A DNA stretch of 45,823 bases from an uncultured Saprospiraceae bacterium (GTDB taxonomy: Bacteria; Bacteroidota; Bacteroidia; Chitinophagales; Saprospiraceae), in assembly GCA_938041325.1 (NCBI GenBank), contig CALIAG010000056.1, positions 1 through 45,823 on the forward strand, in the 5' to 3' direction. This document shows, piece after piece, positions 1 through 45,823 of the stretch. Made by a program: the position numbers and the translations under genes. Position 1 is the first letter of the stretch; every line of letters begins with the position of its first letter. The notes under the pieces are model-generated. The model had not been told where the DNA came from. It made no database searches and saw only the letters and a program-made list of their open reading frames with translations.

Positions 1-46
1 CAAAGATATTTAGCCTTAACTTAATCTTTAGTTATTTCTAATAAAA

Positions 47-724
47 TTATTTTAAATATTTCTTCATGTTCTCAACATCTACTAAAATCTGATTTATAAC
101 CATTTTATAGGATGCTTCAAAGTCATTTTTAGTCTGTTGTACCTTTACTGCAGATGTACTTATTTGAGATTTCATCGCTTCCATATCTTTTTGGTGCGTC
201 TCAATTTCTTTGCTTAATTTCTGAATTTGCTCTGCTTTTTGACGAATGGACATCTCCATCTTCTTGATTCCATCTTGCTTTCCATCAATCTGTTTAGATT
301 TTTGATTCGCTAAAGCTTGTCCAAATTTCTGTTCTTCTGTTTGTAAAGCTTTTATATAATGTTGAGCTGTTTCGATTAAGTATTTGGGGCTAGCACCCAT
401 GGTTTGTGCCATTGCATAAGCGGATTGATATCGGGTCTGGTCATCCATCGACATTTTCTTCAAAGACTGCAATGATTGTTTAAATTCCAAATAATCGAAA
501 CCATCGATATTATTTTTTTCCAAAGCTCCGAGTAAAATTTGGGTGAATTTCTCTGTAACTTTTCCTTTGCCAGCCGCAACAGGTTGAACATTTGTGTTTG
601 AAGGCGCGGTACCTTGCGCAGTCGGAGCTGTCTTTTTAACTGGACTTTTTGTTGACTGTTCAACTGTTTTCTTCTCGGATTTTCCATCATCTACGATGAA
701 GATGGATTTCAATTTTTTTAACAT
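47..724 (-). CDS. Coiled-coil protein of unknown function
   Basis: A 225-residue protein that I do not recognise. Residues 1-55 are low-complexity and rich in Lys, Pro, Thr and Gln. Residues 55-140 look helical and globular. Residues 145-205 are a Lys/Gln/Glu-rich heptad-like stretch typical of a coiled coil. There is no signal peptide or membrane segment, so it is probably cytoplasmic. The ATG at 722-724 is the first start in frame, and a perfect TAnnTTTG-type promoter element lies about 47 bp upstream on the same strand (771-778). It is divergent from the small lipoprotein gene at 919. Coding is supported by length and composition; function is unknown. Confidence 0.75.
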   Translation of the reverse strand: MLKKLKSIFIVDDGKSEKKTVEQSTKSPVKKTAPTAQGTAPSNTNVQPVAAGKGKVTEKFTQILLGALEKNNIDGFDYLEFKQSLQSLKKMSMDDQTRYQSAYAMAQTMGASPKYLIETAQHYIKALQTEEQKFGQALANQKSKQIDGKQDGIKKMEMSIRQKAEQIQKLSKEIETHQKDMEAMKSQISTSAVKVQQTKNDFEASYKMVINQILVDVENMKKYLK

Positions 725-770
725 AAAGTTCTTAAGACTGTTAAAGAAAGTTAAACCTTGTTCCTTCCCT

Positions 771-778
771 CAAAATTA
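771..778 (-). promoter_or_regulatory. Putative Bacteroidota -7 promoter element for the coiled-coil gene
   Basis: On the minus strand the sequence reads TAATTTTG, a full match to the Bacteroidota -7 consensus TAnnTTTG. A TTTG (792-795 on the plus strand, reversed) lies upstream, but at 13 bp, closer than the usual 19-21 bp. It would give a leader of about 40 nt before the ATG at 724. Confidence 0.35.
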
Positions 779-918
779 GGCGTCTAAATAGCAAACCATA
801 GGAGGTTTAGGAAATAGTACAAAGTAAGAAAAAATAGATTAATTGTACAACTTTCTAATCATTTAGTAAATTGCGTCAAATCTTGCTTTAAAAGCTGTTT
901 TACAACGTAATTTATAGA

Positions 919-1146
919 ATGAAAAATCTACATAAGCCTTTAATACTTTGCTTTGGACTATTTCTTGCCGCTTGTGGAACAGATCCTCAAACCGCTTCTG
1001 AGGTAAAAACAAGCGAACAAGTCGAATTGATTACAAAAAAGGACACTTTTTTGCATGAAATGGATGAAATGATTAAAGAGCTGGATGAAAATGGCAAAAA
1101 AGTAGATAAAGCCTTAGAAAAATTAAAAGAACAATTTGAAAATTAA
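919..1146 (+). CDS. Small lipoprotein
   Basis: A 75-residue exported protein with a classic lipoprotein signal peptide: basic start, hydrophobic core, lipobox L-A-A-C with Cys19 as the lipidated residue. The mature part is about 56 residues, highly charged (Glu/Lys/Asp) and probably one or two amphipathic helices. Nothing identifies a function. It lies 69 bp upstream of another small exported, charged protein on the same strand, and the pair may be co-transcribed, ending at the hairpin at 1744-1767. Confidence 0.7.
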   Translation: MKNLHKPLILCFGLFLAACGTDPQTASEVKTSEQVELITKKDTFLHEMDEMIKELDENGKKVDKALEKLKEQFEN

Positions 1147-1215
1147 CTCTAACATACAAGTTGTAAACCCACGAATCACAAGGAGTTAACCTGTTAAACA
1201 CTAAAAAAAATTATT

Positions 1216-1704
1216 ATGAAAAATTTGAAATTTTTATTCGCAATAGCCTTATTTTTTGCAGTTAGTGTACAAAGTGCTGATGCACAAAGTACACCTGCTA
1301 TCCAAAAGGCTGCACAACCGGTATCTGATACTGGAGAAAAGCAATTAAAGAAAGCACCTAAGGTCAATCCTCAAGTAAAAAACAAACCTGTAACTGCTAA
1401 GTCTGCTGCAGAAGATGTAAAAACAAAAAAAGCACCTTCCAAAGTAAAGACAAGAAAAACAACTTCAAAAGCGGTAAAAAAAGAGCAAACTAAAGATGCT
1501 ATCTATCAAAACATGGATCGTATTAAAAGAACGGAAGAATACATTAAGACTGCAAAAGCACAATTAATAGCAGATCAGAAAGCAGGAAATGTGACTCCTG
1601 CGAAGTATTCTGAAAAACGCCAATCGATCGCTGATGCAGAAAAAAGCTTAATAATGTTGAAAAAATCTGTTGAGAAAGGAAAGCAGTCTCTTAAAGAAGA
1701 ATAG
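1216..1704 (+). CDS. Secreted lysine-rich protein of unknown function
   Basis: A 162-residue protein with a clear Sec signal peptide (residues 1-24, cleavage expected after A-D-A, before Gln). Residues 30-95 are extremely rich in Lys, Ala, Pro, Thr and Val, giving a strongly basic, probably disordered region. Residues 95-160 are a charged helical segment with coiled-coil character. It has no lipobox, so it is likely periplasmic. The basic tract could bind cell-envelope polyanions, but that is speculation. It is the last gene before a strong intrinsic terminator. Confidence 0.7.
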   Translation: MKNLKFLFAIALFFAVSVQSADAQSTPAIQKAAQPVSDTGEKQLKKAPKVNPQVKNKPVTAKSAAEDVKTKKAPSKVKTRKTTSKAVKKEQTKDAIYQNMDRIKRTEEYIKTAKAQLIADQKAGNVTPAKYSEKRQSIADAEKSLIMLKKSVEKGKQSLKEE

Positions 1705-1743
1705 AATCATATAATCTAACGTATTTAATTAATATTTGTAAAA

Positions 1744-1767
1744 GGGTGTCATTGACACCCTTTTTTT
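1744..1767 (+). terminator. Intrinsic terminator
   Basis: A perfect 7-bp stem, GGGTGTC (1744-1750) with GACACCC (1754-1760), has a 3-nt loop and is followed directly by seven T residues. It ends the transcript of the two small exported proteins. The promoter of the arginine deiminase gene follows almost at once, so this hairpin insulates it. Confidence 0.85.
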
Positions 1768-1783
1768 ATTTGCTTCAATAGTC

Positions 1784-1791
1784 TATTTTTG
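1784..1791 (+). promoter_or_regulatory. Putative -7 promoter element of the arginine deiminase gene
   Basis: TATTTTTG fully matches the Bacteroidota consensus TAnnTTTG and lies 23 bp before the ATG at 1815. The expected -33 position falls in the T-tract of the preceding terminator, so the two signals abut. The predicted leader is only about 15-20 nt. Confidence 0.45.
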
Positions 1792-1814
1792 CAGTCTAAC
1801 CAAATTATCCATTA

Positions 1815-3083
1815 ATGCAGAATCAAACCAACAAGATCAATGTCTCTTCGGAAATAGGTCTTTTAAAAAGAGTAATAGTTCACAGACCTGATGAAGGCAT
1901 TTCCAGAATTTCACCGAAACGAGCAGAAGAACTTTTGTTTGATGATATTGTGCATTTACCACAAATGATTAAAGAACATGATATTTTCACCGATGTTCTA
2001 AAATCTTTTATGGGTGAAGATAACGTATTAGAAACGGAAGACTTGCTTGTAGAATCTTTAGAAGCAGACAATGAAGCAAAGGACGAAATGCTTGATTTGA
2101 TTCTCAGTTATGAGGAACTTCCAAAGAGTTATAGAACCTTTTTAGAGAACTTATCTAACCAAGAGCTTGCCAAGACTTTGATTACAGGGTACCACAAAAG
2201 TGAAGACATCATATTGTTTGACCCAATCCCTAATTTCATTTTCACCAGAGATATTGCAGTAACTGTAAATGACTATGTAATCATAACAAAAGCTGCGAAG
2301 GAAGCCCGAGCAAGAGAAAACTTCCTTACTCGATTTATTATGTGGGCACATCCGATATTCAAGGACTTGCGTTCTGAAAACAAAATTATTAATCTAAACA
2401 AGGTTGATTTATTCCCACCATCAAGAAAAGGGGAATCTGTTTCTATTGAAGGAGGGGATATTATGGTAATCAGTGAAAAGTACATTTTAATTGGTTGCAG
2501 TGAACGTACAAATGACCATGCCTTTAATTCCATAAAGAAAGTTTTATTCGAAAAAAATGTAATTGAGCATGTAGTACAAGTCAACATACCTAGTGACCGT
2601 TCCTTTATGCACATTGATACTATTTTCACACAAATCAATACCAATCATATTGCAGCATTCAAGCCCATAGTCGTTGATGGATTAAGTTCTAATGTAGTGG
2701 TGTTCAATAAAGACGGAGAAAAGAGCAGGTATGATTCTGTCGCGAATTTTTTCAAAGCTGAAATAAATCCCGATATGGAATTCATTCTTTCTGGAAATGG
2801 AGAATCTCCTTATCAAGAAAGAGAGCAATGGACCGACGGTTGCAATTTAGTTGCATTAAAACCTGGTGTAGCTCTGACCTATGATCGAAATCCATTGACG
2901 GAAGTGGCCTTTATGAATAAGGGATATAAAATAATTCATGCGACTGATTTTTTGGAGAAAGTAGCCTCCGGTGAAATTAATCCACAAGAAGTTGAGAATA
3001 CTATTATCAATATTCCTTCCAATGAATTGTCAAGAGCACGTGGTGGATCTCATTGCATGACTTGTCCTATTGAACGTTTGTAA
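1815..3083 (+). CDS. arcA: Arginine deiminase
   Basis: A 422-residue enzyme of the guanidino-group-modifying superfamily, expected to hydrolyse L-arginine to L-citrulline and ammonia. The arginine deiminase catalytic signatures are all visible: N-F-I-F-T-R-D near 140-146 (Asp146), E-G-G-D near 212-215 (Glu212), H-I-D-T-I-F-T near 266-272 (His266) and the C-terminal R-G-G-S-H-C-M-T-C-P with nucleophile Cys414. Length matches bacterial ArcA. No ornithine carbamoyltransferase, carbamate kinase or arginine/ornithine antiporter gene is adjacent, so it is not in a classical ADI energy operon. It has its own promoter between terminators. A citrulline-producing arginine catabolic or pH-related role is plausible. 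Family assignment is secure; substrate is inferred from motifs. Confidence 0.9.
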   Translation: MQNQTNKINVSSEIGLLKRVIVHRPDEGISRISPKRAEELLFDDIVHLPQMIKEHDIFTDVLKSFMGEDNVLETEDLLVESLEADNEAKDEMLDLILSYEELPKSYRTFLENLSNQELAKTLITGYHKSEDIILFDPIPNFIFTRDIAVTVNDYVIITKAAKEARARENFLTRFIMWAHPIFKDLRSENKIINLNKVDLFPPSRKGESVSIEGGDIMVISEKYILIGCSERTNDHAFNSIKKVLFEKNVIEHVVQVNIPSDRSFMHIDTIFTQINTNHIAAFKPIVVDGLSSNVVVFNKDGEKSRYDSVANFFKAEINPDMEFILSGNGESPYQEREQWTDGCNLVALKPGVALTYDRNPLTEVAFMNKGYKIIHATDFLEKVASGEINPQEVENTIINIPSNELSRARGGSHCMTCPIERL

Positions 3084-3147
3084 ATTTTAATTCTTTCTAA
3101 GTGTTAACTTTATTGTTTACACAGGAATGGAACCAATAATAAGCAAA

Positions 3148-3176
3148 GGGATTTAATACCGTTAGTATTAAATCCC
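3148..3176. terminator. Bidirectional hairpin terminator between convergent genes
   Basis: A perfect 12-bp stem, GGGATTTAATAC with GTATTAAATCCC, has a 5-nt loop and sits between the arginine deiminase stop and the end of the convergent MoeZ-like gene. Short T-rich stretches flank it on both strands, though neither is a pure T-tract. It most likely serves both transcripts. Confidence 0.7.
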
Positions 3177-3207
3177 CTTGTCATTTTATCTGCTTACTGT
3201 TCAAAAA

Positions 3208-4347
3208 TCAATATTGTGGAATACTTTGATCGATCTCTTTGCTATAAGCTAAGATTCCTCCTTTTAGATTATAGAGGTTCTCAAATCCAAAGTCAGCTTC
3301 CAATTCACGAATCGCTTCAGCACTGCGCACTCCACTTCTACAATGAACGATGACTTTTTTATCTTTTGCTATTTTAGAAATAGCGTCCTTTAATTGACCT
3401 AATGGAATTAGTTCTCCCCCAAGGTTTGCAATCTTATACTCATAAGGTTCTCGTACATCAATTATTTGAAAACCACTATCGTCATTTCTTAGTACTTCAT
3501 ACTCCTGGACCGTTATTTCTTTTATTGCCTTTTTAGTTTCTTCTGGGTATATGCCACAAAATTCATCATAGTTTATTAAACCTTCAATTTTAGTCGCAGG
3601 ATTCTTTTTAATTTTTAAAACTCTTGAGGTAAATGCTGCTGCATCAAAAAGAAATAATCTCCCAACCAAAGGCTCCCCTACTCCCGTCAAAACCTTAATA
3701 ACTTCATTGGCCTGCAGACTTCCAATTATTCCAGGCAGTACCCCAAGCACTCCTCCTTCTGCACAACTTGGCACCATACCTGGAGGTGGTGGCTCTGGGA
3801 AAATATCTCTATAATTTGGTCCACGTTCACCATCTTCTTTTAAATAATTAAAAACAGAAACCTGTCCTTCAAATCTAAAAATAGAAGCATAAACATTCAC
3901 TTTGCCACTTAACACACAAGCATCATTGACCAAATACCTCGTAGGAAAATTATCTGTTCCGTCCGCCACTACATCATAATCTTTGATAATTTCCAACGCA
4001 TTATCTGTAGAAAAAACAGTATCGTAAACTTTAATTTCTATGTAAGGATTTAAGGCTTCTAGTTTTGCTTTTGCACTTTTCGCTTTAGAAGCACCAATAT
4101 CATTTATATTAAACAATACCTGCCTTTGTAAATTAGATTCATCCACGACATCAAAATCAACTATGCCGATGTGTCCTACTCCTGCTGCTGCTAAATACAA
4201 TAACATCGGACTACCCAGCCCACCGGAACCAATAACAAGCACACGTCCTTGCTTAAGCTTTTTTTGACCTTCAATATTAAACTCAGGTATGGCAATGTGG
4301 CGTGCATAACGGGCCATTTCTTCTTTGCTTAATGCTATTTCATTCAT
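3208..4347 (-). CDS. moeZ: MoeZ-like E1 adenylyltransferase/rhodanese (sulfur-carrier activating enzyme)
   Basis: This protein adenylates the C-terminal Gly-Gly of a sulfur carrier (MoaD, ThiS or CysO type) and transfers sulfur to it. The N-terminal ThiF/MoeB domain carries the nucleotide loop G-S-G-G-L-G-S (about 40-46) and D-G-T-D-N-F. The conserved Cys195 lies in P-S-C-A-E-G-G. The C-terminal rhodanese domain has its persulfide Cys336 in V-H-C-R-S-G-V-R-S. The zinc CxxC pairs of E. coli MoeB are absent, and the N-Y-R-D and P-E-P-P-P-P-G-M-V segment resembles mycobacterial MoeZ. I prefer the ATG at 4347 (379 aa); an in-frame GTG at 4374 would add nine residues. No molybdopterin or thiamine genes are adjacent. 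Confidence 0.88.
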   Translation of the reverse strand: MNEIALSKEEMARYARHIAIPEFNIEGQKKLKQGRVLVIGSGGLGSPMLLYLAAAGVGHIGIVDFDVVDESNLQRQVLFNINDIGASKAKSAKAKLEALNPYIEIKVYDTVFSTDNALEIIKDYDVVADGTDNFPTRYLVNDACVLSGKVNVYASIFRFEGQVSVFNYLKEDGERGPNYRDIFPEPPPPGMVPSCAEGGVLGVLPGIIGSLQANEVIKVLTGVGEPLVGRLFLFDAAAFTSRVLKIKKNPATKIEGLINYDEFCGIYPEETKKAIKEITVQEYEVLRNDDSGFQIIDVREPYEYKIANLGGELIPLGQLKDAISKIAKDKKVIVHCRSGVRSAEAIRELEADFGFENLYNLKGGILAYSKEIDQSIPQY

Positions 4348-4607
4348 TTCTAAAATTTGTTTCTCAAATACCACATCAAGATAAAGATTAAAAATAGATT
4401 TTGTTCAATTCGTCTTTTTATTAAAACAGGCGATCTCATCTCAGTTTCCAAAAGGTTCAATTCAGTTAACAAGTTCTACATTTCAGTGTTTTGATCTTAA
4501 ATAAAGGTCAAAATGACTCTATCTTGTGACCAATACTATTATTTAAAGCTAAAACTGACTTCGTTTATTTTTAAATCTACATTGACAAACAACAAAAAAA
4601 ATTAAGT

Positions 4608-6965
4608 ATGAAAACTTATTTTCTTCTCTTATTTCAATTACTTGTTTTAGCAAACCTACAAAGTCAAGATGATATTTACCAAAAGGTAAAAGGGATCGTT
4701 GTCGAAAAAGAAACGAAGTTCCCAATGGTTGGTGTAAATATTTTACTCATAGGATCTGAGTCCAATGGAACTTCCACCAATATTGATGGCGAATTTACTT
4801 TGACTGACATTCCGATTGGGCGCCAATCATTTCAGATATCTTATATTGGTTATGAAACTGTTGAAATATCGAATACACTGATTTCTTCTTCTAAAGAGGT
4901 TTTTCTTCAAATCGAAATGGAAGAAGAATTGAATCAATTAAACGAAGTCGTGGTTACTAGCAAACAAGATCCAAGAAATGCGAATAATTATATGGCTGCT
5001 ACGAGTGCCCGTTCTATTTCTATGGAAGAGGTTACAAGGTTTTCTGGAACCTTTGGTGATGTAGCAAGAATGTCTCAAAATTATGCTGGGGTTTCTGGGA
5101 TCAGTGATGATCGAAACGATGTCATTGTGAGAGGAAACTCTCCTTCTACTGTATTATGGAGATTAGAAGGGATCGATATTCCGTCACCAAATCATTGGGC
5201 GACACTCGGTTCAACAGGTGGTCCGGTTTCTATGTTGAATACCAATAATCTAAGAAACAGTGATTTTTTCTCAGGTGCTTTTCCTGCTGAATATGGAAAT
5301 GCAAGCAGCGCAGTTTTTGATTTAAAACTTCGAAACGGGAATCCTGACAAATATGAAATTTTAGGACAGATTGGTTTCAATGGATTTGAGGCGGGGATTG
5401 AGGGTCCAATAAAAATTGGAAAAAGAAGTTCCTTCATTGCCAATTATAGGTATTCAACATTGGGTTTAATATCTGCTTTAGGTGTTGATTTTGGAACAGG
5501 TTCAGCGGTACCGCAATACCAAGATTTAAATTTCAAAGTAAACATTCCAACTGAAAAAGCAGGTCGATTCAGCTTCTTTGGGCTAGGCGGTATCAGCGAT
5601 ATTCAATTCACTGATGAACCGGACGAAGACAACCTATTTACGGAGGGAGATGAAAACCTTAGATCGCAATCTAAGACAGGAATTATTGGAATGTCTCATT
5701 TGTACTTTTTCAATGAAAAAACTTCTTCTCAATTAACTTTTATGCTTTCTGGAACGGAGAACAAAACCTTGCAGGAAGAAATACGAGACACGAGCAGTAC
5801 TATTTTTGAACGGACCTTTGTAAGCAGTAATTTCCAGGATAAATTTGGAATTAACTGGACGATCAATAAAAAAATCAATGCAAAAAACCGCTTGAAATTT
5901 GGTGCTAATTTTGATGCCTACAATACAAATGTCGTTGATTCAATTTTGTTCAGTGACGACACTTGGTTCAGAGAACTGGACTTTGAAGGTCAAGCTTCCG
6001 TCTTTAGGCTTTTCGCACAATGGCAGCACAAATTCAATAAAAAGCTAACTTTGAATACCGGTTTTCACAGCATGTTATTCAATTTGAACAATTCGAAATC
6101 ATTTGAACCTAGATTGAGTTTGACATACGAATTATCTGACAAAACCAAATTCGCTCTCGGCTATGGTTTGCATACACAGCTTCAACCTTTGCCTATTTAT
6201 TTTAGCAAAAACAGAAATGCTACTGAAGCAGAAAATGCAGCGAATAAAGAACTTGATTTTATAAACAGTCATCATTTTGTCCTATCTTTTGATCAACTAA
6301 TTACAGAAACTTTAAGATTAAAAATTGAAACGTACTATCAATCTTTAAGTAAAATTGCGACGGACCCAGAAGATGGAGATTTTTCAATGGTAAATTTTGG
6401 GGCAGATTTTGGTTTCCCAAACCGAGTTGGATTAACGAATGATGGAGAAGGAAGTAACATTGGATTTGAGTTAACTTTTGAAAAGGTTTTCTCCAAAGGG
6501 TTTTACAGTTTATTTACAGCATCTATTTTTGACAGTAAATACAAAGGCAGTGATGGGATTGAAAGAAATACCTTTTTTAATTCTAATTATGTTTTTAATT
6601 TATTGGCTGGGAAAGAATTTAATTTAAATAAAGAATTAACCCTTACTTTAGATGCGAAGATGAATTATTCTGGAGGAAGAAGATATACTCCAATTGATTT
6701 GGAAACATCCATTGCTGAAGGTAGAGAAATAAGATTCGAAGATCAAATATTTGAAGCGCAATATGCCCCTTACATTAGACCTGATTTCAGGATTGGAATT
6801 CGGTACAATGGTAAGAAATCGGCTCAAACATTCTCTGTAGATTTGCAAAACTTTATAGGAAGAAGAAATGAATTCAGCAAAAGTTATAGAGTTAGAGATC
6901 AGGAGATTAGAACCAGTTATCAACGAGGTTTTTTCCCTGATGTTCGGTATCAAATTTTATTTTAA
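4608..6965 (+). CDS. TonB-dependent outer-membrane receptor
   Basis: A 785-residue outer-membrane transporter. Residues 1-20 form a signal peptide. Residues 27-113 form a carboxypeptidase-regulatory-like beta-sandwich (V-K-G-I-V-V start, I-G-Y-E-T motif), usual in Bacteroidota receptors. A plug follows (about 125-240; V-I-V-R-G-N-S, L-E-G-I-D-I-P and the Y-G-N-A-S-S segment). The rest is a 22-strand-type barrel ending in the aromatic C-terminus Q-I-L-F. It would import a substrate using ExbBD/TonB energy; no SusD partner is present and the substrate cannot be read from sequence. It is followed after 37 bp by a LytS-type kinase and a LytTR regulator on the same strand, suggesting a self-contained uptake/regulation operon. 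Confidence 0.9.
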   Translation: MKTYFLLLFQLLVLANLQSQDDIYQKVKGIVVEKETKFPMVGVNILLIGSESNGTSTNIDGEFTLTDIPIGRQSFQISYIGYETVEISNTLISSSKEVFLQIEMEEELNQLNEVVVTSKQDPRNANNYMAATSARSISMEEVTRFSGTFGDVARMSQNYAGVSGISDDRNDVIVRGNSPSTVLWRLEGIDIPSPNHWATLGSTGGPVSMLNTNNLRNSDFFSGAFPAEYGNASSAVFDLKLRNGNPDKYEILGQIGFNGFEAGIEGPIKIGKRSSFIANYRYSTLGLISALGVDFGTGSAVPQYQDLNFKVNIPTEKAGRFSFFGLGGISDIQFTDEPDEDNLFTEGDENLRSQSKTGIIGMSHLYFFNEKTSSQLTFMLSGTENKTLQEEIRDTSSTIFERTFVSSNFQDKFGINWTINKKINAKNRLKFGANFDAYNTNVVDSILFSDDTWFRELDFEGQASVFRLFAQWQHKFNKKLTLNTGFHSMLFNLNNSKSFEPRLSLTYELSDKTKFALGYGLHTQLQPLPIYFSKNRNATEAENAANKELDFINSHHFVLSFDQLITETLRLKIETYYQSLSKIATDPEDGDFSMVNFGADFGFPNRVGLTNDGEGSNIGFELTFEKVFSKGFYSLFTASIFDSKYKGSDGIERNTFFNSNYVFNLLAGKEFNLNKELTLTLDAKMNYSGGRRYTPIDLETSIAEGREIRFEDQIFEAQYAPYIRPDFRIGIRYNGKKSAQTFSVDLQNFIGRRNEFSKSYRVRDQEIRTSYQRGFFPDVRYQILF

Positions 6966-7002
6966 CGCTACTGAATATCAATTTATAAAAGTATTAACGT
7001 AG

Positions 7003-8058
7003 ATGTTGAAAAGTAAAGAATTTGAAAAATTAATTGGATTTGATCATACCGTGTTCCTTATCGCTACGATAGTGATTACTGGGATATCATTTCCTTTTAT
7101 TTTTTTAAATGATACTTGGGAAGGATATGTACGGATATGGTATTACAATATTATTTTCGGCATTTTAACTGCGGGAATTATTACCTGGGGCAACCTTTTA
7201 ATTTTCCATAAGAAGAAAAGTAAAATTCGAAAGAACAATACAGAAGCCATTGAAAAAAACTTTATAAAAGATATCTCAACCTATATTATTTACACTTGGG
7301 TTGCCACTATTATTCTAGCTTATGTCCCTAGTCTTATTTCGCCAGAACCCTGCACACTAGATATTATTTTAAGAAATTTGGTGGGTAGTTCACTTTTCAT
7401 GGCAGTCATGGTTGGTTTTTATGAATCTGCTTATTATTTAAACGTTTTAGGGATCGTGAAAAAAGAACAGGAACAATTGAAACGTGAAAACATTGAGTCT
7501 CAAATGACCATCTTAAAAGGTCAGTTGAAGCCTCACTTTATGTTTAATAGTTTCAACACATTGACTAGTCTCATTGCTGAAAATCCTAAGACCGCGATTG
7601 ACTATACTCAACATTTATCAAAAGTATATCGCTACGTTCTCGAAATTAAAGACAAGAAACTTGTCCCTTTAGCTACGGAAATAAAATGTTCAAATTCATA
7701 TTTATTTCTACTAAAAATTAAACATGGAGAGAATTTAAAAGTAGTTATTGACGAATCATTGCTTATTCAAGACCAACACATAATTCCTTTGTCATTGCAA
7801 ATTTGCATTGAAAATGTTGTCAAACACAACATCATTTCAAATAGCAAACCTATGACCATTCATATTTTTGTGAATGATAAAAACCAACTGGCTATTCGAA
7901 ACAATCTTCAAACCAAACCTGACCTAACTAACTCTACAGGAATTGGGTTGCCTAATATCAAAAACAGATATAAGCTCCTGATTCAAAAGGAAGTTGAAGT
8001 TGTTCAAAATGAATCTCACTTTACCGTTTTTCTTCCATTGATAAACATCGGAAACTAA
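7003..8058 (+). CDS. LytS-family sensor histidine kinase
   Basis: A 351-residue membrane histidine kinase of the His_kinase (PF06580) type. Four hydrophobic segments (about 16-36, 46-68, 92-112, 124-148) make a compact membrane sensor without an extracytoplasmic domain. The dimerisation box L-K-P-H-F-M-F-N-S contains the phosphoacceptor His178. The ATPase domain has a degenerate N-box, I-E-N-V-V-K-H-N (269-276), and a G-box T-G-I-G-L-P-N-I (312-319). It lies 37 bp after the TonB receptor and 10 bp before the LytTR regulator, so the three genes are probably one operon and the kinase phosphorylates that regulator. Confidence 0.9.
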   Translation: MLKSKEFEKLIGFDHTVFLIATIVITGISFPFIFLNDTWEGYVRIWYYNIIFGILTAGIITWGNLLIFHKKKSKIRKNNTEAIEKNFIKDISTYIIYTWVATIILAYVPSLISPEPCTLDIILRNLVGSSLFMAVMVGFYESAYYLNVLGIVKKEQEQLKRENIESQMTILKGQLKPHFMFNSFNTLTSLIAENPKTAIDYTQHLSKVYRYVLEIKDKKLVPLATEIKCSNSYLFLLKIKHGENLKVVIDESLLIQDQHIIPLSLQICIENVVKHNIISNSKPMTIHIFVNDKNQLAIRNNLQTKPDLTNSTGIGLPNIKNRYKLLIQKEVEVVQNESHFTVFLPLINIGN

Positions 8059-8068
8059 GGCCAGAAAA

Positions 8069-8830
8069 ATGAAAAAAATATTAATAATTGAAGATGAAAA
8101 ACCTGCTGCTTCTTGGTTAGTAAAACTGATAAAAAACTTGGATTCCTCCAATGAGATTATTGAAGTTTTAGATTCTGTGGAAGATGGTGTAAAATGGTTT
8201 AAAAATAACCCGGAGCCTGATTTGGCTTTTTTTGATATCGAACTAGCAGATGGTTTGAGTTTTAAAATATTCGATCAAGTTCAAGTGGAATGTCCTATTG
8301 TATTTACGACCGCTTATGACCAATACGCCATCTCCGCTTTTAAAGTAAATTCAATAGATTATTTGCTTAAACCTATTGATGAAAACGAGTTACAAAAAGC
8401 CTGGAACAAGTTCAAAAAGATCCACGACAACAACGATGCTGGATTAAAAAATTTGGTTGCCGATTTCAAAAAAATCAATCAACAAAAGAATTTCAAAGAA
8501 AGGTTTCTAATTAAAAAAGGAGAACAATTTACCTATCTCAAAACCAATGAAGTTGCTTTCTTTTACTCAGAGTCCAGCTTAAGTTTTGTTGTCGACAAAC
8601 ACGGCAAACGTTTTCTTTTAGAGGATAAATTGGATCTAATTGAACAAAGAATTTCCCCAAAGTACTTTTTCAGAATCAATCGGAAATTTATCATCAGAGA
8701 AAGTGCAATTAATAAAATAACCAGCTATTTAAACAAACGTTTAATCTTGGAATTAAACCCCAAAACAGATATAAAAGTAGTGGTAGCGAGGGAACGAGTG
8801 AATGCTTTTAAAGCCTGGCTAGATCGATAA
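8069..8830 (+). CDS. LytTR-family response regulator
   Basis: A 253-residue two-component regulator. The N-terminal receiver domain (1-120) has the acidic pocket I-E-D-E (7-10), phosphoacceptor Asp56 in F-F-D-I-E, Thr80/Thr81 and Lys101 in L-L-K-P-I. The C-terminal LytTR DNA-binding domain (about 148-253) starts at F-L-I-K-K-G and contains F-F-R-I-N-R-K-F-I. It is immediately downstream of its presumed kinase. Its likely targets include its own operon or the upstream receptor, but no direct-repeat binding site was identified. The 3' end is convergent with mqnA, only 7 bp away. Confidence 0.92.
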   Translation: MKKILIIEDEKPAASWLVKLIKNLDSSNEIIEVLDSVEDGVKWFKNNPEPDLAFFDIELADGLSFKIFDQVQVECPIVFTTAYDQYAISAFKVNSIDYLLKPIDENELQKAWNKFKKIHDNNDAGLKNLVADFKKINQQKNFKERFLIKKGEQFTYLKTNEVAFFYSESSLSFVVDKHGKRFLLEDKLDLIEQRISPKYFFRINRKFIIRESAINKITSYLNKRLILELNPKTDIKVVVARERVNAFKAWLDR

Positions 8831-8837
8831 ATAAATG

Positions 8838-9620
8838 CTAAAAGGATCCGAGCGAATCTGCCAGCGTTTCTTGTAATGGAACTTTTAGTTTTTTCAAAAA
8901 CAAAGACAACGCTTTCCTTTTTTCCGAATCCAATTCATAACTGATATATTTCGTAAAATACTCTTCCACACTAAACTCTGGAAAAGGAGGAACCATCAAC
9001 AAACTCAATTCTGGAATATGATCAATTCCATTTTTTAATTCAATATTGAATTGTTTAATAAAATCGGCAGGCAAAGGCTTATTGCTCACCCATGCAGCAA
9101 AAACAAACGGCAAGCCAGTATGCTTCATCCATACTTCTGCCAAATCATATCTGTATTCGAATTTTTTCTCAAAATCCAAAGCGCGATCGCCGATAATTAC
9201 TGCTCCGGTACTTCCCTGAACATTCTCTTCAAAACCGGGATATGCTTTTACAAATTGAGGTTTTAAATCCCAATACTCTTTGATAAGAATTTGTGCGAGT
9301 TGCACAGATGTTCGGGAGTGGTAATCCAAATAAATACGGTCCAGCTCTTCGATTGGTTTTTCAGCATATATACAAACCGTTCGAACCTCTCCTACTGCAC
9401 CAATACAGTAATCTGAAATAATATACGGGGTCTTTAAAGAAGGAATAACAGCTACAGGTACCAAGCCCAAATCAACTTCTCCAGATTCCAATTGCTTTGC
9501 ACACACACTTGGGATTTCCAAACGCAAATCAATTTGATCTTTCAGTTCACCTTGCACCAAACCATAAAGCAATGGCTTCGTATTCAAGTAACTTACTGCA
9601 ACCGTTTTAATCTTAGTCAT
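8838..9620 (-). CDS. mqnA: Chorismate dehydratase MqnA (futalosine menaquinone pathway)
   Basis: A 260-residue enzyme that dehydrates chorismate to 3-enolpyruvylbenzoate, the first step of the futalosine route to menaquinone. The family start motif V-S-Y-L-N-T-K-P-L is at residues 9-17, and the periplasmic-binding-protein-like fold includes the G-E-V-D-L-G-L-V-P and I-G-D-R-A-L segments. Length is typical. It starts 1 bp after the end of mqnE on the same strand, so the two first-stage enzymes are translationally linked. mqnB, mqnC and mqnD are not in the window. Confidence 0.93.
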   Translation of the reverse strand: MTKIKTVAVSYLNTKPLLYGLVQGELKDQIDLRLEIPSVCAKQLESGEVDLGLVPVAVIPSLKTPYIISDYCIGAVGEVRTVCIYAEKPIEELDRIYLDYHSRTSVQLAQILIKEYWDLKPQFVKAYPGFEENVQGSTGAVIIGDRALDFEKKFEYRYDLAEVWMKHTGLPFVFAAWVSNKPLPADFIKQFNIELKNGIDHIPELSLLMVPPFPEFSVEEYFTKYISYELDSEKRKALSLFLKKLKVPLQETLADSLGSF

Positions 9621-9621
9621 A

Positions 9622-10824
9622 CTAATCCTTATTCACTACCGGCAAAGAAATGTACCCTTTGAAATGATTGTCTTCTTCAAATTTTTCTTCGGTGTAGTCT
9701 TTTACAACCTTATATAAGGTATCTCTTTCTATCGGTTTTCGCCCTACTCTTCGAATTAATTGAACCAGTTCCTGCGTATTCATTGCAGGGGTTTGTTCTT
9801 CCGCTCCTGCCATAGAATAGATCTTGGTGGTGTCATCGATCGTGCCATCAATATCATCCACACCAAAAGCCAAAAGCATTTGGGCAACATTTCGCCCAAT
9901 CATAGGCCAGTATGCTTTTACATGATCAAAATTGTCTAAATAAATTCTGGCGACAGCATACATCTTCAAATCTTCAACAGTAGTCGATTCAGAGACATGA
10001 GACATTTGATTGCCTTTGTTCCTAAATTTTAATGGAATAAAAGTCTGGAAACCTCCAGTTCGATCTTGCAATTGTCGAAGCTGCTCCATATGATGGATAC
10101 GGTGTTTGTATTTTTCAATGTGTCCGTAAAGCATCGTTGCATTCGACCGCATGTCTAGCTTGTGCCATTCCTCGTGAATTTGCAACCATTCTTCTCCTGA
10201 GCATTTGCCACCAGCGATTTCATCTCTGATTTCAGGGTGAAAAATTTCCGCTCCTCCGCCAGGCATTGAATCCAGTCCAGCCTCTTTCATTAATTTCATC
10301 CCCTCCGCATAAGAGACTTTTCCTTTCTTAAAAATATAATGGTATTCAACCGGAGTCAACGCTTTTATATGCAATTCCGGTCGATGTTCTTTTATCGTTT
10401 TGAATAAATCAGTGTAAAACTTCAAATCATATTGCGGCAATACACCACCAACGATGTGCACTTCGGTCACTGGCTTATCATCATAGGTTTTGATGATGTC
10501 CATCATATCATCCTGCGTGTATTCCCAGCCTTCTTCTCGCTTCTTGATTAAACGCGAATAGCTGCAAAAAGTACAAGTGTATAAACAAACGTTGGTCGGT
10601 TCTAAGTGAAAATTCCGATTAAAATAAGTATTATCGCCATGCCGAGACTCTCGTATATGATTGGCTAAAGTTCCCAAGAATCCTAAAGGAGCTTCCTCAA
10701 ATAAGGTCAGGCCTTCTTCTTCCGAAATCCTTTCTTTCTTCAATACTTTTTCAGCAATTGCTTTTAAGTCTTGGCTTAGTGTGGAATCGTTCAGTAAACT
10801 TTTCAGATCAGAGGTTTGAATCAT
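9622..10824 (-). CDS. mqnE: Aminofutalosine synthase MqnE (radical SAM)
   Basis: A 400-residue radical SAM enzyme that joins 3-enolpyruvylbenzoate with a SAM-derived adenosyl radical to form aminofutalosine. The [4Fe-4S] motif is C-L-Y-T-C-T-F-C with Cys80, Cys84 and Cys87. The downstream S-M-P-G-G-G-A-E-I-F and N-A-T-M-L-Y-G-H segments are characteristic of MqnE rather than the related MqnC. Its ATG overlaps the TGA of the upstream glycosyltransferase gene by 4 bp (ATGA), and mqnA follows after 1 bp, so the three genes form one translationally coupled minus-strand operon. Confidence 0.92.
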   Translation of the reverse strand: MIQTSDLKSLLNDSTLSQDLKAIAEKVLKKERISEEEGLTLFEEAPLGFLGTLANHIRESRHGDNTYFNRNFHLEPTNVCLYTCTFCSYSRLIKKREEGWEYTQDDMMDIIKTYDDKPVTEVHIVGGVLPQYDLKFYTDLFKTIKEHRPELHIKALTPVEYHYIFKKGKVSYAEGMKLMKEAGLDSMPGGGAEIFHPEIRDEIAGGKCSGEEWLQIHEEWHKLDMRSNATMLYGHIEKYKHRIHHMEQLRQLQDRTGGFQTFIPLKFRNKGNQMSHVSESTTVEDLKMYAVARIYLDNFDHVKAYWPMIGRNVAQMLLAFGVDDIDGTIDDTTKIYSMAGAEEQTPAMNTQELVQLIRRVGRKPIERDTLYKVVKDYTEEKFEEDNHFKGYISLPVVNKD

Positions 10825-11963
10825 GAGTCTTGTATTTTTATTATCTCAGCGATGATTTTCTCAGCATTCTTTTCGTTAGAAAATTCTTGCAAAAGTAAAG
10901 ATTTTCGCTTTTCAATCTCTCCTTTTATAAAAGGTTCTTTAGAATATTTTAAAAATAAATCTTTTAATTCATTCCAGTCTTTGTAAGAATGCATTGCTTC
11001 TTCCGCCAATGCCCCCGTTAACATAATTTCGGGTACCAAACAATGCCTGCCAGCAAAAAGAGAATACAGCCATTTCAATTTAAAACCTGCTTTATGAAAA
11101 CCATGCAATAAGATCAGTTGAGCATCTTGGATAAGGTCATTCATCCTTGAATGTGTAACATTTTTTTCTAGATGAATGTTTTTAAAATCCATGCATTTCG
11201 ATTCAAATTCTTCACTTGGATTCTTACCAGCAATGTATAGCGGAAATTCCAACTCTTCACACATAGACATCAACTCAATTGCAGCATCTGCATTCTCACC
11301 AACACTTAAATCGCCATGAAAAAGGGCGTACTTGCCGGTCCCTGCTTTTGAAACCACCTTTTCATAAGGATGAAAAGCGGATACAAGTTTAACTGGAACA
11401 TCGATATGGCTTGAAAAAAAACTTTGATCAGACTTTGATATTGCCATAACAAAGTCAGCAGACTCAAGCAGTTTCAACTCTGATTTTTTTAAACGCTTCG
11501 ATTCAAAGTCCCAATATTGCCTTTTTAAGAATGGAGCAGAAGACGCATTGCTTAAGTTCTCATAATACCTGCTTTCTATATTATGTGTTCGTATTATTTT
11601 AATTCTATTCGTTAAATCGGGATGATTTGCATATCCAGAGCAATGGATTCCCTCAAAAAGAATAGGAAGGTTGTCTTGTTTTAAATTTTCTAGTAACAAG
11701 GTGTTCATTCGACTGCCGACAAAATAGGGCAAACCATTTACGACCGATGAAATTGGATTTATTCTCTTATAATAATATACATGCGAGCAAATAGTTTCTA
11801 ACTCCTTTTGCTTTGTTCTTTCGCCATATTCAAAACAATGCAAAACTACCTCTACTCCACTATTTCTCAATGCTTTTAGTTTATAAAACACATCAATCAC
11901 ACCTCCATAATCTGGAGGATACGGAATGCTAAAAGCTACAAGATGAAGTTTCATCGATTTCAT
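10821..11963 (-). CDS. Glycosyltransferase-like protein
   Basis: A 380-residue protein that looks like a GT4/GT-B glycosyltransferase. It begins with a Rossmann strand followed by P-Y-P-P-D-Y-G-G, the usual acceptor-side loop of this fold. The middle has I-R-T-H-N-I-E-S and a S-A-D-F-V-M-A-I-S-K segment. The C-terminal half contains a K-Y-A-L-F-H-G-D-L strand near residue 210, but the usual E-x7-E sugar-nucleotide motif is weak. Substrate is unknown. It is the first gene of an operon with mqnE and mqnA, with a 4-bp overlap, although no link to quinone synthesis is known. Residue count and N-terminal motif support the family; activity is uncertain. Confidence 0.75.
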   Translation of the reverse strand: MKSMKLHLVAFSIPYPPDYGGVIDVFYKLKALRNSGVEVVLHCFEYGERTKQKELETICSHVYYYKRINPISSVVNGLPYFVGSRMNTLLLENLKQDNLPILFEGIHCSGYANHPDLTNRIKIIRTHNIESRYYENLSNASSAPFLKRQYWDFESKRLKKSELKLLESADFVMAISKSDQSFFSSHIDVPVKLVSAFHPYEKVVSKAGTGKYALFHGDLSVGENADAAIELMSMCEELEFPLYIAGKNPSEEFESKCMDFKNIHLEKNVTHSRMNDLIQDAQLILLHGFHKAGFKLKWLYSLFAGRHCLVPEIMLTGALAEEAMHSYKDWNELKDLFLKYSKEPFIKGEIEKRKSLLLQEFSNEKNAEKIIAEIIKIQDS

Positions 11964-12323
11964 TTAATATAAAAAATACAGGTTTCTATTGATTTCATAA
12001 ACGAATAAAGAGCCGAAGTGATCAATACAAACGTTTCCATAAAGAAGTTAAAATGTCTCTTACCAAATAAAAAATGACATATTGTTTGGCAAATGAAATC
12101 AAATTTCGTCTGAATATGTTAGTTTTGTTAATCTATTTAGGCATTTTAAGTTTTTACCCCATCAAGTTAGCCAACAATTTCAGCCTGTAATTGCTCTGTA
12201 ATACATCATTTTTCGTGTGATTTAAAATTAATTTTAATTTCATATGAATATATTGTTTTGCCTTAGCGAAAATTCACTAAATTCAACAACTATTATCTAT
12301 TAACTCTGAATACATTTAAGCGC
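11964..12323. other. 360-bp divergent intergenic region
   Basis: This AT-rich region separates the minus-strand glycosyltransferase/mqn operon from the plus-strand TonB receptor and should hold both promoters. On the plus strand TAGTTTTG at 12120-12127 matches the -7 consensus, and TTGTTTTG at 12253-12260 matches at seven of eight positions. Directly after the latter lies TTAGCGAAAATTC (12263-12275), which recurs in the fadN leader. No credible ORF or RNA gene was seen. Confidence 0.4.
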
Positions 12324-15158
12324 ATGAAATTTCGTTACCCCCTTCTTTTGCCAATTTTTATTTTATTGAGCGTTTTTCCGCAATTTTCGGATGCCCAAAT
12401 TACCATCAAAGGTGTCGTACAGGATTCTGGAAATAAAGACCCCTTAATCGGTGCTGCCATCGTGATGAAGAACAACCCTTCATCTGGTACAACCACGGAT
12501 TTTGACGGAAATTTTGAATTTAAAATCAAAGATGCTCTCCCTGCAACTGTTGTTGTCTCTTATTTGGGTTATTCCTCCAAAGATTTTGTCATCACTGCTG
12601 AAGACAAAAACATGGTCATTGAATTGGGAGAAGATGCTGTAACTATTGATGTCGTTGAAGTAACAGGTCAACGGATTTCTGATAAACAGAAAGCTGCGCC
12701 ATTGACCATAGAAACGATGGATCTTTTAGCCATTAAAGAAACTCCTTCTGATAACTTTTATGACGGGTTGGGTTCCATGAAAGGCGTAGACCTTACTGCA
12801 GCCAGTTTAGGTTTTAAAGTAATCAACACACGGGGCTTCAACTCTACCAGTCCTGTAAGATCTTTGCAGATTATTGACGGTGTTGATAATCAAGCGCCTG
12901 GTTTGAATTTTTCTTTAGGAAACTTCTTAGGAACATCAGAATTAGATGTTTTAAAAGTTGACCTGATACAAGGAGCAAGTTCTGCTTTTTTCGGCCCTAA
13001 TGCCTTTAATGGTGTGATTGCGATGGAAACTAAAAACCCATTCTTTCAAAAAGGATTGGCAGCTTCAGTAAAATTCGGAGAACGACAGATGTTTGATACC
13101 GCTATCCGATATGCAGATGCATTTAAAAATAAAGATGGAAATGACTTTTTTGCCTTCAAACTGAACTTCTTTTATCTAAGAGCAAATGATTGGGAAGCCG
13201 ATAATGAAGATCCCGTTTTTGATACGGAAACAGATAGAACTAACCCAGGAAGATACGATGCAGTTAATGTTTATGGTGATGAATATGTCCGTAACTTTGA
13301 CTTTACGGGTGTCGCACCTTGGAATTTCGTAGGGATTGGACAGTACCACAGAACAGGTTACGCAGAACGTGATTTGGTTGATTATGATACCAGAAATACA
13401 AAGGCAAATGTAGCGCTCCACTTTAGAACAAAACCTGAAATGGATTCCGAATCTCCTGAATTTATCATTAGTTCTAGCTTTGGTGCTGGAACAACGGTTT
13501 ATCAAGGAGACAACAGATTCAGTTTAAAAAATATATTGTTTTTCCAAAACAGATTGGAATACCGCAAAAGAGATAAATGGTTTATCAGGGCCTATACTAC
13601 TGCAGAAGATGCAGGAGATTCTTATGATCCATATTTCACGGCTTTGGCTTTGCAAGATAGAGCAAGAAGTAATGGTAACTGGGGATTGAGATATACCAAC
13701 CACTGGAGAGGAGAAATAGAACCAAGAATTAACGAACTTGGCTACCCAGAATTAGGACCATTGCAATTTGATTCAAATGGTGCACTTATCACAGATGAAA
13801 ACGGAATTCCCGTAAGAGATTTTGATAATGTAGCTGCTGAAAACTGGTTGACTCAATTCTCCGATAGCTTAACAATTTGGCACAATGAAACTGAAATTGT
13901 TGCCAACTCTGGAGGAGGAGGTGAACCTTTTTTCCAACCAGGAACAGAACGATTTGAAGAAGCATTCGAAGACATTAGAACAAGGCTATCAAACACAGAA
14001 GAAGGAGGAACAAGATTTCATGATAAATCATCTTTATACCATGTGCATGGTGAATATAAAATGACACCTAAATGGACGGATGAATGGGTGATTGGTGCCA
14101 ATGCAAGATATTATACTCCTGAATCAAAAGGAACGATATTTTACGATACAATGGGTATCGAAATTACCAACTTCGAGGCGGGAATGTATACAGGTATTCA
14201 AAAGAAATTTTCTGAAAATAAATTCATTTTTAATGCTACCATCCGTGTGGATAAAAATGAGAATTTTCCATTACTTGCCTCCCCTGCCGTTTCATTGGTT
14301 TACAAACCTAAACCGGGTAACTTCCTAAGAGCATCATTTAGTGCTGCAATTAGAAACCCTACACTTTCAGATCAGTACCTATTCTTGAATGTAGGTCGAG
14401 CTACATTAGCTGGTAATTTGGAAGGAGTTGAAGGCTTATATACCATAGAATCTTTTTTAGATTATGTTGATTTAAGAAACCCTTCTATTCTGGAATCTTT
14501 CGACATCCCTCCTATTGTACCAGAAAAAGTAAAAACTTTTGAGATTGGTTACCGTACAACTTTATTCAATAGTCTTTATGTAGATGCAGGCTATTACTTT
14601 AATATTTACAATGATTTCTTAGGGTGTAGATTAGGAGTAGGAAGTGATTTTGATGAATTAGGAACGCCGATAGATGTAACTGCGTTCCGTTATTCTGCGA
14701 ATTCATTAAACGAAGTAACCACACAAGGTTTTGCAATAGGCTTGAATTATTATTTCTGGGACTTCTTTGGTATAAATGGAAATTATTCTTGGAACAAATT
14801 AAATAAAGCATTTCCGGATGACCCTATTATTCCAGCATTTAATACACCAGAACACAAGTTCAATATTGGTATTTCTGGTAGAAACATCAGTACAAGAACA
14901 CTAAAGAATCTTGGATTTAATATTAACTACAAATGGATACAAGGGTTTATTTTTGAAGGATCTCCTCAGTTTACAGGATTCATCCCTACTTATTCCCTTA
15001 TGGACGCGCAGGTAAATTACAAGTTTGAAAGAATACACACGACGTTGAAAATAGGGGCTTCAAATGCTTTGAACAATAAACAGTTTCAAACTTACGGTGG
15101 CCCTAGAATAGGACGATTGGCTTACATTTCTTTGGTTTATGACTTTAAGAAAAAATAA
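12324..15158 (+). CDS. TonB-dependent outer-membrane receptor with carboxypeptidase-regulatory-like domain
   Basis: A 944-residue outer-membrane receptor. The signal peptide ends near A24 (S-D-A before Gln). Residues 27-110 form the regulatory-like beta-sandwich with the Bacteroidota hallmarks F-D-G-N-F-E-F and Y-L-G-Y. The plug spans about 120-235 (V-I-N-T-R-G-F-N-S, I-I-D-G-V-D-N and V-D-L-I-Q-G-A-S-S-A-F-F-G-P-N-A-F-N-G-V). A long barrel ends in a lysine-rich tail after L-V-Y-D-F. The plug pattern resembles ligand-gated porins without a SusD partner. It is followed after 43 bp by a T9SS-secreted esterase-fold protein, suggesting the two act together at the surface. Substrate unknown. Confidence 0.9.
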   Translation: MKFRYPLLLPIFILLSVFPQFSDAQITIKGVVQDSGNKDPLIGAAIVMKNNPSSGTTTDFDGNFEFKIKDALPATVVVSYLGYSSKDFVITAEDKNMVIELGEDAVTIDVVEVTGQRISDKQKAAPLTIETMDLLAIKETPSDNFYDGLGSMKGVDLTAASLGFKVINTRGFNSTSPVRSLQIIDGVDNQAPGLNFSLGNFLGTSELDVLKVDLIQGASSAFFGPNAFNGVIAMETKNPFFQKGLAASVKFGERQMFDTAIRYADAFKNKDGNDFFAFKLNFFYLRANDWEADNEDPVFDTETDRTNPGRYDAVNVYGDEYVRNFDFTGVAPWNFVGIGQYHRTGYAERDLVDYDTRNTKANVALHFRTKPEMDSESPEFIISSSFGAGTTVYQGDNRFSLKNILFFQNRLEYRKRDKWFIRAYTTAEDAGDSYDPYFTALALQDRARSNGNWGLRYTNHWRGEIEPRINELGYPELGPLQFDSNGALITDENGIPVRDFDNVAAENWLTQFSDSLTIWHNETEIVANSGGGGEPFFQPGTERFEEAFEDIRTRLSNTEEGGTRFHDKSSLYHVHGEYKMTPKWTDEWVIGANARYYTPESKGTIFYDTMGIEITNFEAGMYTGIQKKFSENKFIFNATIRVDKNENFPLLASPAVSLVYKPKPGNFLRASFSAAIRNPTLSDQYLFLNVGRATLAGNLEGVEGLYTIESFLDYVDLRNPSILESFDIPPIVPEKVKTFEIGYRTTLFNSLYVDAGYYFNIYNDFLGCRLGVGSDFDELGTPIDVTAFRYSANSLNEVTTQGFAIGLNYYFWDFFGINGNYSWNKLNKAFPDDPIIPAFNTPEHKFNIGISGRNISTRTLKNLGFNINYKWIQGFIFEGSPQFTGFIPTYSLMDAQVNYKFERIHTTLKIGASNALNNKQFQTYGGPRIGRLAYISLVYDFKKK

Positions 15159-15201
15159 AAAAAATTCGCAATACACATTTAATTAATCAAAACACAGATT
15201 T

Positions 15202-16827
15202 ATGAAAAAATTAAACACGCTTCTATTTTTATTTATAATGCTGACTTCTTTTGGAAGTTTACAGGCACAAGAGAGATACTTAGATGAAGTATTTACTGAT
15301 GTGACTGTTACGAACGATGTCACTTATGGCGTGAATGCAACCGTACTTTTTGTTGGTACATTAGGAGAAGCAGTACCACAAGCGCTTCAGATGGATGTTT
15401 ATGAGCCAGAAGGTGATACGGAAACAAATAGACCAGTAATTATCTACTTGGTTACCGGTAACTTTTTACCTCAACCTAACTTTTGTAGCTCAGGAGGCTG
15501 GGGAAGAACTGATAAGCCTGTTGTTGAAATAGCAACTAGATTGGCTAAAAGAGGTTATGTAGTAGCAGTAGCTTCCTATCGTCTAGGTTGGAATCCTGCA
15601 GCATCTACACAAGATGAAAGAACATTCCAATTAATCAATGCAGCTTATCGAGGAACGCAAGATGCAAGAACTTGTGTTAGATTTTTCAGAAAAGATGCTG
15701 CTGAAGGCGACAATCAATTCGGAATCAATCCTGAAGCTGTTACTTACTGGGGTCAAGGAACCGGTGGATATGTAGCTTTCGGAGCTGCGTCTATCGATAC
15801 TTATGCTGATATCGCTTCACCACCAAAATTCAACATCGAAGTGCCAGGCATTGGTGCAGTACCAATGGTTTTGGAAGGAATCAATGGAGATGTTACTGGA
15901 GAATCAGTAGGAATCGTTGATGCTTTGGGAGCGATGCTTCTTCCTTTTCCTGAAGGAGATACTTTATGTTACCCTAATCATGTTGGATATGATTCTGATG
16001 TTCAGTTGTGTGTAAACATGGGTGGAGCTGTTGGAGATCTTTCATGGATTAATGAAGGCGATCCTGCATTCATCAGTTACCATGTACCAAATGATTCTTT
16101 GGCTCCTTATGAAGAATTCACTTTGACTGTACCAACTACTTGTGATTTAATTGTAGAGGTACAAGGATCCTATTTAGTGCAACAAAAAGCAGCAATGCTT
16201 GGTTTGAACGATGCTTTTGCTGGTGCAAATTTCAGAGATGATTTTGATCCGTACACTGATCGTGCAAATTCAATCAATGATGGATATGATGGTCTGTTTC
16301 CATTCCAATATCCAGAGATTCCAACTCCAACAACTTGTTTTTCTACGTTGACAGTAACTTCTCCTTGGGAGTACTGGGATGCAGCAGAATATTCAGCTGT
16401 TGACTGTCCGTTGAATCCTGGTGTGAATATGCACTTGGTTGGCTTATCAGGAAATCCAAATATGTCTGAAGCAAACGGAATGGCATACATTGACACAATG
16501 ATCAACTATTTTGTACCTAGAGCTTGTTTAGCATTGGGTCTTGGCGCTTGTGAGGATATTGTATCAGTTGATGAATTAACTGCAGCAGATGTTCAGTTAA
16601 AAACAGCACCGAATCCTTCTTCTAACGAAATCGTATTCTCTACGAATACTGAATTCCCAATTCAAAATATCACTATTCTTGATGTAAGTGGCCGTGAAGT
16701 TCAAAATCATTTGAACATCAACCAAAACCAACACATTATTTATAAAGGTGATCTGAATCCTGGAATTTATATTGCTACTGTACAATTTGAAGACGGAATT
16801 GTAACCAGTAAATTGGTTTTCAACTAA
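15202..16827 (+). CDS. T9SS-secreted alpha/beta-hydrolase-fold protein lacking the catalytic serine
   Basis: A 541-residue exported protein. Residues 1-22 are a signal peptide (cut after Q-A, before Q-E). Residues 60-205 follow the carboxylesterase/lipase pattern: L-Q-M-D-V-Y-E-P, R-P-V-I-I-Y-L, R-G-Y-V-V-A-V-A-S-Y-R-L-G-W, then a nucleophile elbow. The elbow reads G-Q-G-T-G-G (184-189) instead of G-x-S-x-G, so Gly186 replaces the serine. The HGGG oxyanion strand is also absent (L-V-T-G-N-F). Residues about 465-541 are a type A T9SS sorting domain (A-P-N-P-S-S, D-V-S-G-R-E-V, L-N-P-G-I-Y, ending K-L-V-F-N). It is probably surface-attached, acting with the upstream receptor as a binding protein or with altered catalysis. 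Confidence 0.82.
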   Translation: MKKLNTLLFLFIMLTSFGSLQAQERYLDEVFTDVTVTNDVTYGVNATVLFVGTLGEAVPQALQMDVYEPEGDTETNRPVIIYLVTGNFLPQPNFCSSGGWGRTDKPVVEIATRLAKRGYVVAVASYRLGWNPAASTQDERTFQLINAAYRGTQDARTCVRFFRKDAAEGDNQFGINPEAVTYWGQGTGGYVAFGAASIDTYADIASPPKFNIEVPGIGAVPMVLEGINGDVTGESVGIVDALGAMLLPFPEGDTLCYPNHVGYDSDVQLCVNMGGAVGDLSWINEGDPAFISYHVPNDSLAPYEEFTLTVPTTCDLIVEVQGSYLVQQKAAMLGLNDAFAGANFRDDFDPYTDRANSINDGYDGLFPFQYPEIPTPTTCFSTLTVTSPWEYWDAAEYSAVDCPLNPGVNMHLVGLSGNPNMSEANGMAYIDTMINYFVPRACLALGLGACEDIVSVDELTAADVQLKTAPNPSSNEIVFSTNTEFPIQNITILDVSGREVQNHLNINQNQHIIYKGDLNPGIYIATVQFEDGIVTSKLVFN

Positions 16828-16853
16828 GATTTTAAATTAGATTTTATAAAAAA

Positions 16854-16886
16854 GCCCCTTGTTGGATTGTCCAGCAAGGGGTTTTT
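16854..16886 (+). terminator. Intrinsic terminator after the receptor/T9SS-protein operon
   Basis: A 12-bp stem with one G-T wobble (CCCCTTGTTGGA at 16855-16866 with TCCAGCAAGGGG at 16870-16881) is followed by five T residues. It lies 27 bp after the stop codon of the secreted protein gene. Confidence 0.85.
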
Positions 16887-17202
16887 GCATGCCTTTTCGC
16901 CAAATATCCAAAAACCTTCGTTTTGGACCATTTGATCCAATTTTACTCCACTTCGATCGAATATACTTCCTTTCCGACCTTCTTTTCTTCAATCTTTACC
17001 TCGCTTTGAAGGCTTTTCTTAGTGAGTGCAAAGTCAAATGATTTATAAAAAACGAATTGATATTCGATAAAACAAAATACGTCATTGGCTTTATTTGCAA
17101 CGTTTGCGCTCCTCTTTCCCGCTAAATTGATTAATAATTAGCAAGAAGAATCAAAAGTCATTTTTTAAATACTCAGTGTACTAAGTTGCTTTATATTTTT
17201 AA
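16887..17202. other. 316-bp intergenic region
   Basis: No credible gene. A 60-codon open frame overlaps the terminator hairpin and looks spurious. The region should contain the promoter of the lipid gene cluster, but I found no full TAnnTTTG match; TTTATTTG at 17090-17097 is one mismatch away. TAAATAC and TACTAAG near 17166-17186 resemble the heptad repeats seen elsewhere, but too weakly to call. Confidence 0.4.
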
Positions 17203-17853
17203 ATGAATTTATTACACAGAGTATTAAACCTAACAAAACCTGATCTTATGCTTTCAGTCTATAATCTAAAGCCAGGGTTTCAGAAAAAATTAACTCCTGT
17301 TTGCAATTACCTTTTTCAAAAAGGAGTTACTGCGAATCAAATAACGATAGCCTCAATATTCTTATCCGCCTTGATCGGAGGTTTGTTTTTATTGCACCCC
17401 GACCATCGCTTCACACTATTAATTGTGCCGCTAGGCCTGCTCTTGCGCATGGCCTTAAACGCAATTGATGGAATGATAGCCAGACGATACGATATGCAAA
17501 GTCGACTTGGTGAGGTCCTAAACGAAGCAGGAGATGTGATTTCTGATTTGATGATCATTTTCCCACTTATTATAATTCCTCAAATCCACAGTTATGTAAT
17601 CATCGTTTTCGCAGTGCTTGCCATGCTGAATGAATATGCCGGGATACTTGGCAAAGCCTTGGGCGGTGAAAGACGATACGAAGGACCAATGGGGAAAAGT
17701 GATCGGGCATTACTCATCTCTATATTTTCTATATTCCTATTTTTCCTACCCCACTTAGCCGTTGCAGGCAATTGGATATTTTCCATAGCCTCTTTGCTCC
17801 TACTATTAAGTACCTGGATCCGATTAAAAAAATCTGTCGAAGAAGCGAAGTAA
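17203..17853 (+). CDS. CDP-alcohol phosphatidyltransferase family protein (YnbA-like)
   Basis: A 216-residue polytopic membrane protein of the family that transfers a phosphatidyl group from CDP-diacylglycerol to an alcohol. The signature D-x2-D-G-x2-A-R-x8-G-x3-D-x3-D appears as N86-A-I-D89-G-M-I-A-R ... G103 ... N107 ... D111, so the first and third aspartates are Asn. Both normally bind the divalent metals. The R-M-A-L-N-A-I-D-G segment and G-P-M-G-K-S-D-R-A-L near 160-170 match, from memory, E. coli YnbA, whose product is undefined. About five or six membrane segments are visible. It is the first gene of a five-gene cluster with a CdsA-type protein, PlsC, a small transporter and a hydrolase-like protein. 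The head-group alcohol is unknown. Confidence 0.85.
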   Translation: MNLLHRVLNLTKPDLMLSVYNLKPGFQKKLTPVCNYLFQKGVTANQITIASIFLSALIGGLFLLHPDHRFTLLIVPLGLLLRMALNAIDGMIARRYDMQSRLGEVLNEAGDVISDLMIIFPLIIIPQIHSYVIIVFAVLAMLNEYAGILGKALGGERRYEGPMGKSDRALLISIFSIFLFFLPHLAVAGNWIFSIASLLLLLSTWIRLKKSVEEAK

Positions 17854-17895
17854 AAGTCGACTGGATTTTATTTCATCATTCTAAAAATTTCGAAA

Positions 17896-18921
17896 ATGAA
17901 GATTCTAAATCATTTCATTCCGACCGAAATTTTGCATACCCTCGGATTCGTCTTTGGATTAATTATGCTCTGCTTATCGGTTTTCTATTTTATCAATAAA
18001 AAAAGGTCAACGAAGTTCACCCGGGAGCTTTTTTTGAGAACTCGTTCATGGGCTTTCCTTGCAGCAGGTATTGCTACCGTTGTTGTTAGCCCAAAAATAA
18101 TCGGGACACTAATCATTGCTTATGTTTCTTTCGCAGCTTTCAGAGAAATGGCATCGATAAGCGGATTCAGAACTGCGGATCGAAATGCTTTATTTGCAGC
18201 GTACTGCAGTATTCCAATTCAATATTTATTAATCTACCACAATATGAGTGCGCTGTATTTTGCATTTATTCCAGTGATCATGTTTACCGTTCTTCCATTT
18301 TTCCTTATTGCTAAAGGAGATACAAAAGGCATTGGGAAATCAATGGCTTTGATTCCGGCGATACTTATGATGTGCGTATTTATGATCAGTCATTTGGCGA
18401 TGTTGTTTGGAATTGAAGAATCTACTTTGCCCGCAGGCCCAGGAGGCTTGATTTTATTTTTGGTTGCCTTAACTGCACTAAACGATGTCTTCCAATACAT
18501 ATGGGGAAAACTACTAGGTCGTAAAAAAATAATCCCGGCAATCAGTCCGAATAAGACTAGAGCAGGATTTATTGGAGGCGTGCTCAGTACAGGAGCAATC
18601 GCAGCAGCCTTAAATTTTTTAACGCCACTTTCTCTGCAAGAAGCTGTTTTAACAGGATTCGCAATTGGGATTGCAGGCTTTGCAGGAGACATTTTAATTT
18701 CTGCGATTAAAAGAGATTTGAATCTGAAGGATACCGATGATGTTATTCCTGGTCATGGTGGAATTATGGATCGAATGGATTCACTGGTTTTGACGGCTCC
18801 AGTTTTTTATTACTTGCTTACTTATTTTCTGAGTGTAGAGGTAGAAATTATCCAAAAGGCAGAGTTCGCAATGGCTGAAGTTTTAACTCAAGTTCATTAT
18901 AAATACAATTTAGTATGGTAA
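17896..18921 (+). CDS. CdsA-family phosphatidate cytidylyltransferase (YnbB-like)
   Basis: A 341-residue membrane protein with about eight hydrophobic segments, expected to make CDP-diacylglycerol (or a related CDP-lipid) from phosphatidate and CTP. The CdsA signature is nearly intact near residues 270-296: S-A-I-K-R, then K-D, then I-P-G-H-G-G-I-M-D-R-M-D; only the small-residue position after K-D-x is changed, to Asp. It begins 42 bp after the phosphatidyltransferase and overlaps the plsC-like gene by 7 bp. Coupling with a YnbA-like enzyme and an acyltransferase suggests a dedicated lipid branch separate from the housekeeping CdsA, which is presumably elsewhere. Confidence 0.88.
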   Translation: MKILNHFIPTEILHTLGFVFGLIMLCLSVFYFINKKRSTKFTRELFLRTRSWAFLAAGIATVVVSPKIIGTLIIAYVSFAAFREMASISGFRTADRNALFAAYCSIPIQYLLIYHNMSALYFAFIPVIMFTVLPFFLIAKGDTKGIGKSMALIPAILMMCVFMISHLAMLFGIEESTLPAGPGGLILFLVALTALNDVFQYIWGKLLGRKKIIPAISPNKTRAGFIGGVLSTGAIAAALNFLTPLSLQEAVLTGFAIGIAGFAGDILISAIKRDLNLKDTDDVIPGHGGIMDRMDSLVLTAPVFYYLLTYFLSVEVEIIQKAEFAMAEVLTQVHYKYNLVW

Positions 18922-19562
18922 ATAAAATCGTTCAAATATTATACGGCATTTTCATCAAACCTTTCTTATCAATCGTGATAGGTGTAAGGTATGAAAACAA
19001 GCAAGTGCTTAAGGCAAAAGAACAATACATCATTGTGGCGAATCACAACAGTCACTTAGATGCATTGTCCATCATTTCTGCATTGCCGGGTTCTAAACTC
19101 GCCAATACATTCACCGTTGCCGCAGTTGATTATTTTGGAAGAAATTCCCTTTTCAGAAAAGTAGTCCGTTTTTTCTTCAACGCTATTTTTATAAAACGAA
19201 ATCGACAAGTAGGTGATCCATCTGCAATTGAACAATTGGATGCTTATTTAAAAAATGGTAAATCATTGATCCTTTTTCCAGAAGGAAGTCGAGGCAAGCC
19301 CGGCGTATTATCTGATTTCAAAAAAGGCATTGCTGTTCTTTTAAAAAGGAATCCGAATATTCATTTTATTCCAGCCCATTTGAATGGTTTTGGTAGAGTG
19401 ATGCCGAAAGACAGCAATCTTGTTTTGCCGATGTTAAGCAAAGTCCGATTCGGAAACCCAATAAAAGTCGGAGCTCAAAAAATGGAAGATATTTTATCCA
19501 TCGTCAAAGATTCGATTTTAAAACTAAAACCAATCGGAGAAAAAAACCTTAATAAATTTTAA
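18915..19562 (+). CDS. PlsC-family 1-acylglycerol-3-phosphate acyltransferase
   Basis: A 215-residue acyltransferase, probably acylating a lysophospholipid or lysophosphatidate at the inner membrane. The catalytic H-x4-D motif is N-H-N-S-H-L-D-A with His44 and Asp49. The phosphate-binding block L-F-P-E-G-S-R-G is near residue 120. An N-terminal hydrophobic segment (about 5-23) would anchor it. Its ATG overlaps the end of the CdsA-type gene by 7 bp (ATGGTAA), a sign of translational coupling, and the next gene starts 4 bp after its stop. Confidence 0.9.
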   Translation: MVNKIVQILYGIFIKPFLSIVIGVRYENKQVLKAKEQYIIVANHNSHLDALSIISALPGSKLANTFTVAAVDYFGRNSLFRKVVRFFFNAIFIKRNRQVGDPSAIEQLDAYLKNGKSLILFPEGSRGKPGVLSDFKKGIAVLLKRNPNIHFIPAHLNGFGRVMPKDSNLVLPMLSKVRFGNPIKVGAQKMEDILSIVKDSILKLKPIGEKNLNKF

Positions 19563-19566
19563 GCTT

Positions 19567-19914
19567 ATGAATACGCCAGTTATTTCAATCTTGTTTTTTC
19601 TTGCGGCTTCTTTATTTGGAGCGTTAGGTCAATTTTTATATAAATCCGGTTCTGATAAAACAAACGGGACCATACTTAGCTATTTGGCAAATCCGCAATT
19701 AATTAGTGGCGTGTTTTGCTATATCGCTGTAATGATTTTATTCATCGCTGCATTTAAAAAAGGAGGTTCATTGGCGGTCTTGTATCCGGTCTATGCAACA
19801 ACTTTTATTTGGGCAGCGATTATTGCATTCTATGCTTTTGGAACGCCGATAAAACCTATCAATATTTTAGGGATGATGGCCTTGGTACTTGGAATGTTTT
19901 TAATGGGTAAATAA
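19567..19914 (+). CDS. Small four-helix membrane protein of the EamA/EmrE (ArnE-like) type
   Basis: A 115-residue protein with four hydrophobic helices (about 5-25, 42-65, 70-92, 97-114). The pattern fits the small members of the drug/metabolite transporter superfamily: a G-A-L-G-Q-F-L-Y-K start, an A-V-L-Y-P-V-Y-A-T segment in helix 3 and a G-M-M-A-L-V-L-G-M-F-L-M-G ending. Lipid flippase subunits such as ArnE/ArnF share this architecture and usually work as dimers. Set 4 bp after plsC in a lipid cluster, it could flip the product or an intermediate across the membrane. That role is inferred from context. Confidence 0.8.
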   Translation: MNTPVISILFFLAASLFGALGQFLYKSGSDKTNGTILSYLANPQLISGVFCYIAVMILFIAAFKKGGSLAVLYPVYATTFIWAAIIAFYAFGTPIKPINILGMMALVLGMFLMGK

Positions 19915-19924
19915 ATTTAAAATT

Positions 19925-20830
19925 ATGTTGACACAAAATTCAAAATATTCGACCTCTTATCTAATGTTATTTTTGATGGTACTTTTAGCTATGTCTAATA
20001 CTGCACATAGTAAGGGCGAAGTAAGCAAAGATCCGAAACACAGTATTTATATAGACAATACTTCCACACCAAATTGCAAGAAAGAAGCAATGATCCTTTT
20101 GCCTGGATTTAGCGATAGTAAAAAGCGAAGAAAAAAACAGATAGCCTATTTTTCTACTTTAGGTTACGACGTATATATTCCAGATTATCACAACCGTAAG
20201 TCATATAACCTGACCGTCGAAAACTTTGAGCAATTTTATTTTGACTACAACATTGATGAGTACGCGCAAGTGCATGTGTTCTCCTACATTTTGGGTACCT
20301 GGGTTTTGAATAATTTTATTGATAAAAACGGCAAGCAAAATATCAGTACGATTGTTTATGACAGATCTCCATTGCAAGAAAGGGCGCCTATCGTTACCAT
20401 CGAGAAAATTCCATTTTTAGCTAAACTAGCGAAGGGAAAACTACTTTTTGATTTTAATGATGAAAAATACATTCCAAATAATTGCCCTGATATACGAATT
20501 GGGATTATAGTAGAAAATAAAGCGACCGCTCTAATTCGATTTTTCAAAAAGAAAACTTTAAGCTACGGTCCGATTGATTGGAATCCAGCATCTTTGAATC
20601 AGCGGTACGACGACCTAATGCACACCCCACTCAATCACGATCAAATGTATTATCGATTTGATATCGTAGGTTCTGAAATCGTAAACTTCATTGAGCATGG
20701 AAGATTTACAGAATCAGCCAAAAGAGTACCTTTTGACTGGGATCCATTTAAAAAATGGAAAGGAAAGGATGCTCCAACTAGTCATCCTGCCATTGACTTG
20801 GCTTTTATCTATGAGGAATTTAATAAGTAA
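19925..20830 (+). CDS. Exported alpha/beta-hydrolase-like protein without a canonical nucleophile elbow
   Basis: A 301-residue protein with an N-terminal signal segment (about 10-30, A-H-S near the cut). Residues 50-140 follow the start of an alpha/beta hydrolase: M-I-L-L-P-G-F-S-D-S at strand 3 and oxyanion loop, L-G-Y-D-V-Y-I-P-D-Y, and V-H-V-F-S-Y-I-L-G-T-W where the elbow should be. G-x-S-x-G is replaced by S-Y-I-L-G, so the usual serine is missing. A late N-H-D-Q-M could supply the His. It starts 10 bp after the small transporter gene and closes the cluster. It may be a degenerate hydrolase, a lipid-binding protein or an enzyme with a shifted nucleophile. Not a family I can name. Confidence 0.7.
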   Translation: MLTQNSKYSTSYLMLFLMVLLAMSNTAHSKGEVSKDPKHSIYIDNTSTPNCKKEAMILLPGFSDSKKRRKKQIAYFSTLGYDVYIPDYHNRKSYNLTVENFEQFYFDYNIDEYAQVHVFSYILGTWVLNNFIDKNGKQNISTIVYDRSPLQERAPIVTIEKIPFLAKLAKGKLLFDFNDEKYIPNNCPDIRIGIIVENKATALIRFFKKKTLSYGPIDWNPASLNQRYDDLMHTPLNHDQMYYRFDIVGSEIVNFIEHGRFTESAKRVPFDWDPFKKWKGKDAPTSHPAIDLAFIYEEFNK

Positions 20831-21170
20831 TATGAATCCCGTTTTAAAATAAAATTCATTCAGATAATTGTTCTTATCATTTCTGGGGGAATAAATTCCC
20901 CCTATACGAGTGAGTACTTTATTAAGATCGTCTTTTAATTCTATTTTCGTATCTGGTAAATTTATTTGCCAGGATTATTTGCATTAAATCCTATACTTTC
21001 TAATTTCAAATCTTGATTCGAATAAGTTATTCACGAAATTTGGAAATAGATTTTTTGAATTAAACCATTCTTAAAGGTTGGTGTTAGGTAGTAGGGCAGA
21101 AATATATTAATATTTGAATAGTATAATTTGTCCAATTACTTATCTTCATTATAAATTACATTGTAACGAA
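20831..21170. other. Intergenic region with two hairpins
   Basis: This 340-bp stretch separates the lipid cluster from the oxidase subunit III gene. It contains a perfect inverted repeat, GGGGGAA TAAA TTCCCCC (20885-20902), and a 9-bp stem with one wobble (20953-20961 with 20964-20972). Neither is followed by a T-tract, so they are not clear intrinsic terminators, though the first is well placed to end the cluster transcript. No gene seen. Confidence 0.5.
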
Positions 21171-21794
21171 ATGACACCAGAATCTCATAATTATCATAGT
21201 GAGCGCCCTAGATCCATGACGCTCCACCCTTATAACATCTTTTTAACCTTGACTTTGGTTGGGATAACGGTCTTGTTTTTAGCTTTTTCAGCTGCATACA
21301 TTTATTCAAGAATACAAGGTAAAACACCACCGGTAAAAGTTCCTTTCCTATTTGTTTTAAATACTTTGATTCTACTTGGTAGTAGTTATACCATTAATAT
21401 GGCAAAAAATGCCTACAAAACAGATGATACGGAAGGCTATCAAAAAGCCTTGATTTATACCATTATCTTGAGTGTTTTTTTTATGCTTATGCAAGGAATC
21501 GGCTGGAAAATGCTCATAGACCAAAATGTGAGTATCCAATCCAGCAATGCAGCAGGCTACCTTTACGTAATTTCTGGGATGCACTTTGCGCACGTTATCG
21601 CAGGGCTTCCTTTCCTACTTTTATTCTTATACACTGCTAAAAAGCAAATGGTAGAACCCGTATCAGTTCTTGTCTATTTCTCTGATCCGGAAAAGCGATT
21701 AAAGCTGCGTTTATTGACCATTTACTGGCACTTCCTAGACATTCTTTGGATCTATTTGATCGTGTTTTTTTACCTAAATTACTTGATCCAATAG
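21171..21794 (+). CDS. Cytochrome c oxidase subunit III (heme-copper oxidase subunit III)
   Basis: A 207-residue integral membrane subunit of a heme-copper terminal oxidase. Five transmembrane helices are visible, as in the short bacterial subunit III. Family motifs are G-M-H-F-A-H-V-I-A-G-L in helix 4 and the final Y-W-H-F-L-D-I-L-W-I-Y-L. I chose the ATG at 21171 because the N-terminus then reads M-T-P-E-S; a TTG at 21114 would add 19 residues of unlikely sequence. It is alone: no subunit I, II or heme O synthase gene is beside it, unlike the usual clustered arrangement. Confidence 0.87.
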   Translation: MTPESHNYHSERPRSMTLHPYNIFLTLTLVGITVLFLAFSAAYIYSRIQGKTPPVKVPFLFVLNTLILLGSSYTINMAKNAYKTDDTEGYQKALIYTIILSVFFMLMQGIGWKMLIDQNVSIQSSNAAGYLYVISGMHFAHVIAGLPFLLLFLYTAKKQMVEPVSVLVYFSDPEKRLKLRLLTIYWHFLDILWIYLIVFFYLNYLIQ

Positions 21795-21871
21795 CTTAAA
21801 TACCATTCAGCGATTTTTCACTAGAAAAAAAATTACCACTTAAATAAATTATTGGATAATATTTCTCTGAA

Positions 21872-21905
21872 TTTAGAAGTCTTTTCTATTCAGATGTTAT
21901 CTTTG
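21872..21905 (+). promoter_or_regulatory. Putative purL promoter
   Basis: TATCTTTG at 21898-21905 fully matches the Bacteroidota -7 consensus TAnnTTTG, and TTTA at 21872-21875 is one base from the -33 TTTG, with a 22-bp spacer. The predicted start near 21912 gives a leader of about 65 nt before the ATG at 21978. Confidence 0.5.
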
Positions 21906-21977
21906 CACTTTAAATTTTAAACAAAATTTAGGTAATCTTTTAGATTGCCATCAGTTCCTATTAAACATACACCATAG

Positions 21978-24212
21978 ATGCAGGCAACAGAAGCACTCGT
22001 AACCGTTGAAACGGCTAAGAATTTAGGTTTAAAAGCGGATGAATACGAAAAAATAATTGAGATCATGGGACGCGTCCCTAACTTTACAGAGCTAAGTATT
22101 TTTTCCGTAATGTGGTCTGAGCACTGCTCTTATAAAAACTCCATTACTTATTTGAAAAAGCTTCCAAGAGAAGGAGAAAGATTATTGGTGGAAGCTGGAG
22201 AAGAAAATGCTGGCCTAGTTGATATTGGAGGAGGATTGGCTTGTGCGTTCAAAATTGAGTCTCACAATCACCCTTCCGCGATCGAACCTTATCAAGGTGC
22301 TGCAACTGGAGTTGGTGGAATCCACAGAGATATTTTCACTATGGGCGCAAGACCTATTGCTGCATTGAACTCTCTCCGATTTGGTGATATCAATGAAAAA
22401 CATACCCGCCATTTGGTAAAAGGAGTCGTTCATGGAATCGGAGATTACGGCAACTGCTTCGGTGTACCAATGGTTGGAGGCGAAGTTTATTTCGACAAAT
22501 GTTACAACCAAAATATATTGGTCAATGCAATGTCTGTAGGCATTGTAAAAGTTGGTGAAACAGTTTCTGCAATCGCAGATGGTCCCGGCAATCCTGTTTT
22601 CATCGTAGGATCAGCTACTGGAAAAGACGGGATACATGGAGCGACTTTCGCCTCTGCAGATTTGACAGAAGATTCAGCAGAAGATTTGCCAGCTGTTCAA
22701 GTAGGTGATCCTTTTCAGGAAAAATTGCTTTTAGAAGCAAGTCTTGAAGCCATCAAAACCGGAGCAATAGTCGGCATGCAAGATATGGGAGCAGCAGGGA
22801 TTACTTGCTCAACTTCTGAAATGAGTGCCAAGAGTAAAACAGGGATGGTCATCGATTTAGACAAAGTACCTACTCGCCAGAACGATATGAAAGCCTTTGA
22901 AATTCTTTTGTCTGAAAGTCAGGAAAGAATGCTCATTGTTGCCCATAAAGGAAAAGAACATTTGCTTTTTGAAGTATTCGATAAATGGGATTTGGAATGT
23001 TGTGAAATTGGAACCGTAACGGATACTGGAAGGTTGGAGTATTTCCAAAATGGCGAAAAAGTAGCTGACGTTCCTGCGGATCCTTTGGTTTTAGGAGGAG
23101 GCGCACCAATCTATGATCGGGAGTATGAAGAACCAGCCTATTACGCCAAGCTTCAAGAATTCGACATGGATTCCATTGAAGAGCCTACTGATTTATTGGC
23201 AACTGCAAAAAAATTATTTGCAACTCCAAACTTAGTGAGCAAGCGTTGGGTGTACGAGCAATACGATTCCATGGTTCGAACCAATAGTATGTCGCGCAAT
23301 GAGCCAAGTGATGCTGCGTTGGTCCGAGTCAAAGGAACCCAAAAAGCATTGGCAGTAACTACCGATTGCAATTCTGCTTACGTCTACGCAGATCCATATA
23401 TAGGAGCAATGATCGCGGTTTCGGAAGCTGCTCGGAATATTGTGTGCAGTGGAGGTCAACCAGTAGCCATTACGAATTGCTTAAATTTTGGTAATCCTTA
23501 TGACAAAGGAGTTTACTGGCAATTTGTAAATGCTTTAAAAGGAATGGGAGAAGCTTGCATTAAATTCAACACGCCTGTCACCGGAGGAAACGTAAGCTTT
23601 TACAATCAGAGTGTTTATAAAGACAGAACGGAACCGGTCTTCCCTACTCCAACCATAGGCATGTTGGGAATACTGGATGATTATACCGAACAGATGACCT
23701 TGAATTTCAAAAATGAAGGAGACGTTATCTTTGTTATAGGTCGCATTGTGGACGATATTGCCTCTTCTGAGTATCTTAGAATTATTCATGAAGTCGCTCA
23801 TTCACCAGCTCCTTATTTTGATTTGGAGGAAGAGGCTCACTTACAAAAGGTTATCGCAGAACTGATAAAGGAAAAAATGATCCTTTCTGCACATGATGTA
23901 TCGGATGGAGGACTCTTTACTACATTGGTAGAGGCAAGCATGCAATATAACCTAGGATTTCATGTCAATACCAATAGAGATGTTAGAAAAGACGCTTTTT
24001 TGTTTGGTGAAGGGCAAAGTCGGGTTGTAATTAGTGTTTCTAGCGATTTTGAAGATATTTTGGTAAACCATTTGTTGGGTCAAAACGTTGATTTTTCTAA
24101 GCTAGGAGTTGTCTCAAAGGGAAGCATTCAAATTGATTCTCAAGACTTTGGACCAATTGAAGATTGGAAAGAAATTCACGACAATACGCTTGGACAACAC
24201 ATGGAAAACTAG
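21978..24212 (+). CDS. purL: Phosphoribosylformylglycinamidine synthase subunit PurL
   Basis: A 744-residue small-type PurL, which converts FGAR to FGAM with ATP in de novo purine synthesis, using ammonia supplied by PurQ with PurS as bridge. The N-terminal [11 protein letters not shown] holds the catalytic His. [20 protein letters not shown] and G-A-R-P-I-A follow in the first AIRS-like half; the second half repeats the fold with N-C-L-N-F-G-N-P and G-G-N-V-S-F-Y-N. No glutaminase domain is fused, so it depends on separate purQ and purS, neither of which is in the window. It has its own promoter and stands alone. Confidence 0.95.
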
Positions 24213-24311
24213 ATTTAATAATATTTTTTATTGATATTGTAATATTTTATCAAATAAGCGCAGGCTGAAAAGTTTGCTTTGGTAAGTATTTTATTAAATA
24301 ATTCTAATAAC

Positions 24312-25457
24312 ATGAATACCTCAGTCACTAATTTTATAGTCAAAATCTTTCTAGGTTTAACTCTTGTTTTCACTCTGAATTCCTGTGAAACAGAAGGAAC
24401 AGTAGTACAAGGTACTATCGAAAACCACAACAATCTTACTTTGTTTTTTGATAAAATGCATTTGAATAATAACATCAATACACTTGACAAACAAGATTTG
24501 AGTGGAAATGGTAGTTTCAAAATAGCTGTCAAAGAAGGTTTGGATGCAGGGGTATATAGAGTAAGAGTTGGAACTAAGAAAGCGTATTTAATATTTGATG
24601 GTACTGAAAGTAAAGTAACTTTTGACGCCGATATGAATACGATGGAAAATGCAAAAGCGCAAGTTACTGGATCTCAATCCTCTTCAGATTACTTGGCTGC
24701 TATGTCAGAATTTATGGATGCTCGATCCAATCCAGCAACCCTAGGGAAGGTTCAGGATAATGTGAAAGCAGCAGCTCTTTCCAGTGCAAATCCTTTAGTA
24801 GGAATGATGCTTAGTATCCAAGCATTGGGAACTGGTGAAAAGTACATCAAGGATATGAAAACGATTTCTACAAAAGTTGCAGAGAAATATCCCACTAGCT
24901 CTTATAAAACAGACTTCAATAAGTTTGTCGCATCTGTAGAGCAAAACGCCATGCGTAAAACAGTCAATCAAAGAATTCAAGTTGGAATGCAAGCGCCAAA
25001 TATTTCCCTTCCAAATCCAGATGGAAAAATGTACACTTTAGAAGAGTTGAAAGGAAAAGTAGTCTTGCTTGATTTTTGGGCGAGCTGGTGTGGACCATGT
25101 AGAAAAGCAAATCCGCATGTTGTGGAAACTTATAAAAAATATGAGAAAAAAGGATTCACTGTTTTCTCTGTTTCATTAGATGGTCTGGACAGTAGAACAA
25201 AGGCAAGATTTGGTGGAGATGAATCCATGATTCAAAAGCAACTAGACAGTTCTAAAGACCGTTGGGTTTCTGCAATCAATAAAGACGGATTATTATGGGA
25301 TTATCATGTGAGTGATTTGAAAAAATGGGAATGTGCTCCTGCTAGAGAATATGGTGTCAGTGGAATTCCTAAAACGTTTTTGATTGACCGTGATGGAAAA
25401 ATTGCAGCAATCAATCCACGATACAATTTAGAAGAAGAATTATTGAAGGTTTTATAA
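24312..25457 (+). CDS. Thioredoxin-fold (TlpA/ResA-like) lipoprotein
   Basis: A 381-residue exported thiol-disulfide protein. I start it at the ATG at 24312 because the signal peptide then ends in a lipobox, L-N-S-C with Cys25; an in-frame upstream non-ATG start would add 11 residues. Residues about 27-130 form a beta-rich domain like DUF4369, followed by a helical linker. Residues 240-381 are an AhpC/TSA-type thioredoxin domain with W-C-G-P-C (Cys260, Cys263) and a cis-proline in S-G-I-P-K-T-F-L. An insert of about 30 residues lies between helix 2 and strand 3. It probably reduces periplasmic disulfides; the partner is unknown. It is monocistronic, with a strong terminator. Confidence 0.88.
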   Translation: MNTSVTNFIVKIFLGLTLVFTLNSCETEGTVVQGTIENHNNLTLFFDKMHLNNNINTLDKQDLSGNGSFKIAVKEGLDAGVYRVRVGTKKAYLIFDGTESKVTFDADMNTMENAKAQVTGSQSSSDYLAAMSEFMDARSNPATLGKVQDNVKAAALSSANPLVGMMLSIQALGTGEKYIKDMKTISTKVAEKYPTSSYKTDFNKFVASVEQNAMRKTVNQRIQVGMQAPNISLPNPDGKMYTLEELKGKVVLLDFWASWCGPCRKANPHVVETYKKYEKKGFTVFSVSLDGLDSRTKARFGGDESMIQKQLDSSKDRWVSAINKDGLLWDYHVSDLKKWECAPAREYGVSGIPKTFLIDRDGKIAAINPRYNLEEELLKVL

Positions 25458-25480
25458 GCCTCCTTACTGATAAAGTAAAA

Positions 25481-25511
25481 GACCTCAAGGCAATGCTTTG
25501 AGGTCTTTTTT
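25481..25511 (+). terminator. Intrinsic terminator
   Basis: An 11-bp stem with one G-T wobble (GACCTCAAGGC with GCTTTGAGGTC), a 3-nt loop and a six-T tail, 23 bp after the thioredoxin-fold lipoprotein gene. Confidence 0.88.
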
Positions 25512-25554
25512 AATTAAAATCAGTTTTAAACGTTAAAAAAGAGCTAAAACTCAC

Positions 25555-25583
25555 TTCGAATTGTACATTATCTTCAATTCGAA
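25555..25583. repeat. Perfect 9-bp inverted repeat in the leader of the MORN-type gene
   Basis: TTCGAATTG (25555-25563) and CAATTCGAA (25575-25583) are exact complements separated by 11 nt, about 75 bp upstream of the next start codon. There is no T-tract, so it is not a terminator; a protein-binding operator or leader hairpin is possible. Confidence 0.5.
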
Positions 25584-25659
25584 CATCTAAATAAGTAAGC
25601 GGTTAGTTGGCCGCGATTGATTTTGAAAAATCGATTCCATAAATACACAAATCCAAGCT

Positions 25660-27369
25660 ATGCGTATTTTGTTGCTTTCATTGCTGTCTTTGCTTTCTTA
25701 CAATAACATCCTTTTGGGCTGTTGCGCCGGTGAAACTTTGAGTTTCTCTGAATTGGTACTTAGCACGGAAGATCCAAGGTCATTATTATTGATTCAAGTT
25801 GATTCTGCTTGGGCCGATAAAAGTGGTGGATTCTATAGTTTAGCCACTGTGAAAAAATCATATAAAAACGGCACTTCAAAAAAGCAGATCCTGATTCGAA
25901 GTGGAAGTAGAAACTCTTCGGCTGGAGGGTATTATTTGATTCCTAAGGCCAGTTATTTCTTAGCAGGATATTCCAATGATGGTTATTCCTATTCCGGTTT
26001 TGTCTGCGATGCTTTTTCCCATATGATTGATCCCAATAAAGTTAATAGCAGACATCCTTACCTTCCTGCCATTGAAGCTTATTATCAAAAGACTCAACAA
26101 CCTTACACCGGAAAAGTTGAACTCGAATATGACGGAAATATTTTTGCAGAAGGAAATTTGAAAAATGGTCTCCCTCATGGAGAATGGAGACATTACAATA
26201 GAACAATTCGACAAGATGATTTAGAACCGAAAAGGGATAAAAACATAAGAAGCAAAGAGAACTATTTAGATGGCAAGCTTCATGGACTTGTTATTTCTTC
26301 TTCCAGCGGAAAAAGTGGTCTTACCCGAAATACAAAAACGTATGAATATGGGAAACTGATGGAAGATAAAATTTACAGAGAAACAGAAGAGGGCTCCTAC
26401 ATCAAGGTATTAGCCAGCATTAAAAATAAAGGCGATTTTTTCTTGAAAGAATCCTTTTCAAAGAAGGATGCCGTTACTTTTTTTTGGGAAAGGAATGAGT
26501 TATTCTTTTCTCTACCGACTGCAAATGGAATAAGAAAAAGAACGGTATTTCATGGACTTAATAAAGAGTACCATCAGAATGGTCAACTGAAAGAAAGTGG
26601 AGAATATTGGTGGGGCGCAAAAATTGGACTTTGGAAAAGTTTTAATACTCACGGAAAACTTATTGCGGAGAATACCTATGAAAAACCCTTACGTCGTGAA
26701 GACATTTACATGGAATTTCATCCCAACGGAAAGACAAAAGCACTTGGTCAATTTGAAGATGGTAAACCTGTAGGTAAATGGCAATTCTTTAGTGCAGGAA
26801 GTATTCTCATAATGGAATATTCTATGCAAAACATGAAATTGAATGGAGAATTTAAAAAATTCCGTCATCAAACTGGCAACCTTTATGAATTGAAAAAATA
26901 TAAGAATGGACTTTTAGATGGTCCATTTAAAAAACTTTATAATGATGAAAAAACAGTGATTCAAAAAGGTAGTTTTAAAGAAGGAATAAAAACAGGTATC
27001 TGGAAAAAGTTTCACGAAGATGGTACATTGAAAGAAGAAGTAAATTACCATAATAATTTCATGCAAGGTCCTATGACGGTTTACCACAAAAATGGAAATA
27101 TTAAATCTCAAAGCTTTTACCAGAATGGCGTTTATGACAAAGAGTTTAAAAGATACACCAACAATAATAAACTAATTGAGTTTGGTCGATATCGGATGGG
27201 GCAAAAATATGGAGATTGGAAAAGTTTTCACACCTCAAAACGTATATGGACCATTAAGGATTATGGTGAACCAAGAGACAATTTCACTTTCAATAATCAG
27301 CATACCAACAAAATAAGATTTGAAGATGAAGATGGAAATCCTGTTCTTCTTGAACTCACTAGAAATTAA
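25660..27369 (+). CDS. Exported NTR-like and MORN_2-type repeat protein
   Basis: A 569-residue exported protein. The signal peptide ends in L-L-G-C (Cys21), a usable lipobox, so it may be a lipoprotein. Residues 21-125 resemble a netrin/TIMP-like (NTR) domain: paired Cys at the start, an alternating beta pattern and a later Cys in G-F-V-C-D. From about 145 to the end, 20-25-residue repeats of the form Y-x-x-N-G-x-L-K-x-x-x-x-Y-x-x-G-x-x-x-G-x-W recur, matching MORN_2 (YwqK-type) repeats, with about nine or ten copies. Such proteins are common in Bacteroidota and called YwqK-family antitoxins, but no toxin partner is present. Function unknown. Confidence 0.82.
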   Translation: MRILLLSLLSLLSYNNILLGCCAGETLSFSELVLSTEDPRSLLLIQVDSAWADKSGGFYSLATVKKSYKNGTSKKQILIRSGSRNSSAGGYYLIPKASYFLAGYSNDGYSYSGFVCDAFSHMIDPNKVNSRHPYLPAIEAYYQKTQQPYTGKVELEYDGNIFAEGNLKNGLPHGEWRHYNRTIRQDDLEPKRDKNIRSKENYLDGKLHGLVISSSSGKSGLTRNTKTYEYGKLMEDKIYRETEEGSYIKVLASIKNKGDFFLKESFSKKDAVTFFWERNELFFSLPTANGIRKRTVFHGLNKEYHQNGQLKESGEYWWGAKIGLWKSFNTHGKLIAENTYEKPLRREDIYMEFHPNGKTKALGQFEDGKPVGKWQFFSAGSILIMEYSMQNMKLNGEFKKFRHQTGNLYELKKYKNGLLDGPFKKLYNDEKTVIQKGSFKEGIKTGIWKKFHEDGTLKEEVNYHNNFMQGPMTVYHKNGNIKSQSFYQNGVYDKEFKRYTNNNKLIEFGRYRMGQKYGDWKSFHTSKRIWTIKDYGEPRDNFTFNNQHTNKIRFEDEDGNPVLLELTRN

Positions 27370-27377
27370 TCAATTAT

Positions 27378-27881
27378 TTAAACATAAATCCGAATCAATA
27401 TTGCAATCAAAATTAATAATCTTCCAATTAGATTTCGATAAAAAGTTCCTTTGATTTCATCACTAGCGTTAAAAAACAAGAGGACAAAAGATACAATAAG
27501 CAAAGAACCACTTGTACCCAATGTGAGGTAAAGCAATTCGTTGGCATGATCCCAACTTTTATATTGTAAATAAATACCTGCTATTCCTACAGGAAAAATT
27601 AGTCCCGATAAAATAGATAAGACAAATTCAAGACTTTTCATTTTTTTCACTTGGAGAATGTACCAAGAAAAAAACAAGTAAACCAAAGCCGCTATCACTC
27701 CTCCACCAATCAATACTTCTCTCCAAGGTCCTACCTTAAAATAACGCATCCCTATCGATACCCCAATAATTAATAAAGGGAACAACTCCAATAAATACGA
27801 TTTTGCAAATACCTCCTCCTTGACAGGTTTTTCTTCCTGCCACTCATCTAGATCTAAGGGAGATTGTGGATTCACTGCCAT
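27378..27881 (-). CDS. Four-helix membrane protein of unknown function
   Basis: A 167-residue integral membrane protein. Residues 1-28 are acidic and cytoplasmic-looking (W-Q-E-E-K). Four or five hydrophobic segments follow (about 30-45, 55-75, 84-103, 114-135 and 147-165). No motif identifies a family. It is convergent with the MORN-type gene, 8 bp away, and stands alone on its strand. Confidence 0.7.
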   Translation of the reverse strand: MAVNPQSPLDLDEWQEEKPVKEEVFAKSYLLELFPLLIIGVSIGMRYFKVGPWREVLIGGGVIAALVYLFFSWYILQVKKMKSLEFVLSILSGLIFPVGIAGIYLQYKSWDHANELLYLTLGTSGSLLIVSFVLLFFNASDEIKGTFYRNLIGRLLILIAILIRIYV

Positions 27882-28138
27882 CTTTGGTTGTTTCGTGTGT
27901 TAAACGCAAAAAACGCATTGAGAATTGGGATAAACCCAATTCCATTCAAATAAATGCTCTTTTTAGGGAAAGAACCTTATCTAATTAATGTTTTTGTTGT
28001 AGGTAATCAAGGATTATTGTTTTAGAAATAAACTTGATTTAGATTTTTGTTTCAGGCGACTTAAAACTTTTCGGTGTAGCCTTTAGCTACAGCTAAAAAT
28101 TTTAAGGAAGCATGAGGCAAAAGATTATCAAGGATATA

Positions 28139-28906
28139 TTAAAATAATTTTGCTTGATTACTTATAAAGGCACAAAGAACCCCAGTAGCAATACCAGCAT
28201 TCAAGGACTCTGCCTTTGATCGGGAGGATTTAGGAATAGAAAGCTTTTTATCAAACAATGGAAGGTTTTCAGGCTTTATGCCATTGCCTTCATTGCCAAT
28301 TGCGACTAAGCAAGGCGTTTGAAGCGCTGCTTCGTACAGGCTTTCTCCTTCCAAAACTGTTCCATAGAGGGATAATTCGGGGAATTGGGCCTTAATATCA
28401 GCTAATTCAAGGGTATGCACCGCTACACGCATAAATGCGCCCATAGAGGATTGTATGACCTTCGGATTGTATAGATCGACACTGTCATTGGAGCAAAAGA
28501 CCGTGGAAATTCCAAACCAGTCCGCTGTTCGCAATATCGTACCCATATTGCCCGGATCTTGTATCCCATCCAGATAAAGTACGGTTTTGCAATCTGAAGC
28601 CAACTTTATTTCTTCAAATTCGTAGAAATCTACAATCATCAACACTTTATTGGGTGTTTTGAGGGTAGATATTTTCTTTAACTCAGATGGGCTGACCGTT
28701 ATAGTTTTGTTAATGGCGTATTTTAGCGTGGATTCATTCGTTTTAACCCAAGATTCTAGTGCGAAAATGGTGTCAATCTTGTTGGGTGAAAATTGCAATA
28801 ATTCGATTGCCATTTTATCCCCTTCAACCACAAATTTCTTATACTTTTGTCTAAATTTTTTAGTGGAAAGAGATTGGATGTATTTTATTTTATTTTTTGA
28901 TATCAA
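28139..28906 (-). CDS. TrmH/SpoU-family RNA 2'-O-methyltransferase
   Basis: A 255-residue SPOUT methyltransferase that 2'-O-methylates rRNA or tRNA with SAM. The three knot motifs are present: D-P-G-N-M-G-T-I-L-R-T-A (Asn and Arg catalytic, about 117-128), A-I-G-N-E-G-N-G-I (about 208-216) and S-I-P-K-S-S-R-S-K-A-E-S-L-N-A-G (about 228-243). An N-terminal substrate-binding domain includes F-V-V-E-G-D-K. The start codon is TTG at 28906; the reading I-S-K-N-K-I-K-Y-I matches the usual family N-terminus and no ATG is near. It is divergent from tamL, an arrangement I recall from other Bacteroidota. The target nucleotide is unknown. Confidence 0.88.
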   Translation of the reverse strand: MISKNKIKYIQSLSTKKFRQKYKKFVVEGDKMAIELLQFSPNKIDTIFALESWVKTNESTLKYAINKTITVSPSELKKISTLKTPNKVLMIVDFYEFEEIKLASDCKTVLYLDGIQDPGNMGTILRTADWFGISTVFCSNDSVDLYNPKVIQSSMGAFMRVAVHTLELADIKAQFPELSLYGTVLEGESLYEAALQTPCLVAIGNEGNGIKPENLPLFDKKLSIPKSSRSKAESLNAGIATGVLCAFISNQAKLF

Positions 28907-29100
28907 ATCAATCTGGTTGAAGTCAATAATTTTACTTTAAAACAGTCTAAAAGTACACAAGTAATTCAACATTTTGATTAGTCTTAGAAAATTCCTGATT
29001 TGAAATTATTTATTCATCTTTGAGGCCTTAAGTAAATTGAAGGATTATAATTTATCCATTTCTAAAACGAGCACTTGTTTAAATAATCGTATTCTCTGAA

Positions 29101-31599
29101 ATGAAAACCTTTCACATTTCGAATTTTAGTTTCTTACTCATAGCTGTCATTGCTATAGTGCTACTATCTGGATGTGATACAACCAAACACTTGGGAGCTA
29201 GAGAAACTTTCCTTAAAACCAATAAAATCGTTTTTGATAAATCGGATAAAATCAAAGGAGCTAAGAATCTGCGTTGGGAATTAGAAACACTTTACAAACA
29301 AAAACCCAACAAGCCTTTCTTGTGGGCCAAACGCCGCTATTTTTATTACAAACATTCCATTCCACCAGAAAAGGGGGATACGGTTGCAATCAAAAAATAC
29401 AATAAAAGCTGGAGTCGCTTGATGCGAAAACGCTTTGCTGAAACTCCTGCAATCTATCGAGAAAAATCCGCTGAAAATACTTCTAAATCTATGGAGTATT
29501 ATTTGAACAACAAAGGCTATTATTACGCTGAGGTGGAACATATCAGTGAAACGAAAGGGAATTACACCAATGTCATTTATAAAATAAAACCAAAAAAACA
29601 GTATACCATCGATTCTGTGTTTTTTGAATCGGAAGATCCCCACCTAACTGAATTTTTCGAAGAAACGGAAAACGAAACCTTATTAAAGCAAGGGAAACCA
29701 GTCAGCGATGAAGTTTTCAATGCAGAATTTGATCGGATCATATCTGGAATGAATAATCGAGGCTTTGCTTTTTTCGAAAAGAACTTTATAAAATCTTATG
29801 GAGATAGTTCCGACTTAAAAGTCAAGGTTTATATCAAAGGCTTAACACCGAATGATGCGTTGGAACATAAAAAGTATACCATTGGAAAAGTGTCTATTGT
29901 TCCCAATTATCTTGCTTACTTCCCGGATTCCCTGCTTAGAGATTCAATCATTGACGGGTATCATTTTTTATTGAATCCAAAAGGGATACCTGTTAAGCCA
30001 AAGATCATATTGAATGCCTTGCATATTCGTTCCGGCGATATTTATAATAAATCGGAAAACATTGATCGAACGAAAGTTTCTTTGCGACTTTTAGAACCTT
30101 ACAAGTCTGAAAATATAACTCTTGAAATCGATTCTCTGGACGATAGTAAATTAAATTTCCTCATCCGCTTGACGCTGCAAGAAAAAATGGAATTAAGTGG
30201 TGGTTTGGAATTTAATTTTTCGGATTATGCGCAAAGTTCCGGACCGCAAACTTTAATTGGATTTGCCGCTTCTTCGAATTTCCGAAATAGGAATGCCTTT
30301 AAAAATGCAACGGTCTTTGAAGCCAATGTCTCTGCAGGTTTTGATTTCAACTTCAATACGCTTTTTAGCCAGGATACCTTGCCGCTTATTTTTTCAAAAG
30401 AAATATCTGCCAGTGCGAATTTCTATTTGCCGAAATTTATGGACTATTTAGGTTTAGCAAAACGTCTAAACAAAATCAAAGTCGATGAAGATGAAAAAGG
30501 CCGACCAGAGAAGTTGATATCAGATAGATTCTATAGAGATTTAAAAGACAGAGCGAGAACTCGGATATCCCTTTTTTATGATGCTGTGAATATTAGTAAT
30601 TTTTATTCCTATCAGACTTTTAATGCAACCTTGGGTTTCACTTTACAACGAGACCAAAAAAATACTTATGCGATAAATCAAGTTGGGATCAATTACTTTT
30701 TACCTAAACCCGAAATGGGATTCGATAGTATTTTGATGGCCAATCCCTTTATCCAAAGGAGTTTCACCCCGCAGTTATTTACCGGTTTATTTTTCCGAGA
30801 TTTTGGATACATTTATAATGGTCCGCAAAACATCAATGGAACTTCTTGGTTTGGTGCAGCTAATGTAGAATTGTCAGGTGTTGAAGTGTTGTTGGCCAAC
30901 GCAATTTACAATGGATTTGCAGATATACCTGTTGAATTTCAATTAGGTCTGGCCAATGGAGATAATATTTCTTTTTCCCAATATATTAAACTCAATTTAG
31001 AAGGACGGTATAACCGGATATTGAGCTCCAGGCATAGCCTTGCTTTTAGGGCATTTGGAGGCGTAATATTTCCGTATGGATTTTCGAAAGGAGGTGAGGT
31101 GCCTTATGTGAAGCAGTTTTATGGGGGTGGTCCCAACGGTATACGTGGGTGGCGTGCTAGGGAATTGGGGCCAGGTGGCTTCAAAGATCCATTGGCTCAA
31201 GGACTCAATGCTTTTTATCAAACGGGTGATTTGCAATTGGAATTCAATGCTGAATATCGATTTGATATTCCAATTCTCGAAGCTTTGAAAGGTGCATTTT
31301 TTGTTGATATGGGAAATGTTTGGACCTTGCAAAGAGACACTGCAAGGGTTAACTCTCGATTTAGAATTTCTCCCGAAAGTGCTTCAGATGGTTCAATACT
31401 AAATGATTCTTTTATTAAACAAATTGCAATTTCCGCAGGTGCAGGAATCCGGATTGACATTAGTTATTTTGTTTTAAGACTGGATGCAGCAATCAAGATT
31501 AGAAGTCCTTTTCTTACGGATAATGATAAAATCTGGTTCCCCGAAGCCATTGCCTTCAGAAATGTAAATTGGAACCTTGGTGTCGGTTATCCTTTCTGA
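29101..31599 (+). CDS. tamL: Omp85-family outer-membrane lipoprotein TamL
   Basis: An 832-residue outer-membrane protein of the BamA/TamA superfamily. Unlike proteobacterial TamA it has a lipobox, L-L-S-G-C with Cys25, the mark of the Bacteroidota TamL group. Residues 30-330 hold POTRA-like segments (T-I-G-K-V-S-I-V begins one; L-N-A-L-H-I-R-S-G-D-I-Y-N ends one). The C-terminal half is a 16-strand-type barrel with the conserved loop-6 motif G-G-P-N-G-I-R-G-W near residue 680, and it ends V-G-Y-P-F. It is thought to assist outer-membrane protein insertion or lipid movement with TamB; tamB is not adjacent here. Confidence 0.88.
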   Translation: MKTFHISNFSFLLIAVIAIVLLSGCDTTKHLGARETFLKTNKIVFDKSDKIKGAKNLRWELETLYKQKPNKPFLWAKRRYFYYKHSIPPEKGDTVAIKKYNKSWSRLMRKRFAETPAIYREKSAENTSKSMEYYLNNKGYYYAEVEHISETKGNYTNVIYKIKPKKQYTIDSVFFESEDPHLTEFFEETENETLLKQGKPVSDEVFNAEFDRIISGMNNRGFAFFEKNFIKSYGDSSDLKVKVYIKGLTPNDALEHKKYTIGKVSIVPNYLAYFPDSLLRDSIIDGYHFLLNPKGIPVKPKIILNALHIRSGDIYNKSENIDRTKVSLRLLEPYKSENITLEIDSLDDSKLNFLIRLTLQEKMELSGGLEFNFSDYAQSSGPQTLIGFAASSNFRNRNAFKNATVFEANVSAGFDFNFNTLFSQDTLPLIFSKEISASANFYLPKFMDYLGLAKRLNKIKVDEDEKGRPEKLISDRFYRDLKDRARTRISLFYDAVNISNFYSYQTFNATLGFTLQRDQKNTYAINQVGINYFLPKPEMGFDSILMANPFIQRSFTPQLFTGLFFRDFGYIYNGPQNINGTSWFGAANVELSGVEVLLANAIYNGFADIPVEFQLGLANGDNISFSQYIKLNLEGRYNRILSSRHSLAFRAFGGVIFPYGFSKGGEVPYVKQFYGGGPNGIRGWRARELGPGGFKDPLAQGLNAFYQTGDLQLEFNAEYRFDIPILEALKGAFFVDMGNVWTLQRDTARVNSRFRISPESASDGSILNDSFIKQIAISAGAGIRIDISYFVLRLDAAIKIRSPFLTDNDKIWFPEAIAFRNVNWNLGVGYPF

Positions 31600-31600
31600 C

Positions 31601-32245
31601 TTATTTCATTAAACTCTTACGGCCATATTTAGAACAAATAGGGCAAACCTTTGGATCATGTCCTCTTGCCGGACAATACTCTCTTCCAAAGAAAATTATT
31701 TGAAGGTGAAGTTTATTCCACGTTTCTCTAGGAAATAATTTTTTCAAATCGGCTTCCGTTTTATCTACGTTTTTACCTGTACTTAAAGCCCAACGGTGAG
31801 CCAGTCTGTGGATATGCGTATCGACTGGAAACGCAGGCACCCCAAAGGCTTGCGCCATCACCACAGAAGCTGTTTTATGGCCAACTCCTGGCAATGCTTC
31901 TAAATCCTCAAAGGTTTCAGGTACTTTTCCATCGTGCTTATCAAGGATGATGTTCGATAAGTCCCAAATTGCTTGAGACTTCCTCGGAGACAAACCACAG
32001 GGTCGTATAATTCCTTTGATGGTTTCTACTTCCAACTTGATCATCTCCGTTGGATTATCTGCTTTTTCAAAAAGAAAAGGAGTGACTTTATTCACACGCG
32101 CATCTGTGCATTGGGCAGACAACAATACAGCTACAAGCAAGGTATATGGATCTTTATGATCAAGAGGAATGGGTGTTTCTGGATAAAACTCCTCCAACAT
32201 TTTGGCAATTTCGATAGCCTTTACTTTCTTGGGAATTCTAGTCAT
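31601..32245 (-). CDS. nth: Endonuclease III with an incomplete iron-sulfur motif
   Basis: A 214-residue DNA glycosylase/AP lyase for oxidised pyrimidines. The helix-hairpin-helix L-P-G-V-G-H-K-T-A contains catalytic Lys124, and V-D-T-H-I-H-R contains Asp142, both at the family spacing. The C-terminal cluster loop, normally C-x6-C-x2-C-x5-C, reads C191-x9-C201-x2-C204 and the fourth Cys is absent, so the [4Fe-4S] cluster may be lost or bound differently. It begins 19 bp after the acyl-CoA reductase gene on the same strand, and its stop is 1 bp from the convergent tamL stop. Confidence 0.92.
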   Translation of the reverse strand: MTRIPKKVKAIEIAKMLEEFYPETPIPLDHKDPYTLLVAVLLSAQCTDARVNKVTPFLFEKADNPTEMIKLEVETIKGIIRPCGLSPRKSQAIWDLSNIILDKHDGKVPETFEDLEALPGVGHKTASVVMAQAFGVPAFPVDTHIHRLAHRWALSTGKNVDKTEADLKKLFPRETWNKLHLQIIFFGREYCPARGHDPKVCPICSKYGRKSLMK

Positions 32246-32264
32246 ATTTTGGACCTTAGTTTTC

Positions 32265-33278
32265 TCAAAGTGATTGTAAGAATGCCATGGTATCTACCCC
32301 GTCCGCATATTGGGTGATACTAGGTTCTTGGCTTTTTCCGAAAGGAATAATGTCAATTCCCTCAAATGAAGTTGTGCCCACTACGCATTGGATTTGATCT
32401 AGTTTACTTTGGATTTTAGTTTCCAAATCTTTTTGATCATCGTAAAATTCGTAATGCAAGCTTCCTATTCTGGATTGTAATAGTTCATCTTCTTTAACCA
32501 AGATGCAGCCATTCATAAAGTGCTTTATACTATTTAATATGAAAAGCGTATAATTATAATCGAAGTTATTTTTGTATTTATTGTTTAGAACGATGTCGTT
32601 GAATTCATGAAAGGTTTCCATTAGGAAATTAAAATCATAACCTTTAGGAACATATATTTTGGAAACGCTTCTGCAGCCTAATCCGAAATATTCAAAAACA
32701 TCTTTACCCAAAAGCCTCAATTCTTCTCTGGTCTCCTCCCCTTTCAAAACAGCTATTGCATTTCTGTTCTTTCTTATAATATTCGGAACCTTACTAAAGT
32801 ACTCTTCAAAGTACCTTGCGGTATTATTACTACCAGTTGCGATGACAGCATCAAAACCTTTTAACCTTTCTTCGAACCTAAAAAGACCTTTGACGGCTGG
32901 ATTAATTTCTTCCATCAAATCAACAATCCACGGTATCAAGGTTTGATCCTTATCTGACAATTTTACTACAGCAAAATGACCGGATAAAAAAACCGTAATT
33001 AAATCATGAATCCCGACAAGAGGAATATTCCCTGCCATAATAATGGCAACTTGTTTAGGTTGCGCTGGTTCACAATTATACTTTCCAGTCCACTCTTTTA
33101 AGGCGTCTGTTTTAAGAAAAGATTGACGAATATTTGCCAATGCCAATTTGGTATTCTCCACAACAAACCATCTATTTTTAAAATAAGCGGTTTCTAGAAT
33201 GGCTTCGTCTTTTTCGGTAAGGTTTTCAAGTCTGAGTCCCAATTTGCTCAGCAGTTCTATTTTCTCGGCTAATTGCAT
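32265..33278 (-). CDS. LuxC-family acyl-CoA reductase
   Basis: A 337-residue aldehyde-dehydrogenase-fold protein of the LuxC family (PF05893), which reduces fatty acyl-CoA or acyl-enzyme to aldehyde with NADPH. Visible landmarks are I-I-M-A-G-N-I-P-L-V-G (79-89), A-T-G-S-N-N-T-A-R-Y near 147-156 and the probable nucleophile Cys202 in F-G-L-G-C-R-S-V. Stand-alone LuxC relatives without luxABDE are common in Bacteroidota, and their physiological aldehyde is not established. It sits directly upstream of nth on the minus strand, with a 12-bp direct repeat in its promoter region. Confidence 0.85.
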   Translation of the reverse strand: MQLAEKIELLSKLGLRLENLTEKDEAILETAYFKNRWFVVENTKLALANIRQSFLKTDALKEWTGKYNCEPAQPKQVAIIMAGNIPLVGIHDLITVFLSGHFAVVKLSDKDQTLIPWIVDLMEEINPAVKGLFRFEERLKGFDAVIATGSNNTARYFEEYFSKVPNIIRKNRNAIAVLKGEETREELRLLGKDVFEYFGLGCRSVSKIYVPKGYDFNFLMETFHEFNDIVLNNKYKNNFDYNYTLFILNSIKHFMNGCILVKEDELLQSRIGSLHYEFYDDQKDLETKIQSKLDQIQCVVGTTSFEGIDIIPFGKSQEPSITQYADGVDTMAFLQSL

Positions 33279-33351
33279 GTTTGTCCAAGTACTTAATTAT
33301 TTGACAGACTTTAATTTTTATCTGTTCTTTGAAGTAGACTTTAATTTAAAA

Positions 33352-34440
33352 TCACATTAATTTTTTACGTCCAGCGACATAAGAATTCCATTTTTCGACA
33401 ACTGCTTCAAATTCTTCTGGAAGGTCTGATTCGAAAAACATTTTTTCATTGGTGCGCGGATGTACAAATCCAAGAGACTTGGCATGAAGTGCTTGTCGCG
33501 GCATTAAGTCAAAACAGTTTTTCACGAATTGTTTGTATTTCGTAAAAACGGTGCCTTTTACAATTTTATGCCCATCATATTTTTCATCATTAAACAATGG
33601 ATGTCCCATATGCTTCATATGAACTCGAATCTGATGCGTTCGGCCTGTTTCTAATTGGCATTCAATCAACGACACATAGTACATCCGTTTGAGTACCTTA
33701 TAATGAGTAATCGCTACTTTTCCTTGATCATCTTCTTCATCAAAAACAAACATCTTAATTCTATTTTTCGGATGTCTGCCCACTTTTGCATTAATGGTTC
33801 CTTCATCTTCATCAAATTCGCCCCAAATCAATGCTTGATATTTTCTTTCAATGGAATGATCAAAAAACTGTTTGGCCAAGTGGCTAATCGCCATTTCATT
33901 TTTAGCCACGACCATTAGACCTGAAGTATCTTTATCTATTCTATGAACCAATCCTGGTCGATCGATTTGATTGCCTTCCATGACTGGCAAATCATCTTTT
34001 TTATTTTTTTGATGGTGAAAAACCAATGCATTCACTAGCGTACCGCTTGACACTCCTGTTCCTGGATGTACGACCATTCCGGATGGTTTGTAAATAACCA
34101 TCACATCATCATCTTCATATCGAATATCTAAGGGAATATCTTCGGGCAGAACCGGTTGGTTTTCTCTTGGAGGTTTTGATAAAAGAATTTTAATGACCTG
34201 ATGAGGCTTGATTTTAAAATTCGATTTTACAGGTTTCTCGTCTACTAAAACAGACCCAGCTTTACACGCATTTTGAATTTTCGTCCGAGAAACCTTTTCG
34301 ATTCTATCCAACAAAAATTTGTCAATTCTGGTAGGTTTTTGTTTTGGATCAACCAGAATTCTATAATGCTCGAACAACTCATCTTGAGTAATCGGTTCTA
34401 CAGGCTGGACTTCCTTATTTTCAATTATTTCGTCAGACAT
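33352..34440 (-). CDS. rluD: 23S rRNA pseudouridine synthase, RluD family
   Basis: A 362-residue RluA/RluD-type pseudouridine synthase acting on 23S rRNA helix 69 if orthologous to RluD. An S4 RNA-binding domain (about 37-95; R-I-D-K-F-L) precedes the catalytic domain, which contains G-L-V-H-R-I-D-K-D-T-S-G-L with catalytic Asp169 and the motif G-R-T-H-Q-I-R-V-H. A roughly 30-residue acidic N-terminal extension is longer than in E. coli. It is flanked by the acyl-CoA reductase and an outer-membrane protein gene on the same strand. Confidence 0.9.
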   Translation of the reverse strand: MSDEIIENKEVQPVEPITQDELFEHYRILVDPKQKPTRIDKFLLDRIEKVSRTKIQNACKAGSVLVDEKPVKSNFKIKPHQVIKILLSKPPRENQPVLPEDIPLDIRYEDDDVMVIYKPSGMVVHPGTGVSSGTLVNALVFHHQKNKKDDLPVMEGNQIDRPGLVHRIDKDTSGLMVVAKNEMAISHLAKQFFDHSIERKYQALIWGEFDEDEGTINAKVGRHPKNRIKMFVFDEEDDQGKVAITHYKVLKRMYYVSLIECQLETGRTHQIRVHMKHMGHPLFNDEKYDGHKIVKGTVFTKYKQFVKNCFDLMPRQALHAKSLGFVHPRTNEKMFFESDLPEEFEAVVEKWNSYVAGRKKLM

Positions 34441-34539
34441 GGTTTCCTCTTTTAATTCTAGTAAACTTCATTTTATTTGAAAGATTTCAAACAAAAACTG
34501 AATTCACTTAATCAATCTACAAGTGCAAAAGAAAACTGC

Positions 34540-35307
34540 TTATTCTTCAAATGCATCCATCAATCTTGGCCCAAAGGTAAAGCTAATTCCCAACTGTGGC
34601 AAAATTAAATCTGTTATAGAACTTTTTTGTTCAAAATAATCAATGGATTCACTCGGAATGATGTCATTATTCTCTCTTTCAACGTAATAATCAACGGCTG
34701 TCCCTTTGTAGTAGGAACATTTAAGATCTAAGGAAAGTCTTTCATTTACTATTGGAATGGGAATATTAAGACCTACTGAAGCGCCTAAGCTTAGGCTCCA
34801 TGTTCCTAAGTCTACATACCGGTCGAAAGGTTCATCACTCACATTTAAGTCTGTTAGCTCCGTCTTGGTATTCATATTTATCGTACCAAAAAAACCTTCT
34901 AAGTAAGGCTTTATGGACCATCCAAAATCTGGTCTGGCAGAAAAAATAACATTTCCAATAAAAATGTTGTTGCTTGTTTCTTGTTGATAAACGGAGAAAA
35001 CATCGTCAAAAGAAAAAGCTGAAATAAGCGATCGCGAGCCATATTCATAGTTGCACAAAGAAAAACCAGCGTATAGAGGCAAGTCTTTATCCACCAAAAA
35101 TAGCATACTGGCTCCAGCTCCAATGTTTGATATTTCTACATTTTCAGCAAAGGCAGCCACGGGGATCGTCCTGCCTCCAAAACCACTTATAATCAGTTGA
35201 TTGTTGGCTTGCTCTTCTATCAAATCATAGTTTTCTTGGCCATTGGACAATGAGCACAATGAAAGTAGGAGAAGAATTATATACGATTTAATGTATGCAA
35301 AGCTCAT
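34540..35307 (-). CDS. Outer-membrane beta-barrel protein of unknown function
   Basis: A 255-residue exported protein. I start it at the ATG at 35307, because the following segment is a signal peptide (S-Y-I-I-L-L-L-L-S-L ending S-N-G, before Q); the longer frame from 35367 would put 20 charged residues ahead of it. The mature part alternates polar and hydrophobic residues, with paired aromatic ends typical of an 8-stranded barrel, and finishes I-S-F-T-F-G-P followed by a short tail. No domain recognised. It is divergent from the PLP enzyme gene. Confidence 0.72.
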   Translation of the reverse strand: MSFAYIKSYIILLLLSLCSLSNGQENYDLIEEQANNQLIISGFGGRTIPVAAFAENVEISNIGAGASMLFLVDKDLPLYAGFSLCNYEYGSRSLISAFSFDDVFSVYQQETSNNIFIGNVIFSARPDFGWSIKPYLEGFFGTINMNTKTELTDLNVSDEPFDRYVDLGTWSLSLGASVGLNIPIPIVNERLSLDLKCSYYKGTAVDYYVERENNDIIPSESIDYFEQKSSITDLILPQLGISFTFGPRLMDAFEE

Positions 35308-35459
35308 ACAATACAATTGGGTTTTGTGAGTACAAATTTTCCAAAATCGTTTTAAAAACGAATTCAAAATTTGGTGTCTTTGAAATGGTAAAGGGAGGGC
35401 ATTCTAAGAATTGATTCAATTCTTAATACAAAATAAAAGAAATTTCGAAGCTATTCGAT

Positions 35460-35467
35460 TATTTTTG
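35460..35467 (+). promoter_or_regulatory. Putative -7 promoter element of the PLP enzyme gene
   Basis: TATTTTTG is a full match to TAnnTTTG, 58 bp before the ATG at 35526. A -33 element is not clear (TTTC at 35443-35446 is too close). Confidence 0.35.
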
Positions 35468-35525
35468 ATTTTTAACAGTTTAATATTTTTAATCAATTGT
35501 AATAAATACCATAGAATTTACGCTA

Positions 35526-36719
35526 ATGGATAAAATGAGTTTTGGGTCTTTCGTTGTGAAAGGGCCACAAGAAAATCGGACGATAAAACCACATGTATTG
35601 CCTATATATGCCACTTCTTCATTTGTTTTTGAGGATATAAACCAAGGTATAGATATCTTCAGTGGGAAAGTGGAAGCCCATAAATATTCGCGGTATTCTA
35701 ATCCTACTTGTGATGCGGTTGCTGACAAAATTGCAGCGATGGAAGCGTATGGACTGGACATTGAGGCTTCTGCTGTTTTGGTTAGTTCTGGAATGGCGGC
35801 CATATCAACTTTAATGTTAGGCACTTTAAAATCAGGCGATAAGATTTTAACGCAAAGTAATCTTTATGGTGGTAGCACGGAGCTATTGACTAAGATTATT
35901 CAGCCGTTTGGCGTAGAGGTTATTTTAAGTAATCTCAATGATTTAAACCATCTTGAAGATTTGGTAAAAAAGGATGCTTCTATCAAAATGATTTATTTAG
36001 AAACTCCCGCCAATCCAACTATGGCTTGTGTTGATCTCGAAGCGATTGCCAATATTGCTTCAAAATACAATTGCACTACGGCAGTGGACAACACATTTTG
36101 CACTCCTTACATTCAGCAGCCTTTCGCACATGGAATCGATTATGTCATTCATTCTACTACAAAATTTTTGAATGGACATGGGAATGGAATTGCCGGAATC
36201 ATCGTAGGAAAAGATCCTGAAGCGATGAAGAAAAAGGTTTGGAATGCCATGAAGTTAATTGGGACCAACTCGAATCCATTTGATGCATGGTTGATCAATA
36301 ATGGCATGAAGACTTTGGAACTGCGCATGCAAAAACATTGTAGCAATGCTCAGACTGTTGCGGAATACCTTGAGAAACATCCAAAGGTCAGCCAAGTGAA
36401 TTACAATGGTTTGCCATCGAATCCATATCATGCTTTGGCTAAAAAACAAATGAAAAATGGTTTTGGAGGAATGTTGAGTTTTGAATTAAAAGGAGGATTA
36501 CAAGCGGGAATTGACATGATGAATGCCATAGAATTTTGTACCCTCGCTCCTACTCTCGGAGATGTGGATACTTTGGTTTTGCATCCAGCTTCTTCATCTC
36601 ATATAAATATTGACAAAGCCGTTAGGGAACAGAATGGGATTTCAGATGGGCTGGTTAGGTTGTCTATTGGTATTGAAAGTGTGGAGGATATTATTGGGGA
36701 TTTGGATCGGAGTATTTGA
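35526..36719 (+). CDS. Cys/Met-metabolism PLP-dependent lyase (gamma-lyase type)
   Basis: A 397-residue fold-type I PLP enzyme of the transsulfuration family. The Schiff-base lysine is Lys213 in H-S-T-T-K-F-L-N-G-H-G. S-S-G-M-A-A-I-S (87-94) binds the phosphate, Tyr114 in L-Y-G-G-S stacks over it and D-N-T-F-C-T-P-Y (188-195) carries the pyridine-N aspartate. The C-terminal S-S-S-H segment and R-L-S-I-G-I-E close the fold. The residue matching Cys116 of methionine gamma-lyase is Gly, so it need not be a methionine gamma-lyase; cystathionine gamma-lyase, cystathionine gamma-synthase or O-acylhomoserine sulfhydrylase are open. Single gene; heptad repeats begin 7 bp after its stop. Confidence 0.85.
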   Translation: MDKMSFGSFVVKGPQENRTIKPHVLPIYATSSFVFEDINQGIDIFSGKVEAHKYSRYSNPTCDAVADKIAAMEAYGLDIEASAVLVSSGMAAISTLMLGTLKSGDKILTQSNLYGGSTELLTKIIQPFGVEVILSNLNDLNHLEDLVKKDASIKMIYLETPANPTMACVDLEAIANIASKYNCTTAVDNTFCTPYIQQPFAHGIDYVIHSTTKFLNGHGNGIAGIIVGKDPEAMKKKVWNAMKLIGTNSNPFDAWLINNGMKTLELRMQKHCSNAQTVAEYLEKHPKVSQVNYNGLPSNPYHALAKKQMKNGFGGMLSFELKGGLQAGIDMMNAIEFCTLAPTLGDVDTLVLHPASSSHINIDKAVREQNGISDGLVRLSIGIESVEDIIGDLDRSI

Positions 36720-36726
36720 GTGGTCA

Positions 36727-36782
36727 GTATTTAGTATTTAGTATTTAGTATTTAGTATTTAGTACTTAGTACTTAGTACTTA
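36727..36782. repeat. Solo array of eight 7-bp repeats (GTATTTA/GTACTTA)
   Basis: Five perfect copies of GTATTTA (36727-36761) are followed by three of GTACTTA (36762-36782). A single inverted unit, TGAATAC, lies at 36793-36799, and TTAGTAT (36780-36786) can pair with ATACTAA (36797-36803). The array lies between two convergent genes and has the same unit, and the same copy number, as the array left of the S23-family gene at 45171-45226. Confidence 0.9.
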
Positions 36783-36806
36783 GTATAGCGTCTGAATACT
36801 AACCAA

Positions 36807-37316
36807 CTAACTACTCAAAGAACCACGTTTGCCCAATTCAATCGCTTCTAAATTTTGGATTTTTCCTTCTGTAACTTCAAAACGCAAGAGGGTTCGCATT
36901 TTATGAAAACCATGATGGCCACAAGCGCCTGGGTTCATATGTAGGAAATCAAAGTCTTTGTCCCGCATCACTTTCAAAATATGAGAGTGTCCGCAAATGA
37001 ATAATTTTGGAGGGTCTGTCTGTAATATTTTTTTGACTCGTTTGTTGTAACGGCCTGGGTATCCGCCGATATGCGTCATCCAAACATCTAGTCCTTCGCA
37101 ATCGAAGCGAAGATCCATTTCTAGTCTGCCTCTAAATTCTTTTCCATCAATGTTTCCCCATACTGCTTTCAATGGTTTGAATTCTTCCAAGTCTTGAAGT
37201 ACTTCTAAGGAACCAATGTCTCCAGCATGCCACAATTCATCCACATCCTTAAAATATTTGAATACCTTTTTGTCTAAATAACTATGTGTATCTGAGAGTA
37301 ATCCGATTTTTTTCAT
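36807..37316 (-). CDS. YfcE/MJ0936-type metallophosphoesterase
   Basis: A 169-residue calcineurin-like phosphoesterase. All metal-binding blocks are present in order: S-D-T-H (Asp9, His11), H-A-G-D-I-G, W-G-N-I-D, T-H-I-G-G and C-G-H-S-H. Length fits the small YfcE/MJ0936 group, which hydrolyses phosphodiesters such as model substrates or cyclic nucleotides in vitro; the natural substrate is unknown. It starts 1 bp after the GNAT/YoaP gene ends, so they are likely co-transcribed with folC. Confidence 0.88.
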   Translation of the reverse strand: MKKIGLLSDTHSYLDKKVFKYFKDVDELWHAGDIGSLEVLQDLEEFKPLKAVWGNIDGKEFRGRLEMDLRFDCEGLDVWMTHIGGYPGRYNKRVKKILQTDPPKLFICGHSHILKVMRDKDFDFLHMNPGACGHHGFHKMRTLLRFEVTEGKIQNLEAIELGKRGSLSS

Positions 37317-37317
37317 A

Positions 37318-38076
37318 CTATGTCAATTTTTGCAATAAGGAAGTTGTTTGCTTTTTAGAAAAAATTTGATGTGCAAAAAACTGTCCATTTAGAAAGACAT
37401 TAAACACACCAAACGCTGTCGTCATCTGCTGTGCTTTTTTACAAGAATCAATTTTGATTTTTTTAGTATCATGACCGGCTTCCGCAGCCGCTTCCAGCAT
37501 TTCGTTTACATATAATTCTGTAAATGGACATTGGCTGGAATAATAAATAACCATTCCTTTTTTTATGGAACAAGTCGCTTCTTTCGCAGTGGGATAAAAC
37601 ACAGGATTGGGTGCATTTGAATTTAATTTTAAAGTCATTAATTCAAAGTGAGGATCTGCTGTATCTGTTTGTTTAAAACCGTTTTTTAAGAAAAACTTTT
37701 TATCCGTTAAGAATGGTTTTTTACTGGTTACTACAGCAACTCCATTGGTATTTTTTGCATCTGTTATACATTTCGCCAATAATTTTTTACCCCAACCTTT
37801 ATTTTTGTATTGACCAGAAACCCATAAGCAATGTATAAAAAGGTATCCGGGAGCGTGAACAGGACGCCAAGCAAATTCGGCAGGCAGGTATTCAATAAAA
37901 ACTTTACCTCTAACATTTAATTTATAAAAGCGCAATCCTTCCACAAACCTTTCTGACAACCAATTCTTTTTTGCCTCTACGCCTTTCAAGTTTTTTTTAT
38001 TACTCAACGCGCAGCATATATGCTCTTCTTTAATGTTGCTGGTGTTTACTTCAATTATTTGCAATTGCTCATCCAT
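37318..38076 (-). CDS. GNAT N-acetyltransferase with C-terminal YoaP-like domain
   Basis: A 252-residue two-domain protein. Residues about 5-155 form a GNAT acetyltransferase with the acetyl-CoA loop Q-Y-K-N-K-G-W-G-K-K-L-L (about 100-111). Residues 160-252 resemble the YoaP-like domain: a thioredoxin-like start with Y-Y-S-S-Q-C-P-F, a K-I-K-I-D-S-C-K-K strand/helix and a final G-V-F-N-V-F-L-N-G-Q-F substrate-side segment. The acceptor substrate is unknown. It begins 5 bp after folC ends and is followed by the phosphoesterase after 1 bp. Confidence 0.82.
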   Translation of the reverse strand: MDEQLQIIEVNTSNIKEEHICCALSNKKNLKGVEAKKNWLSERFVEGLRFYKLNVRGKVFIEYLPAEFAWRPVHAPGYLFIHCLWVSGQYKNKGWGKKLLAKCITDAKNTNGVAVVTSKKPFLTDKKFFLKNGFKQTDTADPHFELMTLKLNSNAPNPVFYPTAKEATCSIKKGMVIYYSSQCPFTELYVNEMLEAAAEAGHDTKKIKIDSCKKAQQMTTAFGVFNVFLNGQFFAHQIFSKKQTTSLLQKLT

Positions 38077-38081
38077 TTCTC

Positions 38082-39392
38082 TTACCTGATTACTTCTGCA
38101 ACAACAAAAATAGAACCTCCTATAAAAATAAAATCTTGGCGTTTGGCATTTCTTTTAGCAGCTTTGAGCGCGTTGGGAACCGAACTGTATGCTTTTCCTT
38201 TTAAGTCATATTTTTCAGCACTTGCTTGTAACTCCGTCGCTTTCAATCCCCTTGGGATATCTGCTTTAGCAAAATAATAGATTGCATTTTTAGGAAGCAA
38301 AGGCAATATATTTTTTAGATTTTTATCTTTTACAACGCCAAAGACTACATGTAGTTTTGTAAATCTTTCTTTGAGCACTGCTTTGAAAACACTTTTCAAT
38401 CCTGCTTCGTTGTGCGCACTATCGCATAAGATGGTTGGAAATTGGCTCAACAAATGCCAGCGACCTTTGTATTGAGTTAATTGCTTGATTTCTTTCAAAG
38501 CAGTCCGAATGGTATCTTCTTCAATTGAGCCATGTGACCATACGGTTTGTAAAGTCCTCACAGCTGTTAAAGCAGTTGCTAAGTTTTTATTTTGAAATGG
38601 ACCATGAACATTCGCTCTCAAACTTCTTTTCCATTTCTCTTTATTTTCTTGCACTTTAAAAGTAGAAAAAGTGTAGTTGCTGGTTTTCTCTTTTATTTTA
38701 AAAACCTTTTGCGCGAAGATCAATTCTGCTTTATTTTTCTTTGCAACCTTTTTGAAAACCTTTTTCGATTCTGGATTTGTCTCTCCAACAATTACCGGTA
38801 CTTTCTTCTTAATAATACCTGCTTTTTCTTGTGCAATCAATTCAAGGGTATCCCCCAACATTTCCTGGTGATCAAAACTAATGTTTGTAATAACGCTTAG
38901 CAAAGGTTTGAGAATGTTTGTAGAATCTAAGCGGCCGCCTAAACCCGTTTCTACAATGGCGATGTCAACTTTTTTATTGGCAAAAAAGTCAAAAGCCAAT
39001 GCCACTGATATTTCGAAAAACGACGGTTTGATTTTATTAAATAATTTGCCATGTTTGTTTACAAAAGCAATCACCTCTTTTTTCGGAATCAATTTTCCAT
39101 TCAACTTTATCCTTTCTCTGAAATCGTGGTAATGTGGTGAAGTATACAAGCCGACTTTCAAGCCGTGTTGTTGGAGGATGGCTGCAAGCATATGTGCTAC
39201 AGTTCCTTTGCCATTCGTACCTGCAATATGAATTGACTGAAATTGTTGATGAGGGTTTCCTAAATGCTCACTTAATTCAATGATATTCCCTAGATCCTTT
39301 TTCATCGCGACAGGACCTTTCCTTTGGTACATCGGAAGTTGAGTATACAACTGCTCTAGTACTGCCTTATATTGTTCATTTATACTTTTCAC
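38082..39392 (-). CDS. folC: Dihydrofolate synthase/folylpolyglutamate synthase
   Basis: A 436-residue Mur-ligase-fold enzyme that adds glutamate to dihydropteroate and folates with ATP. The P-loop is I-A-G-T-N-G-K-G-T-V (56-65). E-T-G-L-G-G-R-L-D-S-T-N (about 146-157) and I-S-F-D-H-Q follow in the usual order, and the C-terminal domain holds L-C-D-S-A-H-N. The start appears to be GTG at 39392 (V-K-S-I-N-E-Q). It lies downstream of tonB but behind a hairpin terminator at 39404-39443, so it probably starts a separate operon with the GNAT/YoaP and phosphoesterase genes. Confidence 0.93.
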   Translation of the reverse strand: MKSINEQYKAVLEQLYTQLPMYQRKGPVAMKKDLGNIIELSEHLGNPHQQFQSIHIAGTNGKGTVAHMLAAILQQHGLKVGLYTSPHYHDFRERIKLNGKLIPKKEVIAFVNKHGKLFNKIKPSFFEISVALAFDFFANKKVDIAIVETGLGGRLDSTNILKPLLSVITNISFDHQEMLGDTLELIAQEKAGIIKKKVPVIVGETNPESKKVFKKVAKKNKAELIFAQKVFKIKEKTSNYTFSTFKVQENKEKWKRSLRANVHGPFQNKNLATALTAVRTLQTVWSHGSIEEDTIRTALKEIKQLTQYKGRWHLLSQFPTILCDSAHNEAGLKSVFKAVLKERFTKLHVVFGVVKDKNLKNILPLLPKNAIYYFAKADIPRGLKATELQASAEKYDLKGKAYSSVPNALKAAKRNAKRQDFIFIGGSIFVVAEVIR

Positions 39393-39403
39393 AATCGCAA
39401 AAT

Positions 39404-39443
39404 AGAAAAAGTCTCCATCCTGTCAGTACAAAATGGAGACTTT
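39404..39443 (-). terminator. Intrinsic terminator downstream of tonB
   Basis: A perfect 11-bp stem (AAAGTCTCCAT at 39408-39418, ATGGAGACTTT at 39433-39443) with a 14-nt loop. On the minus strand it is followed by a run of five T residues, fitting a terminator for the exbB-exbD-exbD-tonB transcript just before folC. Confidence 0.72.
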
Positions 39444-39464
39444 CAATGTTATTTATTTTGTAAG

Positions 39465-39573
39465 TTAGATGGTTAGACTGTTAGACGTTAGATTTTTAGA
39501 CGTCAGGCGCCTAGATTTTAGATGCTTAGACTTTTCAAAATCATCTACTTTCTAAACAGTCTAGAAGTCTAAC
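39465..39573. repeat. Degenerate TTAGAC/TTAGAT short-repeat cluster
   Basis: About eight units built on TTAGAx with 7-9-bp spacing run from 39465 to about 39531 (for example TTAGATGG, TTAGACTG, TTAGACG). They are followed at about 39551-39573 by inverted units (TCTAAACA, GTCTAGAA, GTCTAACC). GGTTAGACT near 39470 can pair with AGTCTAACC near 39566-39574. It lies between the tonB stop and the folC-proximal terminator, on the transcribed side of tonB. Confidence 0.75.
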
Positions 39574-39576
39574 CCT

Positions 39577-40554
39577 CTATTTAACTCTAAATTTAATCTT
39601 AATGGTCCCACATTGACGTTCAATATCGCCAGTTGAAAATTTGTATTTCTTAGCTCCTGCAATGGCCGTCGCTACTAATTTAGAATTCGATGTTGTAGAA
39701 CCGCCTTGAGTAAATTTGGCACTGACCACTCTACCATTTGACCCAACACATACTTTTACGACCACATCTCCTGTTTTTTGCGAGCTGTCTCTAATCACCG
39801 GTTTTGTCAATACCTTTCTACCACTCAATCCTCCTCCAATTTCACCTGAGCCAGTACTAATTCCATCAAGGGCTTTGCCATCTGGATCACCATCCGGGGT
39901 CCCTGCATCGCCAGGTGTCCCTGAGTTTCCTTGACTTGAGCCGCTACCGAATGCAGATCCTATTTGATCTTTCAAAGCTTTAGCGTCTGCTTCTTTTTTC
40001 TTTTGTGCAGCATCTGCTGCTGCTTTTTTAGCTGCTGCAGCTTTTCTTTTCGCTTCTGCTGCTGCTTCTATTTTGCGTTGTTCTTCTCGTTCTTTGGCAT
40101 CTGCCTCTTCTTGCGCTTTATCCTTTGCCACCTGTTCTTTCTTCTTTTTAGCTTCCTCTGCTGCCTTCTTTTTCCGATCTTTTTCTTTTTTAATTGCTAA
40201 TTCCTTCGACTTAGCATCAGTCAATACCTCAGTAGATTTTGTTGATTGAGAAACCTTTGTTTTTTTAGGTTTTGACGTTGGTTTCGGTTTCACTTCTTCC
40301 GGCTCTGCGGGTTCTTCTTCTACCTCTTCTTCCACTTCATCAGGAGTTTCTGCAGCAGCTAAAGGAGCTTCATCTCCTTCGCCAACATTAGGCTCTCCAA
40401 AACTCACCAATACTCCTGCCGGACCTGGAGGCGGATCAGGATAAGTAACCAAAGACAGGAATAAGAATAAAAAGAAGAGAACATGGAATACTGTACTCAC
40501 AGCCATTCCTATCCTTTTGTTTTTTTCTTCTGTTTGATCGATTGTGTATTGCAT
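39577..40554 (-). CDS. tonB: TonB-family energy transducer
   Basis: A 325-residue periplasm-spanning protein that couples ExbBD to outer-membrane receptors. An inner-membrane anchor (about 16-38, starting after K-R-I-G-M-A) is followed by a Pro-rich P-D-P-P-P-G-P-A-G and a long Glu/Pro/Lys then Lys/Ala/Glu helical linker (about 65-200), then a Gly/Ser/Asp-rich tether. Residues 245-325 are the TonB C-terminal domain (V-V-V-K-V-C-V-G-S-N-G-R-V; ends I-K-F-R-V-K). The ATG at 40554 is preferred; a TTG at 40563 would add three residues. It is the last gene of an exbB-exbD-exbD-tonB operon and would serve the TonB receptors in this window. Confidence 0.88.
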   Translation of the reverse strand: MQYTIDQTEEKNKRIGMAVSTVFHVLFFLFLFLSLVTYPDPPPGPAGVLVSFGEPNVGEGDEAPLAAAETPDEVEEEVEEEPAEPEEVKPKPTSKPKKTKVSQSTKSTEVLTDAKSKELAIKKEKDRKKKAAEEAKKKKEQVAKDKAQEEADAKEREEQRKIEAAAEAKRKAAAAKKAAADAAQKKKEADAKALKDQIGSAFGSGSSQGNSGTPGDAGTPDGDPDGKALDGISTGSGEIGGGLSGRKVLTKPVIRDSSQKTGDVVVKVCVGSNGRVVSAKFTQGGSTTSNSKLVATAIAGAKKYKFSTGDIERQCGTIKIKFRVK

Positions 40555-40712
40555 AATAATCAATTTTAGGATTATTAATATTGAGTAAATTGGGGTTGAA
40601 ATCTATAACGACGAAATTCACTAAAAATGATACACGTCTGTTCTATTCAACTTTATTTAACAAGTTTACCCTTTAAAGGAAAGATGCAGATTAATATAAA
40701 AGAGTTGTGAGA

Positions 40713-41114
40713 CTAATCAGGTTCAGTAGTTAAAATACCGTTAATATTCAACCGCATCGCCAAGTCCATTACTCTTACCACATGTTCCACAGGCGTTCCT
40801 TTTTGAGGAGATATTGTAATATCCAGTTTCTTTCCTTTAGTAGCCCGCTTTAATCTCTTGACAGCAATTTCAATATTTCCAAAAGACATTGCTCTTCCAT
40901 CCAATTGGAATTTACCATTTTTTCGAATGGCAATATCCGGTGGAGAATCTGAAGAAACCGTTGGATTTCCACTTCCAGGAAGTTTTAAGTTCAAAGCATT
41001 TGGCTGAACAATAGAAGAAGTCAACATAAAAAATATCAATAACAGAAATATGATATCTGTCATTGAGGACATATTGAACTCTGCGCTAATTTTACTTTTT
41101 TTCTTGATCCCCAT
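40713..41114 (-). CDS. exbD: ExbD/TolR-family protein (second copy)
   Basis: A 133-residue inner-membrane protein of the proton-driven ExbBD motor. One transmembrane helix (about 20-40) follows the basic start. It contains the essential aspartate in M-T-D-I-I-F-L-L-L-I-F-F (Asp19). The periplasmic domain (about 45-133) includes L-P-G-S-G and the final N-I-N-G-I-L-T-T-E. It starts 7 bp after the first exbD, and the two paralogues may form a mixed dimer inside the ExbB pentamer. A 158-bp gap separates it from tonB. Confidence 0.9.
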   Translation of the reverse strand: MGIKKKSKISAEFNMSSMTDIIFLLLIFFMLTSSIVQPNALNLKLPGSGNPTVSSDSPPDIAIRKNGKFQLDGRAMSFGNIEIAVKRLKRATKGKKLDITISPQKGTPVEHVVRVMDLAMRLNINGILTTEPD

Positions 41115-41121
41115 TTTGAAA

Positions 41122-41520
41122 TCAATTATTAGGTTGTGTTGCCAAAATCATTTTGACGTTGAAATTTTTTGCAATACTCATTACCTTCTGAACCTGATCG
41201 AAAGGTGTTCCTACTTCAGCAGCAACAGCTATAGTCAAGTCCTTTTTATCTTCAGAATTAGCAATTTCACTTTTCAAAGCTGCTCTTAAGGCTCCAAGTT
41301 TTAAGTCCTTACCTTTTAATGTGTATACTCCACTTTTGTCGATATTAACAACAATAGATGTAGGAGACATCGTCCTGGCATCAGATTTAGGTAGCTCAAA
41401 AGGTTTAATCTGAACAAAATTCGCTGTGAGCATAAAAAAGATCAAAAGCAAAAAGATGATGTCTGTCAATGACGACATGCTAAATTCTGCACTGACCTTA
41501 TTTCGCTTTTTCATCCCCAT
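41122..41520 (-). CDS. exbD: ExbD/TolR-family protein (first copy)
   Basis: A 132-residue ExbD/TolR protein with the same layout as the next gene: basic N-terminus, single membrane helix with the conserved Asp in L-T-D-I-I-F-L-L-L-I-F-F (Asp19), and a periplasmic domain ending I-L-A-T-Q-P. It lies 37 bp after exbB. The two copies share the N-terminal membrane segment almost exactly and diverge in the periplasmic half, pointing to an old duplication with division of roles. Confidence 0.9.
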   Translation of the reverse strand: MGMKKRNKVSAEFSMSSLTDIIFLLLIFFMLTANFVQIKPFELPKSDARTMSPTSIVVNIDKSGVYTLKGKDLKLGALRAALKSEIANSEDKKDLTIAVAAEVGTPFDQVQKVMSIAKNFNVKMILATQPNN

Positions 41521-41557
41521 AAGGCATTAATTTAAACGAATAAATAAATAAATAAGG

Positions 41558-42238
41558 TTAAACCGTTGGTTCTTGCAGTAAATCCATAAAATCTACAGTG
41601 GAACGTTCCATTTGGAAAACGACTTTTTCTACACTAGAAACCAAGAAGTTATAAGCAACAAAGGCAAAAATACCGATGGCCAAACCGAAAGCGGTCGTTA
41701 AAAGAGCCTGGTAAATACCTCCTGCTAAAACATCAGGTGTTACATTTTGTGCATTTGCCATTTCATAAAAGGCGAGGATCATACCTGTTACCGTTCCAAA
41801 GAATCCAATCATTGGAGCAGCTCCAGCAATACTGGCTAATCTCGAAAGGTTTTTTTCTAACTTAAAAACCTCTAGGTTTCCAACATTCTCAATCGCAGCA
41901 TCAATATCTCTTAAAGGCTTGCCGATTCTCGCCAATCCTTTTTCAACCATTCTCGCTACAGGAGTATCAGTTGTTTGACACAATGCTCTTGCAGCAGGAA
42001 TATTACCTGCAGCTACATTCGCACGAATGTTGTTCATAAAGCTTTCATCAATCTGACCAGCTTTTTTTAATGTCAATAGCCTTTCTACAAAAATGTATAA
42101 TGCAATGACGGATAGAATTAAAAGGATACCAATTACAGTTAAACCGATAGGTCCACTTTTGAAAATGATATCGAATAAACTCTGAGTCGCTACTGCATCC
42201 TCAGCAGGTTGGAAAAACAATAAAAGATTTGAAAACAT
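41558..42238 (-). CDS. exbB: ExbB/MotA/TolQ-family proton channel protein
   Basis: A 226-residue inner-membrane subunit of the TonB-energising motor. Three transmembrane helices (about 30-52, 133-155 and 175-200) are separated by the large cytoplasmic loop typical of ExbB. Family motifs are P-M-I-G-F-F-G-T-V-T-G-M-I in helix 2 and A-L-L-T-T-A-F-G-L-A-I-G-I in helix 3. It is the first gene of the four-gene minus-strand operon; its promoter must lie in the 475-bp divergent region but no clear -7 match was found on that strand. Confidence 0.92.
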   Translation of the reverse strand: MFSNLLLFFQPAEDAVATQSLFDIIFKSGPIGLTVIGILLILSVIALYIFVERLLTLKKAGQIDESFMNNIRANVAAGNIPAARALCQTTDTPVARMVEKGLARIGKPLRDIDAAIENVGNLEVFKLEKNLSRLASIAGAAPMIGFFGTVTGMILAFYEMANAQNVTPDVLAGGIYQALLTTAFGLAIGIFAFVAYNFLVSSVEKVVFQMERSTVDFMDLLQEPTV

Positions 42239-42713
42239 AAGAGTGGTTATTTAGTTTTTTCAGTTTTGTATGTCTGTTTAGTTAGACTTGCAATTTTTGG
42301 GAAGAAAGATTCAGTTTTTGCAAGTATTCTTATCCCAGAGCAAACAAAATATGGGATAAAAACGTATTTAAAAGCGCCAAATTATCTTTGGGCGATTAAA
42401 ATTACAGTTTTTTGTTAAATAAAAGTCTTTGCCCCATATAAAATTCATTTTTAATGTGTAAAAAGCTTGAATATTGATAAATTGAAGAGCACAATAAGGC
42501 TTTAGACCCCAAATCTTCCCGAAGAAATATGGTTTTGGTACCTTTTCTAAGGCATTTTCAAATGAAAGGATAGAATGTAAACGCTTTTATTAAAGTGGTT
42601 TTATAAAGTGCATCTGAACAAAACTTTCGCTTCATTTAATTCGTTAATTTTGTACATTTGCCCCATTAGCGAAAATTCGCTTTACTATTTTTATAATTTT
42701 CAAACTCAAATCA
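42239..42713. other. 475-bp divergent intergenic region (exbB / fadN)
   Basis: This region separates the exb-tonB operon from the fadN gene. The fadN side has two full -7 matches and a 13-nt motif shared with the TonB receptor leader. The exbB side has no full TAnnTTTG on the minus strand. Apart from these, no ORF, RNA gene or repeat was recognised. Confidence 0.4.
42645..42660 (+). promoter_or_regulatory. Tandem -7 promoter elements of the fadN-type gene
   Basis: TAATTTTG (42645-42652) and TACATTTG (42653-42660) are two adjacent full matches to TAnnTTTG. TTTC at 42625-42628 is a candidate -33 element, 16 or 24 bp away. Immediately downstream is TTAGCGAAAATTC (42666-42678), inside the palindrome AGCGAAAATTCGCT, at the predicted start of transcription. 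Confidence 0.45.
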
Positions 42714-45164
42714 ATGATTGACTTAACTGCTGAATCCCCAGCCCAAAAATCACAAGATTCGAAAACCAAGCCTCCACGAAGAATACGGAAAGTTGCTGTT
42801 CTTGGATCAGGAGTAATGGGATCAGGCATCGCCTGCCATTTTGCAAATATTGGATTGGAAGTACTGATGTTGGATATCGTTCCATTCAACCTTTCAGATG
42901 AAGAAAAACAAGATCCTATAAAGAGAAATAGTATTGTGAATGGTGCTTTAAAAGCTGCACTCAAATCAAGACCTGCTCCACTTTATGACAAAGGATTTGC
43001 CAGTAAGATTCAAACGGGGAATTTTGATGACGATTTATCTAAAATAGCGGATTGCGATTGGATTATTGAAGTGGTGATTGAAAGATTAGACATTAAGCAG
43101 CAGGTTTTTGAAAAAGTAGAAAAACACCGCAAGAAAGGAACCTTAATTACATCAAATACTTCGGGCATTCCTATACATATGATGTTGGATGGAAGAAGTG
43201 ATGACTTTAAAAAGAACTTCTGTGGAACTCACTTTTTCAATCCACCGAGATACCTCAAACTTTTAGAAATCATTCCTACTTCTGAGACAAGTCAAGAGGT
43301 TATTGACTTCTTCATGCATTATGGAGATGTCTTTTTAGGTAAGAACACCGTTCTCGCAAAAGATACGCCTGCATTTATTGCCAACCGTGTTGGTGTTTAT
43401 GCAATGGCAAAAATATATCAACTCACCACCGAGTTAGGCTTGAGCATTTCTACTGTTGACAAATTAACCGGTCCTGCAATAGGAAGACCTAAAACAGGTA
43501 CTTTTCGTTTAGGTGACTTGGTTGGACATGATACCAGTGCTAAAGTTATTCAAGGTATAAAAGACAACTGCCCGGATGATGAGCAAGCAGGTACTTTTGA
43601 AGTTCCTAAATACATGGATTTCTTATTAGAAAATAAATTTTTAGGAAATAAATCTGGACAAGGTTTTTATAAAAAGACCAAAGAGAAGGATGCAAAAGGT
43701 AGAAAAGTTATTCTAGAGTTGAATTTAGAAACTTTAGAATACGGCCCTTCTGCACGACCTGACATTCCAAGTCTCGCTGCAGTAAAGCAAGTAGATTCAT
43801 TGGAGAAGAAAGTTCAATTTTTCTTTAAAGCGGAAGATAAAGGTGGAGAATTGGTAAGAAGATCATTACTAGGACTCTTTGCCTATGTGTCGAACAGAGT
43901 TCCAGAAATTTCTGACAATATATATGGTATAGACAATGCTGTAAAATCAGGTTTCGCTTGGGATGTTGGACCTTTCCAGTATTGGGACATGGTTGGTGTA
44001 AAAGAAGGTATTGAAATGGCAGAAGCTCAAGGCGAGAAAATCTCGGATTGGGTAAAAGAAATGGCAGCAGCTGGTCACAACAAATTCTATAAAACAGAAA
44101 ACGGTGTACGCAAGTATTACTGTGTTGAAAGCAAGAGCTATAAAGAAATGCCAGGTGGCAAAGAATTTATTGTTCTAGATGCTTATAGAGAACAAGCTCC
44201 AGTTTTCAAAAACGACGAAATAGTTTTACACGATATTGGCGATGGCGTTCTTTGTTTGGAATTCACTTCTAAAATGAATGCTATTGGAGAAGGTATTTTA
44301 CGAGGCATTAACGAATCCATTCAGATCGCAGAAGAAGGCGACTGGAGAGGATTGGTCATTGGTAATAATGCAACCAACTTTACGGTAGGTGCAAACTTGA
44401 TGATGATCGGAATGTTTGCCTTCCAGCAAGAATTTGAAGAGCTGGACATGGCCATCAATTTATTCCAACAAACTACAATGCGTTGTAGATACTCCAGCAT
44501 TCCTGTAGTTGCTGCAACACAAGGCTATGTATTTGGCGGTGGTTGTGAAACCATTATGCACTGCGACGCTGCAATGTGCGCTGCTGAATCTTACATTGGA
44601 TTAGTAGAAGTTGGCGTTGGTTTGATACCAGGTGGTGGCGGAACAAAAGAATTCGCTGTCAGAGCATCTGATTCCTTTTTCGAAGGAGATGTTCAAATTC
44701 CGACCTTGATCGAAAAGTTTAAAACGATAGCAATGGCTAGTGTCGCTACCTCTGCAAGCGAAGCCTACAAGTTTGGCTATTTGCAAAAGGAAAAAGATCA
44801 TGTAGTCATGAATGCTGGTAGAAATATCGCTGAAGCGAAAAAGAAAGTGATAGAATTGGCTCCGAACTATACGCAACCTGTTCAAAGAAAAGATGTAACC
44901 GTTTTAGGTAGAACAGGTTTGGCTGCTTTATACGTTGCTGCAAATGAATTGCAACTTGGAAATTATGCTTCAGAGCATGATATTCTAATTGCTAAAAAAG
45001 TTGCCTATGTACTATGTGGTGGCGACTTGACTGGCACACAAAAAGTCTCTGAGCAATACTTGCTGGATATAGAAAGAGAAGCATTCTTAAGTTTGTGTGG
45101 AGAACAGAAGACATTGGAACGGGTACAGCACATGTTGCAGACGAATAAGCCATTGAGGAATTGA
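42714..45164 (+). CDS. fadN: 3-hydroxyacyl-CoA dehydrogenase/enoyl-CoA hydratase (FadN-type)
   Basis: An 816-residue bifunctional beta-oxidation enzyme with the dehydrogenase first and hydratase last, the order of Bacillus FadN rather than proteobacterial FadB. The NAD loop is L-G-S-G-V-M-G-S-G (30-38), T-H-F-F-N-P-P contains the catalytic His, and the following dehydrogenase C-terminal domain contains A-F-I-A-N-R-V-G. The crotonase domain (about 500-710) has G-Y-V-F-G-G-G-C-E for the oxyanion hole and G-L-V-E-V-G-V-G-L-I-P-G-G-G-G with the catalytic Glu. Its thiolase partner begins at 45689, but the pair is separated by a repeat-flanked S23 gene. Confidence 0.92.
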   Translation: MIDLTAESPAQKSQDSKTKPPRRIRKVAVLGSGVMGSGIACHFANIGLEVLMLDIVPFNLSDEEKQDPIKRNSIVNGALKAALKSRPAPLYDKGFASKIQTGNFDDDLSKIADCDWIIEVVIERLDIKQQVFEKVEKHRKKGTLITSNTSGIPIHMMLDGRSDDFKKNFCGTHFFNPPRYLKLLEIIPTSETSQEVIDFFMHYGDVFLGKNTVLAKDTPAFIANRVGVYAMAKIYQLTTELGLSISTVDKLTGPAIGRPKTGTFRLGDLVGHDTSAKVIQGIKDNCPDDEQAGTFEVPKYMDFLLENKFLGNKSGQGFYKKTKEKDAKGRKVILELNLETLEYGPSARPDIPSLAAVKQVDSLEKKVQFFFKAEDKGGELVRRSLLGLFAYVSNRVPEISDNIYGIDNAVKSGFAWDVGPFQYWDMVGVKEGIEMAEAQGEKISDWVKEMAAAGHNKFYKTENGVRKYYCVESKSYKEMPGGKEFIVLDAYREQAPVFKNDEIVLHDIGDGVLCLEFTSKMNAIGEGILRGINESIQIAEEGDWRGLVIGNNATNFTVGANLMMIGMFAFQQEFEELDMAINLFQQTTMRCRYSSIPVVAATQGYVFGGGCETIMHCDAAMCAAESYIGLVEVGVGLIPGGGGTKEFAVRASDSFFEGDVQIPTLIEKFKTIAMASVATSASEAYKFGYLQKEKDHVVMNAGRNIAEAKKKVIELAPNYTQPVQRKDVTVLGRTGLAALYVAANELQLGNYASEHDILIAKKVAYVLCGGDLTGTQKVSEQYLLDIEREAFLSLCGEQKTLERVQHMLQTNKPLRN

Positions 45165-45170
45165 TGAGAA

Positions 45171-45226
45171 GTATTCAGTATTCAGTATCTAGTACTTAGT
45201 ATTTAGTATTTAGTATTTAGTATTTA
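45171..45226. repeat. Left heptad array of the S23 cassette (eight 7-bp units)
   Basis: Eight contiguous heptads begin 6 bp after the fadN stop: GTATTCA twice, GTATCTA, GTACTTA, then GTATTTA four times. Heptads 2-6 match, in the same order, the reverse complement of the right-hand array at 45640-45674 with about five or six differences in 35 bp. Confidence 0.9.
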
Positions 45227-45260
45227 ACACTGACTACTGAGTATATTAAGAAATGAGACT

Positions 45261-45617
45261 ATGAGTCATAACTTTAAAGAGCTAAATGTTTGGAAGAGGG
45301 CTAAAGACTTAGCAGTCCAAGTATATTTGGTAACAAAACAATTTCCAAAAGAGGAAATATTTGGATTAACAAATCAGATTAGAAGATCTAGCGTTTCAAT
45401 TTCATCAAATATTGCAGAAGGTTGTGGACGAAATTCAGTAGCACAGTTGAACAATTATTTGAACATTAGTATGGGTTCAGCATCTGAGCTTGAAACACAG
45501 CTTTTGATTGCAATTGAAATTGGTTACGGCAAAAAGGATCAACTCACTTCTTTAATTAAAGAAGTTTCTGAAATTCAAAAAATGATAAATGGTCTTCAAA
45601 GAAGTTTAAAAAAATAA
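45261..45617 (+). CDS. Four-helix bundle protein, S23/IVP family
   Basis: A 118-residue protein of the family first seen inside 23S rRNA intervening sequences of Leptospira (TIGR02436/PF05635). It shows the family pattern throughout: F-K-E-L-N-V-W-K-R-A at 5-14, F-P-K-E-E-I-F-G-L, Q-I-R-R-S-S-V-S-I-S-S-N-I-A-E-G near 39-54 and G-S-A-S-E-L-E-T-Q-L. Homologues form pentamers of basic four-helix bundles, and the DGR protein Avd is related. There is no 23S rRNA here. It lies between inverted heptad repeats in a beta-oxidation operon. Function unknown. Confidence 0.88.
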   Translation: MSHNFKELNVWKRAKDLAVQVYLVTKQFPKEEIFGLTNQIRRSSVSISSNIAEGCGRNSVAQLNNYLNISMGSASELETQLLIAIEIGYGKKDQLTSLIKEVSEIQKMINGLQRSLKK

Positions 45618-45639
45618 AGTATAACAATCAATTTAGTAT

Positions 45640-45674
45640 CGAATACTAAGTACTAAGTACTCGATACTAAATAC
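45640..45674. repeat. Right, inverted heptad array of the S23 cassette
   Basis: Five contiguous units, CGAATAC, TAAGTAC, TAAGTAC, TCGATAC and TAAATAC, are reverse complements of the left-array heptads. The array lies between the S23-family stop (45617) and the thiolase ATG (45689), so it also occupies the leader of the thiolase gene. Confidence 0.88.
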
Positions 45675-45688
45675 TAAAATTTAAGAAC

Positions 45689-45823
45689 ATGGAAGCATAT
45701 ATAGTTAAAGCATATAGAAGTGCAGTTGGTAAATCAAAAAGAGGTGGTTTTAAAAACTACAGATCAGATGATTTGGCAGTGGACGTAGTCAATTATTTAA
45801 TGGATAAAACGCCAGAACTCGAT
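45689..45823 (+). CDS. Acetyl-CoA C-acyltransferase (thiolase), 5' part
   Basis: Only the first 45 codons are in the window. The N-terminus, M-E-A-Y-I-V-K-A-Y-R-S-A-V-G-K-S-K-R-G-G-F, matches the start of FadA/thiolase-family acyl-CoA thiolases, including the R-x-A-V-G-K segment; the active-site Cys lies beyond the end. It would cleave the 3-ketoacyl-CoA made by the fadN product. The gene is open at the right edge. Confidence 0.82.
   Translation, partial: MEAYIVKAYRSAVGKSKRGGFKNYRSDDLAVDVVNYLMDKTPELD

Follow-up and report, generated by a model that had tools for sequence, protein, structure and literature searches.

The question raised by this locus is why a small gene, enclosed by two inverted arrays of seven-nucleotide repeats, should lie between fadN and its thiolase, and whether the gene and the arrays belong together. 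The window, by which we mean the whole analysed stretch of 45,823 nucleotides, is one contig (C56) of the genome of an uncultured Saprospiraceae bacterium (6.3 Mb, 578 contigs, 91% complete). In keeping with this family, two relatives, G123 and G073, have S23 sequences identical to those on MAG contigs labelled Saprospiraceae. The upstream host gene (42714..45164, plus strand, an open reading frame of 816 aa) encodes a fadN-type 3-hydroxyacyl-CoA dehydrogenase/enoyl-CoA hydratase and has homologues in 61 of 61 relatives; the name FadN is our assumption from knowledge of the family and from the preliminary description of this DNA. The downstream host gene (45689..45823, plus strand) is the start of a thiolase gene truncated at the contig end, recognised by a junction translation that is conserved in relatives. 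Between the two, the preliminary description had seen eight heptads, an S23-family gene and five inverted heptads, and this picture was reproduced by TRF, a pattern scan and profile searches. The left arm (45170..45226, plus strand) consists of eight AGTAYYY heptads (TRF: period 7, 8.1 copies) and begins 5 bp past the fadN stop codon, the gene ending at 45164. The right arm (45635..45678, minus strand) holds five inverted heptads of the same type, read on the minus strand as AGTATTT, AGTATCG, AGTACTT, AGTACTT and AGTATTC. With at most two mismatches, AGTAYYYAGTAYYYAGTA is matched 20 times in the window against 0.05 matches expected. The sole gene between the arms is S23 (45261..45617, plus strand, 118 aa); its four-helix-bundle product is a member of the S23/IVP family, scoring above the cut-offs of both PF05635 (E=1.1e-39, 135.4 bits vs 33.8) and TIGR02436 (1.6e-38, 131.3 bits vs 24), and the whole unit points in the same direction as the fadN-thiolase operon.

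The unit is sited between two protein genes and not within an rRNA gene helix: no rRNA match was obtained in 42000-45823, an Rfam search returned nothing near gathering scores and PADLOC matched no anti-phage defence model. The genome has a second S23 gene (L002, G000:C550:3898-4209, minus strand). Its flanks too are inverted repeated arrays, with a different unit of 25-26 bp containing TTCGGTTTTCGAATACC.

S23/IVP genes are widely annotated as 'four helix bundle protein' without a function, and the arrangement of their flanks turned out to be general. We compared the 300 bp upstream of a gene with the reverse complement of the 300 bp downstream and took a score of 16.5 as the pass threshold; the window locus scores 29. 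Within the family, 52 of 73 S23 genes pass this inverted-flank test, as against 5 of 105 control genes from the same loci (Fisher 6e-22), with median scores of 20.5 and 11.0, respectively (p=1.6e-20). The same answer came from named genomes across phyla (Bacteroidota, Chlorobiota, Nitrospirota, Acidobacteriota, Verrucomicrobiota, Gammaproteobacteria and others): 52 of 84 S23 genes pass compared with 8 of 116 controls (1.6e-17), and only 9 pass when the flanks are compared in direct orientation. Among the high-scoring controls, two are S23 genes missed by the search profile (L125, L215) and two are REP-flanked Y1 transposases. The latter (L112, L154) are of the RAYT type and have typical inverted REPs, which were caught by the same flank test. 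On cyanobacterial plasmids the arms are plain by eye in most of twelve S23 genes; about a third of S23 genes fall below the arm threshold, and a search for S23 in IMG/VR or phages gave no confirmed match.

Around S23 genes of many phyla, the arms keep a fixed polarity, period and copy number. The G-rich strand lies on the left, with G exceeding C in the left arm of 105 of 110 armed loci; of 111 armed loci, 76 have their best lag at 7 or 14 and 19 at 8 or 16, and the median number of copies per arm is 5.1 and 4.9. The similarity of the units is 0.75 between the two arms of one locus, 0.40 when the wrong strand is read and 0.45 between loci. The repeat unit is thus common to both arms of a locus, on opposite strands, and differs between loci. 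The left array starts at a median of 0 bp from the upstream stop codon (15 bp or less in 64 of 92 loci), and the S23 gene shares the direction of both its neighbours in 109 loci and opposes the two of them in 9. As a separate observation, comparison of L142 with L340 indicates that an arm of the element seems to reach into the last codons of cas10 and to alter the cas10 C-terminus.

Such arms can be read in terms of RNA or of protein. One would argue that the unit is an RNA intervening sequence, whose arms pair in the operon transcript so that RNase III cuts the stem and frees the S23 message. The window arms would indeed form an RNA duplex of -44.5 kcal/mol (shuffles: -16.6 +/- 3.7), the excess of insertions in the direction of the surrounding gene pair (109 vs 9) would suit a transcript-borne stem, and the rRNA intervening sequence of Coxiella has a 28-bp terminal stem that is cut by RNase III (PMC4990558). 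However, the nine antisense insertions are not what such a stem would predict, and a stem requires neither a 7-8-bp period nor a G-rich strand that is always on the same side. The preliminary description had regarded the arms as an ordered long inverted repeat that might be maintained as a stem, and here our data disagree with it: right arms with permuted heptads align equally well in the window (p=0.76), and the order is conserved at p<=0.05 in only 1 of 79 loci. A block-shuffle that apparently favoured colinear arms was discounted, as its alignments had been pre-selected and it was hence biased. Nor do the arm mismatches show any excess of the G.U type that would be the signature of RNA wobble (203 vs 214). 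Because heptad order is unconserved and there is no G.U bias, a protein that recognises a repeated motif fits better than a stem maintained for pairing; likewise, the constant core and variable spacers of the units suggest a repeated motif for protein binding rather than a stem that is maintained. We keep the intervening sequence under consideration because the arms can pair, but we regard this reading, in which the arms exist for the sake of RNA pairing, as unlikely.

With a dN/dS of 0.03-0.12, S23 is under purifying selection. Two homologues of solved structure, 2gsc and 2rld, contain five chains each, and the Xanthomonas protein is described as a homopentamer in work cited in PMC4990558; five heptads per arm fits a pentameric S23 and proves nothing. 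The unit type follows S23 protein identity only above 60% identity. A specificity code valid over all loci was accordingly rejected, no stable recognition code being found.

The notion that the S23 gene travels as a small cassette together with its arms was supported by pairs of empty and occupied plasmid sites that are 90-98% identical. Arms and S23 gene come and go as one insert, because the empty relatives have no arms and the occupied ones have both. The plasmid L141 carries an armed S23 gene, and L327-L329, with 96-99% identity in the surroundings of the site, do not. The sequence is AAAAA-GTAAT-[insert]-GTAAT-TAAC where the site is occupied and AAAAA-GTAAT-TAAC where it is empty, which gives a 5-bp target site duplication (TSD), GTAAT. 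Comparison of L139 with L335-L337 gave a second one, TTCTA (read against L337). L136, L137, L142, L133 and L135 have empty relatives too, all devoid of the arms of the S23 element, although at L341 a different solo array is present. Clear empty sites were thus seen at seven plasmid loci and a clear TSD at two of these only; a scan of 92 older loci showed no excess of short direct flanking repeats (p=0.33), and the 5-bp duplication therefore rests on two cases. Other copies are incomplete: the one in L326 has decayed, the one in L331 has arms but lacks S23, and on the Nostoc N6 plasmid pNPM1 (L338, ~776-950) a 175-bp armed element lacking S23 interrupts an S23 gene and has 83 related places on 40 cyanobacterial plasmids. 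The cas10-cmr3 junction of a CRISPR operon, which is the S23 site in Picosynechococcus PCC 7003, is occupied by a Uma2-family endonuclease gene on the plasmids of Synechocystis PCC 7338 and PCC 7339 (NZ_CP054307.1, NZ_CP063660.1).

At the fadN-thiolase junction the evidence for empty sites is on the family level and comes from other genera than that of the window. Across 30 family genomes the gap is in most cases empty, with a length of 2-116 bp; in several genera it is occupied by S23 genes that have different repeat units (L041, L051, L069, L070, L074, L079), and in L042, L043 and L055 there are arrays and no S23. The claim that the cassette may insert outside rRNA is supported, the junction being empty in most relatives. 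The preliminary description had also named the pattern that would speak against a cassette, that is, no empty junction anywhere and other S23 genes without arrays; we looked for it and found empty junctions and an array-flanked second S23 gene, so the cassette was not refuted. In L037 (G015) the place that S23 takes in other genera is filled by another small ORF, to the left of which are TTGAGAGG-type repeats. On the S23 tree the genes at the fadN site require about 9 label changes and those at gmk-nadD 1, the labels coming from a simple motif search in which a few false assignments are possible; therefore the fadN-thiolase junction was probably colonised several times. Further recurrent S23 junctions, the genes being named from conserved motifs, are the split metH halves, gmk-nadD, thiolase-acyl-CoA dehydrogenase and PDH E1-E2.

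Arrays of the same kind are also found alone. The window contains a solo AGTAYYY array of 8-9 heptads without S23 at the 3' end of a PLP-enzyme gene (36711..36786, plus strand). Elsewhere in the window (39464-39503), an intergenic tandem array of a different 8-bp unit (GTTAGACT) lies just outside a folC-like gene. In the window genome the AGTAYYY unit has 278 matches, with none in a reversed control; S23 is present at one of the array sites of this genome, which number at least 20. Four consecutive units are matched 151 times in this genome, 11 times in G085 and 0 or 1 times elsewhere among 100 genomes. Similarly, TCAGGNN arrays are frequent in G001, G030, G022, G087 and G079, whose S23 arms carry TCAGGNN, and absent from 91 of the 100 genomes. 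The dispersed solo arrays therefore carry the genome's own unit.

Alternatively, slippage could have produced the arrays as intergenic repeats of the host, and S23 genes would drop into them or acquire them later. The abundance of solo matches, mostly without S23, points in this direction, as do the heptamer arrays without S23 in cyanobacteria, Xanthomonas and Beggiatoaceae (PMC4692102, PMC4679880). However, the near-identical empty sites hold no arrays and the occupied ones hold both arms, which moreover are inverted and have a common unit at each locus. Intergenic arrays of 7 or 8 bp are also about 8 times rarer in genomes without S23 (4 in 0.60 Mb, vs 35 in 0.63 Mb of S23-rich genomes; random samples of eight genomes per group, unmatched for genome size and assembly). 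Slippage of host repeats is already weakened by these data and appears to us distinctly improbable.

Taken together, we consider it rather probable that 45170-45678 is a mobile S23 element with inverted heptad-array ends. Such an element would consist of an S23/IVP gene bounded on either side by an array of about five repeats of 7 or 8 bp, the two arrays being inverted, and in the window it would have settled beside the fadN stop codon, reading along with the operon. An S23 oligomer may bind the arrays, each subunit taking roughly one heptad core, and thereby mark the ends of the element; the solo arrays and the armed copies without S23 may be its non-autonomous derivatives. We know of no catalytic site in S23, and for this reason the cutting and joining enzyme would act in trans or be derived from the host.

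A candidate for this enzyme is a Y1 transposase (IS200/RAYT-type) that would mobilise S23 elements in trans, in the manner proposed for RAYTs and REPs. Once genome size is corrected for, the numbers of S23 and Y1 genes are correlated (partial rho 0.34, p=5e-4), and 36 of the 40 genomes with at least four S23 genes have a Y1 gene; the other four S23-rich genomes do without one, however, and the Y1 genes found carry their own REPs and not heptads. In IS200-type movement 5-bp target duplications are not expected, and those observed here are unlike it. We thus hold a Y1 partner to be very improbable. Still further down we place the idea that S23 acts like Avd, the protein of diversity-generating retroelements (DGR), with a reverse transcriptase in trans: S23 has a weak profile match to Avd/bAvd, but a match to RVT_1 is absent from the window genome, at 91% completeness, and from 17 of the 40 S23-rich genomes. 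A reverse transcriptase of the RVT_1 type is thereby largely refuted as the partner, and we find this idea scarcely credible.

If the S23 element is mobile in the way we favour, a wider reading offers itself, which we put forward tentatively as possible and no better than that. The S23 elements would be a separate pan-bacterial class of mobile elements that rely on a small, ring-forming and non-catalytic protein to specify their heptad-array ends and that target the ends of genes; they would spawn the dispersed STRR, GGGNATC and TAACTGA repeats, long listed but never accounted for, and the intervening sequences of rRNA would be one special niche. The rule found in the surroundings of the S23 genes gives the S23/IVP family a testable role as an end-binding or mobility protein of an element. 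It also suggests a possible origin for the dispersed heptamer arrays of cyanobacteria, Xanthomonas and Bacteroidota, which have been on record for decades, and it reveals a small element that has settled time and again beside gene ends in core-metabolism operons with no visible damage. We found no paper in the open-access literature that joins S23 genes to heptad arrays, and novelty is claimed provisionally.

Among the nearest known systems, Avd of the diversity-generating retroelements (PMC10053308) shares with S23 a distant profile similarity and the four-helix bundle; in contrast to Avd systems, there is no reverse transcriptase, template or variable repeat at the window S23. The 23S rRNA intervening sequences with an S23/IVP open reading frame, as in Leptospira and Coxiella (PMC4990558), have the same protein family, complementary arms enclosing the gene and an insertion without an obvious transposase. 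Contrastingly, the S23 element lies between protein genes by stop codons and not in rRNA helices, its arms are locus-specific arrays of 7/8-bp units, and solo copies are dispersed. The RAYT/REP system resembles it in having a single gene within inverted repeats and many non-autonomous repeat copies in the genome, but the S23 element has no Y1 (HUH) transposase, and its arms are tandem heptads whose unit varies by locus, not a REP hairpin. Finally, the STRR and heptamer repeats, such as GGGNATC in Xanthomonas and Nostoc (PMC4692102) and TAACTGA in Beggiatoaceae (PMC4679880), are likewise 7-bp tandem intergenic arrays with inverted pairs and genome-specific units near a neighbouring open reading frame. 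A term search of both papers showed no reported association with S23, whereas the arrays described here would be the ends of an S23 element or of its derivatives.
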